Shown: piece by piece, positions 1 through 64,000 of the stretch | Layout of the letters: every line of letters starts with the position of its first letter | Numbering within the stretch: position 1 is the stretch's first letter | Assembly: GCF_000518705.1 (NCBI RefSeq) | Contig: NZ_JAEC01000008.1 | Location: 62,001-126,000, forward strand | DNA from: Shewanella colwelliana ATCC 39565 | GTDB taxonomy: Bacteria > Pseudomonadota > Gammaproteobacteria > Enterobacterales > Shewanellaceae | Direction: 5' to 3' | Length of the DNA: 64,000 nt | Position numbers and translations under genes: made by a program | Notes under the pieces: generated by a model | The model's database searches: none | What the model saw: only the letters and a program-made list of their open reading frames with translations | Told to the model about the DNA's origin: nothing

Positions 1-1
1 A

Positions 2-1378
2 ACATCTTTGTTGTATGTTGTCTGGGTCAAGCTGAGTGAAAATTTGTTTTGAGGGTAGTACTAACGACAGTGATACTTGAGACTTTAGGTAGTACAGGCG
101 AAACAGATCGGGCTTACTCTCTTTGAGTGCGAGATCAGATAGCACGAGATAAACGAATGCATTGTCGATTTGATTGTTAAACCGTGCTTTAAACAATCGC
201 TCTCTGGCGTTTTCATGCTGGCCCATTTTGAAGTTTAATAGCCCTAGCCAGATCTCCATCTCCTCTTCGGGATTGGGAAAGTCACGCTCCATACGTTCTA
301 ACCAATGCGTCATTTTTTGTGGCTCAAGTGCCGGGGTTTGCAATAGCTGACGTGCCAGATAGTTGACCTCTGATGAACTGAGCTGCTGGCTATCAAGTTG
401 TGCAGCCATTGTTTTAGAGACAAAAGCCAGCGTATCATTCTGTTGGGGTTGTGGAATGGCTGGCAGGGCAAAAAACTTTGCCAAATCAGCAGTCATACGT
501 GCAATTCCGCTGTCGAGCGCCTTGATGTCGAGTGAGTATTCTCCGCTAAAGATACGTTTTTCACTGCTATGAAAAACTAACTCAAGTTGTGCGATTAGCT
601 CAAAGTCAGAACGACCTTTGCTGAGGCGTAGGTTGAGTTTGTAATCACTAAAGAGGGTGTTTCTGGAGCCTGGCCAATAGGGGCTATCATCTATTTGGCT
701 AAGGAAATAGCTAGGCGCATCTTGATTGTTCACATTGATATAGGGGTAGGCTATCTGTTGTGCCAAGAGTGCTGTTTTGATGGCTTTAATATAGGGTTTA
801 AGCGAGTTGTCGGTAACGTTCACTTTATGGAGCAGCAGTTCGACAACTGGCACGGTAACAGATGAACTGGCTGGTGCCGTGGTGATCTTAGATTCTTGTT
901 GTGGCGTTAGGCCAATAAACAGACCAACGGTAACCAGTAATATAGCGATATAAACCAGGTGAACACTCCACTTCTTGGGAGATGGTGTTGGCGGGCTTGC
1001 CAATGGCTGCTCAATGGCCTCCACTAAACTGACTCTAGCAGCATTAAGGTAGTAGCCCTTTTTAGGGTAAGTTACCAGCAGTTTAGTCGCATCAGATTCG
1101 GGTGAGTGCTCTTTAAAAATAGCGCGTAGGGTACTGATTCTATTAGTGAGTACATTTTTAGATATAAAGTTACTCTGCCAAACCTTGGCGATGAGCTCGT
1201 CGGCGGCGATCGGAGTGCCAGTTTGTTGTAGCAAGACTTCCAGGAGTTCTTGGCTGCGGGGCTCTAGTTCAATCTCTTTACCCGCTTTGCTTAATTGGCG
1301 ATGAACGGGGTCATAGATTAAGGTATCTATCGCAATCTTACATTGACGTGTTTTTGCTTGAGAAAGAATATCTGCCAT
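2..1378 (-). CDS. CadC/ToxR-type membrane-anchored transcriptional regulator (C-terminus beyond window)
   Basis: My translation from the ATG at 1378 runs open to the left window edge (about 459 codons), so the C-terminus is missing. Residues about 12-112 form an OmpR/CadC winged-helix domain, ending in the typical wing with VTYPKKGYYL. A single hydrophobic segment lies at about 138-157, after a Pro/Ser-rich linker. The rest would be periplasmic, with helical repeat-like sequence towards the end. Family knowledge: such proteins bind DNA with the cytoplasmic domain and sense envelope signals directly. Target genes cannot be told from the sequence. The gene has no convincing Shine-Dalgarno. It is transcribed in the same direction as the DUF2959 gene behind it, separated by a hairpin. 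Confidence 0.85.
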   Translation of the reverse strand, partial: MADILSQAKTRQCKIAIDTLIYDPVHRQLSKAGKEIELEPRSQELLEVLLQQTGTPIAADELIAKVWQSNFISKNVLTNRISTLRAIFKEHSPESDATKLLVTYPKKGYYLNAARVSLVEAIEQPLASPPTPSPKKWSVHLVYIAILLVTVGLFIGLTPQQESKITTAPASSSVTVPVVELLLHKVNVTDNSLKPYIKAIKTALLAQQIAYPYINVNNQDAPSYFLSQIDDSPYWPGSRNTLFSDYKLNLRLSKGRSDFELIAQLELVFHSSEKRIFSGEYSLDIKALDSGIARMTADLAKFFALPAIPQPQQNDTLAFVSKTMAAQLDSQQLSSSEVNYLARQLLQTPALEPQKMTHWLERMERDFPNPEEEMEIWLGLLNFKMGQHENARERLFKARFNNQIDNAFVYLVLSDLALKESKPDLFRLYYLKSQVSLSLVLPSKQIFTQLDPDNIQQRC

Positions 1379-1423
1379 AGATTAAGAGTCAGCTGTCACT
1401 TGCAATATCTTGGTGTGGAAAGT

Positions 1424-1443
1424 AGCGCCTCTGAAGAGGCGCC
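1424..1443 (-). terminator. hairpin downstream of DUF2959 gene
   Basis: The arms GCGCCTCT and AGAGGCGC (1425-1432 and 1435-1442) form a perfect 8-bp stem with a two-base loop, directly after the stop of the DUF2959 gene. There is no good T-tract on the minus strand, so intrinsic termination is only likely. Confidence 0.45.
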
Positions 1444-1450
1444 AATAGAT

Positions 1451-2101
1451 TTACTTGCCGCCTTCAATCGATTCGATAAATTTGGTTGATTCGGCAATCG
1501 ACTTGTTCATCTCTTTAATTAGGCTTGATATGTCAGTTTGTAGACTAGCAAATTCTCCTTTTATCGCACCAATGGCTTGGGCGTTAAGGTTGTGCTTAAG
1601 GTAGAGCATGTTATCTTTCATGGCGGTGAGAATTGGCGGCATCTTGCTTTCGGCACGGCGCATGGTTTTAACCAGTTGCTGGTATGAACGTTGGGTTTCA
1701 CGTAATTTGGTTTCACTGTTGCGGCGCAGACTGGCTTTGCTTATTTCACCAATTTCAGTTTGCCACTCATCAAACAGCGCCTCGGCGACATCTTCAACCT
1801 TATCGATACGGCTGCTTACCTCATCAGCGGCTTCTTGAGATGATTCATACTCATCCTTTGCTTTATTGTAGGCTTTTTCAAGGTCGCCACCATCATGGTT
1901 AAGTAGCGCCTGCATCTCTTCGAGTGCCGAGCTAAACTGCTCTTGTGCTTCTTCTTGTGACTCTTTGGCGGCAGTCACGCGGTCGACCATGATGTCACGC
2001 TTATGGTAGCCCACTTTTTCCATGGCGCCGTAATAAGCGCTTTGGCAGCCGCTAAGCAACATTGCTGAGGTGATGACAACAGCTGATAATACGTTTTTCA
2101 T
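1451..2101 (-). CDS. DUF2959 family lipoprotein
   Basis: 216 residues from the ATG at 2101. This start places a lipoprotein signal peptide (MKNVLSAVV...LLSGC) at the N-terminus; the open frame continues upstream but overlaps the neighbouring gene. The mature part is highly charged, rich in Glu/Lys/Ala heptads, and predicted to be long coiled coil, with a YHKRDIMVDRV stretch typical of DUF2959 proteins. The family is widespread in Shewanella and Vibrio, but no molecular function is established. It is probably anchored in the envelope by its lipidated Cys. It follows the small membrane-protein gene by about 20 bases and may be co-transcribed with it. Confidence 0.85.
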   Translation of the reverse strand: MKNVLSAVVITSAMLLSGCQSAYYGAMEKVGYHKRDIMVDRVTAAKESQEEAQEQFSSALEEMQALLNHDGGDLEKAYNKAKDEYESSQEAADEVSSRIDKVEDVAEALFDEWQTEIGEISKASLRRNSETKLRETQRSYQQLVKTMRRAESKMPPILTAMKDNMLYLKHNLNAQAIGAIKGEFASLQTDISSLIKEMNKSIAESTKFIESIEGGK

Positions 2102-2123
2102 CCTGAAATTATCCTTTAATAAG

Positions 2124-2345
2124 TTAGTCGGCCTTAAACTTTGCCGCGTCGATAATGCTCCAAAGGTGGGCAATGCCGCCAATGATAGCCGGTACAATGA
2201 GCCACCACATGGCATAACCAACAATGGTGATCACGCAAAATAGTATGGCGGCTAAGATGCGCCCTTGGACTAATTGTCCCAATCCTGGGAAGAAGAAACT
2301 TGCAATTGCAGCAATAACATTGCCTGCAGAACCTTGTTGTGACAT
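2124..2345 (-). CDS. small two-helix membrane protein (TM2/Pmp3-like)
   Basis: 73 residues with two hydrophobic segments (about 9-25 and 30-55). The FFFPGLGQLVQGR motif between them and the ending HLWSIIDAAKF recall TM2 or Pmp3/YqaE small membrane proteins. I cannot place it firmly in either family. It lies immediately upstream of the DUF2959 lipoprotein on the same strand, which suggests a two-gene unit. The function is unknown. Confidence 0.75.
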   Translation of the reverse strand: MSQQGSAGNVIAAIASFFFPGLGQLVQGRILAAILFCVITIVGYAMWWLIVPAIIGGIAHLWSIIDAAKFKAD

Positions 2346-2431
2346 CTATTTGTTCCTTACACTTGTAACTAGCATCTTTAAACTTGTAATCTAGCTTACG
2401 CAGTTAACACCACTTGAATCAAGAGAATACC

Positions 2432-3358
2432 GTGATAAATAGAATTGATGGGAGCCTATTTCGCTCGATTATGCTGGGTATCTGGGAGTTTATGATACAT
2501 CTAAAGCAGCGTGTGGCGGAAGATCAGATTAATATGCGTGCTGGGCACTTAGCTTATGTGACTTTATTGTCTCTGGTGCCTATGATCGCTGTGACCATGT
2601 CTATGCTGTCCGCGTTTCCGGTTTTTAAGGGCATTCGGGGTCAGATTGAAGCTTTTATCTACGAAAATTTTATCCCCTCGGCTGGTGACAGCGTCCAAGT
2701 TTATATTAATGAGTTTGTCGCCAATGCTTCTAAAGGCACTGCTGTGGGTATTGGTGCCCTAGTGGTTGTGGCGATTTTGTTGATCTCCAATATCGATAAA
2801 TCTTTAAATGGTATCTGGCGCACTACTGAGAAGCGCTCGTTTGTGGTCTCCTTTTCGATGTATTGGATGGTGTTAACGCTAGGGCCAGTGTTAATGGGCG
2901 CGAGCATTGTTGCCAGCTCTTACCTGGTGTCGCTAAAGGTGTTTAATGGAGCAGATTTAAGTGGTGTGGTCCCGTTACTGGTGGAACGCCTGCCGATGTT
3001 TTTCTCTGTCGCGACCTTTTTGCTTATCTATATGGTGGTGCCTAATACAAAGGTTAAGTTTTTCCATGCCCTTTTGGGGGCTATTGTTGCGGCATTATTA
3101 TTTGAGTTGGGTAAAAAAGGATTTGCGCTGTATATCACCGAATTTCCCTCCTATGAAGCCATTTACGGAGCATTGGCAACGATTCCAATTCTGTTTGTTT
3201 GGGTATATCTGTCATGGATGATTGTCTTAATTGGTGCTGAGATAACCGCTGCCATGCCGGAATATTTGGATAAGCGTTTACTCGCCATTGATGATGGTGC
3301 TGAGCCTGATGTCAGTGAAGCAAAACAGCAAACCTCTGCCATGGACATGGATAAGTGA
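2432..3358 (+). CDS. yihY: YihY/BrkB family inner-membrane protein
   Basis: Polytopic membrane protein of about 308 residues with six hydrophobic segments. The N-terminal [15 protein letters not shown] stretch and the later [14 protein letters not shown] and [11 protein letters not shown]-like segments (here [20 protein letters not shown]) are diagnostic of the YihY/UPF0761 (formerly 'RNase BN') family. I chose the GTG at 2432 because AAGAG sits 6 bases upstream; an in-frame TTG at 2414 would add 6 residues. The true function is unsettled; the old RNase BN label is wrong for this family. In E. coli yihY lies next to dtd and fabY/yiiD, and here the same genes follow with two genes inserted. 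Confidence 0.9.
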
Positions 3359-4299
3359 ATAAGGGTGATGGCCACCCCTTCACCCGCCAAGATTGGTTAG
3401 ATGTGGGTGCAGGGCATCAGCTTTTTTTAGCACAATATGGTGACCCTCAAGGTGTTCCTGTGCTCTACCTGCATGGCGGGCCAGGTGCAGGCTGCAGTGC
3501 CGAGGAGTTGAAACTCTTTATTGATGATGGTTTTCATATCTACATGCTGGACCAGCGTGCGGCAGGTCGCTCAAAGCCTTGCGGAGTATTAGAGCATAAC
3601 AATCTACTTGAGCTGCTCAAAGATATCGAACGGGTGCGAAACTGGGCCAAGGTAGACGCATGGTGTCTGCTTGGTGGCTCATTTGGGGCAACTCTGGGTT
3701 ACCTTTATAGCTGTATTTACCCTAAGCGGGTGTTGAGTCAGGTGTATTGGGGCATGTTTATTCCATCACCAGAGGGCGCTGATTGGCTTTATGGCCCAGG
3801 CGGCGCGGCGCAGATATTCTCAACCCAATACCGAGAATTCACCCGAGGGTTTAACGGCACTCTCGATGCCTTGTTTGAGCAGTTTCATCAAGATTTTCAT
3901 GCTCCTTGCAGTGATGTGCGTGATCATTCTATCCGCAGATGGTTAGCCTGGGAGCTTGAGTTGGCAGCGCCTGGCTGCACCATCCATGATCGTTATGCAG
4001 AGCAAAGTAGTGTGCTGGCGAGGTTAGAGCTGCACTATGCCAAGAATGACTATTTCGGTGCCTACGCCTTGATGAAAAAGGTGGGGGCTGCGTTAACCGC
4101 GCCAACCGTTATTTTGCAAGGGGAGCTCGACTGGGTCTGCCCACAACCGATAGTGGACAAGTTTTTAGCTTGCGATGGCCCAGAGTTGTTAAGCTCTCGT
4201 TTAGTAAAGAGCGGTTACCATACCTTGTCTGATGAGCGCATGTGTAGCGCCGTGGCGGCGGCAGTGTCGCAAATGGGACGTTATGTAAAAAGCCTTTAA
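3355..4299 (+). CDS. alpha/beta hydrolase, prolyl aminopeptidase (S33) family
   Basis: 314 residues. The HGGPGAGC oxyanion-loop motif and the nucleophile elbow GGSFGATL (catalytic Ser) are the signature of proline iminopeptidases. An Asp in ELDWVCP and a late His in SGYHTLSD complete a plausible triad. The GTG start overlaps the yihY stop by four bases, so the gene is probably translationally coupled to it. The expected activity is removal of N-terminal Pro from peptides in the cytoplasm. Substrate range varies within the family (other esters or amides), so I give no symbol. Confidence 0.85.
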
Positions 4300-4404
4300 G
4301 GCAATGCTTTGGGTGAGGTGTTGTCGTGCTGAGACAATACCAATCAGAATAAATGTAATGATCAATCTGCGCATGATGCGCCTATATGAAGAAAGAGAGA
4401 TGGG

Positions 4405-4959
4405 ATGAAAAAACTGATAATTGCTAGTGTAGTGTTGTCATTGTGCGGCTGCGCGATGACTGATACCAAAGAAACTGCGCCTGACGTTAATCAAGTGCCA
4501 GAAAAGGTGTACTTAAGTGGCATGAGTAATGAATTGGCGACGGATGCGCTACTGGTCTCTTTGATTAATAAGAACTATATGGCGAAAAAGGTCGCATCAA
4601 ACCGCATCGGAGTACAATTGGGCGGCCATCAATTTGTATTGCAGCCTAGCTTAAATCCGCAAGGTGTCGATAGAATTTTAGCTAGCCGCTATTACGCGGT
4701 ACACCCTAAGCTAGCAAACAGCCAAGATTTAATGGTGTTAATTGGCAGCTTAAATCACAAGTTAAACTTTGCGAAGTTCACCCTGCGCGACAACGGTAAG
4801 GTGATTCAGGTCCAAGGCGCCGCGACCTTTGTGGGTACCCTTGAGCTCGAAGAGCTACGTCGTTTCTTGATATGGACTGACGATGCCCTCAAGCAAGTGG
4901 CAAAGTCATTGCCTAATAGTGCCGAAGAGCTGATTAAACCTATGCCAGTAATGCCTTGA
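4405..4959 (+). CDS. uncharacterised lipoprotein
   Basis: 184 residues with a short lipoprotein signal (MKKLIIASVVLSLCGC). No domain recognised. The mature part alternates beta-like and helical stretches and ends PMPVMP. An AGAGATGGG Shine-Dalgarno-like stretch precedes the ATG. It lies between the peptidase and dtd on the same strand, 32 bases upstream of dtd, so co-transcription is likely. Confidence 0.7.
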   Translation: MKKLIIASVVLSLCGCAMTDTKETAPDVNQVPEKVYLSGMSNELATDALLVSLINKNYMAKKVASNRIGVQLGGHQFVLQPSLNPQGVDRILASRYYAVHPKLANSQDLMVLIGSLNHKLNFAKFTLRDNGKVIQVQGAATFVGTLELEELRRFLIWTDDALKQVAKSLPNSAEELIKPMPVMP

Positions 4960-4991
4960 TATTGGGTGTTAAGTCTGGGAGATAAGAAATC

Positions 4992-5429
4992 GTGATTGCG
5001 TTAATACAGCGTGTGAAACAGGCCAAGGTCGATGTAGCGGGCCAAACCATTGGCGCCATCGACCAAGGTTTATTGGTGTTGCTCGGTGTCGAGCGCGACG
5101 ATGATCTGGCTAAGATGGAGAAGCTGGCCACTAAGGTGATGAGTTATCGAGTTTTTGGTGATGACAATGGCAAGATGAATCTTAATTTACAACAGGTTGG
5201 TGGCAGTTTATTGGTGGTGTCGCAGTTTACCTTAGCGGCCGATACCGGGCGCGGCCTGAGGCCTAGTTTCTCAGGCGCTGGCACGCCGGATCAAGCGAAT
5301 ACTCTTTATGAAGCGTTCGTGGCGTTTTGCCGGAATAAAGGCGTCAATACCCAAACCGGTGAGTTTGCGGCAGATATGCAGGTCAGTTTGGTTAATGATG
5401 GCCCTGTGACCTTTAACTTGCAGGTGTAG
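4992..5429 (+). CDS. dtd: D-aminoacyl-tRNA deacylase
   Basis: 145 residues, the usual DTD length, from a GTG start ([15 protein letters not shown]). The conserved [17 protein letters not shown] motif and the NDGPVTF Gly-cisPro-type motif near the C-terminus are both present; these form the active site at the dimer interface. DTD hydrolyses D-amino acids (and Gly) mischarged on tRNAs. The downstream thioesterase gene starts one base after the stop, matching the dtd-yiiD adjacency of E. coli. Confidence 0.96.
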
Positions 5430-5430
5430 T

Positions 5431-5877
5431 ATGGCTAATGATGCATTGCTTACCCAGTTGCAGGCCACTTGGCATCGCACTATACCCGTAAGCCAGTTTA
5501 TGCAGATAACACCAGAGGCATACCGCGACGGCACCTTTAGTGTGTCTGCGCCCTTGGCCCCGAATCTCAATCTTCACGACACCATGTTTGCTGGCAGCAT
5601 CTACACCTTGATGACTTTAACGGGGTGGGGGGCGGTGTGGCTTAATCAACGCTTATCTGAGGTCGAAGGCGACATAGTATTGGCGAAAGCGGATATACGC
5701 TATCTTGCTCCTGTTGATGCTAACCCTGTGGCGAAAGTAAGCTGGCCAGAGGTTGATTTAACAGTATTGGCAGAGGGGCAAAAAGCGAAGGTGAACTTGT
5801 CGGTGGAACTTTATAGTGGCGATAGGTGCTGTGCCAAGTTTGAAGGCACTTACGTCAGTTTGCCACAGATTAGGTAA
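5431..5877 (+). CDS. YiiD C-terminal-type hotdog thioesterase
   Basis: 148 residues matching the YiiD/FabY C-terminal thioesterase domain: NLHDTMFAGSIYTLMTLTGWGAV is the hotdog central helix and DIRYLAPV the following strand. E. coli YiiD carries an additional N-terminal GNAT domain that is absent here, so this is a stand-alone thioesterase-domain protein. In proteobacteria such proteins have been linked to initiation of fatty-acid synthesis, but the activity here is inferred. It begins one base after dtd and ends before a bidirectional terminator. Confidence 0.85.
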   Translation: MANDALLTQLQATWHRTIPVSQFMQITPEAYRDGTFSVSAPLAPNLNLHDTMFAGSIYTLMTLTGWGAVWLNQRLSEVEGDIVLAKADIRYLAPVDANPVAKVSWPEVDLTVLAEGQKAKVNLSVELYSGDRCCAKFEGTYVSLPQIR

Positions 5878-5891
5878 CCGTTTAAGCAGAT

Positions 5892-5919
5892 AAAAAAGCC
5901 TCATAATGAGGCTTTTTTT
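5892..5919. terminator. bidirectional rho-independent terminator between fabY-like gene and cymA
   Basis: GCCTCA (5898-5903) and TGAGGC (5907-5912) form a stem with a three-base loop, flanked by A6 on the left and T7 on the right, so it can work on both strands. It separates the convergent dtd/thioesterase unit and cymA. Confidence 0.9.
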
Positions 5920-5956
5920 GGGTTCATATTTTCAGGCTAGTGCTGAAAATTGATGC

Positions 5957-6520
5957 TTATCCTTTTGGATAAACGTGTGCAACGCCTTTATGACAGTCAA
6001 CACAGGTCTTACGCTTGTCAGCATCTTTCTTAAAGTTGTTGGCGTGCATTCTCTTCGCCATCTTCTTCATAGTTTCAGGCTGATCTTCGTAGATTCGTGT
6101 GTGACAGTGCTGGCAGTTTGCGCTGTCGTTTGAGCGGAAATACTTAAGTGCTAAATCAGCTTGCTCTTTACGGTTTTCATCCAACCACTCTTGGGTGTTG
6201 AAACCATCGATAGTAAGGAAACCATATAGATCTTTAGATACGATGATCTTTTTGATCAGGTAGTCAACTGGGCCATGTGGTAAGTGACAGTCTTGACACT
6301 GAACGGTAACACCCGCTCGTCCGCCACCGTGTGCAGAAGCCAGTACTTCATCTTTTAGTGAATGGTTGCTGTGGCAAGACATACAGAATTCATCTGTGCT
6401 TGTAGCATGTAAGGTTTGCTGTGTAGCAAAGTAGCCCACAACACCGACAACAATACCAACAACTAGTAGGGCTAGTATTGAGTATTTTGCGCTTGGTTTA
6501 AATAGTGCACGCCAGTTCAT
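5957..6520 (-). CDS. cymA: membrane-anchored tetrahaem c-type cytochrome CymA (NapC/NirT family)
   Basis: 187 residues, exactly the length of known CymA. It has an N-terminal membrane anchor (about 13-33) and four CXXCH haem motifs (CMSCH 46-50, CQDCH 75-79, CQHCH 136-140, CVDCH 173-177). The ATG at 6520 is preferred over a GTG one codon upstream because GGAG lies 8 bases before it. CymA oxidises menaquinol in the inner membrane and hands electrons to periplasmic carriers and terminal reductases (fumarate, nitrate, metal oxides, DMSO). It is therefore the expected electron source for the dms locus at the other end of this window. It stands alone as a single-gene unit with a long AT-rich leader. 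Confidence 0.95.
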   Translation of the reverse strand: MNWRALFKPSAKYSILALLVVGIVVGVVGYFATQQTLHATSTDEFCMSCHSNHSLKDEVLASAHGGGRAGVTVQCQDCHLPHGPVDYLIKKIIVSKDLYGFLTIDGFNTQEWLDENRKEQADLALKYFRSNDSANCQHCHTRIYEDQPETMKKMAKRMHANNFKKDADKRKTCVDCHKGVAHVYPKG

Positions 6521-6903
6521 CACTCTATCTCCAAAATAATATAGTTATTATATCTATTATATTTACTTCATCTCTGTAACGGTGAGTATAACCAGATTGG
6601 GCTGATTGATCTGGCTTTAAAGCTACAAAATGAGAGCTAGCTCTAACTCTATATTACATAAGCAAGAATATCTGAATTTGCTCAATATATATGCGCAAAC
6701 TCTAAAGTTAATCCATCCACAACAATATGACAAGTTTGTCGTATCTTTTACTGCTTGGTAATGATTTTGTTGGTGAATTGTCCTGCTTTAGTATGACAAC
6801 GATGTGACCTTCAAAGAATTATTTTGCAGTGCGTTGAACCTTTTTGCTTAATTCCAGGTCTACTGCAATAACCGATAAAAACTATTTTGGGCAACCGCAG
6901 TAA
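6521..6903. promoter_or_regulatory. divergent intergenic region: cymA leader and copper-cluster promoter
   Basis: 383 bases without a gene, AT-rich near cymA. It holds the perfect palindrome AGAGCTAGCTCT (6633-6644), an inverted repeat GACAA-gt-TTGTC (6729-6740), and a MerR-type promoter candidate (6834-6864, listed separately). CymA expression is CRP-dependent in S. oneidensis, but I could find only a TGTGA half-site (around 6790), not a full CRP site. Confidence 0.5.
6834..6864 (+). promoter_or_regulatory. candidate MerR/CueR-type promoter with 19-bp spacer
   Basis: TTGAAC (6834-6839), a 19-base spacer and TCTACT (6859-6864) give the overlong spacing typical of MerR-family-controlled promoters. 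ACCT (6838-6841) and AGGT (6856-6859) form the outer arms of a dyad, as in CueR operators; the inner arms match poorly. It sits about 40 bases upstream of the first gene of the copper cluster. This is an inference from spacing and context. Confidence 0.45.
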
Positions 6904-7350
6904 ATGATGGTTAACTTGGCAAAAGCATTCTTGATTATCGCGCTGATGGGGCAGTTTATTCTGACTCCAGCGATGGCGATGCCGAGTGCTTTACTGACGC
7001 TGTTACATGGTCAACATGAAATGACGGCGATGTCGATGGGTGATAATAGCCGCTCTGAGGCGCTGGCCTCTTCCATGGTCGATGAGTCAGTGATGGCCAA
7101 ATCCCATGGTGATGAACCTTGCATGCATTTAACCGCGGATTCAAAATTGTTATCGATGATCGATTGCCAAGCAGTGTGTGACGCACTTGGAAGTGGCAAT
7201 TGTATGGCCCATTGCGCCTCAACATTAGGATCGTTAATCGAACCTAATCTTTTGGTCATTAGCATTGACTTAGGTGGCGCTATCGATAGTGCCTCTTGGT
7301 CACTGCAAACCGCAGAACTCGTTCAAACTTCTCCCCCTCCAATAAGCTAA
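6904..7350 (+). CDS. small secreted Cys/His/Met-containing protein, copper-associated (unnamed family)
   Basis: 148 residues with a cleavable signal peptide ending near AMA (about residue 25). The mature part begins with a Met/His-rich segment (HGQHEMTAMSMG), followed by a Cys cluster (CMHL, IDCQAVCDALGSGNCMAHC) and an unstructured tail ending SPPPIS. Such small exported proteins with Met/His/Cys runs and a Pro-rich tail often lie next to copper-resistance genes (CopL/DUF2946-like), but I cannot assign the family with certainty. It is the first gene of the co-directional block leading to cusBA. Metal binding is inferred. Confidence 0.65.
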   Translation: MMVNLAKAFLIIALMGQFILTPAMAMPSALLTLLHGQHEMTAMSMGDNSRSEALASSMVDESVMAKSHGDEPCMHLTADSKLLSMIDCQAVCDALGSGNCMAHCASTLGSLIEPNLLVISIDLGGAIDSASWSLQTAELVQTSPPPIS

Positions 7351-7461
7351 ACCCTAACATTCATATATTTACCTTACAGAATATAGGCTGTTGCCGTGCT
7401 GCATATAGCGCATGAACATGGCCTCAATGTTAGACATCCCTATATGTTTTTGGAGTGTATT

Positions 7462-7890
7462 ATGAAATCTATATCTACTATTGCTACAGCATTGGTTGCA
7501 TTTTTACTGTTTGCAAGCGCGTCCGTTGCAGCTGCGAGTATTACCTTTCCCGATGTGCTTGAAGTGCACAATGATGTGCCATCTCAAGGCGCTAATACGT
7601 TTGAGTTTAACAAGGGAAGGCAGCTAATTGAGTTGACCTATCGTGATATTTTTGCTGATAACGCCGATGATTCTGGCGCCTGGATAAAGTCGGATCCGCT
7701 TTACTTGACCTTAGAGTTGGCGGCCGACGCTCATTATCGCATCACGCTACCGAACATTGATAGTGAACAGGAAGCGCGGGCATTTATTCAGCGCCCAAAG
7801 GTGACGCTTATTGGCAGTGATGGGCAGGTTGAGCCGCTGGCACTGCTGAATCATCAGGAGTTGATGGCGATGATATGGATATCCAAATAG
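7462..7890 (+). CDS. DUF2057 (YccT-like) secreted protein, short form
   Basis: 142 residues. I chose the ATG at 7462 because it is preceded by TGGAG and starts directly with a signal peptide (MKSISTIATALVAF...ASA); an in-frame upstream extension looks non-coding. The mature part carries the DUF2057 pattern: VLEVHNDV, LIELTYRDIF, YLTLELAADAHY and ARAFIQRPKVTLIGSDG. Typical YccT proteins are over 200 residues, so this one is short and stops soon after that core. Function unknown; probably periplasmic. It sits between the two Cys/His/Met-rich protein genes. Confidence 0.75.
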   Translation: MKSISTIATALVAFLLFASASVAAASITFPDVLEVHNDVPSQGANTFEFNKGRQLIELTYRDIFADNADDSGAWIKSDPLYLTLELAADAHYRITLPNIDSEQEARAFIQRPKVTLIGSDGQVEPLALLNHQELMAMIWISK

Positions 7891-8011
7891 CCGTTTTAAT
7901 TGGCAATTTTACTTAATTCAGTAAACTGACTTGTTTAGATTATGTGAATTCAGTCAAGGTTGTTTTCAATTATCGTGATAGACTTAATCCATCTCATTAT
8001 CAGGAAGCGTC

Positions 8012-8422
8012 ATGCGTAAAATGCTGCGTCACCATACATTCGTCATCATTACTTTGCTCAGCATGCTGGGTCAGGTATTGCTGTCTAATGGCTTTTCTAT
8101 GGTGTCTTATGCACAAGCGGATGAGATGCCGATGGTAATGCAGATGGAAAATGGTGCCAACTGTCATTCGTCTCCAACACAGATGAAGTCTCACTGCTGC
8201 GATGCCGAGCAAAATGTGCTTCCCGCGGCTCAGCATTGCTGTGAAGGCAATGGATATTGCAAGGGAGATTGTAATCATTGTTTGGTGATCTCCGTGACAG
8301 GAACACTATTTACCGTGAAGTCTTGGCCTAGCTTTAACGGATCAGAGTCTATCTTGGCCACTCAAATGCCTCATTTTCACTCCATCTCGTTAGGTTCCGA
8401 TCTCCGACCTCCAATCGCTTAA
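8012..8422 (+). CDS. small secreted Cys/His-rich protein, CopL/DUF2946-like
   Basis: 136 residues. The hydrophobic N-terminus reads as a signal peptide or anchor (about 10-35). It is followed by a Met-rich run (EMPMVMQME), then CHSS, HCCD, HCCE and CKGDCNHC, giving nine Cys within about 45 residues, and an ending LRPPIA. The layout (hydrophobic start, Met run, Cys/His core, PP-I-small-residue end) repeats that of the gene at 6904. This resembles CopL/DUF2946 copper-associated proteins, but assignment is tentative. A competing shorter frame at 7944-8138 is less protein-like. Confidence 0.65.
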   Translation: MRKMLRHHTFVIITLLSMLGQVLLSNGFSMVSYAQADEMPMVMQMENGANCHSSPTQMKSHCCDAEQNVLPAAQHCCEGNGYCKGDCNHCLVISVTGTLFTVKSWPSFNGSESILATQMPHFHSISLGSDLRPPIA

Positions 8423-8699
8423 TAGTGCTCTATTTGTGCTGCCTGCATGGTCAGGTTTGCGATCGCGTTATCTAACACAAAAATTATTTAGTCATCCGTA
8501 ACAGTTCGGTGAGTGCTATCCGTAGGTGCTACTTTGTGTCCACACAAGAGCAAAGATAATCTATGGCAAAAAGCGTTAACACCAAACTGATTTATAACGA
8601 TAATTGCTTTATATTAGCCGTTCATTGTTTATCCTTGGTTGCTGTCTTAATTAGGGCTCAAGGGAGGCAATACGGTTACCATTATGATGGAGTCAATGA
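8423..8699 (+). other. gene-free spacer before HMBD protein
   Basis: 277 bases with no gene seen. A TTTATATT stretch (near 8608-8615) could serve as a -10 region, and AGGGAGG (near 8661-8667) is too far upstream of the ATG to be its ribosome site. No clear terminator or dyad was found. Confidence 0.4.
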
Positions 8700-9131
8700 A
8701 TGAAAACCCTTATCAGCTTAGTGCTAACCGCTTTTCTTTTTGTAATGTCAGCGCCGATGGCGTTTGCACACCAGCATGCTCATGGTGAGCAAGCTGTACA
8801 AAACTATGATTGCCCTATGCATCCTGAAGTGACTGGCAAAAAAGGGGATACCTGCCCTAAATGTGGCATGAACCTCGAGGTCGCTAAAGGTTCCGCTGAC
8901 ACTAAAAACTGCCCGCATGGTAAGCACGCAGCAGATGCCAATGTGCATCATGAAAAAAGCAAGTGTGATAACTGTCCAAAGCATCAAAAACACCACAAAG
9001 TAACGGCCAAATATGATTGCCCTATGCACCCTGAAGTGACGGGGAGTAAAGGCGATACTTGCCCTAAATGTGGCATGAATTTGGAACCAGTAAAAACTGC
9101 TAGCAGCCCTGCTCAGCACCAACATCACTAG
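8700..9131 (+). CDS. secreted protein with two heavy-metal-binding (HMBD) domains
   Basis: 143 residues. A signal peptide ends at AFA (about 23). HMBD repeats lie at 36-60 and 105-129; both begin YDCPMHPEVTG and end CPKCGMNLE. Between them is a Cys/His-rich linker (about 71-98) with CPHGKH and CDNCPKH. HMBD modules bind Cu(I)/Ag(I) or related soft metals and are normally found at the N-terminus of CusB or of copper P-type ATPases. Here two are carried by a free periplasmic protein directly upstream of cusB, so a role as metal sponge or donor to the pump is likely (inference). Confidence 0.85.
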   Translation: MKTLISLVLTAFLFVMSAPMAFAHQHAHGEQAVQNYDCPMHPEVTGKKGDTCPKCGMNLEVAKGSADTKNCPHGKHAADANVHHEKSKCDNCPKHQKHHKVTAKYDCPMHPEVTGSKGDTCPKCGMNLEPVKTASSPAQHQHH

Positions 9132-9154
9132 TTACTGAGTGGAAGTGAGGCATT

Positions 9155-10792
9155 ATGAGTCATTTAAATTTATCCAATAAGCGCCAAAAGGCGGCTTATC
9201 TTTTAAGCCTATTTTTAGTTACTGCACCATTGAGCTCGACGAGTTTAGCGGCAACGGAGCTATCAAACCATCAGAGTCATGAACACGGCGCTGAGCAGAA
9301 AAATTATGCGTGCCCAATGCACCCAGAAGAGACCAGTCATCAAGCGGGTAGTCGTTGTCCCAAGTGCAATATGTTCTTAGTGGAACAAGAGGCCGATGGT
9401 GTCGATAGCCAAGCGGTTGCTGAGCAGAAAACTTATGTGTGCCCAATGCACCCAGAAGAGATAAGTCATCAAGCGGGTAGCCGTTGTCCTAAGTGCAATA
9501 TGTTCTTAGTTGAAGAGGAAGAGGAGGAGCGCCTCTCTGATCCCCACGCAGCCCATCAGCAAACTGAAGGGCTGCCCGTATCAAGTCAGGCCGACGAGAT
9601 ACTCAACCAACCTAAGCCGACATTAATGCCAGCGGCTCAAAGCAGTGGCGATGGCAATGTGAAATATGTCTGCCCAATGCATCCACATGTGGTGTCTGAC
9701 GTGCCCGGCACTTGCCCTATTTGCGGGATGAACCTTGAAAAAGTCACCTTGGGTGAAGTGGGCGAAGAGGTGGTTGTTGGCGTATCGGGAGGCATGCAGC
9801 AAGCATTAGGCATGCGCAGTGAAACCGTTGGCGAAGGGACCCTATGGAAGTTAGTTAAAACTATTGGCACCGTTGAGTACAACCAGAACGCGATAGGTCA
9901 TGCGCATACCCGTGTTAATGGCTGGATAGAATCTTTAATGGTGCACAATATTGGTCAGCAAGTTAAAAAGGGGCAGTTGTTATACGAGCTCTATTCACCT
10001 GAGCTTATCAATGCCCAAGATGACTATATGCAGGCAAAAGACTACCTAAAGCAAGACAAGGTGAGGGGAGAGTCGCTATTACGTAAAGCGCGTCTTCGCC
10101 TTGAGCTATTAGGGGTGACATCAGCAACCATTAAACAGCTAGAGCGCACTGGCGAAACCATTTATCGGGTGCCTTTTTATGCGGAGCAAGATGGCTTTGT
10201 CAGTCAATTATCGGTACGTCATGGCATGTATGTGCAGCCCGGCGACACCCTGTTTGAGATTGTCGACCTCAGTAGTGTATGGGTTATTGCCGATGTGTTT
10301 GAAAATGAGCAAAGTTGGCTTGAAACCGGACGCCCAGTTGAGGTGACATCAGCGGCGCAAGGCTTATTTGATTTAGCGTCCAGTATTGACTACATCTACC
10401 CAGAACTGGACCCCGTTTCACGTGCTATGCGGGTGCGCATTAAGCTTGAAAACGCCGACAAGCTGCTTAAGCCTGGCACTTTAGTGGACGTTAAACTGTT
10501 TGGTGGCCCTAAACGTGGTGTGCTGACCGTGCCTACCGAAGCATTGATCCTCACTGGTCGCGAAAATCGAGTGGTGGTGCAGCGTGACGATAATCGCTTT
10601 ACCTCAGTGACGGTAAAAGTTGGCATGATTGCTCAGGGGAAAGCTGAGATTATTGAAGGCTTACAGGCTGGCGATAAAGTCATCGTATCAGGCCAGTTCT
10701 TACTGGACTCTGAAGCGAGCATTCAAGGTAGCTTGCAGCGATTGAGTGGCAGCAATAGTGACGCTACAGCTGACCCTCATGCCAACCATTAA
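9155..10792 (+). CDS. cusB: CusB-type RND periplasmic adaptor with three N-terminal HMBD repeats
   Basis: 545 residues. A signal peptide (about 1-33) is followed by three metal-binding modules: 51-76 and 94-119 (both ending CPKCNMFLVE) and 171-195 (YVCPMHPHVV...CPICGMNLE). Next comes a membrane-fusion core with the lipoyl halves (HTRVNGWIESLMV and YAEQDGFVSQLSV), a helical hairpin between them, and a beta-barrel (VWVIADVFE). CusB links the inner-membrane pump to an outer-membrane channel and hands over Cu(I)/Ag(I). The first two modules are recent tandem duplicates. The gene lies 24 bases after the HMBD protein and 13 before cusA. Confidence 0.93.
   Translation: MSHLNLSNKRQKAAYLLSLFLVTAPLSSTSLAATELSNHQSHEHGAEQKNYACPMHPEETSHQAGSRCPKCNMFLVEQEADGVDSQAVAEQKTYVCPMHPEEISHQAGSRCPKCNMFLVEEEEEERLSDPHAAHQQTEGLPVSSQADEILNQPKPTLMPAAQSSGDGNVKYVCPMHPHVVSDVPGTCPICGMNLEKVTLGEVGEEVVVGVSGGMQQALGMRSETVGEGTLWKLVKTIGTVEYNQNAIGHAHTRVNGWIESLMVHNIGQQVKKGQLLYELYSPELINAQDDYMQAKDYLKQDKVRGESLLRKARLRLELLGVTSATIKQLERTGETIYRVPFYAEQDGFVSQLSVRHGMYVQPGDTLFEIVDLSSVWVIADVFENEQSWLETGRPVEVTSAAQGLFDLASSIDYIYPELDPVSRAMRVRIKLENADKLLKPGTLVDVKLFGGPKRGVLTVPTEALILTGRENRVVVQRDDNRFTSVTVKVGMIAQGKAEIIEGLQAGDKVIVSGQFLLDSEASIQGSLQRLSGSNSDATADPHANH
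9291..9519 (+). repeat. 129-bp tandem duplication encoding HMBD modules in cusB
   Basis: The segment 9291-9390 recurs at 9420-9519 with an exact 129-base offset (43 codons) and few substitutions. The duplicated piece encodes the whole first HMBD module plus its linker. Confidence 0.9.
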
Positions 10793-10804
10793 TCGGAGAC
10801 CGTT

Positions 10805-13800
10805 ATGTTAGAGAAAATAATTAGCGCTTCGATTAGGCAGCGGGTGATGGTGTTAGTGCTCACTGCGGTGATTGCTTTAGTCGGTTACCAAGCAATGCGG
10901 ACCACCCCATTAGACGCACTACCGGATCTATCCGATGTCCAAGTGATCGTAAAAACCTCCTATCCTGGTCAAGCGCCACAGTTGGTAGAAGATCAGATCA
11001 CTTATCCTTTGTCGACAGCGATGTTGGCAGTGCCAGGGGCGAAAACCGTGCGTGGTTTTTCGATGTTTGGTGACTCCTACGTCTATATCATCTTTGAAGA
11101 TGGCACAGACATCTATTGGGCGCGCTCGCGGGTGTTGGAATACCTGTCGCAAACTCAAGGCCAACTACCCGATAGTGTTACGCCCACACTAGGGCCAGAT
11201 GCCTCTGGCGTCGGCTGGGTATTTCAATATGCGTTAGTTGACCGTAAAGGCCAGCATGATTTAGCACAACTACGTTCATTGCAAGATTGGTTCTTGAAAC
11301 TGGAGTTGCAGAGTGTGGCTGGCGTGTCAGAAATTGCCACCATTGGTGGTATGGAACAGTCTTACCAGATCATTGTCGATCCCCATAAGCTGGCGCTGTA
11401 TCAAATTGATTTGATGACAGTGAAAAATGCGTTAGACAACTCAAACAGCTCAACGGGTGGCTCTGTCATAGAGATGGCGGAAGCCGAGTATATGATCACC
11501 TCCTCAGGCTATCGACAAACTTTAGCCGATTTTGCCGAGATCCCACTGGGTATCGTCTCGGAGTCGGGCACGCCAGTCCTGATGAAAGACGTGGCACAGC
11601 TGCGCACAGGGCCTGCGGCTCGTCGTGGTATTGCCGAGCTCGATGGTGAGGGCGAAGTGGTTGGCGGTATCGTAGTGATGCGTTACGGCGAGAATGCTCT
11701 GACGACCATCAATAATGTGAAAGAGAAGCTCAAAGAGATTGAAAATGGTCTGCCCGATGGCGTAGAGATTATTATTACCTATGATCGCTCTGAGCTGATT
11801 TTAAATTCGGTGGATAACCTCAAGCATAAAGTGATTGAAGAGATGCTGGTTGTGGGGCTTATCTGCTTAATCTTTTTACTGCATGCTCGCTCAACCTTAG
11901 TGGCAATTATCTCCTTGCCTATTTCTATTTTGATCAGCTTTATTGTGATGAACCTCATTGGAGTGAATGCCAATATCATGAGCTTGGGCGGCATTGCGAT
12001 TGCCATCGGTGCTGTGGTGGATGCGGCAATCGTCATGGTCGAAAATGTGCATAAGCATCTGGAACACTACCGCACCACACACAATGGTGAGGTGCCACAG
12101 GGTGAGGCGCATTGGGAGTTGGTGCGTAAAGCGTCAGTCGAAGTGGGTCCAGCGCTATTTTTCAGTTTGCTGATCATCACTCTCAGCTTTGTGCCTGTGT
12201 TCGCTTTAGAGGCGCAAGAGGGGTGCTTATTCCATCCTCTGGCATTTACCAAAACTTTTGCCATGGCGGGCAGTGCCATTTTAGCCATCACCTTGATACC
12301 GGTATTGATGGGCTATTTTGTGCGCGGTAAAATTCCCGATGAAAAGAAAAACCCTATTAGTCGGGTGCTGATCGCTATCTATGAACCTGCGTTACGCTTA
12401 GTGCTGCGCTTTCCTAAGGTGAGTATCTTAGTAGCACTGATTGCATTAGGCAGTGCGGTCTATCCTTTTAGTCAGATGGGGTCAGAATTCATGCCTGAGC
12501 TAGAAGAGGGCGATCTGCTGTATATGCCGACAACCTTACCCGCGGTGAGCTCAGGTAAAGCGGCGGAGATTTTACAGCAAACTGACCGATTGATTAAAAC
12601 TGTGCCTGAGGTAAAACGTGTCTTTGGTAAGGTCGGGCGCGCCATGACCGCCACCGATCCTGCTCCGTTGACCATGCTAGAAACCACTATCATGCTCAAC
12701 CCGCGTGATACCTGGCGTGCAGGGATGACGTTGGAAGGTATCATCGCTGAGCTACAAAAAACCGTGAGGGTACCAGGCATGACCAACGCTTGGGTACAAC
12801 CGATTAAGACGCGTATTGATATGTTATCGACAGGGGTGCGCACACCTGTGGGCATAAAAATATCAGGCTCAGACATTGATGAGTTGCAACGTATCGGCAC
12901 TGAAATAGAGGCTGTGGTGAGTGGCTTACCTGGCACTATGTCGGCTTTTGCGCAGCGCACCAGTGGCGGACGCTATATTGATATTGAACCGGATCTTAAA
13001 AATGCCGCCCGTTATGGCATGACCTTAAAGGATATCCAAGATGTGGTGCGTATGGCCATTGGTGGTATGCAAGTGGGGCAGTCTATTCAGGGACAAGAGC
13101 GCTACCCCATCAATATCCGTTACCCGCGTGAACTGCGTGACAATATAGAAAAAATCAAAGACTTACCAGTACTCACCAAAACGGGCAAGTACATCCCGCT
13201 AGGCAATTTGGCCAGTATTACGATTAGCGATGGTGCGCCCATGCTCGCCAGTGAAAATGGTCGCCTAATCAGTTGGGTGTTTGTCGACCTGAAAGATATT
13301 TCCATTGGCGAGTATATTGCGATGGCAAGAACTGCGCTGGATGAGCAGATCCAGCTACCACCGCGTTATAGCTACAGCTTTGCTGGTCAATATGAGTATA
13401 TGCAGCGAGTCGAGGCGAAAATGGAGCTGGTAATTCCATTAATGCTGGCCGTGATCTTTATGCTATTGATGATGACGTTTAGCTCATTTGTGCAAGCTTC
13501 GGTGATCATGTTGAGTTTGCCATTCTCTTTGGTAGGCAGTGCGTGGCTGCTCTATTTCTTAGATTTCAACTTTTCGGTCGCAGTTTCAGTTGGGATGATC
13601 GCGCTTGCAGGGGTGGCGGCCGAATTTGGCGTAGTGATGCAGGTTTACCTTAATAACAGCATTCGAGATCGTAAGGAAGCTGGGCGTTACCACAGTCGTA
13701 GCGATTTATGTGAGGCGTTAATTCACGGTGCTGTAATGCGTATTCGTCCCAAAGCGATGACAGTGGCAACCATCTTTTTTGGTTTGCTGCCGATCATGTG

Positions 13801-13942
13801 GGGCAGCGGGACGGGAAATGAGGTGATGCAGAAGATTGCAGCACCTATGGTTGGCGGCATGGTGACAGCGCCCCTGTTGTCGCTGTTTGTTTTACCAGCG
13901 CTGTACCTCATTATTTATGGGCGTAAGCTTGCTAAAAGTTAG
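10805..13942 (+). CDS. cusA: CusA-type copper/silver RND efflux pump
   Basis: 1045 residues with the RND plan: one N-terminal TM helix, a large periplasmic loop, TM2-6, a second loop, and TM7-12 ending FVLPALYLIIYG. The stretch RIDMLSTGVRTPVGIKISG matches the monovalent-metal (CusA) subclass, including a Met implicated in Cu(I)/Ag(I) binding. The proton-relay region GGIAIAIGAVVDAAIVMVEN contains the expected acidic residue of TM4. It exports metal from the periplasm or cytoplasm to the outside together with CusB and an outer-membrane channel. No cusC/tolC-like gene is seen nearby, so that partner must be encoded elsewhere. Confidence 0.95.
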   Translation: MLEKIISASIRQRVMVLVLTAVIALVGYQAMRTTPLDALPDLSDVQVIVKTSYPGQAPQLVEDQITYPLSTAMLAVPGAKTVRGFSMFGDSYVYIIFEDGTDIYWARSRVLEYLSQTQGQLPDSVTPTLGPDASGVGWVFQYALVDRKGQHDLAQLRSLQDWFLKLELQSVAGVSEIATIGGMEQSYQIIVDPHKLALYQIDLMTVKNALDNSNSSTGGSVIEMAEAEYMITSSGYRQTLADFAEIPLGIVSESGTPVLMKDVAQLRTGPAARRGIAELDGEGEVVGGIVVMRYGENALTTINNVKEKLKEIENGLPDGVEIIITYDRSELILNSVDNLKHKVIEEMLVVGLICLIFLLHARSTLVAIISLPISILISFIVMNLIGVNANIMSLGGIAIAIGAVVDAAIVMVENVHKHLEHYRTTHNGEVPQGEAHWELVRKASVEVGPALFFSLLIITLSFVPVFALEAQEGCLFHPLAFTKTFAMAGSAILAITLIPVLMGYFVRGKIPDEKKNPISRVLIAIYEPALRLVLRFPKVSILVALIALGSAVYPFSQMGSEFMPELEEGDLLYMPTTLPAVSSGKAAEILQQTDRLIKTVPEVKRVFGKVGRAMTATDPAPLTMLETTIMLNPRDTWRAGMTLEGIIAELQKTVRVPGMTNAWVQPIKTRIDMLSTGVRTPVGIKISGSDIDELQRIGTEIEAVVSGLPGTMSAFAQRTSGGRYIDIEPDLKNAARYGMTLKDIQDVVRMAIGGMQVGQSIQGQERYPINIRYPRELRDNIEKIKDLPVLTKTGKYIPLGNLASITISDGAPMLASENGRLISWVFVDLKDISIGEYIAMARTALDEQIQLPPRYSYSFAGQYEYMQRVEAKMELVIPLMLAVIFMLLMMTFSSFVQASVIMLSLPFSLVGSAWLLYFLDFNFSVAVSVGMIALAGVAAEFGVVMQVYLNNSIRDRKEAGRYHSRSDLCEALIHGAVMRIRPKAMTVATIFFGLLPIMWGSGTGNEVMQKIAAPMVGGMVTAPLLSLFVLPALYLIIYGRKLAKS

Positions 13943-13967
13943 TCTGTAGGTTGATAGAGAGGAATAT

Positions 13968-13998
13968 AAAAAAAGCACTGTAAATACAGTGCTTTTTT
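13968..13998 (+). terminator. rho-independent terminator after cusA
   Basis: GCACTG (13975-13980) pairs with CAGTGC (13987-13992), flanked by a run of A before and T6 after. It ends the copper operon and could also act on the opposite strand. Confidence 0.9.
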
Positions 13999-14091
13999 CT
14001 GTCACTCGCAAATCAATCCCATGTGGATGTGGCCAATTAAGCGTTTACGGTGGGTAAACGGAGAGTGCTCACACCGTTAACAGAGGGAATA

Positions 14092-14271
14092 TTACTTTTT
14101 GCAACGACTGATGTTTGAGCCTGTGGCTCTGACTTTGGTGCACTCTTTAGTTGTTTTCTTCGCAGCGCTGTTGCTCGCTACAGAATCAGCGTCGGTGTCA
14201 CTTGTCGAGGCGCAACCGCTTAAGCCGAGGACGGCAACGGGTATCAGTACCACTATCCATTTTTTTAGCAT
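14092..14271 (-). CDS. small lipoprotein
   Basis: 59 residues from the ATG at 14271, chosen over one three codons upstream because GGGA lies about 8 bases before it. The signal peptide MLKKWIVVLIPVAVLGLSGC has a clear lipobox. The mature peptide is only about 40 residues, Ser/Thr/Ala-rich, with a basic end containing two Cys. A stem CGTTTAC/GTAAACG (14042-14060) lies downstream. Function unknown. Confidence 0.7.
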   Translation of the reverse strand: MLKKWIVVLIPVAVLGLSGCASTSDTDADSVASNSAAKKTTKECTKVRATGSNISRCKK

Positions 14272-14414
14272 TGTATACATCCCTGATTAAATTGTTGTTC
14301 ATTTTCTGGTTGCTGTCAGACAACACAGACCCAATAAACTAACTAAAAAAATGTAGTGATACAACGTTATAAACTAAAGGCTTAGTGTAAATTAATGCTT
14401 TCTACTGACAAAGA

Positions 14415-15191
14415 CTACTCGTTTAGCTTAATCACAGAGAAAAAACCGCCTTGTGGATCATTGAGTACCGAAAATCGTCCAACGCCCTCAATATCTGTGG
14501 GAGGCACACAGACTTTACCGCCAATCTCTGCGGCTTTAGCGGCTGTGGCATCACAGCTATCGACCATGATGTATGGCATCCAGTGAGGTGGCATCTCCCC
14601 CCACTCTTCATTCATCACCATCATACCGCCGATAGCCGTGCCATCGACTAGCCACTGGGTATAGTTAAAGTCTGCCATCGGTGTCTCTTTGGCCTGCCAT
14701 TTTAACACTTGGGCATAAAATGCTTTAGCCATCTGCGGCTGTCGACATGCCAGTTCTACCCAGCAAAGGGTATTGGCCTCATTGTTGCGCATTGACCCCA
14801 TATGTTGCCCGGCTTGCCACAGTGAAAATACGCTACCTTCAGGATCTTGGCATTGAGCCATTTGGCCAGCATCTCCCACAGAATGGGGACCTATCAATAC
14901 TTTTCCGCCGTTAGTTTTCACTGCTTCTATGCTGCTGGCTAAGTCATCCACCGCAAAATAGATGGTCCAATGGGTGAGGATATTATCGTCGATGAGTGTT
15001 TGAGGAAGCTGGTACATGGCGCCGATATCGTCATCATCGATGGCAAACATGGTATAGATCCCCTCTGGGATCGGCATATCTTTGAGTTGCCAATTAAACA
15101 GTGAACTGTAGAAATATTTGCCAGAGAGTGCTTCTTCGCTTGCGAGCTCTATCCAGCATGGAGCGCCATGCTGATAACTTGAGATCTTCAT
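14415..15191 (-). CDS. two-domain VOC (glyoxalase/bleomycin-resistance fold) protein
   Basis: 258 residues from the ATG at 15191, which has AAGGA 7 bases upstream. It contains two tandem VOC modules: the first from PCWIELASEEALSGKYFYSSLF to the SVFSLWQAGQ end, the second from LCWVELACRQPQMAKAFYAQVL to the GFFSVI end. The arrangement resembles the Cfp30B/'27 kDa antigen' group. VOC proteins bind a metal or small ligand; no substrate can be predicted. It stands alone. Confidence 0.85.
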   Translation of the reverse strand: MKISSYQHGAPCWIELASEEALSGKYFYSSLFNWQLKDMPIPEGIYTMFAIDDDDIGAMYQLPQTLIDDNILTHWTIYFAVDDLASSIEAVKTNGGKVLIGPHSVGDAGQMAQCQDPEGSVFSLWQAGQHMGSMRNNEANTLCWVELACRQPQMAKAFYAQVLKWQAKETPMADFNYTQWLVDGTAIGGMMVMNEEWGEMPPHWMPYIMVDSCDATAAKAAEIGGKVCVPPTDIEGVGRFSVLNDPQGGFFSVIKLNE

Positions 15192-15367
15192 CGTGAATTC
15201 CTTAAACGTCGCGCAGAAAAATAGTCGCGTTATTGATTTAGTTAAGCCTGTTTTCTGGTGACTGTCTATGTCAAAACCAAGAGTTTTACTTGGCAAGTGA
15301 GGAAGAGGCTATGGTGCAGCGGTTAATACTGATTGGCATCATTGCCCACTGCACCACGCCGGGAAGC

Positions 15368-16591
15368 TTAAAGTGAATAGAAGTAATAGATTTGCGATTT
15401 CATGCGGATCACTATGCCTCTGATCACGTCGAGAAAGGCGAGGAAGCTGATAGGTTTCTCGCCGGAGATCCAGGCGAGCCCCACCGCGCCAACGGGAATG
15501 TCATAGCCTTGGGTTTCGGTTAGCCTTAATCGAACAAAATGGTGTTTGTTGTTAAGGTTTTGGCCTGTGGTTTGGCGCACATTGTCATCGCGTGCAAACA
15601 GGTTCCCCTGTGCTTCACCTGTGGCTTCAATGATCCCTTCGACTTCGGCGGTAAAGATTTTTCCTGGGTAGACAGCTGAGGCAAACTCCGCTTGTTGGCC
15701 CACTTTAACGTTACGAATCGCCTGATGATTAACTCGCATCAGCACATACTTTTCATCGGTATACATCTGAATTCGTGGTACGACACCAATAAATTGCCCT
15801 TCTCGCATGATAAAGTTAGTCGGGTAACCGTCTGCAGGGGCATAGATTTTAGTTTGCTCTAGGTCCCATTGCGCTTTGGCCACATTTTCTATCTCTGACG
15901 CTAGACCTGAGCGGCGACTTTGTACCGCGAGCTGTGCCTTTTTGATGTCTAACTTGGCCTTGTTTTCGGTCAGTTTGGCCTTTTCTATTTGAGTGACAAA
16001 AGTGTCGTGCTGCGCCTGAGCCAAATCAATCGATGTTTGCTGCTCATCCAGTTGGCTTTTGGTGATGGTATCGGGAACGACTCGATTTTGTTCCACGTAA
16101 CGCGCAAGGGTGGTTTGCTTCCAAGCCAGATCTTTTTTAGCCGCCGCCAGCTGATTTTGGCTAATAGTGATATCGGCAAGGGTAGCTTGCCGCTGTTTAC
16201 GCGCAACGTTTACATCTTCTTTCGCCATGGCAAGTAGAACATCCGCGCTCTGTTGAGCCACTTTGGCTTTATTTAACGCGATGCGATAAGGCTGGTCATC
16301 CAGTTCATAGATAAGCTGTCCGGCCTCGACTCGTTGATTTGGCTTGACGTAGATACGGTTAACTTGCCCCTTGATTTGACTCGATGCAGGCCTGAGTTGA
16401 ATATGAGGAGACTGCACCAACGAGCCACCTGAGAGGTCCATAGGGGTGTAGTTAAGTAGTCCAGCCCAGACAAAAAGTAGCCAGCTACCGCCACCTAGAT
16501 AAGCAAAGCTTTTACTGTATTGATTCCAAGGCATACCCACTAAGCGCAGCAGGTAGATAAAGAGTGCCCAAACCGCTAAACCTTCAAGCAT
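15368..16591 (-). CDS. HlyD-family membrane fusion protein, YiaV-like
   Basis: 407 residues from the ATG at 16591, which overlaps the stop of the preceding DUF3302 gene. Two N-terminal hydrophobic segments are followed by a lipoyl half (QIKGQVNRIYVKPNQRVEAG), a long coiled-coil hairpin (about 95-220), a second lipoyl half, and a beta-barrel domain. E. coli yiaW-yiaV encodes the same DUF3302/HlyD pair, so this is probably its counterpart. It would join an inner-membrane exporter to an outer-membrane channel, but no transporter gene is adjacent and the cargo is unknown. Confidence 0.88.
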   Translation of the reverse strand: MLEGLAVWALFIYLLRLVGMPWNQYSKSFAYLGGGSWLLFVWAGLLNYTPMDLSGGSLVQSPHIQLRPASSQIKGQVNRIYVKPNQRVEAGQLIYELDDQPYRIALNKAKVAQQSADVLLAMAKEDVNVARKQRQATLADITISQNQLAAAKKDLAWKQTTLARYVEQNRVVPDTITKSQLDEQQTSIDLAQAQHDTFVTQIEKAKLTENKAKLDIKKAQLAVQSRRSGLASEIENVAKAQWDLEQTKIYAPADGYPTNFIMREGQFIGVVPRIQMYTDEKYVLMRVNHQAIRNVKVGQQAEFASAVYPGKIFTAEVEGIIEATGEAQGNLFARDDNVRQTTGQNLNNKHHFVRLRLTETQGYDIPVGAVGLAWISGEKPISFLAFLDVIRGIVIRMKSQIYYFYSL

Positions 16592-16913
16592 GCTTGTTGT
16601 CCTCAGTGGGGTGTGGTGGCTCTTTCTCGCGCCAAATATCGCGAACTCTTCGCAGTGCCTTCTCGCTATCGACAAAGGCAACGCAAACCGCTAACACCCA
16701 TACCCAATGCCAGATAAAGCCTATCCAAGTCAGTATGGTTATCAAACCTAGTTGCTGGTGTTGCTCGCGGTGAGCCTTGTTGATCGGCAGCTCATGAATT
16801 TTCCAAAAACCATAGGCTAATGCAGCGATAGTGCCCACCATGACAAAGGTCGCTATGACATGCAGTGTGGTATCTACACTGGTGTCGACGAAGGGCATAC
16901 TGAGTAGACTCAT
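16584..16913 (-). CDS. DUF3302 inner-membrane protein, YiaW-like
   Basis: 109 residues from the ATG at 16913, which has GAGG 6 bases upstream; an ATG two codons earlier has its ribosome site too close. Two transmembrane segments (about 15-35 and 52-78) and a basic tail match DUF3302. The final codons overlap the start of the HlyD-family gene, indicating translational coupling. Family function unknown; probably a small partner of the fusion protein. Confidence 0.85.
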   Translation of the reverse strand: MSLLSMPFVDTSVDTTLHVIATFVMVGTIAALAYGFWKIHELPINKAHREQHQQLGLITILTWIGFIWHWVWVLAVCVAFVDSEKALRRVRDIWREKEPPHPTEDNKHA

Positions 16914-17037
16914 AAACATCCTCTGGGATAAAAATAGTCAGCCATTTTGATAGCTTCTCCAACTAACACAATAACTAAAGGCTAACTACATCAAATTATG
17001 GTATTTTTGGAGTTAATTAGACTGTTTTGGCGGGGCG

Positions 17038-18048
17038 ATGGATACATCATTTATTAGAGTGTGTTACGTGCGGGCGTTGCTTTATGGGGTACAGCAACAA
17101 TATGGTATTACGCCACAGCAACTTGATATTCCTCACGCATTGTTAGCCGAGCCAATGGCATTAATCCCGTTTACAGATGTTGCGCGTTGGCTTGAGACGA
17201 TTGCCCATGAATCCGCAGATGACACCTTTATGTTGTCGATTGCAGAGCATCTTCATCTGTCCGATCTTGCATTGCCTAATAACTGGTTCTTGAGTGCGCC
17301 AGATTTAGCCGTGGCGGTTAGGCGAATCAATCATGGATTAGCGAGTTTTCAGTCTGGGGCCAGCTATTACGTGATTCAATCGGGTAAGTTACTAAAATGG
17401 TGTTATAGCAACCCCTATGTAATGGGAGAGGCTCGTTCTCACGACGCACTGCGGGTAGCGATCACGTTAGTGCACGTGTTACGTCACTTTTTAGGGGCAC
17501 AATATTCACCTCTTAAAGTCTTGCTGTGCGGCGCCTCATTAGGCCACCAGAAACAGTTAGACTATTTCGGTTGTCAGGTGAGTTGGAGTGGGTCACAGGT
17601 TGAGATTTGGCTCGATATTGAATCATTGCTACAGGTTAACCAGTGGGAAGGGACGCATCAAAGTCAGACGACAGTCTCGCTTGCACAGTTTGGCTGCTAT
17701 TTAGATATGCCCCAACCCCATGATTTCCCAAAAGTCCTGTATGAGATGATTAACTATTCTCGCTACTACGGTTTACCTAAGGTCGACGCAATCGCGGCAC
17801 TTTATGGGTTGTCCAGGCAGCAGTTACAACGTCGCTTAGTGCAATTTGGGTTTAACTTTAATAGCTTGTGTGGCTATATCCTCAGTAACCAAGCGATTAA
17901 ATACATGATGGAGGGCAAAGGCGTTGAGGAGATTAGTGACCTACTCGGTTACGCCAATACACAGAGTTTTAGTCGTGCCTTTAAACGTTTAAGACGGATA
18001 ACGCCAGCGCAGTATATCGTACATCTCAATAAAAACGGCGCTCAATGA
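17038..18048 (+). CDS. AraC-family transcriptional regulator (OruR-like)
   Basis: 336 residues. The N-terminal about 200 residues fit the Arabinose_bd-type sensor domain found in OruR/ArgR-like regulators. The C-terminal about 90 residues form the two-HTH AraC DNA-binding domain, with the usual signature in YANTQSFSRAFKRLRRITPAQY. The gene is divergent from the yiaW/yiaV-like pair, with 124 bases between starts, so it probably controls that pair. Effector unknown. Confidence 0.88.
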   Translation: MDTSFIRVCYVRALLYGVQQQYGITPQQLDIPHALLAEPMALIPFTDVARWLETIAHESADDTFMLSIAEHLHLSDLALPNNWFLSAPDLAVAVRRINHGLASFQSGASYYVIQSGKLLKWCYSNPYVMGEARSHDALRVAITLVHVLRHFLGAQYSPLKVLLCGASLGHQKQLDYFGCQVSWSGSQVEIWLDIESLLQVNQWEGTHQSQTTVSLAQFGCYLDMPQPHDFPKVLYEMINYSRYYGLPKVDAIAALYGLSRQQLQRRLVQFGFNFNSLCGYILSNQAIKYMMEGKGVEEISDLLGYANTQSFSRAFKRLRRITPAQYIVHLNKNGAQ

Positions 18049-18061
18049 GCGCCGTTTTCTT
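18031..18061. terminator. bidirectional terminator between araC-like gene and mtr
   Basis: AAAACGGCGCTC and GAGCGCCGTTTT form a 12-bp stem with a short loop; the araC-family stop codon lies inside it. A-runs and T-runs on both sides suit both convergent genes. Confidence 0.9.
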
Positions 18062-18078
18062 ATCGATAAACCTAACTG

Positions 18079-19338
18079 TTATGAACCATATACTGGCAGC
18101 AAATCTGCCATGACCAATAAGTGACAGGCGGCTGTTAACACGCCGTAGGCCACAACGATGACGATCACCGCTGTGCCACCAGGTACCCTGAATGTGTCGG
18201 CTTGCGCAAACATCTGCCTAGACTTATACGCCATTAAGGCTGGTACGATGGCGGCCCAGATAGTTGCCGCGAGTGCGGCGAAACCAATCGCAATTAAAAA
18301 GCCATTAGGGAAAAGTAACCCCAGCAGAGTGGGTGGCAGAAAGGTGACTGCCGCGGTTTTGAGGCGACCGCTACGTGACTCATCAAACCCAAATAGATCA
18401 GCCAGATAATCAAACAGACCTAATGTGACACCTAGGAAGGAGGAAGCCACAGCAAGGTTAGCAAACAGGGTGAGCATAGTGGTAAGCCAATCACTGGCCA
18501 TGACATCAGACAGTGCCGCAACCAGCACGCCCATGTTGCCTCCTTTATGGATGATATCAACAAACTCACTGCGGGCGATATTTCCCATAGTCGCCACTAA
18601 CCAACATACATAGATCACAAATGCGATAAGGGTACCTAAGGTGATGGCTTTGACGATAGTGTTGGCATCTTTACCATAATACTTAACCAAGCTTGGCACA
18701 TTTCCATGATAGCCAAAACTGACCAAACCAAACGGAATAGCGGCTAGCATATAAGGTAGATAGGTCGCTTCACCATCGGGGACAAAAAGCTTGCTTGGCT
18801 CAATCTCGATCAGCAGGTTACCAATAGCGAGGAAGAAAGTGATGATCATGCCACCCAGCATAATGGTAGTGATCCGATCGACCGCTTTGGTACTGATAAA
18901 CACGATAATGGCTAGACCGACAGCGAACACCAGTCCCGCGACACTTTGTGGCAGTTCGATGCCAAGCCCCGTAAGGCTATGATTGACAATCGAGCCGCCG
19001 CCGCTGATATAGGCGTACGCGAGAATGTATAATACAAAGGCGATAGAGAGGCCGTTAACGATACGCCAAAAGTTACCGAGCGTATCTCTAGTCAGGGTGT
19101 CGAAGCTGGCGCCGGGTTCAAAATGTAAGTTGGTTTCTAGTAATAGTAGGCCAGAGACCAGCATACAAAACCAAACGCCCACCATCATTAGCATTGAGTA
19201 GCTAAACCACATCCCTGCACCGACGACAGGCAGTGAAAACATCCCAGCGCCCACAGCGGTACCAGCGATGATCATCGCCCCACCCAATAATGACTTCCCT
19301 GATGCTCTGTTTTTGGCAGCATTCATATGATTAGCCAT
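18079..19338 (-). CDS. mtr: tryptophan-type aromatic amino acid permease
   Basis: 419 residues with about 11 transmembrane helices. It is of the HAAAP family and closely resembles E. coli Mtr: VNGLSIAFVLYILAYAYIS, SFGYHGNVPSLVKYYGKD and SSFLGVTLGLFDYLADLFGF are near-identical to Mtr segments. Mtr is a proton-driven importer of tryptophan; TnaB and TyrP are close relatives, so the exact substrate is less certain than the family. The start lies on the last base of the plsB stop, so it may be read from the plsB transcript. Confidence 0.88.
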   Translation of the reverse strand: MANHMNAAKNRASGKSLLGGAMIIAGTAVGAGMFSLPVVGAGMWFSYSMLMMVGVWFCMLVSGLLLLETNLHFEPGASFDTLTRDTLGNFWRIVNGLSIAFVLYILAYAYISGGGSIVNHSLTGLGIELPQSVAGLVFAVGLAIIVFISTKAVDRITTIMLGGMIITFFLAIGNLLIEIEPSKLFVPDGEATYLPYMLAAIPFGLVSFGYHGNVPSLVKYYGKDANTIVKAITLGTLIAFVIYVCWLVATMGNIARSEFVDIIHKGGNMGVLVAALSDVMASDWLTTMLTLFANLAVASSFLGVTLGLFDYLADLFGFDESRSGRLKTAAVTFLPPTLLGLLFPNGFLIAIGFAALAATIWAAIVPALMAYKSRQMFAQADTFRVPGGTAVIVIVVAYGVLTAACHLLVMADLLPVYGS

Positions 19339-21761
19339 TATTTAGCGTGCTCCGCTGCTACGCTATCGACGATAGTTTGCTTGACCGATGAACGCAGTAA
19401 ACTGTTGGCACGTGAGCGAATACGTTGTACCGCTTGTTGATTGCCAGTTTGTGAGAGGTAACCTAACTCTTTTAGTTTAACACTGAGGGTGCCATACAGT
19501 TTCTTGTCGTAGAACTCAGGGGCGGTAATGCCGTGCAATGCGCCTAAACGTTGGGCTAACTGATGGCTGTCGCTTTCCAGTTCTGCACGTTCAATGTTAG
19601 GTGACGACGCCAATAGATTAAAGATAATCGCATAGCGTTGCATGGTTTCGCTGACGGTACCCGCTAACAAGAGGAGCTGGTTAAGATGTTCATCGTTTAC
19701 ACAAAGGTGTTCAGATTCGGTAACCATCCCCTGTTTAATTAGGATATCGATATTGCTTGACACATATTGTGTTAAATCGTCGATGCCCATAAAGAGTTCC
19801 GCTTGAAGCAGCGGGTAGAAATCTTCTACCGTCTCTAAAATCTGTGCACGGCTGCACTGCTTGTTGCGTGTGAGGCAGCTAGCAATTAACGATGGCACGA
19901 CCAATAGGTGGATAATGTTGTTGCGATAATAGGTCATCGCAATGGCGATGCTTTCATCTATCGAGATGATATCGCCGAGGGGATCGCTATCAAGCTGGAG
20001 TTTTTTCAACTCCAGTCCTTGGGTGACAAGTTTGGCACCGTCACCTTCGACAACCGATGCAAACTCAGTATAGGGCTGCTCCTTCAAGATAGTCAGATAG
20101 AGATCGAGCTGCCTTTCTAGCTGTGAACGCTCTAAGGCATTCTGCTCAGATGCGAGCAGGACTAAGCTGGTTAGGGTGACCGAACTCACCGCTGCGGCAT
20201 CGTTAATACGAGTCATAACTCGGTTGGCTAAGGTATTGACCACAGGGGTTAACCAAGTCGGTTTTTGTTCTGGATCTTTCGCTAACTCTTCACGCCACGT
20301 GGGGACTTGCTCGTTAAGGAAACTGTGCAAGGTAATTGGCTCACCAAAATTGACATAACCTTGGCCAAAATTACTTAGTTTGCGGATAGCACCGAACACC
20401 TGCCATACCGATTCTTTCTTCTTTTTCTTACCACTGAGTTCTTTGTGGTAAGTGGCGACTTCCATCACGTGATCATAGCCAAGATAAACAGGTACCAGTG
20501 TCACAGGGCGCTCTACGCCACGTAATACGCTGTTAAGCGTCATGGCGATCATGCCTGTTTTGGGAGCGAGTAGGCGGCCTGTGCGAGAGCGTCCACCCTC
20601 GGTGAAGTATTCCACCGAATATCCTTTGGCAAACAGTTGATCAAGGTATTCACGGAATACCGCAGTGTAGAGTTTATTGCCACGGAAACTGCGGCGAATA
20701 AAGAAGGCCCCGCCGCGGCGGAACATAGGTCCTGCGGGCCAGAAGTTAAGGTTGATACCAGCGGCAATGTGCGGTGGCACCATGCCTTGGTAATAAAGAA
20801 TATAGGAGAGTAGCAGGTAATCCATGTGACTACGGTGGCAGGGCACATACACGATCTCATGGCCATCGTGGTGCAGCTGACGCACCTGTTCAGCCCCTTT
20901 AATGTTGATCCCTTTGTAGAGCTTATTCCACAACCAAGTGAGGAAGCGCTCAGCAATACGAACTAGGCTGTCTGAATAGTCGGCTGCGATCTCATCAAGA
21001 TACTCCATCGCTTTTTCGCGGGCCTGCTCTTCAGAGATCTTCTTACTTTGCGCCTCTTCTTGAATCGCTTTTTTCATCGACTCAGACTTGAGCAATGCAT
21101 GGAATAAGTTCTGCCTATTGGGCAGCACCGGTCCTGTCATTACTTTACGTTGCCGGCGGAAGTGTACACGTGCTACACGGGCTAATTTCTGTGCGATCCG
21201 TTTGTCGGTGCCGTGTTCATCAGCCATATAGCGTAATGACATTGCATTGGAAAATTGCACAAAGTTATGCCGACCGAGGAAGAGGATCATTAAGCATTTA
21301 CGCAGCCAAGTCGGGTTTTCACGCTCTAATACCGCGGCTTTCATGGTGTCATCTTCTTTACCAGGAGTGCGTCCCCAATAAAGGCTTACTGGTACTAATT
21401 GGATGTCTAACTCGGGATGCTGCTTGTGGGCGCTGAGTAACCGAGTGAAGCTTTCAAGATAATGTTGATTACCTTCACGTTGACCAAATAGGGGTTTGGC
21501 CCCTTCAACACAGACAACGCGCGGTGCCGTTTCACCTTCAACCTTGAGCGGTTCATAAGGGCTAGGTAGACCGAGTTTTTCTGTCATTTCGCTGAGGGCA
21601 GCAATGTCGCTGATCGACTCAGTCTTCATCACGTAGACAAGCGGCTTGTCTGAATCGAGGTTAAGGTCGTCAAAAGGATCATGGGGTACAACAATAGTGT
21701 GTACTAATTTCTTTTGGATCCAGCGTAATGATTTGAACCACAGCGAGTCTTGTTTGGACAT
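19338..21761 (-). CDS. plsB: glycerol-3-phosphate O-acyltransferase
   Basis: 807 residues, the full length of bacterial PlsB. The acyltransferase motif [13 protein letters not shown] (His-X4-Asp) lies near residue 310, followed by [24 protein letters not shown] and VPVYLGYD as motifs II-IV. PlsB makes 1-acyl-glycerol-3-phosphate at the inner membrane, the first step of phospholipid synthesis. It shares one base with the mtr start downstream. Confidence 0.97.
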
Positions 21762-21886
21762 TATTCTTTATGCATAGAAGTCATTTAATAACTGCATAGA
21801 ATACCAGAAAACCATCACCGATCCCTAATTTGTGTATCACGCTTTGGTAAAGTACTGGTAAATCTAAGGTGTTAAGTTAATTAAAA

Positions 21887-21914
21887 TAAAACAGCGCCAT
21901 AAAAGGCGCTGTTA
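21887..21914 (-). terminator. terminator after DUF4397 lipoprotein gene
   Basis: AACAGCGCC and GGCGCTGTT form a 9-bp stem with an ATAAAA loop; on the minus strand it is followed by a T-rich stretch. It lies downstream of the DUF4397 gene and upstream of plsB. Confidence 0.8.
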
Positions 21915-21975
21915 TTCATCTTTGATTCTCACAAAGCTTTAAATTTGTGGAAACCAAGCACTATCAAGCGGAGGG

Positions 21976-23346
21976 CTACATATCTGCAATAAAGTCATCC
22001 ATTAGAATAACGCTTAGCGGCGCGCCGCCCCCTTGAGCATCAACCGCTGCGACGCCATATAATCCACCCGCTGCCAAGCTCACACTAAGTGGGCCAATTG
22101 CCACCGTTTTTGTACCTGTTGGGGTTACACTTATTACATAGTCACCTGGCGCAACAGATAAGCTGCCCGATGCGGCCATAAACGGTACGTTGGTTAAAGC
22201 GGGAGTCGCTTCTGATATGTCATCGGACTCAGTAAGATAGATGTCTACGTTGCCTGCCGAATAAGAGGCATGAGCCACATTCAATTTGGCTTCAGTTGCC
22301 ACAGAACGACGGTTTTCCATTAGTACCCATGGCTGAATGTCATCACCGCCGAGTGAACCTACAGCCATTACGGTATAACTATCGCCTGCATTTAAGGTGA
22401 CTTCCGCTTCATCGATCACCACTACACTGTTATCGACGTCGGCCGCTACAGTGACGGTGTGAGTGCCCTCTGGGACATTAAGGTAGCCAGTGGCGTTACC
22501 GAATGCCAGCATGTCTACAGCAGGAGTACTTGCACCATCGAGAAACACATCAACCTCGGGGGCGTCTGCAACGGCGTGCACCACTCGCACATCACTGCCT
22601 GCCATTTTGTCTAGCAGCACCAGCTGGGCATTATCCAATGCCACCAACAGTGCTACCGGTGAGTCACCTGACCATGCGTTGGGAATGGCGGTGATTAAAT
22701 AGCCAGTGGTGGCCTGCAGCGCTACAGCGCCAGAATCAAATACTGGGGTTTTACTACCCGATCCTGTGATTCTGATTTGGTAATCGCCAGCAAGTACTTC
22801 GAGTTGATCGCTGGCATCTAAAAAGTTGGCCGACAGGGTAGGTGCAGTGGTCGTGATGTCTGCGTCGGGGGCGGTCACGTAGATATCAACCAGACCGACA
22901 TCTGAAGTGCCGTGCAGTACCTGAACGCGAGCGTAATCATCGGCGATATCGCTGGTGGCATTTGCAATCAGTTTAAGTTGCAAGGTTTCGTCAGCGACTT
23001 TACCTACAGCGACGGCGGTGTATTCCATCTCTGTCATCGCATCTAAGTCTGCGTTTAGGACTTCAGTGACGGTACCGTCTGCAAGTTTGGCATCAACTGT
23101 AACGGCATACATGCCTTCAGGCACAGTGAGCAAACCGCTTGAAACGGCATAGTCAACATCGGTAAGAATTTCAGCACCATTAGCATTGACATTGACTGCT
23201 GGCGCATCGACGCCTGCATGGATAACGCGGATGTTGGTTTCGGCAACGGGTAGGTTTGTTGCGGGCATCTCATTATCATCGTCGCTGCTACAAGCGGTAA
23301 GACCTATCATAGTGCTGAGCAGTAACGCGGGGTATATCCGTTTCAT
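21976..23346 (-). CDS. lipoprotein with four DUF4397 repeats
   Basis: 456 residues. Lipobox LTAC at about 16-19, then an acidic Ser/Asp linker. Four repeats of about 100 residues follow, each with a pattern like (R/N)V(I/V/L)HA...VD(V/I)(Y/F)(L/V)...G.Y.(V/I) (about 38-135, 141-245, 253-345, 352-455). DUF4397 domains are beta-sandwich modules of surface lipoproteins with unproven function. The protein is strongly acidic. It is a single-gene unit with its own terminator. Confidence 0.87.
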   Translation of the reverse strand: MKRIYPALLLSTMIGLTACSSDDDNEMPATNLPVAETNIRVIHAGVDAPAVNVNANGAEILTDVDYAVSSGLLTVPEGMYAVTVDAKLADGTVTEVLNADLDAMTEMEYTAVAVGKVADETLQLKLIANATSDIADDYARVQVLHGTSDVGLVDIYVTAPDADITTTAPTLSANFLDASDQLEVLAGDYQIRITGSGSKTPVFDSGAVALQATTGYLITAIPNAWSGDSPVALLVALDNAQLVLLDKMAGSDVRVVHAVADAPEVDVFLDGASTPAVDMLAFGNATGYLNVPEGTHTVTVAADVDNSVVVIDEAEVTLNAGDSYTVMAVGSLGGDDIQPWVLMENRRSVATEAKLNVAHASYSAGNVDIYLTESDDISEATPALTNVPFMAASGSLSVAPGDYVISVTPTGTKTVAIGPLSVSLAAGGLYGVAAVDAQGGGAPLSVILMDDFIADM

Positions 23347-23633
23347 TAGCTTTTCCTCAGTTACAATTGATTACCCTGTGCTTTACGCTGCAAAAATTCA
23401 GCAGGATCACTTTTTGACGATTAATCGTTCACCTAATGATTTGGGGGCTTATTGCTCATTCGATGCTGTGAGAGAAAAGCCTAGGTTATATCCTTGTCAG
23501 ATTTAAACCTGCAGATGAGGTGTTAATGGTTCTAAAAATTAGATTGTTTTGGAGAGTTTTATGCGCTTATCTTGCAATTAATTGAGGTATAGACTGAGCC
23601 TCAATTATCGAAAACGGCATTGGGGAAACAAAC

Positions 23634-24227
23634 ATGGCAAAGGTTTTAATATTAAAATCGAGCATATTAGGGGACTACTCGCAGTCAGCTAAATTGGTTG
23701 AACACTTGCAGTCTCACTGGCAAATACAAGGGGCGAGCATCACGGTGCGCGATCTGGTGGCGGATACGCTACCTATCCTTGATGGTGAAATTGCCACGGG
23801 ATTGCGCGGTGGTGACGAGCTGACATTGCGCCAGCAGCAGGCATTAGATTTGTCTGACCGCTTGATTGAAGAGTTAAAGTCGCACGATACCTTAGTGATA
23901 GCGGCGCCTATGTATAACTTTAGTATCCCGACACAGTTAAAAAACTGGATTGATTTGATTGCGCGAGCGGGTGTGACGTTTACCTACACAGAAACAGGAC
24001 CAAAGGGCTTGCTTGAAGGGAAGCGCGCAGTATTGCTGACAACTCGTGGTGGGGTACATAAAGATGGTGTGAGCGATCATGTGGTGCCTTACCTGAAAAC
24101 GGTTTTAGGTTTTATTGGCATTACAGATGTTGAAACCGTTTATGGCGAAGCCCTGAATATGGGGCCTGATGCAACTGAACAGGGTATTAATTTAGCTAAA
24201 CAGAATATCGAGCTGTTGAGCGCCTAA
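23634..24227 (+). CDS. azoR: FMN-dependent NADH-azoreductase
   Basis: 197 residues of the AzoR/AcpD flavodoxin-like family. The N-terminal [13 protein letters not shown] loop binds FMN phosphate; [16 protein letters not shown] and LTTRGG are characteristic. It reduces azo dyes and quinones with NADH in the cytoplasm. It is followed by a clear terminator and is a single-gene unit. Confidence 0.93.
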
Positions 24228-24303
24228 CCTTTTGGCTGCAAACATTTTCACTATCATCAACCCTAGACCCAAATGCTCATGTCAGTTTATGTAGCGATAG
24301 GTT

Positions 24304-24338
24304 ACAGCGCCATTTTGAATTGAGTGGCGCTTTTTATT
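24304..24338 (+). terminator. terminator after azoR
   Basis: AGCGCCA (24306-24312) and TGGCGCT (24325-24331) with a 12-base loop, followed by a T-rich stretch. Confidence 0.75.
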
Positions 24339-24353
24339 TATCTTGAATAGCTG

Positions 24354-24518
24354 TTACTTAACCTTGTCTAAGTCGCACAGCGTACATCGGTCACTCGTCA
24401 CATTGGTTTCAATATAACGCACTTTGTGGCTGGCCAAGCGTCGGTTTGCCGAAAAGCTAAAGTGAGCGCTGGCTTTGTTATCACTGCGGGGTGGCGTTTT
24501 AGTCGTTCTAGGCTTCAT
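24354..24518 (-). CDS. possible 54-residue basic protein
   Basis: An open frame of 54 codons from an ATG at 24518, about 13 bases after the rhodanese stop. The product is basic and ends in CTLCDLDKVK with a CXXC pair. The ribosome site is weak and no family is recognised, so this may be chance. Confidence 0.3.
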   Translation of the reverse strand: MKPRTTKTPPRSDNKASAHFSFSANRRLASHKVRYIETNVTSDRCTLCDLDKVK

Positions 24519-24531
24519 TAAAAGGGGCTCA

Positions 24532-24867
24532 CTATATTGGTTGGCAACAGAGGAGATCTTTAAGTGAACCGCCATTGATGGCACAGCTAAAGCCCTGAGC
24601 CTTTAAGATATCACAGCCTTTCTGGGCACGGATCCCTGCGCCACAATAGAGCACAATGGACGCTTGTTTGTCGGTAACCTGAGTTAATCCGCTTTCTAAA
24701 TTGGCTAACGGTATATTTATCGCGCCTGGCAAATGGCCGCTATTGAACTCCTCTGGTGAGCGCACATCGATCACTTTGGCCCCTTGCTCAATAAGTTGCC
24801 AACAGGTGTGTCCATCTTGGCTACCAGAGAGTTTAGCTAATAACGATTGAAACATAACAACGCCCAT
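24532..24867 (-). CDS. single-domain rhodanese-like sulfurtransferase
   Basis: About 107-111 residues. The CDVRSPEEF-like motif (here VIDVRSPEEFNSGHLPGAINIP) and the active-site loop CGAGIRA with its catalytic Cys mark a rhodanese domain of the PspE/GlpE size class. There are two possible starts, 24867 and 24855; neither has a strong ribosome site. No signal peptide is seen, so it is probably cytoplasmic. It would move sulfane sulfur between thiols; the physiological partner is unknown. Confidence 0.85.
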   Translation of the reverse strand: MGVVMFQSLLAKLSGSQDGHTCWQLIEQGAKVIDVRSPEEFNSGHLPGAINIPLANLESGLTQVTDKQASIVLYCGAGIRAQKGCDILKAQGFSCAINGGSLKDLLCCQPI

Positions 24868-24925
24868 TCATTAGAAAATATTCAATAAGATTATTCTAAT
24901 TGATTGTTAAATGCAATATCTTCAT

Positions 24926-25381
24926 TTAAAGCTGTTTGGTCATAAAAATGCTATTAGGGTCGGGTTGATAATCAGCAAAGGGCGGGCAGATGTGAAAGCC
25001 AAACTTGCTGTATAGGTTTCTTGCTGGCGCAAAAAACGCCATAGAGCCTGTTTCTAAACTGATCTGTTTGCCCCCTTGTTGTGCGGCATCTGCCACTAAA
25101 TGATGCAAAATTTTTGCACCGAGCCCTTGTTGACGGTAACTCAGTGCGATGCGCATGGACTTGATCTCGTAGTGGTTGTGACAGAGGCGTTTGAGTGCGC
25201 CGCAACCCGCAAGTTGCTCATTGTCCCATAGACTCCAAAATCGAATGCAGGGCTGCTTTAATGCGCTGAGATCGAGTGCGTGAACGCTTTCTGAGGGGGA
25301 GGTGGAATACATCTCTTCGAGGTGTTGCTGCAATAACTGGGCGATAGCGTCACCCGTCAGTTCGTCTAAAATAAACTTCAC
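24926..25381 (-). CDS. GNAT-family N-acetyltransferase
   Basis: 151 residues from the GTG at 25381. I prefer it over upstream ATGs because AGGA lies 6 bases before it and the protein then begins with the family's usual first strand (MKFILDEL). The acetyl-CoA motif A, RQQGLGAKILHHLVADA, and the later LETGSMAFFAPARNLYSKFGF (motif B) are clear. Substrate unknown. Confidence 0.87.
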   Translation of the reverse strand: MKFILDELTGDAIAQLLQQHLEEMYSTSPSESVHALDLSALKQPCIRFWSLWDNEQLAGCGALKRLCHNHYEIKSMRIALSYRQQGLGAKILHHLVADAAQQGGKQISLETGSMAFFAPARNLYSKFGFHICPPFADYQPDPNSIFMTKQL

Positions 25382-25523
25382 CAATTGTCCTAATTTATTG
25401 AGCTGGTCGCTTGTATCTATGTTGAGCAATAGCAAAAGCGGTGCCGGTTTTCGTTAAGTGTTGTGAACTTAGACAAAGCGATGCCGTGTCGTTTTGCCTA
25501 GGTTTAGACTATGTGAAGTCATC

Positions 25524-25543
25524 AAGGGCGTTTGTTCGCCCTT
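25524..25543. terminator. hairpin downstream of the aryl polyene operon
   Basis: AAGGGCG/CGCCCTT 7-bp stem with a TTTGTT loop, 44 bases after the last APE gene. No T-tract, so its role is unsure. Confidence 0.35.
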
Positions 25544-25586
25544 CAGGCTGTGTTATGTGGTTGCTGTTTGGTAAACCGGTAAAAAT

Positions 25587-26828
25587 TCACTCGCGCCAGC
25601 GTTTGAAGATTAACGAGGTATTAATACCACCAAAAGCAAAGTTATTGCTCATGACGTAGTCGGTATTTATCTGCCTAATATCATCTTTGATATAATCGAG
25701 CTCGCCGCATTCGGGGTCGATGTTACTGAGGTTAAGAGTTGGCGCGAACCAACCAGCATTCATCATCTCAATGCTTACCCAAGCTTCGAGAGCGCCACAT
25801 GCGCCTAAGGTATGACCGGTGTAACTCTTGAGTGATGAGATGGGCATAGTGGGGCCAAACACCGCCGATGTGGCCTGTGTTTCAGCAATATCCCCTCTAT
25901 CGGTGGCGGTACCGTGGGCATTAACATAGCCGATTGCATCTGGGGCTAGCGCGGCATCTTTGAGTGCCAAGCGTATGGCAACTTCCATGGTGTTGGCATT
26001 GGGCTGGGTTACATGCAAGCCGTCTGAATTGGTGCCAAAGCCGACAATCTCAGCATAGATTTTAGCGCCGCGCGCCTGAGCATGTTCGAGTTCCTCTAAT
26101 ACTAAGGTGCAAGCGCCTTCGCCGATGACTAAGCCATCTCTATCTCTGTCGAATGGGCTTGGAGTGTTCGCTGGCTGATCATTTTTGGTGCTGGTGGCAA
26201 AGAGGGTATCAAATACCACGGCTTCGGTTGGACACAGCTCCTCTCCTCCGCCTGCAAGCATTAGATCTTGTTGGCCATATTTAATCGCCTCGTAGGCATA
26301 ACCTATGCCTTGGCTACCAGAGGTGCAGGCGCTGCTGGTGGTGTGCACGCGTCCCTTGAGACCAAAGAATACTCCGACATTGACGGCCGTGGTGTGCGCC
26401 ATCATGCGGATATAGCTAGTGGCCGTAACGCCAGACATATCACCCTCTTTGAGCATGTCTCCAAAGGCGACAATTGGATCGGTACTTCCCGTCGACGAGC
26501 CATAGGCGATTCCCATCGCCCCCGAGGTTACCACTGGAGAGTCGAGTAATTCTGCATCCATAAGGGCTTTTTCGCTGGCCCATGCGGCCATGATCGACAC
26601 GCGCCCCATAGAACGAATTTTTTTGCGTGAGTAGTGGGCGGGCTTGTCGAAGTCGACGATTGGGGCGGCAAGGCGGGTATTTAATCCATCATAGCGATCC
26701 CAATCATCCATGCGAACAACACGGTTTTTTTGTGCTTTTAGGCGACTGGCAATGGTTTGCCAGTCGTGGCCGAGGGCGGTGACGCCACCTACACCGGTTA
26801 TCACGACTCGTCTGCTGCTGTTTGTCAT
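25587..26828 (-). CDS. apeR: beta-ketoacyl-ACP synthase ApeR
   Basis: 413 residues. The start is the ATG at 26828, which shares one base with the apeQ stop. Thiolase fold with the catalytic Cys in SSACTSGSQG, the first His in NAHGTATDRGD and the second in YTGHTLGACGA. The family's role in APE synthesis is condensation of malonyl-ACP; ApeR was reported as an independent KS, beside the ApeO-ApeC pair. It is the last gene of the operon. Confidence 0.9.
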   Translation of the reverse strand: MTNSSRRVVITGVGGVTALGHDWQTIASRLKAQKNRVVRMDDWDRYDGLNTRLAAPIVDFDKPAHYSRKKIRSMGRVSIMAAWASEKALMDAELLDSPVVTSGAMGIAYGSSTGSTDPIVAFGDMLKEGDMSGVTATSYIRMMAHTTAVNVGVFFGLKGRVHTTSSACTSGSQGIGYAYEAIKYGQQDLMLAGGGEELCPTEAVVFDTLFATSTKNDQPANTPSPFDRDRDGLVIGEGACTLVLEELEHAQARGAKIYAEIVGFGTNSDGLHVTQPNANTMEVAIRLALKDAALAPDAIGYVNAHGTATDRGDIAETQATSAVFGPTMPISSLKSYTGHTLGACGALEAWVSIEMMNAGWFAPTLNLSNIDPECGELDYIKDDIRQINTDYVMSNNFAFGGINTSLIFKRWRE

Positions 26829-27553
26829 CAAATCATGCCACCATTTACTGATATGACCTGCCTAGTAATATAGGCCGCTTCATCGGATAACAGGAAATTT
26901 GCCAGCCCAGCAATCTCTGAGGGTTTTCCCATGCGGCGCATCGGTACCAACTCTTTGACCATATCGCTAGGAAACTCTGCCACCATATCAGTTTCAATTA
27001 ACCCAGGCGCGATGCAGTTAACGGTAATTTTACGCTTGGCTAGCTCTAGGCTTAGGGCCTTGGTTGCACCGATAATACCGGCTTTAGAGGCGCTATAATT
27101 CACTTGGCCGCGGTTGCCTGCAATACCTGAAACTGATGCCATGGTAATGATCCGTCCACCTTTGCGGGTTTGAATCATTGGCATAGTGCAGGGATGTACC
27201 ACGTTATAGAAGCCATCTAGGTTAGTGTGGATAACGCTATCCCACTCTTCTTCTGTCATGGCTGGGAACGCGGTGTCACGGTTAATGCCCGCATTGAGGA
27301 TTAGGCCGTAATAAGCTCCATGGGTGGCGATATCATTTTCGATAGCCTGTTTAACGCCAGCGCGATCCGCGACATCAAACTGCAGCTTACTCACATTGAC
27401 CCCTATAGCTGTCAGCTCTGCTTCGGTATCTGCCGCTGCGGTGACATTGCTATGAAAATGCAGGGCAATATCGTAACCCGACTGTGCCAGCTTGAGAGCT
27501 ATCGCCTTTCCTATGCCACGGCTAGCGCCTGTAACTAATACTCTTTTATTCAT
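26828..27553 (-). CDS. apeQ: 3-ketoacyl-ACP reductase ApeQ
   Basis: 241 residues, short-chain dehydrogenase fold. NAD(P) motif TGASRGIGKA at the N-terminus, NAG at the end of strand 4 (LILNAGIN), the catalytic Ser in MASVSG, and YxxxK in NYSASKAG. FabG-like. It reduces the 3-keto group in each elongation cycle of the polyene. It begins 11 bases after apeP and overlaps apeR by one base. Confidence 0.93.
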   Translation of the reverse strand: MNKRVLVTGASRGIGKAIALKLAQSGYDIALHFHSNVTAAADTEAELTAIGVNVSKLQFDVADRAGVKQAIENDIATHGAYYGLILNAGINRDTAFPAMTEEEWDSVIHTNLDGFYNVVHPCTMPMIQTRKGGRIITMASVSGIAGNRGQVNYSASKAGIIGATKALSLELAKRKITVNCIAPGLIETDMVAEFPSDMVKELVPMRRMGKPSEIAGLANFLLSDEAAYITRQVISVNGGMI

Positions 27554-27564
27554 CCTGGTCTCAC

Positions 27565-28050
27565 TTACCCATTACCTTGAATACTGTCAGCGATATACGC
27601 TTGGGTATCCTGAGGCTGAAAAACATTGACGTTGGCTGAAGCAACGACTTGATCTTGATGTGAAATTTGGCAATCAAACACCGCAAGGCCACTCTCCTCT
27701 TGATAGAGTCTGGTCACGCTAACTTGGTAGCATTGATCTAGCTTATAGTCTGTTATACTCATGGCCAATTTACGCGTTCCTAATAAAAAACCTACCTGAA
27801 TGGGCTCATCGCGCGCGATAGCTTCGATACCTGCAAGTGCCGCAATACTTTGTGCCATATACTCGATGCCAACATAGTTTGGTACGCTAGCAGTGTGTGA
27901 GTTGTAATAGGCACTGTGCTTACCAATGGTAACTTCAGTGGTTAAGGAGTCGGGTTTATGTTGCAGCAGGCGATCAATCAAGATCATCGGCGCGCGGTGA
28001 GGCACCACATCATCGACAGCAATATGGCTAACATCGACTATCTGACTCAT
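27565..28050 (-). CDS. apeP: hotdog dehydratase subunit ApeP
   Basis: 161 residues, FabZ/FabA-like hotdog. Candidate catalytic His is in VPHRAPMILIDR, and the central helix is NYVGIEYMAQSIAALAG with its acidic residue. ApeP works as a heteromer with ApeI to remove water from 3-hydroxyacyl-ACP and form the conjugated double bonds. Its ATG overlaps the apeO stop (ATGA). Confidence 0.88.
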   Translation of the reverse strand: MSQIVDVSHIAVDDVVPHRAPMILIDRLLQHKPDSLTTEVTIGKHSAYYNSHTASVPNYVGIEYMAQSIAALAGIEAIARDEPIQVGFLLGTRKLAMSITDYKLDQCYQVSVTRLYQEESGLAVFDCQISHQDQVVASANVNVFQPQDTQAYIADSIQGNG

Positions 28051-29240
28051 GTATTGGTCTCTCTTTTGCTAAAAATGATACTGGCATTGCTGCCGCCAAA
28101 GGCAAATGAGTTACTCATCACATAGTGCAGTGGCGTTTGAGTGTTGGCATCAACAAAATTGAGCGCCGGATTGTGACTGTCCCATTGCTGATCACCGACT
28201 TGTGGCGGTAGGCGCTGCAGAGTATTAAGAGATGAAAGCAGTAAATAACAGAATGCCGCTTCTATGGCTCCTGCAGCCCCTAAGGCGTGACCCGTCAGAG
28301 GCTTGGTTGAACTGACCCATGGCTGGTGATGGTGAAATATTTCACTTAATGCATGGCTTTCCATGGCATCGTTTTTCATGGTCGCGGTACCATGCAAGTT
28401 TATATAATCAATCTGTTCGGCACGGATACTGGCATCATCAAGTGCCATCTTAATGGCGGCAATCGCGCCACGCCCTTCAGGATGGGGCGCAGAGATATGA
28501 TGGGCATCGCTTGACTCTCCAACGCCAGCAAGCATGACAGCGCTTTGGCCCGACGTTAAGGTAAACAGTGCTGCGCCTTCACCGATATTAATGCCATCGC
28601 GATTGCGACTAAAAGGCTGGCAATGAGCTTTCGATACTGATTCGAGCGAATGAAAACCATTAAGCGTGAGTTTGCATAGGCTGTCGGCGCCACCAAGGAT
28701 CACCATATCGCACAGATTAGCCTTAAGCATGCGTTTAGCGCTGGCAAACACTTTGGCACTGGACGAGCACGCCGTTGAGACGGTATAGCAGGGGCCTGTT
28801 AATTCAAAATAGGCCTTTAAAAACTCTGCGCTATTACCGAGCTCCTGTTTTGAGTAGAGGTAATCTTCCGGCAGCGTACCGTGAGTATCGCGATAGGCCA
28901 ATGCCTCTTCGCCTTTGGCGATACCAGAGGTGCTAGTACCTAAAATAATGGCTACTCTATCGACGCCGTAACGTGCCTTTGCAGCGCTGACGCTGGCTTC
29001 TATTTGCTTTGCCGCTTTTAATAACAGTTGATTATTACGCGAACTAAAACAGTGTAATGAGGCAGGGATCTCCGGTAGGGCATAGTCCACCATACCGACT
29101 AACACCTCCTCATTAGGGATAAGATCATTACGCCATTGCATTGCACTGGTGTCGCCCGCAAGTAGCCGAGTTAACACCTCTTTGGGTGTCTGGCCTAAGG
29201 GGGTGCACAATCCCAAATCTGTGATGGCGATATCTGTCAT
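28047..29240 (-). CDS. apeO: beta-ketoacyl-ACP synthase ApeO
   Basis: 397 residues from the ATG at 29240 (GGAC 6 bases upstream); an ATG at 29267 would add nine unusual residues. Catalytic Cys in VSTACSSSAK, His in NLHGTATMKND, and His in LTGHALGAAGA, so the triad is intact. In characterised APE systems ApeO pairs with the KS-like ApeC as KS/chain-length factor and carries out chain extension. Confidence 0.9.
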   Translation of the reverse strand: MTDIAITDLGLCTPLGQTPKEVLTRLLAGDTSAMQWRNDLIPNEEVLVGMVDYALPEIPASLHCFSSRNNQLLLKAAKQIEASVSAAKARYGVDRVAIILGTSTSGIAKGEEALAYRDTHGTLPEDYLYSKQELGNSAEFLKAYFELTGPCYTVSTACSSSAKVFASAKRMLKANLCDMVILGGADSLCKLTLNGFHSLESVSKAHCQPFSRNRDGINIGEGAALFTLTSGQSAVMLAGVGESSDAHHISAPHPEGRGAIAAIKMALDDASIRAEQIDYINLHGTATMKNDAMESHALSEIFHHHQPWVSSTKPLTGHALGAAGAIEAAFCYLLLSSLNTLQRLPPQVGDQQWDSHNPALNFVDANTQTPLHYVMSNSFAFGGSNASIIFSKRETNT

Positions 29241-29276
29241 AGTGTCCGTTCTATTTAGTGGAGTCATTGACTCGGT

Positions 29277-29897
29277 TTACTCAGCAATTGGGTTGATGGT
29301 TAGTGTCAAGTCTGCCTGTGCAATCGATAACGCGACCTTAGCCATCCAAAGTGACTGCTGGTCATAGCGGATCTCAATCTGTGGCGTATCACTGCCGTTA
29401 GCATATAGGCTTCTGCATTGCACTGCATCACAGTCGGCTGAGCGTAATTGTCCACCATGTAAATTGCGATTTACATCTTCGATAGGCCAGTATATCAATT
29501 GCAGTAAGCCAAGGAGATATTCTGCCTTAAATTGATCGCCCAGCAAGATACTTTGCTGGCTGCTGACGCTATGCCCATCATAGGTGACGGTAAATAACGC
29601 CTGCCCTAGTGGCGCGAGGCCAACCAAGGTCAACTGTTGCGGCACAATCTCAAGCTGGCTGAGTAGTTGATGTCTTTCGCCTTGCACTGCAATGCTGACC
29701 TGTTGTGTTTGACTTTGGTTAACATCGCTTTGCAGTGGTGCTAAGCAGTAGTCCACCCCACGAACTAAGGACATACAAGTGTTTCGATCCAATTGTTGAG
29801 CACAACCGCTTAATAGCAGCAGCCACATGGCGAATAACAAACCAATGCGTGGTCGCACCCGCTTAAGTGAAGTGATAAACCGCCTTGTCATTTGCAT
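29277..29897 (-). CDS. apeN: DUF3261 lipoprotein (ApeN position)
   Basis: 206 residues. After a basic start, the hydrophobic stretch MWLLLLSGC gives a lipobox. The body is beta-rich, with a hydrophobic LLGLLQLIYWP segment as in DUF3261 proteins, which are regular members of APE clusters. A role in moving or anchoring the pigment at the outer membrane is inferred. Starts at 29897 or 29891 overlap the end of the flavoprotein gene. The symbol follows cluster order. Confidence 0.78.
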   Translation of the reverse strand: MQMTRRFITSLKRVRPRIGLLFAMWLLLLSGCAQQLDRNTCMSLVRGVDYCLAPLQSDVNQSQTQQVSIAVQGERHQLLSQLEIVPQQLTLVGLAPLGQALFTVTYDGHSVSSQQSILLGDQFKAEYLLGLLQLIYWPIEDVNRNLHGGQLRSADCDAVQCRSLYANGSDTPQIEIRYDQQSLWMAKVALSIAQADLTLTINPIAE

Positions 29898-31150
29898 AGC
29901 TCAACGATCATATTGAGGCGTCGCTCCGACTCGGTGACAAACGGATTATTTTGATCCCAAGCGTAGCCCGCTAGAATTGAGCAGATCATCTGCTTAATTT
30001 TCGGGTTAGGCGCTTCGAAAAAGATCACATCTTGAAAGCGGCCATCATACCAAGCTTGTACGTAGGTTCTAAAGGTATCTACTCCGAGCATCAGTGGCGC
30101 TGCGTAGTCGACTTGCCAATCGACCTCCTGGCCATTGAGTTGTTTAACGACACATTTAGCAGCCATTGAGGCTGATTGCATCGCTATGGTTACGCCAGAG
30201 GAGAATACGGGGTCTAAAAACTCGCCAGCATTGCCCAGCAAGGCAAATTTGTTGGTGGCCAAGGTGCTTACGTTGGCAGAGTAACCTTCAAGGCGAGCGC
30301 AGGGGCGAACTACCTTTGCTTTAGCCAATAACTGCTTGAGTCTAGGCTCTTCATTAACGAGTCGCATCAGCACCGATTCAAGATCGTCACCAATATCCCC
30401 AAGGAGGTGGGGCTCTCCCACGACACCTAACGAGCAACGGCCATTGCTAAAGGGGATGAGCCAATACCAAATATCTCGGTTATCGGGGTGAACACTAATC
30501 AGGATCTTGTTGCGATCGAACTGGTAATCTGCCAGTTCAATTTCATCGATATGATCGTCGATATGGGTGAAAATTGCAGTACGGCTAGGTAGATCTGAGG
30601 GACGCTCCAAGTCGAGTAGTCGAGGTAAGACGCGGCCAAAGCCACTGGCATCGAGTAGATAGCGTGCCTGCACTTGATACGGTATGCCTTGCTTATCGAC
30701 AATGGATAGCAGAGGATCGGCCGATAGATCAATGGCCTCCACCGTATCGCCAAAGCGGATCTCTACACCTTGCTCTATGGCGGTGTCGGCAAGCAGTTTA
30801 TCAAAGCTGCCACGCTCTACCTGAAAGGTGGTGCCGGGACCTGGAGTAAACTTATCGGTAAAATCAAAATGTGTGCTGCGTCCATTAGCATTAAAGGCTG
30901 CGCCATTTTTAAATTGAAACCCTGCATTATTTACCGCGTCGAGCATATTGGCTTCGTCAAGCATTTGCATACAGCATGGCAGCAGGCTTTCCCCAATTGA
31001 AAAGCGCGGAAACGCTTGCTTTTCAAGTACAAGAACCTTTTTTCCTTGCTGGTGCAATAGGCTTGCCGCAACACTTCCTGATGGTCCAGCTCCTATGATG
31101 ACAACATCATATTGGGCAATTGCATGAGCTGGTGATTGGGCTGATTCCAT
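29888..31150 (-). CDS. halogenase-like FAD-dependent oxidoreductase
   Basis: 420 residues from the ATG at 31150, which shares one base with the exporter stop. FAD-binding GAGPSG at 20-25. The flavin-dependent halogenase signature WxWxIP appears as WYWLIP at 228-233, and FLDPVFSSG at 311-319 matches the second motif seen in CmlS-type halogenases. Relatives without halogenase activity (reductases, hydroxylases) share parts of this pattern. In this cluster it could halogenate the aryl head, as in brominated xanthomonadins, or hydroxylate or desaturate the chain. The motifs are seen; the activity is inferred. Confidence 0.85.
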   Translation of the reverse strand: MESAQSPAHAIAQYDVVIIGAGPSGSVAASLLHQQGKKVLVLEKQAFPRFSIGESLLPCCMQMLDEANMLDAVNNAGFQFKNGAAFNANGRSTHFDFTDKFTPGPGTTFQVERGSFDKLLADTAIEQGVEIRFGDTVEAIDLSADPLLSIVDKQGIPYQVQARYLLDASGFGRVLPRLLDLERPSDLPSRTAIFTHIDDHIDEIELADYQFDRNKILISVHPDNRDIWYWLIPFSNGRCSLGVVGEPHLLGDIGDDLESVLMRLVNEEPRLKQLLAKAKVVRPCARLEGYSANVSTLATNKFALLGNAGEFLDPVFSSGVTIAMQSASMAAKCVVKQLNGQEVDWQVDYAAPLMLGVDTFRTYVQAWYDGRFQDVIFFEAPNPKIKQMICSILAGYAWDQNNPFVTESERRLNMIVELCK

Positions 31151-33546
31151 CACTTGTGGGTCCTTATAAAATTATGTACGAAGGGGGATAGCAGGAAGGT
31201 ACATCCGATACCTAAGAGCAAGGTTAAACCAAAATAGTGAATAGCGGGTGTTTGGCTAAAGGCCAATAGGCCAAATGCCAAGAGTGTCGAACAGGCTGAC
31301 ATAAACACCGCCATCATCACGGCTCGCCCCTGTTTTGCCTCAGCGAAAAACAGGCTGTAATCAACCCCAATGCCAAAGACTAGGATTAGTGCAAGTGCAT
31401 GAAATAGGGTGAGCCCCGAGCCGAAAAGCCCTAATAACCCGAGGGTTAGCAGCGCAGAGGTAGCGGGTACAGCAGTGACATACAAGGCGAGCCTGACGCC
31501 AAATCGCATTGAAAAAATGCCCCAGGCGATCAGCAGTGACAATAGCAGTAACCACAGCGTGAGCGAGCGGTATTTGGCCATGACATGAGAAATATCGGCG
31601 ACTTTATCTACCAGTTGTACACTGGATGTCGTCGCAAGCGCCTGCTGAAGTGTGTCAATGTTGCTGATCCCCCCTAGCAGCACGATAGCGCCAAAGTCGC
31701 GCTCTTGATTGGATGCAGGTAACCATAAAGGAGAAAAGAGTTGCCCTGCGGGGCTATTAAAAAATGCCTCTGGCGTAATGGTTAGTGCCGCCGCCTGCTG
31801 GTATTGCTGACGCAAATCACTGGCGAGTTCTGGCGCTAATCCCATCTTTGCAAGAATGTGGTCGATATTGTGGTAAATCTCACCCTGCAACCGATAGTTA
31901 GTGGCTTGAGTTGTTTGGCTTGGTAGGTAGTTTGCCAAGTTGATAGCATTACCAATCACACCATCTTGTGTCAGTTTGTTTAGTGTTGGCTTGATCGCTT
32001 CAAGCTGTTGCAGCAGCGCTTGGGCGTTAGGCGCACGTACTAAGATAAATTGGTTATCGGTGCCGCCACTGAGTAATAAGCGTAGTTGCGCCTCTTGGCT
32101 GACCACGTCATTGGGACTTTGTTGCAGATTACGAATATCGTCATCCGTCTGCAACTGGCTTAACCCTAGCGCAGTGACTAGCGCGATACCAAGCAAGCCT
32201 GTCCGCCACCATGAGGTATTACCTTGCTGACTGAGTACAGCAATCTTATCGAGATACTGTTGTGCTAAGCGCAGCGGTAGAGGTCGATGAGGCAATCGGC
32301 TATTGGCAATGAAGGGATAGGCCAACACTAAGGTGATATAAGCACCAATAAGGCCAGCCGCGCAGAAGATAGCTACTTGCTGCATTCCCGGAAAGGGGGT
32401 CATACCTATTGCGCTGTAGGCGAGCACTGTAGTGATTAACGCTAACGTCGCTGCGGGGAATACCTTAGTCACTGCCACTGACGCAGAGCTATCAGCCTGT
32501 TCCAAGCGTTCGCAATAAAAATGAAAACTAAAGTCGATGGCAATACCGATAAGACTGGTTCCAAAGACTAAGGTCAGCAAGTGTAATTCACCAAATAGAC
32601 TCAATGTCGCGACAACGGCAAACAGTAAACTTGTGGCTATGGTTAGGCTGGCTATTAGCAGTGGCATCATAGAGCGAAATGCCCACCAGACCAATGCAAT
32701 CACACCAATAAGTGAGGCCAGACCGAGAGATGACACCTCTTTTTTGGCTTGTAAGGTGGCGGCGCTGGCATGGAACAGTGCACCAGCTTTAAGTACCTTA
32801 AGCTCAACACCTGTAGGTAACTGCGCTCGCACAACTGCAATAGATTCGGTGAGTTTATTGATTTGTTGCTGCTGGCTTTGGGGGTTAAATGCGCTGCCAA
32901 CCCCTTTTGCCATAACGATGGCTGAATAATATGATTGCCCCAAGTCATTGTGCGTTGTAGAGACTAATATTCCTTGGGCAACTTTGACTTTTTGCGTCGG
33001 TGCCATAGCCTTTAACGTATCGGGATACAGCAATAGCGGGTCTTGGCTGATCAGCTCGCTGTTGGCGTAGCCAAAAGCATTGTATAGCTGAGCTAAAGCA
33101 TTAGCCTCCAACCGCGCTAATTGTTTGTTCTCTATTAGAGTCTGCTGGTTTGCCGTGAGTAAACTAAAGCGGTGAGGAAAGTAAAACTGATTTAGTGCGC
33201 GAACGCTATCAATGTCGCCACTTTTGACATCGGTAAAAACGTTTTTATCTGTGCGTAACTGAGTTAGTAGCAGCTGGGCTGAGTCAATGGCTTGCGCCTC
33301 ACTGCTGGCCTGCAGCGCGATGTAGACCCTATCAGCCAGTTGGCTTTCTACGCGTTCAAGTGCTACTTGAGTCAATGCTTCCTCATGTATCTCAGGTAGC
33401 ATGGCCAAAATATCGCTTTGAATTTTTGCGCCTTGGTTAAGTTGATAGGCCCCAAGCATGAAAGCGCAAAATACTAACGCAAACCAAATCATGGCTTTGC
33501 GTTTAATTGAGCCTTGGCCTGCTGGATTTGAACCTTTAATCATCAT
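31150..33546 (-). CDS. apeM: MMPL/RND-type exporter ApeM
   Basis: 798 residues with about 12 transmembrane helices in two halves, each preceded by a large periplasmic loop. SLIGIAIDFSFHFYCE in the first half and LVFGIGVDYSLFFAEAKQGR in the second are the paired MMPL TM4-type motifs with their conserved Asp. It probably moves the aryl polyene lipid out of the inner membrane, with the LolA-like protein as carrier. Its ATG overlaps the stop of apeL. Confidence 0.88.
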   Translation of the reverse strand: MMIKGSNPAGQGSIKRKAMIWFALVFCAFMLGAYQLNQGAKIQSDILAMLPEIHEEALTQVALERVESQLADRVYIALQASSEAQAIDSAQLLLTQLRTDKNVFTDVKSGDIDSVRALNQFYFPHRFSLLTANQQTLIENKQLARLEANALAQLYNAFGYANSELISQDPLLLYPDTLKAMAPTQKVKVAQGILVSTTHNDLGQSYYSAIVMAKGVGSAFNPQSQQQQINKLTESIAVVRAQLPTGVELKVLKAGALFHASAATLQAKKEVSSLGLASLIGVIALVWWAFRSMMPLLIASLTIATSLLFAVVATLSLFGELHLLTLVFGTSLIGIAIDFSFHFYCERLEQADSSASVAVTKVFPAATLALITTVLAYSAIGMTPFPGMQQVAIFCAAGLIGAYITLVLAYPFIANSRLPHRPLPLRLAQQYLDKIAVLSQQGNTSWWRTGLLGIALVTALGLSQLQTDDDIRNLQQSPNDVVSQEAQLRLLLSGGTDNQFILVRAPNAQALLQQLEAIKPTLNKLTQDGVIGNAINLANYLPSQTTQATNYRLQGEIYHNIDHILAKMGLAPELASDLRQQYQQAAALTITPEAFFNSPAGQLFSPLWLPASNQERDFGAIVLLGGISNIDTLQQALATTSSVQLVDKVADISHVMAKYRSLTLWLLLLSLLIAWGIFSMRFGVRLALYVTAVPATSALLTLGLLGLFGSGLTLFHALALILVFGIGVDYSLFFAEAKQGRAVMMAVFMSACSTLLAFGLLAFSQTPAIHYFGLTLLLGIGCTFLLSPFVHNFIRTHK

Positions 33547-34241
33547 TATTGCGCAGGCTTAGGTGTTACCGATGAGAAGTAGTTGAGTTGCTGCTCAGTC
33601 AATGGCTGGTTAGTGATCTGCTCAAAGTGGATTTCGCTGCGGTCACCATTGTGGCCTAGTAAGATGAGTTGTTGCAGTTGCTGCTCACCTTGTAACACCA
33701 ATTTGGGCATCGCTTGTTTAATTAAGGGGTCGAGTGGCACCAAACCAAGTTGCCACTGCTGACCCTCTTGCAGTAGGAAAAGGCTAAATTGTGAGGTTAA
33801 AGGGGCAATCTCGCCTTGCAACAAGCCATTCATCAAGGTGGGCATCATCTGAGCAAGAGCATTGGCTTGTTGATTATTCTGTGCTTGAGAGACCTGCCGA
33901 TTGCCGTCGCTATCGATCTGTATCAATGCTCCTTGGGTCAGCACTAAGCCACTGGCAAAAGGACGAGTTTGTAACCAAGCGAGCCCCTGTTGGTTTTGAA
34001 ATAGGAATTGTCCATGGCTGACTAACGGCTTTTTGAGGACTTTAAGGTAGCGGTACTGGGTGAAACTGCCCTGCGCCGTTTCGCCGCTATTGAGGCGTTG
34101 CGCTAAGGTTTGCAGCTGAGCATTGTCGGCATTTTGACTAAAAAGAGCATCGTAAGAGGGACTTTGATTAGCATGGCTAAACAAGCTTAGACTAAAAAGC
34201 AGTACGCCAATCAAGCATGTGCGGGGTAATAATGAGGCCAT
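33546..34241 (-). CDS. apeL: LolA-like outer-membrane carrier protein (ApeL)
   Basis: 231 residues from the ATG at 34241, one base after the thioesterase stop; this gives a clean signal peptide (MASLLPRTCLIGVLLFSL...SHA). The mature part resembles LolA: GSFTQYRYLKVLKKPLVSHGQF is the typical first-strand region. LolA proteins ferry lipidated cargo across the periplasm; here the likely cargo is the aryl polyene lipid (inference from cluster). Symbol from cluster order. Confidence 0.82.
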   Translation of the reverse strand: MASLLPRTCLIGVLLFSLSLFSHANQSPSYDALFSQNADNAQLQTLAQRLNSGETAQGSFTQYRYLKVLKKPLVSHGQFLFQNQQGLAWLQTRPFASGLVLTQGALIQIDSDGNRQVSQAQNNQQANALAQMMPTLMNGLLQGEIAPLTSQFSLFLLQEGQQWQLGLVPLDPLIKQAMPKLVLQGEQQLQQLILLGHNGDRSEIHFEQITNQPLTEQQLNYFSSVTPKPAQ

Positions 34242-34242
34242 A

Positions 34243-34677
34243 TTAGCTTTCCCCACTAAGGTCGACGAGATGAGCGATTTTTTCACGGAAGCAATTGGGT
34301 GTCACAAAGCACAGCTCCTTAGTCTTCATCTCAACGGCGGCTTGGATAGTGTAGCCTTTGGTTAACCGTTTATTGGTTAATGCATCTCGCACTTCATAAG
34401 TGATCTTAATGCGGTTTTCCCATTCGACTAACTTGGCGACCACTTTCACTTGCTGATCGAAACTACTCGACTGAACATACTTAATTTGCAGGTCGACAAT
34501 GGGCCAAGCGTAACCAGAATCTTGCATCGTACGGTAGCCATAATCTATCTGGTCGAGTAACTGACAGCGAACGACCTCAAAGTATCTCAGATAGTTGCCA
34601 TGCCAGGTTATCCCCATTGGGTCGACATCATGGAATGGGATCACCATGTCCAACTCGGTGGTCAGTATCGCCTTCAT
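34243..34677 (-). CDS. apeK: 4HBT-type acyl thioesterase ApeK
   Basis: 144 residues, hotdog fold of the YbgC/4HBT class. The active-site segment PFHDVDPMGITWHGNYLRYFE holds the catalytic Asp. GGAG lies 8 bases before the ATG. Probably removes stalled or finished acyl chains from ACP, or edits them. Confidence 0.88.
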   Translation of the reverse strand: MKAILTTELDMVIPFHDVDPMGITWHGNYLRYFEVVRCQLLDQIDYGYRTMQDSGYAWPIVDLQIKYVQSSSFDQQVKVVAKLVEWENRIKITYEVRDALTNKRLTKGYTIQAAVEMKTKELCFVTPNCFREKIAHLVDLSGES

Positions 34678-34689
34678 CGTAGTGGCTCC

Positions 34690-36252
34690 TTAATGACACA
34701 CTTCCCAGTGGGCTTGCTGTATCTTCTCTACGGTTTGTCTTAAGACTTGTTCAAGTGGTCGGTCTTCTGTGAGCAGCTCAAAATCAGCGCTAACCTGAGT
34801 CAAGGTCTTAGCCACTGACGGGGTGAGTGATGCTTGGCATAGCTCCCCTTGGCTGACGCGTAGATGAATGCCTTGGGTCATTGCTAGCAGCGCAGCGGCG
34901 GCAACCTGTTCAGTCAACTGCAGCACACGCATGCAGTCTCTAGCGGCAATAGTGCCCATGCTGACCTTATCTTGGTTGTGACACTCTGTAGAGCGTGAAA
35001 ATACGCTGGCGGGCATGGTCTGTTTAAGTGCTTCAGCTGTCCACGCTGATACGCCAATTTGTACGGCTTTAAAACCGTGGTTAATGGCGCGGCGTTCACC
35101 TGTGGCGCCAGAAAGGTTGGCAGGTAGACCATTATTAAATTTAGGGTCCATGACCAATGCCATCTGACGGTCGATAAGGTCGGCGATATTGGCAACACAA
35201 TTTTTCATTGAGTCCATGACAAAGGCAATATGTCCGCCATAGAAGTGACCCCCATGAAGAATATGTTCGCCTTCGGCATCGACAATTGGGTTGTCATTGG
35301 CGCTGTTGAGTTCTGTTTCGATAAACTGACGCATAAATGGTAAGGCATCTTGCAGTACACCAATAATGTGCGGTGCACAGCGAATTGAGTATCTATCTTG
35401 CAGACGATCAGAGTTTCTTGGGTGTTCATGATGATTAAGGTCTTCACGGATCCAAGCGGCTATCTGGTTCTGTCCTGGGTGTGGTTTAGCCGCAAAGAGA
35501 ATGTCATCAAAGTGGTTGGAATTCCCCTTAAGCGTTAATGAAGCCATGGCTGTGATACGACTTGCCATTTTGGCCATGTATTGAGCTCTATCGTAGGCAA
35601 GGCATGCAAGGGCGGTCATTACGGCAGTGCCGTTCATTAGTGCCAATCCCTCTTTAGGTCTGAGTTTAAGCGGTATGATACCGAGTTCGCTGTATACCTC
35701 TGCGGTGCTTTGACGCTGCCCTTGGTAGATCACATCACGTTCACCGACGAGTACGGCGGCTAGGTAGGAAAGTGGCGTCAGATCGCCGCTGGCACCCACA
35801 GACCCCTCTTCAGGGATCACAGGAATGATATTCAAGTTAAGCAGTGTTTCAATACGCTGAAGTAGTTCATAGCTTACGCCAGATTTACCGACTGCAAGCG
35901 AACTAAGGCGACAGGCCATGACCGCTCTAGCCTGCATCGGAGATAGGATTTCGCCGAGCCCGCAGCCATGAAAACGTGACAGATGCAGAGGGAGTTCGTG
36001 AACTAAATCAAGCCCAACCGTGACAGTACATGAGTCGCCATAGCCTGTGGTAACGCCATACACTACGCCCTCTTCAGCGAGTAAGCTGTCGATAAATCGC
36101 GCGCCTTTCTGGATATATTCTTGATATGCAGGGCTGACTTGCAGTTGCGCTTTCGCGCCTTTTGCCACCGCAACAACCTCTTCAAGGGTTAGCGAGCGTT
36201 GGCCAAATTTAACAATCTCTTCTGTATGAGAAGGTGTAATCGTTTGAGTCAT
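34690..36252 (-). CDS. MIO-type aromatic amino acid ammonia-lyase (tyrosine/histidine ammonia-lyase family)
   Basis: 520 residues. The self-formed MIO cofactor motif Ala-Ser-Gly is at 154-156 in EEGSVGASGDLTPLS; the catalytic Tyr is probably in VVYGVTTGYG (about 65). The substrate-selectivity pair reads Phe-His (94-95 in HLSRFHGCG), nearer to the Tyr-His of bacterial tyrosine ammonia-lyase than to Ser-His of histidine lyases. This suggests tyrosine to 4-coumarate, which the ApeH ligase could load as starter. The ATG directly abuts the acyltransferase stop, and SGD in place of NGD after the motif is typical of HAL/TAL. Confidence 0.9.
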   Translation of the reverse strand: MTQTITPSHTEEIVKFGQRSLTLEEVVAVAKGAKAQLQVSPAYQEYIQKGARFIDSLLAEEGVVYGVTTGYGDSCTVTVGLDLVHELPLHLSRFHGCGLGEILSPMQARAVMACRLSSLAVGKSGVSYELLQRIETLLNLNIIPVIPEEGSVGASGDLTPLSYLAAVLVGERDVIYQGQRQSTAEVYSELGIIPLKLRPKEGLALMNGTAVMTALACLAYDRAQYMAKMASRITAMASLTLKGNSNHFDDILFAAKPHPGQNQIAAWIREDLNHHEHPRNSDRLQDRYSIRCAPHIIGVLQDALPFMRQFIETELNSANDNPIVDAEGEHILHGGHFYGGHIAFVMDSMKNCVANIADLIDRQMALVMDPKFNNGLPANLSGATGERRAINHGFKAVQIGVSAWTAEALKQTMPASVFSRSTECHNQDKVSMGTIAARDCMRVLQLTEQVAAAALLAMTQGIHLRVSQGELCQASLTPSVAKTLTQVSADFELLTEDRPLEQVLRQTVEKIQQAHWEVCH

Positions 36253-37137
36253 CTATCTGTCTATCCTATTAGTATGCTTTGGGGCAGACGTTGCTGCTGC
36301 GCGCTGGATCTCTTCATCTTTGCGCCAAAAATCGAAAAAGTTAAACCATTGCAATGGTTCACGCCGTGCGTAGTATTCAAGTCGAGCACTATAGCGGTTA
36401 ACCGCGGCTTCTAAGCGTTCCATCCTGCCAGTGCGAGGCCCTTTGAGCGTATCTGAAAAATGCTCTAGGTGAACGTGATAACGCCCCTGTTCTCGTAGGC
36501 AAAACATTAAATAAACTGGGCAATCCAGCAGGCCAGCTAGAATAAATGGACCTTGTGGGAAGGGCGCGGCTTTACCCATAAATGGCGCATAGATCACCCG
36601 ACCTTCGCTGTTCGACGAGGTGCGATCCCCTGCGATGACCACCAGTTCGCCTTGCTCAATTTTCTCTTGCAGCAACATCGAAGTACTCGGTCCCAATTCG
36701 GTGACCTGAATCAGGTTCAGGGCGCTGTCGGGATTGAGTTGTTTCAGTACTCGATTAAAGTTCTCGGCGTTTTGGGTCAGCACCATTACATTGACTTTCA
36801 CTTTGCGCTGATGGATTGAGATAGCCCGGCATAGCTCCAAATTACCTAAATGTGACACCAATAATACGGCGCCTTGACCTTGTGCTAAGGGTTCGGCAAG
36901 AGCTTCGCGGTTGGGGAAGTCGACTTGGCTGAGCTTAATGCGATCGCACCACGCATCGATACGATCAAGTGCCGCATTACCGAATGCAATAAAGTGTTTG
37001 AGGCTATGACGCCAACCTATGGTGCCCTGTAGCTGTGGGTGGTCGGGGTCAAAACTTTGCACCTGATTAAGAAAATCGAGCGAGGCTTGCCTTGCATTAC
37101 GCCCCGTTAGGAAAAAGTAGCCAATCACTGGATACAT
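36253..37137 (-). CDS. apeJ: LpxL/COG4261-type acyltransferase, C-terminal half of broken ApeJ
   Basis: The first in-frame ATG (37137) gives 294 residues, but conserved family sequence starts earlier. The 30 codons between 37227 and 37138 encode SSIGERGSYWGIKLLASSY and more, matching the normal N-terminus of these lipid-A-type acyltransferases, with no ATG, GTG or TTG among them. That block is in the same frame as the glycosyltransferase and is cut off by a single TAG. The remaining domain carries VSHLGNLE (His-X4-Glu/Asp-type acyltransferase motif) and AGDRTSSNSEGRVI. The likely role is acylating the lipid or sugar anchor of the aryl polyene. From ATG 37137 the protein would lack its first conserved helix. 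Confidence 0.8.
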   Translation of the reverse strand: MYPVIGYFFLTGRNARQASLDFLNQVQSFDPDHPQLQGTIGWRHSLKHFIAFGNAALDRIDAWCDRIKLSQVDFPNREALAEPLAQGQGAVLLVSHLGNLELCRAISIHQRKVKVNVMVLTQNAENFNRVLKQLNPDSALNLIQVTELGPSTSMLLQEKIEQGELVVIAGDRTSSNSEGRVIYAPFMGKAAPFPQGPFILAGLLDCPVYLMFCLREQGRYHVHLEHFSDTLKGPRTGRMERLEAAVNRYSARLEYYARREPLQWFNFFDFWRKDEEIQRAAATSAPKHTNRIDR

Positions 37138-37227
37138 GATGGCACGGCATAGCCAATGGCCACCAATTTTATAACTACTGGCAAGGAGCTTAATGCCCCA
37201 ATAGCTGCCTCGTTCACCGATGCTCGA

Positions 37228-37230
37228 CTA
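37228..37230 (-). other. in-frame amber codon splitting the glycosyltransferase/acyltransferase gene
   Basis: TAG at 37230-37228 joins two halves in the same frame (37977 to 36253 = 575 codons). The residues around it read ...ASTH-stop-SSIGERGS; homologous acyltransferase domains have His-Trp at this point (HW..I.ERGS), so TGG to TAG is the simplest explanation. See findings. Confidence 0.85.
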
Positions 37231-37977
37231 ATGTGTACTGGCATCTGTTTGCTTGTTACGTGTTAACAACTGCGGCAAACGGCGTAACATGCCAAAAAAT
37301 AGCTTAGTGTGCATGGCTGAGATCCGCACATTGTCTTTCACTCCTTGAAAGTGGCTGGTGCCATCTTCTGGATAGATAACCCGAGTGGGGAGATGTTTGA
37401 CACTGACGCCCTGCCAAAAGAGTTTGACTAAGATTTCAATATCGAAATCCATACGTTCGCCTAACGCTTGGCTTAAGAAAAGCTGTTCTGTTGCGGCCAA
37501 TGGATAGATTCGGAAGCCGCACATAGAGTCTTTGATGTCGAAACTTAAGGTTTCTATCCATACCCAAAAGTGGGTGATATATCTGCCGTAAAGCCTGCCT
37601 TTGGGGACTGACTCATCATATTGCGGCAGACCTGATATCAAGGCTTTGGGATGCGCTTGTGCCTCGGCGATCATAGCGGGGATATCATTAAGATCGTGCT
37701 GACCATCGGCATCCACTTGTAGTGCATGGCTAAACCCGTCGGCAAAGGCTGCCCGTAATCCACTAGTCACCGCAGCCCCTTTGCCGCGATTAAAGGGGTG
37801 ATGAATTAATTTGACCCAAGGATACTGTTTAGCAAGCTCGCACAGCAGGTGACGCGTGTCATCATTGCTGCCATCGTTGATTAAATAACAAGTCAGATTT
37901 AGCGGTGCTAACTGCGCCAGCGTCATTTTAATCGCTTGCTGATGATTGTAGTTCGGGATCACTAACGCCAGTTGCAT
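37228..37977 (-). CDS. apeJ: family 2 glycosyltransferase, N-terminal half of broken ApeJ
   Basis: 249 residues. GT-A fold: IPNYNHQQAI at the N-terminus, INDGSNDDTRHLL, the metal-binding DXD in LQVDADGQHD, and GRYITHFWVWIETLSF. Dolichol-phosphate-mannose-synthase-like, so it probably transfers a sugar to a lipid or to the polyene anchor. The reading frame continues past its TAG stop into the acyltransferase domain, so the ancestral protein was one chain of 574 residues, as in the fused glycosyltransferase/acyltransferase of other APE clusters (recollection). It starts three bases after apeI. Confidence 0.88.
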   Translation of the reverse strand: MQLALVIPNYNHQQAIKMTLAQLAPLNLTCYLINDGSNDDTRHLLCELAKQYPWVKLIHHPFNRGKGAAVTSGLRAAFADGFSHALQVDADGQHDLNDIPAMIAEAQAHPKALISGLPQYDESVPKGRLYGRYITHFWVWIETLSFDIKDSMCGFRIYPLAATEQLFLSQALGERMDFDIEILVKLFWQGVSVKHLPTRVIYPEDGTSHFQGVKDNVRISAMHTKLFFGMLRRLPQLLTRNKQTDASTH

Positions 37978-37980
37978 AAG

Positions 37981-38352
37981 CTATGCTTCCTCCGCCATTG
38001 TCGCCACAGAGAATGCGATACGACCGGAGCCAAAACGTTTGTCAGCACAGTAGTAAGCGAACGTGAGTTTGTGCTTACTTGGGTTGTGGCTGATATTGAG
38101 AAATACTTGGGTACCCGGCAAGATGAGTTGCTGAAACTTGAGTACTTCAAGGGTGGCTACTTCAGGTGCATAGCCGTAGTGAGATGCCCCTAATTGAATC
38201 GCCCAGTCGAGTTGTGTTACCCCTGGCAGTACAGCTTGCTGTGGAAAGTGTCCTTCGAAAAAGGGCAAGTCAGCATCGACCGATAGCAGCCACTCGACGC
38301 CATCTTCCATTGTGGTTTTGGTGAGAATGGGCGGTAAACTCGACTTAATCAT
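37981..38352 (-). CDS. apeI: hotdog dehydratase ApeI
   Basis: 123 residues from the ATG at 38352, which overlaps the apeH stop; the longer open frame upstream is non-native. FabA/FabZ-like motif FFEGHFPQQAVLPGVTQLDWA contains the catalytic His, followed by an Asp/Glu on the helix. It pairs with ApeP in characterised systems. It stops just before the glycosyltransferase. Confidence 0.88.
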   Translation of the reverse strand: MIKSSLPPILTKTTMEDGVEWLLSVDADLPFFEGHFPQQAVLPGVTQLDWAIQLGASHYGYAPEVATLEVLKFQQLILPGTQVFLNISHNPSKHKLTFAYYCADKRFGSGRIAFSVATMAEEA

Positions 38353-39709
38353 GTTCAAATAACTCGAGTATATGGCTAAGAAGGTACTTACCTTGGTTAT
38401 TACTGGGTAGCGCGGCAGGGTAACGCCAGCGCTTTGGCAGAGTAACGCGTTCAAACTGTGTAAGCAGATGGGCTTTAAGCTGATTATTAATTGCCAATTT
38501 ACCCTCTGCTTCTAGCTGTTCTTGTCCTAATGGTGACAAGACGATGGCCGCGCCCAGCAGAGTACGCGGTTGTTCCAGTACAGCGAGTACTGCTTCAGCG
38601 ACAAAGGGATGGGTAACCAGCAGGTCTTCCATTTGAGCTAATGAAAGTCGTTTTTCCTCAATTTTCACAATCCTATCGAGTCGGCCAAGTAACTGAAATT
38701 CACCATCGCCTGTGAGGCTAATTTTATCATCACACTTTAACCATTGGCTGGTGTCTAAATAGGGAGACTTGAGCAGTAAGGCACCGTCTTGCTGATCTTG
38801 ATGAATTTGATGTGATGCAAAAGTACGCCAAGCCTGATTTTCGACACTCTGGCGACGATAAGCGATACCACCCGTTTCCGTACTGCCATACACCTCAATG
38901 GGAGGCTTGCCGTAGCAGTGCGAGATATCATTGGCCGCTTGAAAGCTTAATGGGCCACCTGAACTGAACACTAAACTGGGCGAACGCATCTGCGGCTGGT
39001 GCTCTAGCGCATCGGGCAAGCGCGACAACTGAGCCGGACTGCTGATTAGGCACAGATTAGGAAACAGGTTGGTGTAATAGGTTAAGGTTTCAGGGTATTC
39101 AACCAGATCGCTTAAAAACGGTCGACTGGCCGCTAATGGCCATAGGATTTTGAACAATAAGCCATAGATGTGTTGATGTGACACGGTTGCTATCACGCTG
39201 CACTGTGGCAGATGGGCGGCAAAAGTGCTTTCCAGCACAGTCACTTCTGCATCGAGCTGAGCGATGGTTTTTTCGATGGCCTTGGGCTGACCGCTACTGC
39301 CAGAGGTAAACAGTAATAAGCTGCCAAGTTGTTCGCTTTGGGGCCAAGGTAATGTGCTATTAGCGAGCTCTTTTTTGAGCGGAAAAAAGGCTTTGCCTTC
39401 ACACAGTGGCATGTCAGAAATAACACCGTCGAATTCATGGGTCAACAGACTCAATGATCCCGATTGGGTATTGGCTGGCAAAATGAGTTGTTTATCCGCC
39501 AGTAATCCCGCGCATAAACCCACTGCAAACAGATCGCTGCTGTCACAGGCTAATAACCAGCGCTTGGCTGGTGTTTGACTTAGCTGTAGGTGTAACGCGG
39601 CGACTTGTGCTGTGAAGGCACTGCCAGTCACAATATCGTGATGATTAAAGCTAATCAGCTGTTGGCTTGATGGCCCTTTGGCGAGCCAGTTCTTAAGTAA
39701 CCCTGTCAT
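38345..39709 (-). CDS. apeH: AMP-dependent acyl-ACP ligase ApeH
   Basis: 454 residues from the ATG at 39709 (ATGA overlap with the apeG stop). ANL-superfamily motifs: the P-loop LLFTSGSSGQPKAIEKT, YGSTETGGIAYR, and LTGDGEFQLLGRLDRIVKIEEKR. It activates an aryl acid and loads it on an ACP to prime the polyene. Here the aryl acid could be 4-coumarate from the lyase (inference). Confidence 0.9.
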   Translation of the reverse strand: MTGLLKNWLAKGPSSQQLISFNHHDIVTGSAFTAQVAALHLQLSQTPAKRWLLACDSSDLFAVGLCAGLLADKQLILPANTQSGSLSLLTHEFDGVISDMPLCEGKAFFPLKKELANSTLPWPQSEQLGSLLLFTSGSSGQPKAIEKTIAQLDAEVTVLESTFAAHLPQCSVIATVSHQHIYGLLFKILWPLAASRPFLSDLVEYPETLTYYTNLFPNLCLISSPAQLSRLPDALEHQPQMRSPSLVFSSGGPLSFQAANDISHCYGKPPIEVYGSTETGGIAYRRQSVENQAWRTFASHQIHQDQQDGALLLKSPYLDTSQWLKCDDKISLTGDGEFQLLGRLDRIVKIEEKRLSLAQMEDLLVTHPFVAEAVLAVLEQPRTLLGAAIVLSPLGQEQLEAEGKLAINNQLKAHLLTQFERVTLPKRWRYPAALPSNNQGKYLLSHILELFEHD

Positions 39710-40254
39710 GATTTTTTCAACCACAATGTTCGATACAACCATTCCCCACCGAGTAACATGCCAATAAGCAGATATGCGATGAGCCCGTTATAGAGTGTCC
39801 ATACCTCAAGGCTGGTGTAGCTTGCCGTGTAGTAAGCGACAGCGCCATTAAAGATGAAGAGTGCGCACCAAATTTGGGTGACCCGGTTCAAATATGGCAC
39901 TGCTTCAGGTGGCAGTGATGGCTCTTTCAATCTTGCTAGGCGCTCTATCATGCTTGGGCCTCGCTTTAGCGAATAAGCAAAAAGGCCTAACATACTGAGA
40001 TTGATCACTACGGGATAGTAGAGCAACCAATCATTGCGTTTGGCGAGATAACTGCCTGCTGTTAATACTATACCAACGATAACTGGCAGGATTAACGGTT
40101 TTACTTGTTGTTTTTGTAGCGCTAACCTAATGATTAGCATTAAGCAAAGTAGCAAAGCAATGCTGCCTGCGGGCAAATAGGTTAGGCCAAAATAGACGGC
40201 TATTGGGTAGCCCAATAACAAGAAGCCCGTCACTATTTGCAAGAACAGGCGCAT
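39706..40254 (-). CDS. apeG: COG4648-type membrane protein ApeG
   Basis: 182 residues, six hydrophobic segments. A typical APE-cluster integral membrane protein of unknown biochemistry. It starts on the last base of the apeF stop (TAATG) and ends overlapping apeH. A central hydrophilic loop with ERLARLKEPSLPPEAVPYL is its only notable feature. Confidence 0.82.
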   Translation of the reverse strand: MRLFLQIVTGFLLLGYPIAVYFGLTYLPAGSIALLLCLMLIIRLALQKQQVKPLILPVIVGIVLTAGSYLAKRNDWLLYYPVVINLSMLGLFAYSLKRGPSMIERLARLKEPSLPPEAVPYLNRVTQIWCALFIFNGAVAYYTASYTSLEVWTLYNGLIAYLLIGMLLGGEWLYRTLWLKKS

Positions 40255-40502
40255 TACTCTTTCACTAGGCCTTCGATGGCTGACACAACGTCATCGACAG
40301 TTCTTACCGCTTTAAACTCTTCAGGTTTGATTTTCTTACCTGTAAGTTGCTGTAGCTTGATGACTAAGTCAACGGCATCGATGCTGTCGAGATCTAGCTC
40401 TTCATACAGTGAGGCTTGCAGTGTGATGTCGTTGGCATCAATTTCAAACTCATCAACTAAAATTTGAGTCAGCAGCTCAAGGATCTGTTCACGGTTTTGC
40501 AT
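40254..40502 (-). CDS. apeF: acyl carrier protein ApeF
   Basis: 82 residues, acidic four-helix ACP. The phosphopantetheine Ser lies in ELDLDSIDAVDL. It sits 8 bases after apeE and is one of two tandem carriers; they are clearly different in sequence, suggesting separate tasks (starter loading versus extension). Confidence 0.93.
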   Translation of the reverse strand: MQNREQILELLTQILVDEFEIDANDITLQASLYEELDLDSIDAVDLVIKLQQLTGKKIKPEEFKAVRTVDDVVSAIEGLVKE

Positions 40503-40510
40503 GCTGGCTC

Positions 40511-40765
40511 CTATGCTCGTTGTGATTCGATAAAGCTGGCTAAGCTGGCCACACTATAAAAATGGGCTTTTGTTGCTTCTGAATTGGCTTCAATTTTGAC
40601 ATCGAATTGCTTTTTAATCGCAAGTCCAAGCTCTAATGCGTCTATAGAGTCTAACCCTAAGCCTTCACCAAAAAGTGGTGCGTCTGTTTCAATATCATCA
40701 ATGCTGACATCTTCAAGATCTAAGCAGTCAATGATCAGTTGTTTAATTTCGTTTTGTAAGCTCAT
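40511..40765 (-). CDS. apeE: acyl carrier protein ApeE
   Basis: 84 residues from the ATG at 40765, which lies inside the end of apeD (23-base overlap). The phosphopantetheine Ser is in GLGLDSIDALEL. It carries the growing polyene chain as a thioester. No clear ribosome site, so translation probably depends on apeD. Confidence 0.93.
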   Translation of the reverse strand: MSLQNEIKQLIIDCLDLEDVSIDDIETDAPLFGEGLGLDSIDALELGLAIKKQFDVKIEANSEATKAHFYSVASLASFIESQRA

Positions 40766-41564
40766 AATTAGTATCAAGTTGTTGTTTATAATAGTTTTCG
40801 AGGTCTCGTGTCAGTTGACGCGCCATCTTGGCATCACCGCCTGACTGAGCATAATACCTGATATGGTCAACAGTTTCGCCTACTTCGACACTCATGCCGA
40901 TGGTTTGGCGAGGGATCTCATACCAAGGTTGCTGTTTGGTCAATCCAATCGCATTGGTACGTAGCACGACCGGAATAAGATCGGTTTTGGTTCGAAGAGC
41001 GATGTTGGCTGCGCCGCGAGCAAAGTCGTTCACAATAAGGCCCTTCAGTGTACGGGTACCCTCAGGGAAAATAATCACATTAGTGCCACTAGCTAATACC
41101 TGCTGGCAGTCAGTCAGCAGCAGTTCCGCGCCACGGTTAGGAATATAGCCTGCGCAGGAAACCACTCCTCTTAAAAAGGGATTTCGCCAGAGTCCTTGCT
41201 TTACGATACAGCCAACATTAGGCATTAAGCTGATTAGCACCACAACATCAACCAAGGTGGGGTGGTTAGCAATGATAACTTTGCCCTTGGCTGTCGCTAG
41301 CCGTTGTAAATGTTGGGTCTCGACTTTGATCACGCCAGCCCAAGTTAACATGTGCACAAAACCACGAAACATGATGTGCACGGCACGTTGCACGCGGGCA
41401 ACGCGTGTTTGCGGTGTGCCGGGCCAAAATCGTAGTAAAGGTAATATGGTTAACGAGCTAAGTAAGCCGCCTAAGCCAAATGCAACATAGCAACTAACAC
41501 CGCCTAACCAGCGGGGGATATAGGCAATGCCGCTTAATCGCTTAGCGACCATCATCTCAGCCAT
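40743..41564 (-). CDS. apeD: PlsC-like acyltransferase ApeD
   Basis: 273 residues with an N-terminal hydrophobic segment and the acyltransferase motif NHPTLVDVVVLI (His-X4-Asp), then FPEGTRTLKG and IPVVLRTN. Resembles 1-acyl-glycerol-3-phosphate acyltransferases. It probably acts on the lipid anchor or the finished polyene. The start overlaps the apeC stop by 8 bases. Confidence 0.88.
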   Translation of the reverse strand: MAEMMVAKRLSGIAYIPRWLGGVSCYVAFGLGGLLSSLTILPLLRFWPGTPQTRVARVQRAVHIMFRGFVHMLTWAGVIKVETQHLQRLATAKGKVIIANHPTLVDVVVLISLMPNVGCIVKQGLWRNPFLRGVVSCAGYIPNRGAELLLTDCQQVLASGTNVIIFPEGTRTLKGLIVNDFARGAANIALRTKTDLIPVVLRTNAIGLTKQQPWYEIPRQTIGMSVEVGETVDHIRYYAQSGGDAKMARQLTRDLENYYKQQLDTNYELTKRN

Positions 41565-42294
41565 GGTTAAGTTGCCAATGGTATTGGTTTAAGGTGCCGC
41601 AAAGATTTTGCTTACTGGCAATGGCTTGCAGTAGGGCGCCATAAGTGAATTTTGTCCTTGCTAGGGCATGCATTGCTTCTGAACGTGTATCAAGCGTTAG
41701 TCGAGTTAGGCCGCTGTCATTGTCAGTGGTTTTGGTCAGCAGAAGCCCTAATGCAATAGGTAATTCAGGCTCGGAGGTAAACTCTTTATAGATATCAGAT
41801 ACAGGTTCATCACCAAACACCAGCAACAGTGGCTGGTTATTTTCACTTAACTGGCAAAAAGCTTCAATAAGCGCTTGCTCCAGCGTATTTTCACCGGCAG
41901 CAATTGAGGTCGAGGCCGCCTGATTATTGGTTAAAATACTCAAGATGCCGCTGGCAGTATTATGAACCGATTGACTAAAGCCTATTGGCGAAATGGGTTG
42001 TTCGCGTACGATATCTTGCAGTAGCGTGACGGTACGATTAAGTTCGCCGTGGCGCGAAGCGAATATTGTACGGCATTGGGCTGGGGGGTCACATTGAAAG
42101 GCCACTTCAAGTAGCATTTTAGTGAGCTTGCTGTAACGTCTGCGCTGCATTGCTGGCACTTGAGGCAGTTTTGGGGCAATAGCTAGGCTATCGGTGTCAT
42201 TAACCTGAGAATGTGGCCAGTGTTGCCAGTCGGTAAGTTGCTGGTATAGCGGAGACCAAGCGCCTGCGGATTGGATGGTAAAGGTTAACTGCAC
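41557..42294 (-). CDS. apeC: KS-like chain-length factor ApeC
   Basis: 245 residues, only about the N-terminal ketosynthase half. At the position where a KS has its Cys, the sequence is SIAAGENTLEQ, so the nucleophile is missing. Such proteins pair with a real KS (ApeO) as chain-length factor. First gene of the operon; a palindrome (42381-42392) lies about 90 bases upstream. Confidence 0.85.
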   Translation of the reverse strand: MQLTFTIQSAGAWSPLYQQLTDWQHWPHSQVNDTDSLAIAPKLPQVPAMQRRRYSKLTKMLLEVAFQCDPPAQCRTIFASRHGELNRTVTLLQDIVREQPISPIGFSQSVHNTASGILSILTNNQAASTSIAAGENTLEQALIEAFCQLSENNQPLLLVFGDEPVSDIYKEFTSEPELPIALGLLLTKTTDNDSGLTRLTLDTRSEAMHALARTKFTYGALLQAIASKQNLCGTLNQYHWQLNHG

Positions 42295-42380
42295 TACTTT
42301 GCCTCTAAATACAGCCTATGGCTGCGGTTTTCCATAACAAATAACGAACGTAAAGCCCTGTTTTACGATTGCGTCATTGT

Positions 42381-42392
42381 ACACTTAAGTGT
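42381..42392 (-). promoter_or_regulatory. 12-bp palindrome at the APE operon promoter region
   Basis: ACACTTAAGTGT is a perfect palindrome about 90 bases before apeC; on the minus strand it is followed by TACAAT, a possible -10 box. A regulator operator is possible but unproven. Confidence 0.35.
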
Positions 42393-42491
42393 GGCGAGAA
42401 AACATCTTTTGTGCTGTGAACATGTCGCTTTACTGGTGTTAGTGTTTTTTAAAAGCTGGTCAATAGGTTATAACGGCTATAGCAAGATGAG

Positions 42492-42518
42492 AGCGTCCAC
42501 AGTAATCCTGTGGACGCT
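42492..42518 (-). terminator. hairpin after DUF3014 gene
   Basis: GCGTCCACAG and CTGTGGACGC form a perfect 10-bp stem with a five-base loop, just after the DUF3014 stop. Not followed by a T-tract, so it may slow rather than fully stop transcription before the APE operon. Confidence 0.6.
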
Positions 42519-42530
42519 TCAATAAAGTGG

Positions 42531-43403
42531 TTACTGGCTAAGTTGCTTTTTAAGCTTTCTCAGTGCTGCTTTAATTTTTTTACTGTTCTCTGGGCCCATA
42601 CGAATCATCAATTTTTGTGCGTTGGGTAAGGCTTCGAGTTCTGGGTCAACAAATTGATAGTTGACACTGACGCTGTCTAGTTCGATGGCTTGTTCGATGA
42701 TAGGTGCAGCCAGCATAATGTCAATTGCTTCAATCATGCGCTCATCGAAAGGTTTATCGCCATAGCCTAGCTCTTCGAAGGCTTCGCTGAGTAACGGAGA
42801 AACCTGTTTGTAGGTGGTTGCCAGTTGCGCTTCATCTAAGTTCGTTACAAAGTCAGCGTATAGGTCGTATCTATGATAACTGTCTGGGTTGAGATAGGTT
42901 TTATCGGTGACATCTGACACAGTAAAGTTGCGGTTAGGCGCCTTTAGTGGACTCACTTTTCTGGCAAGTTCTCCTTGGGCTAGGTTGTCGACAAACACCA
43001 CAAAATGCCGAACAAGATCTTCTTCAACCAATAACGGGTCTATCTTCATGCCATTAGCGACTTCCAGGGTCTTATCGTGCGCATACTGATCGCTTTCTGC
43101 TAAGGTTGGCAGAGGCTCGACTTGTGGCGTAGGGAGGATTTCGACGACAGGATCTGTCTCTGGTTCAGGTAATACCTCTGGTTCTGGCAAGCTGTCATCG
43201 GCAGGCAAAGGCTCTGCTGGCGTTATTTCTGGTAGCGTCACAGGTGTTGGCAGCTCAGGCTCTGGCGCAGTATCTTTATTGCCGAGTAAAAAGTAAGCGC
43301 CAGCCGCTGCGATAAGCAATATGATCACCACAGCGATGGTGATTGCACTAGCGCCGCTACGTTTTTCTTGAGGCGCAATTCTATCTTCTTGACTGACTTG
43401 CAT
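42531..43403 (-). CDS. DUF3014 membrane-anchored protein
   Basis: 290 residues. A short cytoplasmic start, one TM helix (about 21-41), then a Pro/Glu-rich spacer (about 45-100) and a C-terminal DUF3014 domain with DNLAQGELARKVSPLKAP. It is probably a periplasmic domain on a single anchor. Function unknown. It lies just upstream of the APE operon on the same strand but is separated by a hairpin and a 237-base gap. Confidence 0.85.
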   Translation of the reverse strand: MQVSQEDRIAPQEKRSGASAITIAVVIILLIAAAGAYFLLGNKDTAPEPELPTPVTLPEITPAEPLPADDSLPEPEVLPEPETDPVVEILPTPQVEPLPTLAESDQYAHDKTLEVANGMKIDPLLVEEDLVRHFVVFVDNLAQGELARKVSPLKAPNRNFTVSDVTDKTYLNPDSYHRYDLYADFVTNLDEAQLATTYKQVSPLLSEAFEELGYGDKPFDERMIEAIDIMLAAPIIEQAIELDSVSVNYQFVDPELEALPNAQKLMIRMGPENSKKIKAALRKLKKQLSQ

Positions 43404-43686
43404 GAGGTTTCCTTAAAAATACTTCGAGTGTAAGGAGCGTGTCGATGAGTGAATTCCAACCTCATCATCTGTGTTATTAATGACTAATGCGTGTATCTGC
43501 TGCATTGTAAATTTTTTAATGAGAATAATTCGTTACTCTCATCTACAGCGTGTATCAGCGTATCTATCCGATTATTAAAATGATCGCTGATTCAGTTTGA
43601 TTGGCATTACACCATTCTGCAAAATTAACCGTGCTTGTCTAGTTAAGTTCGCTCAAATAAAAAATAATTAATTCTAAAGTTGACGA

Positions 43687-45768
43687 TTAGGCCTGAACAT
43701 ATTGTTCTCGCTGTCCTAGCCAGCGATGCACAATAAGATCGACATTTTCCGGAGCTTGTTGCATCACATGTTGTGCTAGTTTTTGAATATGCGGGATCAA
43801 GGCTTGGTCGCGGATGAGATCGGCGATCTTCATATCGGCTATACCAGTTTGTTTTGTCCCTAACACTTCGCCTGGTCCGCGGATTTCCAGATCTTTCTGC
43901 GCAATAATAAATCCATCGTTACTGTCGCGTAACACACCTAGGCGCTTTGTGGCAGTCTGCGACAGTGGCGCTTTATACATCAGCACACAGTGGCTGGCGA
44001 TGGCACCACGTCCTACTCGCCCTCTAAGTTGATGTAACTGGGCTAAACCAAGGCGCTCAGGATTTTCGATAATCATTAAACTCGCATTGGGCACATCAAC
44101 ACCCACTTCAATGACCGTTGTGGCCACTAACAGATGCACGGCACCTGATTTAAACTCGGCCATCATAGCCTGCTTTTCGGCGGGCTTCATACGACCATGG
44201 ACCAGGCCAATATTGAGCTCTGGCAAGCGTTGTTTTAGTTCTTCGGCAGTGTCCTCGGCGGCTTGACACTCAAGGACTTCTGACTCTTCAATTAATGTAC
44301 ATACCCAGTAGGCTTGGCGTCCGTCATTGAGGGCTGCCTGTCGTACGCGATCGATAACCTGTTCACGACGGCTATCAGATACCGCAACGGTTGTGACTGG
44401 CGTACGCCCTGGTGGCAGCTCATCGATGATTGAGGTATCTAGGTCTGCATAGGCTGTCATCGCGAGTGTGCGCGGAATAGGGGTGGCGGTCATGATAAGC
44501 TGATGGGGGTGGTAGCCTTGGCTAATCCCTTTCTCTCGCAGCCCCAGGCGCTGATGCACGCCAAATCTGTGTTGCTCGTCGATGATGATGAGTGACAACT
44601 TATGGAACTCTACTTGCTCCTGAAATATAGCATGGGTACCAATGACGATATGCGCTTCACCATTTTTGATGCTCGCTAACGATTGGGTGCGCGCTTTGCC
44701 TTTGAGTTTACCGGCAAGCCAGCCGACTTTTAATCCTAATGGCTCCAGCCAAGCTGTAAAATTGATGGCATGTTGTTCTGCTAACAGTTCGGTCGGTGCC
44801 ATCATTGCCACTTGATAGCCATTCTCTATGGCTTGTAGTGCAGCAAGTGCAGCGACTAAGGTTTTACCTGAGCCCACATCGCCCTGGACTAAACGCATCA
44901 TTGGGTGAGGCAGCTCAAGATCTCGGCCTATTTCGGCCACGACCCGCTGTTGGGCTGCCGTCGGTTTAAAAGGCAGGGCTGCCAAAAATGGGGTTAATAG
45001 TTGCCCTGTTGCGTACATAGATATTGCGGCATCATGGTTACTGCGCTGCCTGAGTTTAAGCATGCTGAGGTTGTGGGCCAGTAATTCCTCTTGAATCAAC
45101 CTTTGCTGTGCTGGGTGAGTGCCTTGCTCCAACTCAAATGAAGCGATACCGGTATGGGGGCGGTGAAGTAGCTGCAATGCGTCATTTAAAGACATATTAT
45201 TTGGCTGCAAACTTGGCGGTAATAGTTCTTGCAGGGCACCATGGGCCAGTAATGTGAGCGCTTGATCGGTGAGTTTAATCCAGCTGGCCTGTTTGAGCCC
45301 CTCGGTTGTTGGATAGATAGGGGTGAGGGTTTCACTTAGCGCTAAGTCGCTATCGCCATGGATCACTTTGTATTCTGGATGGATTATCTCTGGGTGATGT
45401 TTGCCGCGTCGTATTTCTCCATAAGCACGAATAGTCGTCCCGTTTTCTAGGCCGTTACGCTGGGCGACTGAAAAATTAAAGAAGCGCAGTGTCATGGTGC
45501 CAGTGTCGTCGCGCACGGTACAGGTTAGCATGCGTTTGCGGCCTTGGATCACCTGACTCGACAGAATAGTCGCTTCTATGGTGCCGTAGCTGCCAGGATA
45601 CAATGAGGCGATTGAATATATCTGGGTGCGATCTTCATACCGCAGTGGCAGATGAAACAGCAGGTCTTGGACCGTGTTAATGCCGAGCTTTTCTAGCCGC
45701 TGCGCCATCTTAGTGGCCACGCCTTTTAACTCAGTCACTGCCATGCTATCGAGTCTATCCACTCTCAA
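43687..45768 (-). CDS. recG: ATP-dependent DNA helicase RecG
   Basis: About 693 residues. N-terminal OB/wedge region (LKGVATKMAQRLEKLGI), Walker A GDVGSGKTLVA, the Walker B box IIDEQHRFGV, and helicase motifs TATPIPRTLAM and RGRVGRGAIASHC. It reverses and remodels stalled replication forks and Holliday junctions. The TTG at 45768 or the GTG at 45762 is the likely start, since the family's RLDSxxV N-terminus precedes the first ATG (45744). In E. coli it follows trmH directly; here five genes intervene. Confidence 0.96.
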   Translation of the reverse strand: MRVDRLDSMAVTELKGVATKMAQRLEKLGINTVQDLLFHLPLRYEDRTQIYSIASLYPGSYGTIEATILSSQVIQGRKRMLTCTVRDDTGTMTLRFFNFSVAQRNGLENGTTIRAYGEIRRGKHHPEIIHPEYKVIHGDSDLALSETLTPIYPTTEGLKQASWIKLTDQALTLLAHGALQELLPPSLQPNNMSLNDALQLLHRPHTGIASFELEQGTHPAQQRLIQEELLAHNLSMLKLRQRSNHDAAISMYATGQLLTPFLAALPFKPTAAQQRVVAEIGRDLELPHPMMRLVQGDVGSGKTLVAALAALQAIENGYQVAMMAPTELLAEQHAINFTAWLEPLGLKVGWLAGKLKGKARTQSLASIKNGEAHIVIGTHAIFQEQVEFHKLSLIIIDEQHRFGVHQRLGLREKGISQGYHPHQLIMTATPIPRTLAMTAYADLDTSIIDELPPGRTPVTTVAVSDSRREQVIDRVRQAALNDGRQAYWVCTLIEESEVLECQAAEDTAEELKQRLPELNIGLVHGRMKPAEKQAMMAEFKSGAVHLLVATTVIEVGVDVPNASLMIIENPERLGLAQLHQLRGRVGRGAIASHCVLMYKAPLSQTATKRLGVLRDSNDGFIIAQKDLEIRGPGEVLGTKQTGIADMKIADLIRDQALIPHIQKLAQHVMQQAPENVDLIVHRWLGQREQYVQA

Positions 45769-45902
45769 TACCTGTCTGATTCATTGAGTCATTTTGTAAA
45801 TGGATGACTCAAACACTGTAAATATATACATATATTATCAGAGAATCGCGTTAACGCAATCTTGCCGTTGATTAGCCCTTTGGCGGGCCAGTCAGTGGCC
45901 TG

Positions 45903-46499
45903 TTATAGCCACCCCTTTTGTTGGGCGATACGAGCAGCGTCAATACGGTTGCTAGCATGGAGTTTCGCGATGGCTTCAGACAAGTAGTTGCGTACAGTGC
46001 CCTCGGCAATAAATAAACTTTCTGCTATCTCGGCGGTGCTGCGTCCTTCACTGGCTAAACGCAATGCGCGGCGCTCTTTATCGTTCAGTGGGTCACACTC
46101 TCCCACCGCCATGATGGCAAGTTCTGGGTCTATGATACGCTTGCCTTTGAGCACATGGGCGATGGCATCGATCAGTGATTCTGATGGGGCATCTTTTAGT
46201 AGAAAGCCACCGACACCAGCTTCAATCGCCCGTTTAATGTAACCCGCTCTACCAAAGGTGGTTAATATGATGACTTTTAATGGCAGTTTTTGGGTTTGAC
46301 ACCAAGCGGCTAGCTCTAAGCCTGTGTAGCCAGGCATTTCGATATCAGTAAGCAGTAGGTCAAAACTCTCTTGCTTAAGCAACGCTAAGGCTTGGTTGCC
46401 ATCTTTGGCCTGAATAACCTCAAAGTCTCCCTCTAGAGAGAGTAGCGCCGCTAAGGCGCCTCGCACCATGGCTTGATCTTCGGCGAGTAATATCTTCAT
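45903..46499 (-). CDS. NarL/DesR-type response regulator
   Basis: 198 residues. Receiver domain with phospho-accepting Asp52 (LLLTDIEMPG), acidic pocket AED at 6-8, and Lys in LLKDA. The C-terminal LuxR-type HTH contains EIAESLFIAEGTVRNYLSEAIAKL. Overlaps the histidine kinase stop by four bases, so they form one unit. Closest in style to DesR/LiaR. Targets unknown. Confidence 0.92.
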   Translation of the reverse strand: MKILLAEDQAMVRGALAALLSLEGDFEVIQAKDGNQALALLKQESFDLLLTDIEMPGYTGLELAAWCQTQKLPLKVIILTTFGRAGYIKRAIEAGVGGFLLKDAPSESLIDAIAHVLKGKRIIDPELAIMAVGECDPLNDKERRALRLASEGRSTAEIAESLFIAEGTVRNYLSEAIAKLHASNRIDAARIAQQKGWL

Positions 46500-47605
46500 T
46501 TAGACGCGTGTCCTTGGCGTGGCAATGTAAGCGTAAATTGGGTTGTTGCCTCGAGTTGATAGTCGAGTGTACCACCCAATTGTGCCATGCGCTCACGTAT
46601 GCCTGTGAGGCCATTTCCTTCCGTGAGACTTTTGGTCGCCGCATTGTCTGTCACGGCAATAGCGATCTCATGTTCGGTTTGTGACAAGTTGATATCACAG
46701 TGAGTCCCTTTGCTGTGGCGGATGATGTTATTGCACAGTTCGGTTACGCTCAAAATAAGATGAGTTTCAACTGCTTCATCCAATTGGGGTATCTCCCCTG
46801 TGAGGGTCACGCTCATGCCTTTGTCCCTTAATGATTGGCAAAGTTGGGTTAGCACTGCTGTAAAACCTTTATGTTTATAGCCCGATACTGTTTGACGTAT
46901 TTGACTTAAACTGTCGCGCGCAATGGTGTTAAGTTCGTTCAACTCGGCGCTGGCCTGTTCAACTCTATTTTTGGCTAACAGCTTCTGTGCTAGTTCGGCT
47001 TTCAGAGAGATGGAGGAGAGTGAATGCCCCATAATATCGTGCAGATCCCGAGCGATACGTTCCCTTTCTAACATGGTTGCAAGCTGGCTTATCTCTTGCT
47101 GACTTTGGCGTTGAGCGATTTTTGCAGCCACACGCTTACGCTCTGCAACCCCAAAGAAACCGACTCCTGTGACTAATGCGGTGCCATAGATTAAAAAGTA
47201 GTGATGCAAGTCCAGTAGTGAGCAGAGCAGTGCCAGCATGGTTGCTAGACCGATAAGACAATAGAAAGCATGACGTAAAGAGTAGTTAAAGCCGATAAAG
47301 AAACCCGCAAAGGTGAACAGTGATAAAGAGCCTGTGTTTATAGGAGTGATGGCAATACCAATGGCAATCATCGCCAATATTGGCTTATAAACTTGATGAC
47401 TGGGACTGCGATAGGCCCAGAAGTAGCAGTAGATAAAAGGGACCAAAACAATAAGGCTGAGGGCTATTTGCCAAATAGGCATCGATTGCACAAAAAGTGG
47501 AATAAGATAAAAACCTAAGTTGATGAGATAGACCCAGGCCAGTTTATCTTCAACCTTGTGTTCAGTATCAAGTTGATTGTTACTGCAGGTTTGAGCTTTG
47601 TTCAT
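46496..47605 (-). CDS. DesK-type sensor histidine kinase
   Basis: 369 residues. Four to six N-terminal transmembrane segments, a coiled coil, and a HisKA_3 dimerisation domain with the phospho-His in RDLHDIMGHSLSS. The ATPase domain has CNNIIRHSKG (N box) and GNGLTGIRERM (G box). Membrane-embedded sensors of this sort respond to lipid order or to a linked transporter. No transporter lies next to it. AAGAGA precedes the ATG. Confidence 0.92.
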   Translation of the reverse strand: MNKAQTCSNNQLDTEHKVEDKLAWVYLINLGFYLIPLFVQSMPIWQIALSLIVLVPFIYCYFWAYRSPSHQVYKPILAMIAIGIAITPINTGSLSLFTFAGFFIGFNYSLRHAFYCLIGLATMLALLCSLLDLHHYFLIYGTALVTGVGFFGVAERKRVAAKIAQRQSQQEISQLATMLERERIARDLHDIMGHSLSSISLKAELAQKLLAKNRVEQASAELNELNTIARDSLSQIRQTVSGYKHKGFTAVLTQLCQSLRDKGMSVTLTGEIPQLDEAVETHLILSVTELCNNIIRHSKGTHCDINLSQTEHEIAIAVTDNAATKSLTEGNGLTGIRERMAQLGGTLDYQLEATTQFTLTLPRQGHASK

Positions 47606-47668
47606 AGCGTTAGTCTCTTTTTAGGCCGGAGCCATGCAGGCTCCGGTAACGTCCGATGTTGTGCTGAT

Positions 47669-48343
47669 TTATTGATTTTGCTTGAGTAAAAAATTGGCCC
47701 AGGCGTAATCTTGTTGCACGGCTAACGCGGCTTGCCAATCGGTGATAGCACCCTGCTTATCGCCCAAGTTTTGTTTGGCGAGCCCTCTCCATGTATAGGC
47801 TTCAGCATATCCCCAGCAAATATCATCACAAGGTATTTCAAATAGATTGATGGCTTTGCTGCTTAATGTTATCGCACGCTCCATGCTGCCACCATATTGC
47901 GTGGGTGTCGAGTAGGCAGAAATGGCTTTGACTAGGGCCAACCGTGGATTGTCAGGATTAAGAGATTCAGCTTGCTCAATGGCTTGAGCAATCAGTGGGC
48001 CGTAATGGGCTCCCTTGCTACTATCTAACCCAATTTGCATGCCATAAACCGATGCAAGTAACGTATAGGTTTCGGCGTCTGCTTGCCGAGTTGTGAGTGT
48101 TACTAAGGTTTGTTCTGCGGTATCGAGTGCTGTTTGAGCTGTCGTTCTTTGCCCCATAGCATTAGCGGCAACCGCGAGGCGGTATTCTGCGTAGGCGTGT
48201 TCATAGCCTTGGGTCTGCTCGCTGATAGTTTGCAGTGACTCGATGTTCATCTGGTTCGATGCAATATCGATGGATACAATTTCGTTGGCCTGGGTGAACT
48301 GGCTGACGATGGCGAGGCTTGATGCAAATAGTAAACTTTTCAT
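47669..48343 (-). CDS. periplasmic TPR-like protein
   Basis: 224 residues with a signal peptide (MKSLLFASSLAIVSQFTQA). The rest is alpha-helical, with repeat-like sequences such as YAEYRLAVAANAMGQ and WRGLAKQNLGDKQGAITDWQAAL, typical of tetratricopeptide proteins. Position just before the kinase gene (63-base gap) suggests a shared transcript and maybe a sensory role. No family name recognised. Confidence 0.75.
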   Translation of the reverse strand: MKSLLFASSLAIVSQFTQANEIVSIDIASNQMNIESLQTISEQTQGYEHAYAEYRLAVAANAMGQRTTAQTALDTAEQTLVTLTTRQADAETYTLLASVYGMQIGLDSSKGAHYGPLIAQAIEQAESLNPDNPRLALVKAISAYSTPTQYGGSMERAITLSSKAINLFEIPCDDICWGYAEAYTWRGLAKQNLGDKQGAITDWQAALAVQQDYAWANFLLKQNQ

Positions 48344-48521
48344 GTGATGCTCCTTGATTAACAGAGGCTAATGCCTTTGTAGGTAAAGTCCCTTTAATAC
48401 TGCTTGGTATATTGGGCTTAAGGAGAGTATCGGGGTTCGCAGCAGATAAGTGCATGCACAGATGTCACCGATTGATAATGACAAATGTCACTATCAATGG
48501 TTTTGGGATAAAAACGGGTGA

Positions 48522-49454
48522 CTAAGAGGCTGCGTTACTAATTAAGTAGCAGATATAAGTGAGGTAAACCATCAGTAGTAGGGCACCCTCTCTGCGGCCA
48601 ATCCGCAGACCGGTCCACGCCAAAGGTAGTAAGACCATAGATAACACCAGCATGACGCCAATATCGACAATATTTAGGCCGCTAGCCATAATTGGCTGCA
48701 CGACAGCGGTAAGACCTAAAATCCCCAAAATATTAAATAGGTTAGAACCGACCACGTTACCGATAGCAATATCGCTTTGGCCTTTACGGGCGGCTACTAT
48801 CGAAGTGACAAGCTCTGGCATGCTGGTACCTATGGCGACAATGGTCAGGCCGATCACTAGCTCACTGATCCCAAATAGTGTGGCGAGCTCCACTGCGCCA
48901 TCAACAAACAAAATACCGCCCCCGACAAGCAAGCTGATCCCCACCACAATCAGTAGGCCAGCCAATAGGGGATTGAGTGTACTTGAGCCTGGGATATCAT
49001 CAGCTTCATGACTTTGACCGCTGAGGTAGCTAAAACCAAGATAGGCAACCAACAAAGAGGTTAACAGTGCGCCATCGAAGCGACTTAGGCTGCCGTCAAC
49101 CAATAGCCCCCAAAATAGCAGCGATGCCATGATCATGATCGGGATATCACGTTTGACCATTTGAGATTGGATTTGAATGGGGCGTATAAGGGCTGTGATG
49201 CCTAAGATAAGGCCGATGTTGGCGATGTTGGAGCCAATGACATTGCCGATAGCGATTCCAGAGTTACCTGCTAACGCAGATTTTAAGCTTACCGCTAACT
49301 CTGGGGCACTGGTACCAAAAGCGACAATGGTTAAGCCTATGATTAAAGGTGTGATCCCTAGCCTCAACGCCAGTGAACTCGCGCCGCGGACTAAGGCTTC
49401 AGCACCTGCAGTTAAGATGATAAAACCACCAATAATGGCCAGTGCGATGAACAT
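48522..49454 (-). CDS. calcium/sodium antiporter (CaCA family, YrbG-like)
   Basis: 310 residues, ten hydrophobic segments in two inverted halves. Both alpha repeats are present: GTSAPELAVSLKSAL...GNVIGSNIANIGL and GTSMPELVTSIVAA...GNVVGSNLFNILG, with their ion-binding Glu and Asn. It exchanges Na+ or H+ for Ca2+ across the inner membrane. Stand-alone gene with a terminator upstream, belonging to the acyl-CoA synthetase. Confidence 0.9.
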   Translation of the reverse strand: MFIALAIIGGFIILTAGAEALVRGASSLALRLGITPLIIGLTIVAFGTSAPELAVSLKSALAGNSGIAIGNVIGSNIANIGLILGITALIRPIQIQSQMVKRDIPIMIMASLLFWGLLVDGSLSRFDGALLTSLLVAYLGFSYLSGQSHEADDIPGSSTLNPLLAGLLIVVGISLLVGGGILFVDGAVELATLFGISELVIGLTIVAIGTSMPELVTSIVAARKGQSDIAIGNVVGSNLFNILGILGLTAVVQPIMASGLNIVDIGVMLVLSMVLLPLAWTGLRIGRREGALLLMVYLTYICYLISNAAS

Positions 49455-49567
49455 GTTTGACTCTCTAAAATTGACAGGCGGCTAGCATAGGCTTTAACGG
49501 TTTTTTGGCAACAAAATTTTGTGAGCAGAGGATTAAATTTTGTTTAACCAAAATGAGGCGTTTTTAA

Positions 49568-49597
49568 TAAAAAAGGCACGTCTTAGACGTGCCTCGT
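49568..49597 (-). terminator. terminator after acyl-CoA synthetase gene
   Basis: AGGCACGTC/GACGTGCCT stem with a short loop; on the minus strand it runs into T6. Strong intrinsic terminator. Confidence 0.9.
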
Positions 49598-49613
49598 CGT
49601 TGCGTGAGCTGAG

Positions 49614-51272
49614 TTATTCTATCTCACTTTCCCAGCGCACTTTGCCACCACGCAGGCCATCGACTTTGGCGCTGAATTTGGCTTCCAATACGTGACGTTT
49701 AATCTTTAGCGTTGGTGTCAGCACATCGTTATCGACATCCCAAGCCTCACTCACCACCACAATGGCGTCGACCGTTTCGTGTGACTCAAGGTTAGGGTTA
49801 ATGCTATCTAATGTTGCCTTGAGTGAGGTGCGAACCTCCTCTCTTGGTTGTAACGCTGCACCTTCAGATAACTGTACTAATGCAATAGGGTGTGGGAGGC
49901 CAGAGCCAATAACACAGATAAGCTCTACGTGCGGGTCTTGTGCCAATTTGCGTTCGATAGGCACAGGCGCCACATATTTACCTTTAGAGGTCTTGAAGTT
50001 ATCTTTCACTCGCCCAGTAATAGTGACACAGCCATCGCTATCGATGGCGCAGAGATCACCCGTATGGAAGAAGCCATCAGCATCGAAGCTGCTTGCGCTG
50101 ACTTCAGGTTGTTTGTAGTAGCCTTGCATTAAGCCTGGGCTCTTGACTAATAGCTCACCTGTGTCAGCCATTTTAATTTCACACCCCTCAACCGCATGAC
50201 CAACAGTCCCAATTTTTCGGGCATCAAAAGGATGGTTGATAATCGAGTAGGCGCTGTTTTCTGTCATTCCCCACGCTTCACTGATATTCAGACCAATTTT
50301 ATGGTACCAAGCGATCAATGACGGTGGGATGGGCGCCGAGCCAGAACCCAGTAGATGGCAATGCTCTAAGCCTAAACCTTGGTGGATCTTCTTTTTTACT
50401 ATGCCGCTAATGATTGGTACTTTAAGTAGGAAGTTAAGTTTGCGGTAGCCAATCTTATCGATAATATTTTTTTGGAACAGGCTCCAAAGTCGTGGTACTG
50501 AGAAAAATACTGTGGGTTGCGCGCGTTGTACATCCGTAACAAAGCTATCTAGGCTTTCAACAAAGGCGACACGGCTGCCTGAATAGAAGGATGAGCCTTC
50601 GATAGCGACACGCTCAGTAATATGTGCCAGTGGCAGGTAGGACAGCAAGCGGTCTTCGCCGTCGGTTTTCAGATCGCGAACCACAGCTTTACAGGTCCAA
50701 GCGTAACTAGCGAATGTCTGAATGGCCCCTTTAGGTTTACCCGTAGAGCCCGACGTATAGATGAGGGTCATTGTTTGCTCAGCAGTGGGCGCTGCGGTGT
50801 CAATCAATGGTTGGCCTAAGTTTAGCAAAGTCTCCCACTGATATTGAGCTGGCATAGTGTCATAAGGCATGGCCATTCTAAGAATATCGCCACCCACTCC
50901 AGATTCTTGGTCAGCCCAGTAATCGAGTTTACCGATAAAAATTGCTTTGGCTTCACTATGCTCTAGCACATAGCGAATCGTATCGGCGTTGGCCGTTGGG
51001 TAAATCGGCACGCTGATATAACCGCCATGCATTAAGGCAAGGTCGGTAATAAACCACTCCGCACAGTTTTTCGATAGCACGGCAACTTTGTCGCCGGGCT
51101 GTAATCCTAAATGACGTAGGCCGCCAGCGATCTGCTGCATTTTTTGCTGTACTTCGCGCCAGCTAAAATCAAGGTACTGACCATTAATTGGTTGTCTCAG
51201 GTAGATATTGTCTCCATATTGCTCGACCCAATGTTGCAACATGTCGACTGGAGATTTGAATGTAGAGTCCAT
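49614..51272 (-). CDS. AMP-binding long-chain acyl-CoA synthetase
   Basis: 552 residues. ATP-binding P-loop LIYTSGSTGKPKGAIQT, then NISEAWGMTENSA and DGFFHTGDLCAIDSDGCVTITGRVKDNFKTSKGKYVAP (adenylate motifs). The FAA1-like layout fits long-chain fatty acid activation to acyl-CoA, but substrate length is inferred. Stand-alone gene. Confidence 0.88.
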   Translation of the reverse strand: MDSTFKSPVDMLQHWVEQYGDNIYLRQPINGQYLDFSWREVQQKMQQIAGGLRHLGLQPGDKVAVLSKNCAEWFITDLALMHGGYISVPIYPTANADTIRYVLEHSEAKAIFIGKLDYWADQESGVGGDILRMAMPYDTMPAQYQWETLLNLGQPLIDTAAPTAEQTMTLIYTSGSTGKPKGAIQTFASYAWTCKAVVRDLKTDGEDRLLSYLPLAHITERVAIEGSSFYSGSRVAFVESLDSFVTDVQRAQPTVFFSVPRLWSLFQKNIIDKIGYRKLNFLLKVPIISGIVKKKIHQGLGLEHCHLLGSGSAPIPPSLIAWYHKIGLNISEAWGMTENSAYSIINHPFDARKIGTVGHAVEGCEIKMADTGELLVKSPGLMQGYYKQPEVSASSFDADGFFHTGDLCAIDSDGCVTITGRVKDNFKTSKGKYVAPVPIERKLAQDPHVELICVIGSGLPHPIALVQLSEGAALQPREEVRTSLKATLDSINPNLESHETVDAIVVVSEAWDVDNDVLTPTLKIKRHVLEAKFSAKVDGLRGGKVRWESEIE

Positions 51273-51472
51273 CAGCTATTCCGTCATTATTCTTAGAGTT
51301 AAGGGAGACGCATTTAGTTGTTCTATTTATCGATGCGTGAACCTGAGTATGGCGAATAATGTGATCTATGACAATTGTTTTGCCTGAATAATAGACCAGT
51401 TGTCATGGATTTAGGAGAGATGTTGTTGAAATGTAGCGCACCAATGGCGCGCTCTTTTGTCTGTTTAAAACG

Positions 51473-52171
51473 TTAAGCTTCTGCTTGAGGATCTGGTTCG
51501 CGCATTCGCTGCCACCAGGTTTCATCGGCAAGGATCTGGCCTTGGTCATCAATTTGCGGGTAGGGGATATTCTTTCGGCGGCAAGCTTTGGCGTAAATGG
51601 GGTGGCCCTGTTCAAACAACATGGTCTGACAATAAGCGTCATCTAATGTACGTGTGCCATATTTACCAGCTTGTGCTCGTTGGCGCTGCGCTTCGTACAT
51701 AATAAGTGCCGATGCGACAGAAACATTGAGTGATTGCACCATGCCAATCATAGGAATAATGATATGTTGGTCGGCAATCGCCAGTCCCTCATCGCTGACG
51801 CCATCACGTTCATTACCCATGATCACCACTGTGGGCTTAGTGTAATCAACGTCGCGAAAATCGACCGCTGTGTTGGAAAAGTTGGTGGCCAACACCTGCA
51901 TGTCTTGCGCTTTAAACTGCTCTGCCGCTTCGCTCATGTGGTAATGCTTGATGGTCTTAACCCACTGCTGACTACCTGAGGCGGTATTGCCTGAGACGCG
52001 CATCTCGATGTCAGGCCAAACGGCGTGAATTTGATGAATACCGACTGCGTCTGCTGTGCGGATCACTGCGGCAATATTGTTAGTTTTATGGACTTTATCC
52101 AAGCAGATAGTAAGGTCGGTTTGGCGGTTATCAAGCATTTGATTAATGCGGGCGAAGCGTTCAGGACTCAT
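51473..52171 (-). CDS. trmH: tRNA (Gm18)-2'-O-methyltransferase
   Basis: 232 residues, SPOUT family. N-terminal RFARINQMLDNRQTDLTICLDKVHKTNN, the VIMGNERDGVSDEG motif, and the knot-forming IPMIGMVQSLNVSVASALIMYEAQRQR end. Methylates G18 of tRNAs. Downstream of ridA, from which it is separated by a hairpin. Confidence 0.95.
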   Translation of the reverse strand: MSPERFARINQMLDNRQTDLTICLDKVHKTNNIAAVIRTADAVGIHQIHAVWPDIEMRVSGNTASGSQQWVKTIKHYHMSEAAEQFKAQDMQVLATNFSNTAVDFRDVDYTKPTVVIMGNERDGVSDEGLAIADQHIIIPMIGMVQSLNVSVASALIMYEAQRQRAQAGKYGTRTLDDAYCQTMLFEQGHPIYAKACRRKNIPYPQIDDQGQILADETWWQRMREPDPQAEA

Positions 52172-52202
52172 GGTAATTAAGCTTTATCTGTATTCAAAAA
52201 AG

Positions 52203-52226
52203 AGAAGGGCGCCTAGGCGCCCTAAT
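52203..52226 (-). terminator. hairpin between ridA and trmH
   Basis: AGGGCGCC/GGCGCCCT perfect inverted repeat; on the minus strand it is followed by TTCTCTTTTTT. A likely terminator or attenuator inside the rpoZ-spoT-ridA-trmH row. Confidence 0.7.
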
Positions 52227-52240
52227 GCAGTCGCGTGCTG

Positions 52241-52624
52241 TTACAGCTCCATTACGCCATCCATCTCAACCAGAGAGTCTTTTGGTAACTGCTTCACACC
52301 GATAGCCGCGCGCGCTGGGTAAGGTTGTTCGAAGTAGCGTCCCATGATCTCATTGACTGTGGCAAAGTTGCTTAGGTCGGTCATAAAGATGTTTAGCTTA
52401 ACAATATCCTTAAGTGAACCACCAGCCGCTTCACACACAGCGGTTAAGTTATCAAACACTTGCACAACTTGGGCGTCAAACTCATCACTGACCATCTGCA
52501 TGGTTGCTGGGTTTAGTGGAATTTGACCAGATAAATAAACGGTTCCGCCAACTTTGACTGCTTGAGAATAGGTACCGATAGCCTGTGGTGCCTTGTCGGT
52601 CGCAATAATGATCTTCTCTGCCAT
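52241..52624 (-). CDS. ridA: RidA enamine/imine deaminase
   Basis: 127 residues. The family signature is intact: [26 protein letters not shown]-like [14 protein letters not shown], and [23 protein letters not shown] with the active-site Arg and Glu. It hydrolyses 2-aminoacrylate and similar reactive enamines. Inserted between spoT and trmH, where E. coli has none. Confidence 0.96.
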
Positions 52625-52658
52625 AACGCTCTCTCTACTTAGGTTTAAAAATACAGGG

Positions 52659-54764
52659 TTAACGGTTACGTGATGTTCTTAGCACTTCGGGAAGTACACG
52701 AATACGGCGCATCACATTGGCTAAATGGATTCGGTCAGTTACCGAGATTCGCAAATTAATCAGGAATACTCTGCCGTCGCGTTCTTCGGTACTCAGGTTG
52801 TGAATGTTAGAGCCTTCTGCGGCGACAATAGAAGTAATTTTTGCCAGTGCCCCTTGATGATTGACAATCTCGATCCGCAAATTGGCTTGGAACTCGACGC
52901 CTTCGGCGTTATCCCAATGCACAGGAATGTACTTATCGGGTTCACCTTGGTAGCCACGAATATTGGCGCAGCTTTCCATGTGAACCACCAAGCCTTTACC
53001 TGGGCTGACGTGTGCGATCACGGCGTCACCAGGAATAGGACGACAGCAGTTAGCAAAGGATACTAGCATTCCCTCTGCACCACGGATCGGCATCATGTTA
53101 GCTTCTTTGTGTTCAGGAGTTTCAACTCTATCGCCCTTAAGACGCTGGGCAATCACAATGCTCATGGCATTGCCTAAACCGATATCGGCCAATAGCGCGT
53201 CGAGACTCTTATGTTTGGTGTCATTAACAACTTTGTCTACCTGCTCTGGTGCTATGTCCTTGAGCTTTACATCACCCAAAGCATGGTTGAGCAGGCGTCG
53301 ACCCAGTACTACTGCCTCATCTTCTTTTAGGCTCTTAAGTAGTTGTCTGATTTTTGAACGTGCCTTACCTGTTACCACAAAGTTGAGCCAAGCCGCGTTA
53401 GGTCTTGCGCCTTTCGCTGTGATAATTTCAATGGTTTGCCCTGAGATCAGCGGTTGGCTGAGAGGGTATGCTTGACGATTGACGCGTGCGCCAACACAGG
53501 TGTTACCTACGTCAGTATGCACCTCATAGGCAAAGTCGACGGCCGTGGCGCCAACTGGCAGTTCAAGAATACGTCCTTCAGGCGTGAAGACGTAAATCTC
53601 TTCAGGGAATAGTTCGGTTTTAAAGTTCTCAACAAATTCGAAAGAGGTACTGGCACTTTGTTGCAATTCGAGCAAGCTTTGCATCCACTTGCGCGCCCGC
53701 ACTTGAGTGGTCGTTCCCTGTTGTTGAGTCCCTGCACCTTTATAGAGCCAGTGTGCTGCAACCCCTTTATCAGCCATTTGATCCATATCCTCAGTACGGA
53801 TTTGGATCTCGACGGGGACTCCGTGTGGACCAAATAGTGAGGTATGCAAAGACTGATAGCCGTTAGCTTTGGGGATGGCAATATAATCTTTAAAGCGACC
53901 TGGGCGAGGCTTATAAAGGCCATGCATGGCGCCCATGACACGATAACAGGTATCAATGGAGTCAACGATAACGCGGAAGGCGTAAATATCCATGACTTCT
54001 TGAAATTGGAGCTCTTTATTGCGCATCTTGTTGTAGATGGAATAAAGATTTTTTTCGCGGCCTTTTACAGTGCCTTTCAGCCCTGTATCTTCCAAGCGAG
54101 TTTCAACGGCAGCTTCGATGCTTTGAATGAGCTCTTTGCGATTACCGCGAGCAGCCTTGACTACCTCTTTAAGTACGCGATAGCGCATCGGGTAATAGGC
54201 TTGAAAACCTAAGTCTTCAAGTTCTATCTTAATATTATGGATACCAAGACGGTTCGCAATTGGAGCGTAAATTTCTAGCGTTTCGCGAGCAATACGACGA
54301 CGTTTATCTGGTCGTAACGCACCAAGCGTACGCATATTATGGGTACGATCGGCAAGCTTGATAAGAATGACACGAATATCCTGGGTCATCGCCATCATCA
54401 TCTTGCGGAAGTTTTCGGCTTGGGCTTCTTTTTTGTCGCGGAATTTGAGCTTGTCGAGTTTAGAGACACCTTCGACGAGTTCACCAATGGATTCACTGAA
54501 TAACTCAGTAAGCTCCTCTTTGGTCACGGGGGTATCTTCAATCGTATCGTGCAGCAAAGCCGCCATAAGCGTCTCATGATCGAGACGCATATCGGCCAGG
54601 ATGCGGGCAACCGCAACCGGATGGGTAATATAAGGTTCGCCACTGGTACGCATTTGCCCTTCATGGGCGTCGCGCGCCACCTGATAGGCCTGCTTGAGTA
54701 ATTCTACTTGCGCCGGTTCTAAATAACTGGACGCAGACTCCTTGAGACCTTCAAACAGATACAA
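52659..54764 (-). CDS. spoT: bifunctional (p)ppGpp synthetase/hydrolase SpoT
   Basis: 701 residues from a TTG at 54764, nearly the same length as E. coli SpoT. Start chosen because SpoT begins MYLFE... and here [10 protein letters not shown] follows AAGGAG by 9 bases; no ATG fits. HD hydrolase domain (HDTIEDTP at 72-79), synthetase domain ([18 protein letters not shown]), a TGS domain ([20 protein letters not shown]), and a C-terminal ACT domain. It makes and mainly degrades (p)ppGpp in the stringent response. Begins 13 bases after rpoZ stops. Confidence 0.96.
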
Positions 54765-54777
54765 GTGGCAATACTCC

Positions 54778-55059
54778 TTATAGTGCGTTGCGGCCTTCAG
54801 CGATGGCAGCAACAGCAGCAATTTCAGCTGCTTCACGTTCGCGAACAGTTTGACGCTCATCGGCGTCTAACGTGTCAGCGGTGACTAGGCCTAGTTCGAT
54901 TTCGCGCAATGCGATAACGGTTGGCTTGTCGTTCTCTTCTTCAACCATAGGGTCTTTGCCCTGCACAGCGATTTGGCGAGCACGACGCGCTGCAACCAGG
55001 ATCATATCAAAACGGTTGCCGATTTGGTTTACGGCGTCTTCTACAGTTACGCGAGCCAT
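54778..55059 (-). CDS. rpoZ: RNA polymerase omega subunit
   Basis: 93 residues. [28 protein letters not shown] and [13 protein letters not shown] are the omega signature. It assists RNA polymerase assembly and binds ppGpp. Sits between gmk and spoT as in E. coli. Confidence 0.96.
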
Positions 55060-55118
55060 GTGTTGAAACTCCAGTGATTATGGGTGAAAAAATGACGCAA
55101 AATTATACATTATGACAG

Positions 55119-55742
55119 TTAGTCTGCCAACAGATCATTAAGCATATCATTTTGAGCATGAATTTGACCAGCGCGAGTAAGGCGTTGGCTACGAATAATT
55201 GCTTTTAAATCGATTTGAGCTTGCTCAAAGTCGTCATTCACTATGATGAAGTCATATTCACCATAGTGAGAAATTTCTGATGTTGCTTGTGCCATACGTC
55301 CAGCGATGACTTCGGCACTGTCTTGACCGCGGCCAGTTAAGCGGCGCTCAAGCTCCGCTTTTGATGGCGGTAAAATAAACACACCAATAGCTTCAGGCAT
55401 CATCTGTTTAACTTGCTGAGCCCCTTGCCAATCGATGTCGAGAAATACATCGATACCTTTCTCTAGCATCACTTCAATGGCTTCGCGAGAGGTGCCATAA
55501 TAATTGCCAAATACTTCCGCCCATTCGAAAAAGGCTTGTTTTTCAATTAGCGCTTTAAACTCATCAACAGCAACAAAGTGATAATGCTCACCGTTTACTT
55601 CGCCTACACGTGGTTGGCGAGTCGTGTGCGACACTGACACCTTCATATCGGCGGGGTTATCCTGCAAAATAGCAGAAAGAAGAGAAGATTTGCCGGCACC
55701 ACTAGGCGCTGAAATGATAAATAGGTTTCCGCGAGCGGTCAT
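55119..55742 (-). CDS. gmk: guanylate kinase
   Basis: 207 residues (same as E. coli) from the ATG at 55742; an upstream TTG would add five residues. P-loop [12 protein letters not shown], the GMP-binding region [19 protein letters not shown], and [10 protein letters not shown]. Converts GMP to GDP. First of the rpoZ-spoT row. Confidence 0.96.
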
Positions 55743-55957
55743 TTGTTTGCTATCCAAAGGCTAAATTGATTCAGGTAGCCAGCCATTATACAACCTAGTG
55801 TTAAATTTAGGCTAGCGGTTTACGCTTGTGGAGCGATAACTGGGCGATTAAGGCGACTTTTTATGGCTTTAAGGGTCTAATTTAAGGTCTGTCTCGTAGG
55901 CATGAGATAGACTATGGCCATGTTTTTGAGTTACTCGTTGCTTTGTGGGAATTTGTT

Positions 55958-57040
55958 ATGCCGTTGAAACCCCTTTTTTGCCGCCAAGGCGTAGACAGTA
56001 GTTATCGACTTTTAGGGCTGACTGCGGCCGCTTTTTTTGCCGTGTTTCTTTTGTATCTGCTCATTGGTAGTCATCTCTTTGTCGTTATCGTGTCATTAAT
56101 ATTAGCCGCCATCGTTGGCCTAAGTGGTTATCGTCGACTACAAGGCCAAAAAGCTATGTTATCAGTGCTTCCCGCTGCGAGTGTGGCACTGTTTGCGCTA
56201 GGGTTAAATTATCTAGAGGGAGTCTGGCTGCCAACCTTAGCTATAGTCCTTGCTGTGGCAGGAACGATAGCCGTAGTGATTCGGCCTCAGGTTAAAGTGG
56301 CCAACTTTGACGCCTTTGGCTACAGTGGGCCTTTGGCTGCGGTGTCTTCAAAACGTCGGCGGGTTGAACCTATTTTGGTCGATGGCGCACTGGATGATGA
56401 TGTGCAGTGGCGGCAAGAACCGCTCGATGAGCAAGGGGACGCACAAGTTCATCACCAAGAGGCCGCTGTAAGTCCAGCGTTGATAATTAATGAGCGTTTG
56501 AAGCAGATTGCGCTGTGGGGTAGACCTATTATCACGCAGTTACAAGGTCGTCCTAAAGCAGTAATGTTACTGGTGCTGAGTACATTGTTAGTGGTGGGAA
56601 TCGCTGTTTTTTGGCCTGTATCGAGTGAACTAGATGTTGAAGACAGTTTGGCGAGTGCGGCCGCAGAGCCTGTAATAGCACCTCAGTATCTTGAGGCGCA
56701 GATGCCAGATGGCTTTAAAGTGATGCTTGATGGTGATGCGCTGTTAATCAGTTGGTTAGGAGAGCGCGGTGAGCCTGAATTAATTTGGTCTATCGCTACC
56801 GCCAAAGGAGATGTGAGTTGTCGCAATATCACATTTAACAACGGTGCACAGTACCGGCCTCTTGAAGTACATTTAATGGCAGACTCATCGACATTGGCGC
56901 GTTTTTCTCCGCTCGATACACAAGCCATAGTGAACGATATAGCCATGAGGGGAAGTTTAACCTTGTGTGGCTATGAGTTTAGCCTAAAAGGCAGCCAAGC
57001 TGCACTGAGCAAACAGGCGGCGTTTCGGCCTTATCTCTAG
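55958..57040 (+). CDS. membrane protein of unknown function
   Basis: 360 residues from the ATG at 55958 (GGGA 7 bases upstream). Three to four N-terminal TM segments (about 17-108), a hydrophilic middle, one more TM helix (about 200-220), then a C-terminal extracytoplasmic domain with two Cys (SCRNITF and TLCGYEF) that could form a disulphide. No family recognised. Convergent to nothing, divergent from gmk. Confidence 0.7.
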   Translation: MPLKPLFCRQGVDSSYRLLGLTAAAFFAVFLLYLLIGSHLFVVIVSLILAAIVGLSGYRRLQGQKAMLSVLPAASVALFALGLNYLEGVWLPTLAIVLAVAGTIAVVIRPQVKVANFDAFGYSGPLAAVSSKRRRVEPILVDGALDDDVQWRQEPLDEQGDAQVHHQEAAVSPALIINERLKQIALWGRPIITQLQGRPKAVMLLVLSTLLVVGIAVFWPVSSELDVEDSLASAAAEPVIAPQYLEAQMPDGFKVMLDGDALLISWLGERGEPELIWSIATAKGDVSCRNITFNNGAQYRPLEVHLMADSSTLARFSPLDTQAIVNDIAMRGSLTLCGYEFSLKGSQAALSKQAAFRPYL

Positions 57041-57132
57041 CTTAACGCTGGTATTCGTTTTATTTTCTCATTAGACTGCTTTTTTGCGAATTTAGGCCGT
57101 GCTAGCGCGGCCTTGCGACTGTTTATTTGAAA

Positions 57133-58068
57133 ATGCCAACACTCCTAAATTGTAATAATACTGACGAGTCACCTTTTAGCCTTACCTTGGTCATTATGGC
57201 TGCGGGGTTAGGTAGCCGTTTTGGCGGTGACAAACAACTTGCTGAGCTTGGGCCGCAGGGTGAAACCATGCTGGAACTCTCGCTGGCTAGTGCGATTAAA
57301 GCGGGGTTTACTGCTGCGGTTATCATCACCCGTGACAATCTAATCGAGCCACTTGAGGCTTTGTTAGCCGACAAACTACCTTGTGGTTTTAAGCTCGATT
57401 TATGTATTCAGCAGATGGATGATTTACCCAGTGGCTGGCAAACTGTCATCGCTAATACGGATCATCGCGTTAAACCTTGGGGAACGGCTCATGCGCTATG
57501 GAGCGCAAGAGCGCTGGTTAAGGGCCCCATGGTGGTGATCAATGCCGATGATTATTACGGTGATAGTGCCTTTCAACTAATGGCTGATGGGTTTGAACAG
57601 GTCAATAGTCGTTGGCAGATGGTGGCGTATCCATTGAAAGAGACGCTATCAGAGAATGGCGGGGTTAACCGCGGTATTTGTTTGGTGCAGGACGATTTAC
57701 TCCACTCGGTTGTCGAATGGACCGATATAGGCTGGCGTGATGGTCAGTTAATGGGGTATTGTGGAGGGCTATTAGCGCCCGTCAGCGCAAGAGTCCCGGT
57801 CTCGATGACATGTTGGGGCTTTTGCCCCGATATTTTTGAGATCCTGGAGCAGGCGTTAAATCGATTTATTGCAACACAGGGAAGCGATGCCAAGAGTGAG
57901 TGCTATTTGCCAACTGTTGTGCAATCGGTATTAGATTCAGAAAACTCGGCATCAACAATAAGAAAAACAGTTTATGTCAGCACCGCATATGAGCCATGGC
58001 TTGGGGTGACTTACCCGCAAGATAGTACGTGGGTAAAACAGAAATTAATGGAGTTATTGGGTGATTGA
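57133..58068 (+). CDS. sugar-1-phosphate nucleotidyltransferase-like protein
   Basis: 311 residues from the ATG at 57133. NTP-transferase motif MAAGLGSRFGGDKQLAELG near the N-terminus (substrate and NTP binding) and INADDYYGD for the metal-binding Asp. Sequence is of the MobA/GlmU-like class but with no acetyltransferase domain. The next gene overlaps by 8 bases and is a sugar kinase, so the pair probably makes a nucleotide-sugar from a free sugar. Confidence 0.85.
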   Translation: MPTLLNCNNTDESPFSLTLVIMAAGLGSRFGGDKQLAELGPQGETMLELSLASAIKAGFTAAVIITRDNLIEPLEALLADKLPCGFKLDLCIQQMDDLPSGWQTVIANTDHRVKPWGTAHALWSARALVKGPMVVINADDYYGDSAFQLMADGFEQVNSRWQMVAYPLKETLSENGGVNRGICLVQDDLLHSVVEWTDIGWRDGQLMGYCGGLLAPVSARVPVSMTCWGFCPDIFEILEQALNRFIATQGSDAKSECYLPTVVQSVLDSENSASTIRKTVYVSTAYEPWLGVTYPQDSTWVKQKLMELLGD

Positions 58069-59125
58069 TTTAATTCGGCAGCAGGTGCTGCCACACTTTG
58101 GTATTGTAAGTTCAGCCAAAGTGACTCCCCTTGGGAATGGTCATATTAATGATACCTTTTTGGTGCGTTGGGAAAACGGTGAACTGGTATTACAGCGTAT
58201 CAACACAGACGTATTTAACACACCTAACGCATTAGTTCATAACGCCGATAAAATTGCTCAGCATCTGCATAAGAAAGTGGCTCAGGGGGAATATCAACTC
58301 AGTGTTGTCGAGCCTGTGAAGACCTTGGATAACGCTCTTGCACTGGATTTAGGCGAACAGGGCTATTGGCGAGCCATCAACTATCTGGCTCACAGCCACA
58401 GCATCGAAGTGGTGACCAGTGAGCATGAGGCCGAATCCGCAGCGAAGGCTTTTGGTCATTTCTCCTGTGCATTAAGTGATTTAGATGCCACAGATTTAGA
58501 GGATGTTATTCCACAGTTTCACTACCTTCCAGGGCGTATTAAACAGCTCAAAGCCGCGGCTGCCGAAGATGCCGCCGGGCGACTATCTGAGTGCAGTGTG
58601 TGGGTCGACTTTGCACTAACCCAGCAGAGTCTGTTGCAAGAACTTGAGCAAGCCTCAACCCAGTTGCCACTACGAACTTGCCACAATGATACCAAAATCA
58701 ATAACATGCTTTATGATAAGCGAGATATGAGTAGCCTGGCTATTATCGACTTAGATACCTGTATGAAAGGGCATTTGATGTATGATTTTGGCGATATGGT
58801 ACGCACGTTTACCTCGCCAGAAGAGGAAGATTCTACCAATCTCGATAAGGTTGAAGTACGCGAGTCGATATTTGCTGCTATCTGTCGTGGTTACTTAGCT
58901 GAACTAGGGGATGTATTGACCCTTGATGAGAAGCAAAGTCTGTGGCTTGGGGCACGAGTGATCTGCCTAATGATTGGTGTACGCTTTTTGACGGATCATC
59001 TTAATGGCGATGTCTATTTCCATGTACACCATGAAAATCATAATCTACAACGTGCCGCCAATCAGTTTACCTTGTACCAAAGCCTTTTAGCGCAGCAAGA
59101 TAAGTTGTTAGCCTACCTTAAGTGA
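58061..59125 (+). CDS. aminoglycoside phosphotransferase-fold kinase, NahK-like
   Basis: 354 residues from a GTG at 58061. LGNGHINDTFLV and LVLQRINTDVFN at the N-terminus match NahK-type N-acetylhexosamine 1-kinases; the catalytic loop is CHNDTKINNMLYD and the metal-binding motif IIDLDTCMKGHLMYDFGDMVR. It would phosphorylate a sugar at C1, giving the substrate for the nucleotidyltransferase upstream. Substrate identity is inferred. Confidence 0.85.
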   Translation: MIDLIRQQVLPHFGIVSSAKVTPLGNGHINDTFLVRWENGELVLQRINTDVFNTPNALVHNADKIAQHLHKKVAQGEYQLSVVEPVKTLDNALALDLGEQGYWRAINYLAHSHSIEVVTSEHEAESAAKAFGHFSCALSDLDATDLEDVIPQFHYLPGRIKQLKAAAAEDAAGRLSECSVWVDFALTQQSLLQELEQASTQLPLRTCHNDTKINNMLYDKRDMSSLAIIDLDTCMKGHLMYDFGDMVRTFTSPEEEDSTNLDKVEVRESIFAAICRGYLAELGDVLTLDEKQSLWLGARVICLMIGVRFLTDHLNGDVYFHVHHENHNLQRAANQFTLYQSLLAQQDKLLAYLK

Positions 59126-59150
59126 TTAAAAGGTGCTTGAGTGGTGACTG

Positions 59151-59188
59151 AAAACGTCCGACGCTTTTAAAGCCTCGGGCGTTTTTAT
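59151..59188 (+). terminator. terminator after NahK-like gene
   Basis: AAAACGTCCGA pairs with TCGGGCGTTTT (one G-T), followed by T-rich sequence. Confidence 0.8.
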
Positions 59189-59228
59189 TTTGTTTACCGC
59201 ATCGGTATTGAGTGCTGTTAACTTACCG

Positions 59229-59681
59229 TCACATATTGCGTTTCTGATATCGTCTTTGTTCATCGAGCTCATCGACTTGTGCGGCCAGTTTTAGGAGCTG
59301 ATTTTGTAGCCGCTGATATTGAGCAATATCTGGCTGTTCTTCATGTGTCGTGTGCCACGCTTTTTTTGCCCAAATTTTCGCAAGCGCAATGATCAGGTGC
59401 TCTGCCTGGTTCAGGTTGTCATGCTCAATCTGTTTGATCATCAGTAACCGAAAGCAGTCGAACAAAATGGTGAGCATAAACTCATTGGAGAGCGGTTGCG
59501 TTTGTGCTTGATTTTCGGGCTCACGAAAGCCGATGGCTGCAATCAGGTTCGAGACGGTGGCAACTGTGGTGGCACCAACAAAGAGGGAGTGAATTTCGCT
59601 TTCTTGCAACAATGTCTGCTCAAGTTGTTGGGCCAATTTGCCTTTATTCCACTGTGCCCCAAGCGCTTTGATAAATGTCAT
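59229..59681 (-). CDS. dmsH: DmsH-like protein
   Basis: 150 residues, helical, with no known catalytic motif. In S. oneidensis the last gene of dmsEFABGH is of similar size, and its position here, directly after dmsG, gives the name. Function unproven; an accessory role in DMSO reductase maturation is assumed. Confidence 0.7.
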   Translation of the reverse strand: MTFIKALGAQWNKGKLAQQLEQTLLQESEIHSLFVGATTVATVSNLIAAIGFREPENQAQTQPLSNEFMLTILFDCFRLLMIKQIEHDNLNQAEHLIIALAKIWAKKAWHTTHEEQPDIAQYQRLQNQLLKLAAQVDELDEQRRYQKRNM

Positions 59682-59711
59682 GAGAATCCACCCATTCTTG
59701 AACCTTGTCTG

Positions 59712-60371
59712 TTAACGATATAGGCGTGCCGTCATCGGTACTAGATTTAACCTTTGGATTAGCCCTGCTAAGAAGGCTTGTGTTAGCTGTGCGATACCGC
59801 GATAAAAGTCGGTTTTGGCGTGTTCAGTCATGAGTTCGAGGCAGCGCCCCGACCATGGCAGCAAGTGCTGCTGTAGCAGTATCATGCAGCTGCGCTCTAT
59901 CGCTTCGCTATCTTCAGTCTTAGCCCATTGGGTAAGCATCTGATCCAATACGGCGAAAATCAGGCCGATATGATCGACAGGCTGATTAGTATCGAGCTCA
60001 AAGCTGATCCCTTGTTCCTGATAAAATGCTTTCAGTGCCAGTGTCGTTTTGTCATTGAGGAGCTGTCTCTCGCTCAGGTAGACCGAACCCCAAGGCACAG
60101 CGTTTGGCTCACCCGGACCATAGAAGAGTTGGGCATAGTCTAGTTTTAAGCTTTGTTGTTGTTTATTAGTCCACTGGCCAAGATAATTAGACAGCAACTC
60201 GCGACCACTCGACTCTTGGGCTGACCCGGTAAACTCAGGCCAACTTTGAGCCACATTGTGTTCGATAAACTTTTGGATCAACTCGGGTGTCGGATCGTTA
60301 AAGAGTACATTGTGAAGAATTCGCGCAATACCTTGATATTCGATGAGTTCATGTTCGGTAAGGGATGACAT
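59712..60371 (-). CDS. dmsG: TorD/DmsD-family reductase chaperone DmsG
   Basis: 219 residues, all-helical. The WGSVYLSERQLLNDKTTLALKAFYQEQGI stretch and the preceding GPGEPNAVPWGS are TorD-like signatures; the later PVDHIGLIFAVLDQML is the conserved histidine-containing motif. It binds the Tat signal of DmsA and helps insert the Mo cofactor. It is separated from dmsB by a terminator hairpin. Confidence 0.88.
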   Translation of the reverse strand: MSSLTEHELIEYQGIARILHNVLFNDPTPELIQKFIEHNVAQSWPEFTGSAQESSGRELLSNYLGQWTNKQQQSLKLDYAQLFYGPGEPNAVPWGSVYLSERQLLNDKTTLALKAFYQEQGISFELDTNQPVDHIGLIFAVLDQMLTQWAKTEDSEAIERSCMILLQQHLLPWSGRCLELMTEHAKTDFYRGIAQLTQAFLAGLIQRLNLVPMTARLYR

Positions 60372-60413
60372 ACTGACCTCGTTTGTTGAACTAAGCGCTT
60401 CGCAATTAACAGG

Positions 60414-60444
60414 AAAAAGGTGCCATTCAAAAGGAATGGCACCA
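60414..60444 (-). terminator. intercistronic terminator between dmsB and dmsG
   Basis: On the minus strand, GGTGCCATTC, a five-base loop, and GAATGGCACC form a perfect 10-bp stem followed by T5. Strong intrinsic terminator or attenuator within the dms row. Confidence 0.85.
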
Positions 60445-60452
60445 AACAGGGG

Positions 60453-61088
60453 CTAAACTTCTGAGTAGTTCAACACTTCGCCGTCGGTAGCGCCGCTTGG
60501 GCGAGAGTGACGGTTAGGCGTGATGAGTAAGTTTGGCGTCGTTACACTGCTTTCTGGCAGCGGGGCAACATCGGGTGAGATAGCCCCTGGGTACTTAGCC
60601 TTTAACTCATCCATTGGGCCGAAATCGATGGCACGCATAGGGCAAGACTCGACACATGAGGGCTGTTTACCTTCGGCCAAGCGCTCATAACAACCATCAC
60701 ACTTGGTCATCACCTTACGATCTTTATCTATTTGAGGTGCATCGTATGGACAGGCTCTTGCACAGCTTTCACAACCGATACAGAGATCTGCCGCTACATG
60801 GACTAAGCCATCTTCGCGGCGCTTGTGCATCGCGCCAGTTGGACAGGCTTTTACACATACAGGCTCCGAACAGTGGTTACAGCCGATAGACATGTAGTAG
60901 GCGAATACATTTTGGCTTACTGTGCCATCGCCATTTTCTGTCCACTGTCCGCCACCATATTCATAGACTCGGCGCCAGTTGATGCCAACTGGAAGGTCTT
61001 TACGATCCTTACACGATACCTGACAGGTTTTGCAGCCAGTACATTTGCTTGCGTCGACATGAAAGCCGTATTGGATATTATTGCTCAT
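60453..61088 (-). CDS. dmsB: 4Fe-4S electron-transfer subunit of DMSO reductase
   Basis: 211 residues. Four ferredoxin-like Cys clusters: CTGCKTCQVSC, CNHCSEPVCVKACPTGA, CIGCESCARACPYDAP and CDGCYERLAEGKQPSCVESCP. It passes electrons from the DmsE/DmsF conduit to DmsA. Starts 12 bases after dmsA stops. Confidence 0.95.
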   Translation of the reverse strand: MSNNIQYGFHVDASKCTGCKTCQVSCKDRKDLPVGINWRRVYEYGGGQWTENGDGTVSQNVFAYYMSIGCNHCSEPVCVKACPTGAMHKRREDGLVHVAADLCIGCESCARACPYDAPQIDKDRKVMTKCDGCYERLAEGKQPSCVESCPMRAIDFGPMDELKAKYPGAISPDVAPLPESSVTTPNLLITPNRHSRPSGATDGEVLNYSEV

Positions 61089-61100
61089 TGTTAACTCCTA

Positions 61101-63530
61101 TCAGACCTTACGGATTTCAACCAGGTTAGTGTGCTGAGGATTACCCTTAGTTACAGGTGTCGTGCGTTGTGTGGTGAGGACGTTCAAACAGCCGCCCTTA
61201 TCCACATCGCCGCCAGGTTGGAACCATGCGCCCTGACCCAGTGCTGTTACGCCGACCATGATGCGTGGCGTTACCTTAACTTCAACTTCGATGGTGCCTC
61301 GGTCGTTAAAGATATGGACCTTATCGCCAGTCTTGAGTCCGCGCTGGTTAGCGTCGAGCGGGTTCATCCATACGGCATCTTGTACGACTTCACGTAGCCA
61401 AGGGACGTTGTGATAACTCGAATGCGCGCGGCCTTTGGTGTGGTAGCCAGTAAGTTGCAGTGGATACTTCTTTTTGGTCTCAGTATCTTCATAACCTTCC
61501 CAGGTCGGCACATATTTAGGCAGTGCAGAGATCACATCACCCTCTTTGAGCTTCCAGGTGCGGGCTTTGTCTGCCAGACGTGAAGAGTAGATTTCGATCT
61601 TGCCCGATGGCGTGCCCAGTGGATTGGCGTCAGGATCGGTACGGAAATCTTCCAGTACGATATAGCCCCCGTCAGGCAAGTATTTACGATAGATACCTTG
61701 CTTGAGCATCACTTCTTTATCCGGTAGTCCAGGCGTTGCGGCTTTAGACTCGGCATAGAACTGATCCAGCCAGTCTTTGCGGCTCTTACCTTCGGTAAAC
61801 TCGGCTTCGACGCCCATACGTTTAGCAAGGTCAACACAGACCTCATAGATAGGACGGCTCTCGAACATAGGATCGACGCCGCTACTCATTTGCACTAAGG
61901 TGGCGGTGTCGCCAGCAGCATAGCTTTGATAGATAAGATCTTCCGATTCTAACCAAGTCACATCTGGCAACAAGATATCGGCAAACTTGGCACTTGGTGT
62001 CATCCAATTGTCGACGACCAGAATAAACTCACACTTAGATTCATCTTGCAGGAGTTTCTCTGTCTTACGCACTTCAGAGTGTTGGTTAATCAGGGCATTA
62101 CCACCGTAGTTGATGATCGCCTTGATGTCTGTGTCCAGCTTTCCGTCACCGTCATCATCAAGGTCGACGCCCTGCACACCATCGGCCAGTACTGTCATAT
62201 TTTTACCGTCTTCAATGGCTTGAGTGAAGGTAAAGAATGAGATGGCTTTTTTAACTGGGTTTGCCCCTGTTGGCATAAAGGGCGCGTGTAGGAATGATCC
62301 CTTACACAGGCCACCACAGTTAGTACCTGGCAGACCCAGTTGACCTAACAGGATAGGTAACATGTAGCCTGCGCGGGTGTTGTTTTCCCCTGCGGCTTGA
62401 CGGTTCAGCGAGGCGGCAATTTGAATAAATGGCGCTCGAGCGGCTGCCAGCTCTCGAGCTAACTCGACAATAATGTGAGCTTCGATACCTGTGATGCGTG
62501 CGGCCCACTCAGGCGTTTTAGCATTAACACCAGGGGTAGGGTCACCAACCGTAGCGTTATCGAGAATATAAGCTTTGTAGCTTTCTTCGTAGCCAACGCC
62601 GGCAGGCATAGTTTTTTCATCATAGCCAACGCAGTATTTATCTAGGAAGGCTTGATTGACCTTATTGGTCGTGATCCACTCATAGGCAAGGGCTTCGAAC
62701 AGTGCCGCATCGGTACCTGGGCGGATAGCGATCCACTGATCTTCTTTGCCTACGGCTGAGTCGGTATAGCGTGGGTCGATTAAAATGGTCTTAAAATTGT
62801 TCTTTTGCTTTTGCATCAGGAAGTCATAGGCTTCGCCAGACCCGCTCATGCGGATCTCGGATGGGTTGTAACCGACCATCAGCACTAAGTCTGAGTTTTG
62901 CATCTCTGACACGCTACTGCCTTGCCAGCCAGGGCCTGCTGAGCCGTAGGTTTGTCCCGCTGCTTCATAAATTTGTGACCAGCTATAGTCGCCATAGGCG
63001 TTAAGGTAACCGCCTTTAAGGTTCATTAAGCGATAAAGACACTGCTTACCCGAGAAGTGGTAACGCGCACCTGAGTTATAGGTGAAGTGAATCGATTCGT
63101 TACCGTATTGGTCTATAGTGCCCTGCAGTTTTTCGGCGACGAGATCCAAGGCTTCGTCCCAAGTGATACGTTCAAACTGGCCGCTACCGCGAGGGCCCAC
63201 ACGTTTCATTGGGTATTTCAGGCGATCGGGCGCATAGACGCGCTTTCTCAATGATCGGCCACGAAGACAGGCCCGCACATCATGGTCGCCATATTTATCG
63301 GTTGTCGTAAACTCTGATTCTACGCGGGTGATCACCCCATCAGTGGAGTAGACCTGTACTGGGCAGTTAGAGCCACAGTTAACCAGGCAAGCCGACCAGT
63401 TAAGGTTTTCACCAGCAACAGGTGGCTTAGGCGGTACCACTTCAACATCTTTTGAGCTTGAGTTACAGCCGGAAACCGTCGCTGCGCAACTAAGTGCGGC
63501 ACTCATTTTTAAGAAACTTCTGCGTTCCAT
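61101..63530 (-). CDS. dmsA: molybdopterin DMSO reductase catalytic subunit, lipid-anchored
   Basis: 809 residues. A twin-Arg signal (RRSFLK at 3-8) combined with a lipobox (VSGC, Cys22) marks a Tat-exported lipoprotein, as expected for an outer-surface enzyme. An Fe-S set at Cys48, Cys52, Cys56 and a later Cys (DVRACLRG). Molybdopterin-binding region with YSWSQIYEAAGQTYG and later LTGYHTKGRAHSSYHNVPW. Reduces DMSO outside the cell, fed via CymA, DmsE and DmsF. Confidence 0.95.
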   Translation of the reverse strand: MERRSFLKMSAALSCAATVSGCNSSSKDVEVVPPKPPVAGENLNWSACLVNCGSNCPVQVYSTDGVITRVESEFTTTDKYGDHDVRACLRGRSLRKRVYAPDRLKYPMKRVGPRGSGQFERITWDEALDLVAEKLQGTIDQYGNESIHFTYNSGARYHFSGKQCLYRLMNLKGGYLNAYGDYSWSQIYEAAGQTYGSAGPGWQGSSVSEMQNSDLVLMVGYNPSEIRMSGSGEAYDFLMQKQKNNFKTILIDPRYTDSAVGKEDQWIAIRPGTDAALFEALAYEWITTNKVNQAFLDKYCVGYDEKTMPAGVGYEESYKAYILDNATVGDPTPGVNAKTPEWAARITGIEAHIIVELARELAAARAPFIQIAASLNRQAAGENNTRAGYMLPILLGQLGLPGTNCGGLCKGSFLHAPFMPTGANPVKKAISFFTFTQAIEDGKNMTVLADGVQGVDLDDDGDGKLDTDIKAIINYGGNALINQHSEVRKTEKLLQDESKCEFILVVDNWMTPSAKFADILLPDVTWLESEDLIYQSYAAGDTATLVQMSSGVDPMFESRPIYEVCVDLAKRMGVEAEFTEGKSRKDWLDQFYAESKAATPGLPDKEVMLKQGIYRKYLPDGGYIVLEDFRTDPDANPLGTPSGKIEIYSSRLADKARTWKLKEGDVISALPKYVPTWEGYEDTETKKKYPLQLTGYHTKGRAHSSYHNVPWLREVVQDAVWMNPLDANQRGLKTGDKVHIFNDRGTIEVEVKVTPRIMVGVTALGQGAWFQPGGDVDKGGCLNVLTTQRTTPVTKGNPQHTNLVEIRKV

Positions 63531-63570
63531 TATTTTATCCTCATTGCAGTTATGGTTAGCACTGTTTGCA

Positions 63571-64000
63571 TTAGCGCAGTTGGTAGCTAAACGACAACAT
63601 CACTTGGTGCGCGTTATAGTTATGGTTCAGGTCGCCTAAGGTGGTGAGTCCCGGAACGGTATCGACATCAATTTGCGCGTGATCGGTGTCGTAGTAGCGC
63701 TCATACTGGTAAGCCAGTTTTAACGCCATCTCTTCACTCAATGCATACTTCGCATGTAGCTTGAGGCTATGGTTGAAAGAGGTGTAATCCCCCTGCGGCG
63801 TGGTGACGTCGTAGATGATTAACGTGTCGCTGGTGGAGTTTGCGAACAGATAGTCACCGCCCAAGCTGAGCTTGTCTTCCATTAGCCCGGTATAGGTGAA
63901 ACCAGCGCCAAGGTTGATAAACTCATCTTGGATATCGGCGGACCAATCTGGGGTTGAGAAGCTCTGACTGCCAGCTTGGTTGGAGTCGATCCACTGCTGA
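63571..64000 (-). CDS. dmsF: MtrB/PioB-family outer-membrane barrel DmsF (N-terminus outside window)
   Basis: The open frame continues past the right window edge; at least 142 codons are seen. Alternating hydrophobic/polar strands ending MLSFSYQLR, a typical outer-membrane beta-barrel end with an aromatic near the terminus. Place directly upstream of dmsA and the strand pattern give MtrB-like DmsF. It forms the pore that holds the DmsE decahaem and reaches the outer surface. Confidence 0.85.
   Translation of the reverse strand, partial: QQWIDSNQAGSQSFSTPDWSADIQDEFINLGAGFTYTGLMEDKLSLGGDYLFANSTSDTLIIYDVTTPQGDYTSFNHSLKLHAKYALSEEMALKLAYQYERYYDTDHAQIDVDTVPGLTTLGDLNHNYNAHQVMLSFSYQLR

Follow-up and report, generated by a model that had tools for sequence, protein, structure and literature searches.

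In the draft genome of Shewanella colwelliana ATCC 39565, the apeJ gene of an aryl polyene cluster is cut by one in-frame TAG codon. We wanted to establish whether this codon is a lesion, an error of the assembly or part of a working gene arrangement. The analysis was performed on 64,000 nucleotides of contig NZ_JAEC01000008.1 (positions 62,001 to 126,000), further called the window; all coordinates given below are positions within it. We consider it likely, with a probability of about 0.68, that the TAG arose very recently by a nonsense mutation, which replaced tryptophan at codon 250 in the conserved fused apeJ of the Shewanella aryl polyene cluster. This reading is based on the stop itself, its position in the linker, the absence of a restart codon and the intact conservation on either side. 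It rests on the assembly of one strain, in which a base-call error would look identical. The stop is real as an observation on the sequence and most likely ordinary in kind, involving no new biological mechanism.

The interrupted frame and its two halves

Translation of the minus strand from 37977 to 36253 gave one frame of 575 codons including both stops, and the sole internal stop is codon 250, a TAG at 37230-37228. The initial annotation had placed this TAG in the frame of the acyltransferase, directly after a histidine and 30 codons ahead of the first ATG, with no ATG, GTG or TTG between. Translation confirmed the common frame and the preceding residue (His249), and a codon listing confirmed the 30 codons. 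The first ATG (37137-37135) is codon 281. The open stretch after the TAG (37138..37227, minus strand) encodes the conserved N-terminus of the acyltransferase and the bulk of predicted helix 258-291. ATC and ATT are the only start-like codons within it, and no Shine-Dalgarno sequence was seen by eye in front of them.

The half upstream of the stop (37228..37977, minus strand) encodes a GT2 glycosyltransferase of 249 aa which ends in the TAG; it scored 76.1 bits for Glycos_transf_2 (PF00535) in Pfam, where the cut-off is 23.3. The half downstream (36253..37227, minus strand) encodes an LpxM/PatA-like acyltransferase of 324 codons plus a terminal TAG, in the frame of the glycosyltransferase, and matched Lip_A_acyltrans (PF03279) with 44.4 bits against a cut-off of 22.3. 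The longest ORF found mechanically within this half (36253..37137, minus strand) has 294 aa, starts with the ATG of codon 281 and begins inside the first helix. His376 and Glu381 of the H-x4-E motif, which we take to be catalytic in Lip_A_acyltrans, were invariant in an alignment of 50 sequences. Both Pfam domains above their cut-offs and the location in an aryl polyene cluster agree with an ApeJ-type gene; the presence of both domains in one uninterrupted frame does not hold here, due to the TAG at codon 250. The genome (draft, 4.58 Mb, 58 contigs) contains a single copy of apeJ.

We modelled ApeJ in AlphaFold with the TAG read as Trp (mean pLDDT 86.5, pTM 0.61). Codon 250 was placed in a low-confidence linker (243-256), flanked by helix 212-243 of the glycosyltransferase and by helix 258-291, the first of the acyltransferase. 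The glycosyltransferase half resembled DPMS (5mlz; Z 24.3, rmsd 2.2, 219 aligned), and also ArnC and GtrB. The acyltransferase half resembled LpxM (5kn7; Z 21.0, rmsd 3.7, 250 aligned) and PatA (5f2z; Z 21.1, rmsd 3.4, 244 aligned); the VIA-align match list was filled mostly by the glycosyltransferase half, and further families may be similar. LpxM, PatA and DPMS share their folds with the two halves at 14-23% identity but, unlike ApeJ, are not fused together, and the substrates of these proteins, as well as those of ArnC and GtrB, presumably differ from those of ApeJ. A start at codon 281 would cut helix 258-291 and lose the invariant Glu255, Gly261 and Gly273. Since such a restart would damage the first helix, the model points to the glycosyltransferase alone as the most likely product.

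The site in relatives and natural two-gene versions

The alignment of this site with other apeJ genes, which the initial annotation had proposed, was performed by tblastn on a set of 130 loci that included that of the window. Codon 250 was TGG in 126 loci, TAG in the window alone and another codon in three. These three loci (L047, L105 and L110), considered as exceptions without Trp, proved to be gap placements: a Trp stands nearby and was aligned by MAFFT. Trp is therefore present at the site in 129 of 129 relative loci, a set in which the same species is at times duplicated from two collections, and none of the 129 has a stop there. The codon 250 column was also Trp throughout the 50-sequence alignment, down to 46% identity; the window row was translated there with TAG as W, which leaves 49 independent rows. 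Trp250 and Glu255 were invariant in this alignment and His249 nearly so. We conclude that the TAG stands in place of the expected TGG, as had been supposed. The His-Trp...ERGS beginning of the domain could be refined to HWS-x3-ERGS in Shewanella, and the TAG falls on its Trp.

Of 129 Shewanella genomes, counting that of the window, 122 had a match to apeJ. According to our hand count, six of these 122 matches were weak (best E above 1e-9), which leaves 116 genomes with a substantial relative. The fused frame was uninterrupted in 111 of the 116. The other five comprise two genomes with frameshifts (G004 and G066), one in which contig ends cut the gene (G091), one with a two-gene version (G057) and that of the window, which the same count shows as the single nonsense case among the 116. 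In three genomes (G012, G075 and G076) longer linkers broke the match into two pieces; these genomes have frames open over 630-637 aa and are counted among the 111. A TAA flagged as a lesion in G008 was the natural end of the gene, and this genome was counted as intact. The nearest relatives were 82-84% identical to the window in ApeJ protein. Fusion in most of the genus, together with the conserved Trp, supports the earlier view that a single TAG splits a normally fused gene.

Some of these exceptions deserve separate mention. The frameshifts in G004 (L116) and G066 (Shewanella sp. KJ10-1; L117/L055) are located in the acyltransferase half, within the final third of the gene. All three Shewanella lesions, that of the window included, thus sit in the acyltransferase half; with n = 3 this could be due to chance or to assembly errors. 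The apeJ of G057 (L115) is diverged (48-54% identity, where most congeners show 65-84% and the fused genes of G019 and G104 show 50-51%), and it is possible that its two-gene version is a horizontal replacement.

In an order-wide search of 295 genomes, 136 matched at 1e-20, and a number of them carry the two halves as separate genes. We chose 20 distinct two-gene loci for inspection, a subset of all. One Moritella locus (L063) was dropped from the set, as it repeats L235 on a shared contig, and four loci picked for their flagged stops (L238-L240 and L111) proved to be fused. An open frame of 11,075 aa in G371 was an artefact of a run of N. The two-gene versions, found in Moritella and other genera (L063, L068 and L221-L237), resemble the window in having a separate glycosyltransferase and a separate acyltransferase frame. 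Free-standing glycosyltransferases in the 20 inspected loci had 243-254 aa, a range which includes the 249 aa of the window. The difference lies in the acyltransferase: all 20 loci have a start codon upstream of its conserved Trp, whereas the window has none and carries a stop in place of this very Trp. In 18 of the 20 the start was an ATG 3-5 codons ahead of the Trp; the remaining two had a GTG 4 codons ahead (L086) and an ATG 32 codons ahead (L115). Fused and two-gene forms are both natural, and every separate acyltransferase inspected begins ahead of the Trp lost in the window.

The initial annotation had stated that homologues with two separate genes and their own start codons at this place would speak against a lesion. 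Such homologues do exist, in Moritella, in other genera and in G057, but the starts they use are absent here. We therefore rejected the known two-gene layout as an explanation and regard the window as carrying a lesion, since it has no start codon ahead of the conserved Trp position.

In the Moritella group (L235-L237) the stop of the glycosyltransferase lies just upstream of the acyltransferase and in frame with it. An ATG is present in this group (L063 included) five codons ahead of the conserved Trp. Fission in the Moritella group may have proceeded through an in-frame stop together with a start codon.

Age of the stop and competing explanations

We wanted to see how long the acyltransferase half could have been silent. 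The dN/dS ratio on the window branch was uninformative, as synonymous sites were saturated in the comparison with each of the seven near relatives used. For this reason we used invariant columns instead. These were taken from 62 other Shewanella homologues, obtained from 71 full open loci after deduplication, with partial loci L055, L115, L116 and L117 dropped. The window kept 96 of 96 invariant columns in the glycosyltransferase half and 110 of 110 in the acyltransferase half, and codon 250 was the sole break. This test is blunt, because most of the other 62 homologues also break none; zero broken columns indicate normal constraint and no more. A random substitution in the acyltransferase has a chance of approximately 29-31% of altering an invariant column or creating a stop. 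If the acyltransferase has been neutral since the TAG arose, zero breaks limit the silent time to at most about 8-9 substitutions in 909 bases (0.91-0.97%, 95%); in the gene tree, the branch leading to the window has a length of 0.28 substitutions per site. An old pseudogene was rejected, as there is no further stop, no frameshift and no change in any of the 110 invariant acyltransferase columns. The undecayed state of this half indicates that the TAG arose very late, is an error or does not silence it. Such preservation is equally expected from a base-call error and from an acyltransferase which is still translated.

Among the meanings which the initial annotation had offered, a recent nonsense mutation fits best, a sequencing error keeps some weight, and amber suppression, readthrough and reinitiation are disfavoured. 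If the stop were a sequencing or consensus error, the true genome would have an intact fused apeJ. This is unlikely, though it deserves serious thought: only one base is concerned, the assembly is a draft in 58 contigs, the cluster has no other lesion and the supposedly dead half is perfectly conserved. We compared the genes of the window with ORFs of at least 100 aa from G074 and G058, at a minimum of 55% identity. The TAG of apeJ was the sole true internal stop among the genes compared (42 against G074 and 46 against G058). Three other loci were flagged with internal stops, which proved to lie upstream of the evident start, and the gene at 8700-9128 aligned as two overlapping pieces in a single frame without a stop. 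With no other internal stop, this part of the assembly shows no sign of frequent errors, which argues for a real mutation. Single-base substitution errors are moreover generally uncommon in a deep short-read consensus, which would weigh against an error if the genome was sequenced in this way.

The open and fully conserved acyltransferase half would also be expected if a fraction of ribosomes read the TAG as an amino acid, so that the cell makes glycosyltransferase alone and a little fused protein. We regard this as very improbable. An amber suppressor tRNA, which had been suggested as something to look for, was not found in the draft genome: none of 60 tRNA matches, obtained in a family search and all passed to ARAGORN, had a CTA anticodon. 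That search scored 150 of 246 first-look candidates, and some expected tRNA genes were missing from its matches; a draft genome may also lack a gene which the strain has. A CTA anticodon with a T-loop pattern occurred at 22 places in the whole draft, and ARAGORN found a CTA tRNA at none of them; only three held tRNA genes, two for tRNA-Glu (TTC) and one for tRNA-Arg (TCT). The DNA patterns were rarer than their reversed controls (118 vs 259, among the matches listed, and 22 vs 45). RF1 is intact. Of the 59 mechanical ORFs in the window that reach 100 aa, 13 end in TAG, the two of apeJ among them. The absence of any stop at this site in the relatives also speaks against a used readthrough signal. 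The base following the TAG is T; in E. coli reporters, readthrough was lower with a T after the stop, and weaker at TAG than at TGA (PMC11126739). Efficient reading of TAG would, in addition, carry on from the acyltransferase into the lyase gene that follows in frame. Little credence can be given to the idea that the TAG is a maintained control point, at which low readthrough sets the ratio of glycosyltransferase to fused enzyme. The same holds for its softer version, in which the TAG is the first step of a fission on a route like that of Moritella, before a start codon has arisen.

Separate chains evidently work, as natural two-gene versions exist in the order and L235-L237 have their stop in the same frame. 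The acyltransferase of the window might then be started on its own, by reinitiation at the ATG at 37137 or at an ATC or ATT codon. We find this hard to credit: all the inspected two-gene acyltransferases begin upstream of the conserved Trp, but the first usual start here lies 90 bases past the stop, within predicted helix 258-291 and without a visible Shine-Dalgarno sequence.

Cluster context and expected consequences

Pfam matches of the neighbouring genes included ApeI-like (PF22818), ApeP-like (PF22817), two carrier proteins, AMP-binding, ketosynthases, a reductase, a thioesterase, LolA and DUF3261. The genes at the ApeG and ApeM positions had no Pfam match. Gene order follows that of the E. 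coli aryl polyene cluster in Table 1 of PMC8253772, in which c1194 of E. coli CFT073 is ApeJ, a glycosyltransferase/acyltransferase. The E. coli ApeJ shares both domains with the window, with an ApeI-type dehydratase gene before it and thioesterase and LolA-like genes after it. In the window, the chain is cut by the TAG at the domain boundary and apeJ is separated from the thioesterase gene by a lyase gene. The other genes of the cluster were uninterrupted in comparison with three relatives, once start-site artefacts had been resolved. No paper on this Shewanella gene stood among those listed by searches of one literature collection, judged by title and start of abstract.

Upstream of apeJ lies the ApeI-type dehydratase gene (PF22818; 37981..38352, minus strand), which encodes 123 aa when read from the start that relatives use; its mechanical ORF begins at a TTG at 38454. 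Downstream lies an aromatic amino acid lyase gene (PF00221; 34690..36252, minus strand), whose ATG abuts the terminal TAG of apeJ in the same frame. This abutment (36252-36255) was also present in relatives L212, L213 and L216 and suggests, from gene layout, tight translational coupling. Table 1 of PMC8253772 lists no such lyase gene for E. coli; the aromatic starter may here come from deamination of an amino acid. A gene at 29888-31153, inside the cluster, encodes a flavin-dependent enzyme with Trp_halogenase and FAD_binding_3 matches, and is likewise absent from that table.

If the nonsense mutation is real, ribosomes would halt at the TAG and release a complete glycosyltransferase of natural length, predicted to be active. 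The acyltransferase would be unmade, or present as a rare product missing the greater part of its first helix. Of the steps that build the lipid anchor, the sugar step would proceed and the acylation would fail, leaving the pigment partly or wrongly anchored. The initial annotation had suggested a change in the lipid anchor, and by analogy with E. coli genetics (PMC8253772) this is plausible. An apeJ deletion strain of E. coli partly kept pigmentation and made late intermediates, which are presumed to be impaired in attachment (PMC8253772). Losing the acyltransferase half alone should be no worse than this deletion, and the loss is probably tolerable, since E. coli without apeJ is still partly pigmented.

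A correct annotation should mark apeJ as interrupted in this strain, and chemists who screen it should expect atypical aryl polyene lipids. A real mutation would also serve as a minor natural experiment on the need for each half of ApeJ, as it should remove the acyltransferase and spare the glycosyltransferase. Beyond this strain the finding has little significance.

As a baseline, we searched E. coli genomes and found apeJ matches in 807 of 5426; in 805 genomes the match covered 80% of the query or more. Among 60 records sampled at even steps, 59 covered the query fully and one held 7%; this listing is blind to point nonsense mutations and yields no estimate of their rate. One E. coli record (NZ_CP076274.1, 3380264-3380383) has only 120 bases that match the end of apeJ, under annotations of a hypothetical protein and CdiA. 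This stretch is possibly a remnant of cluster loss next to a contact-inhibition locus.
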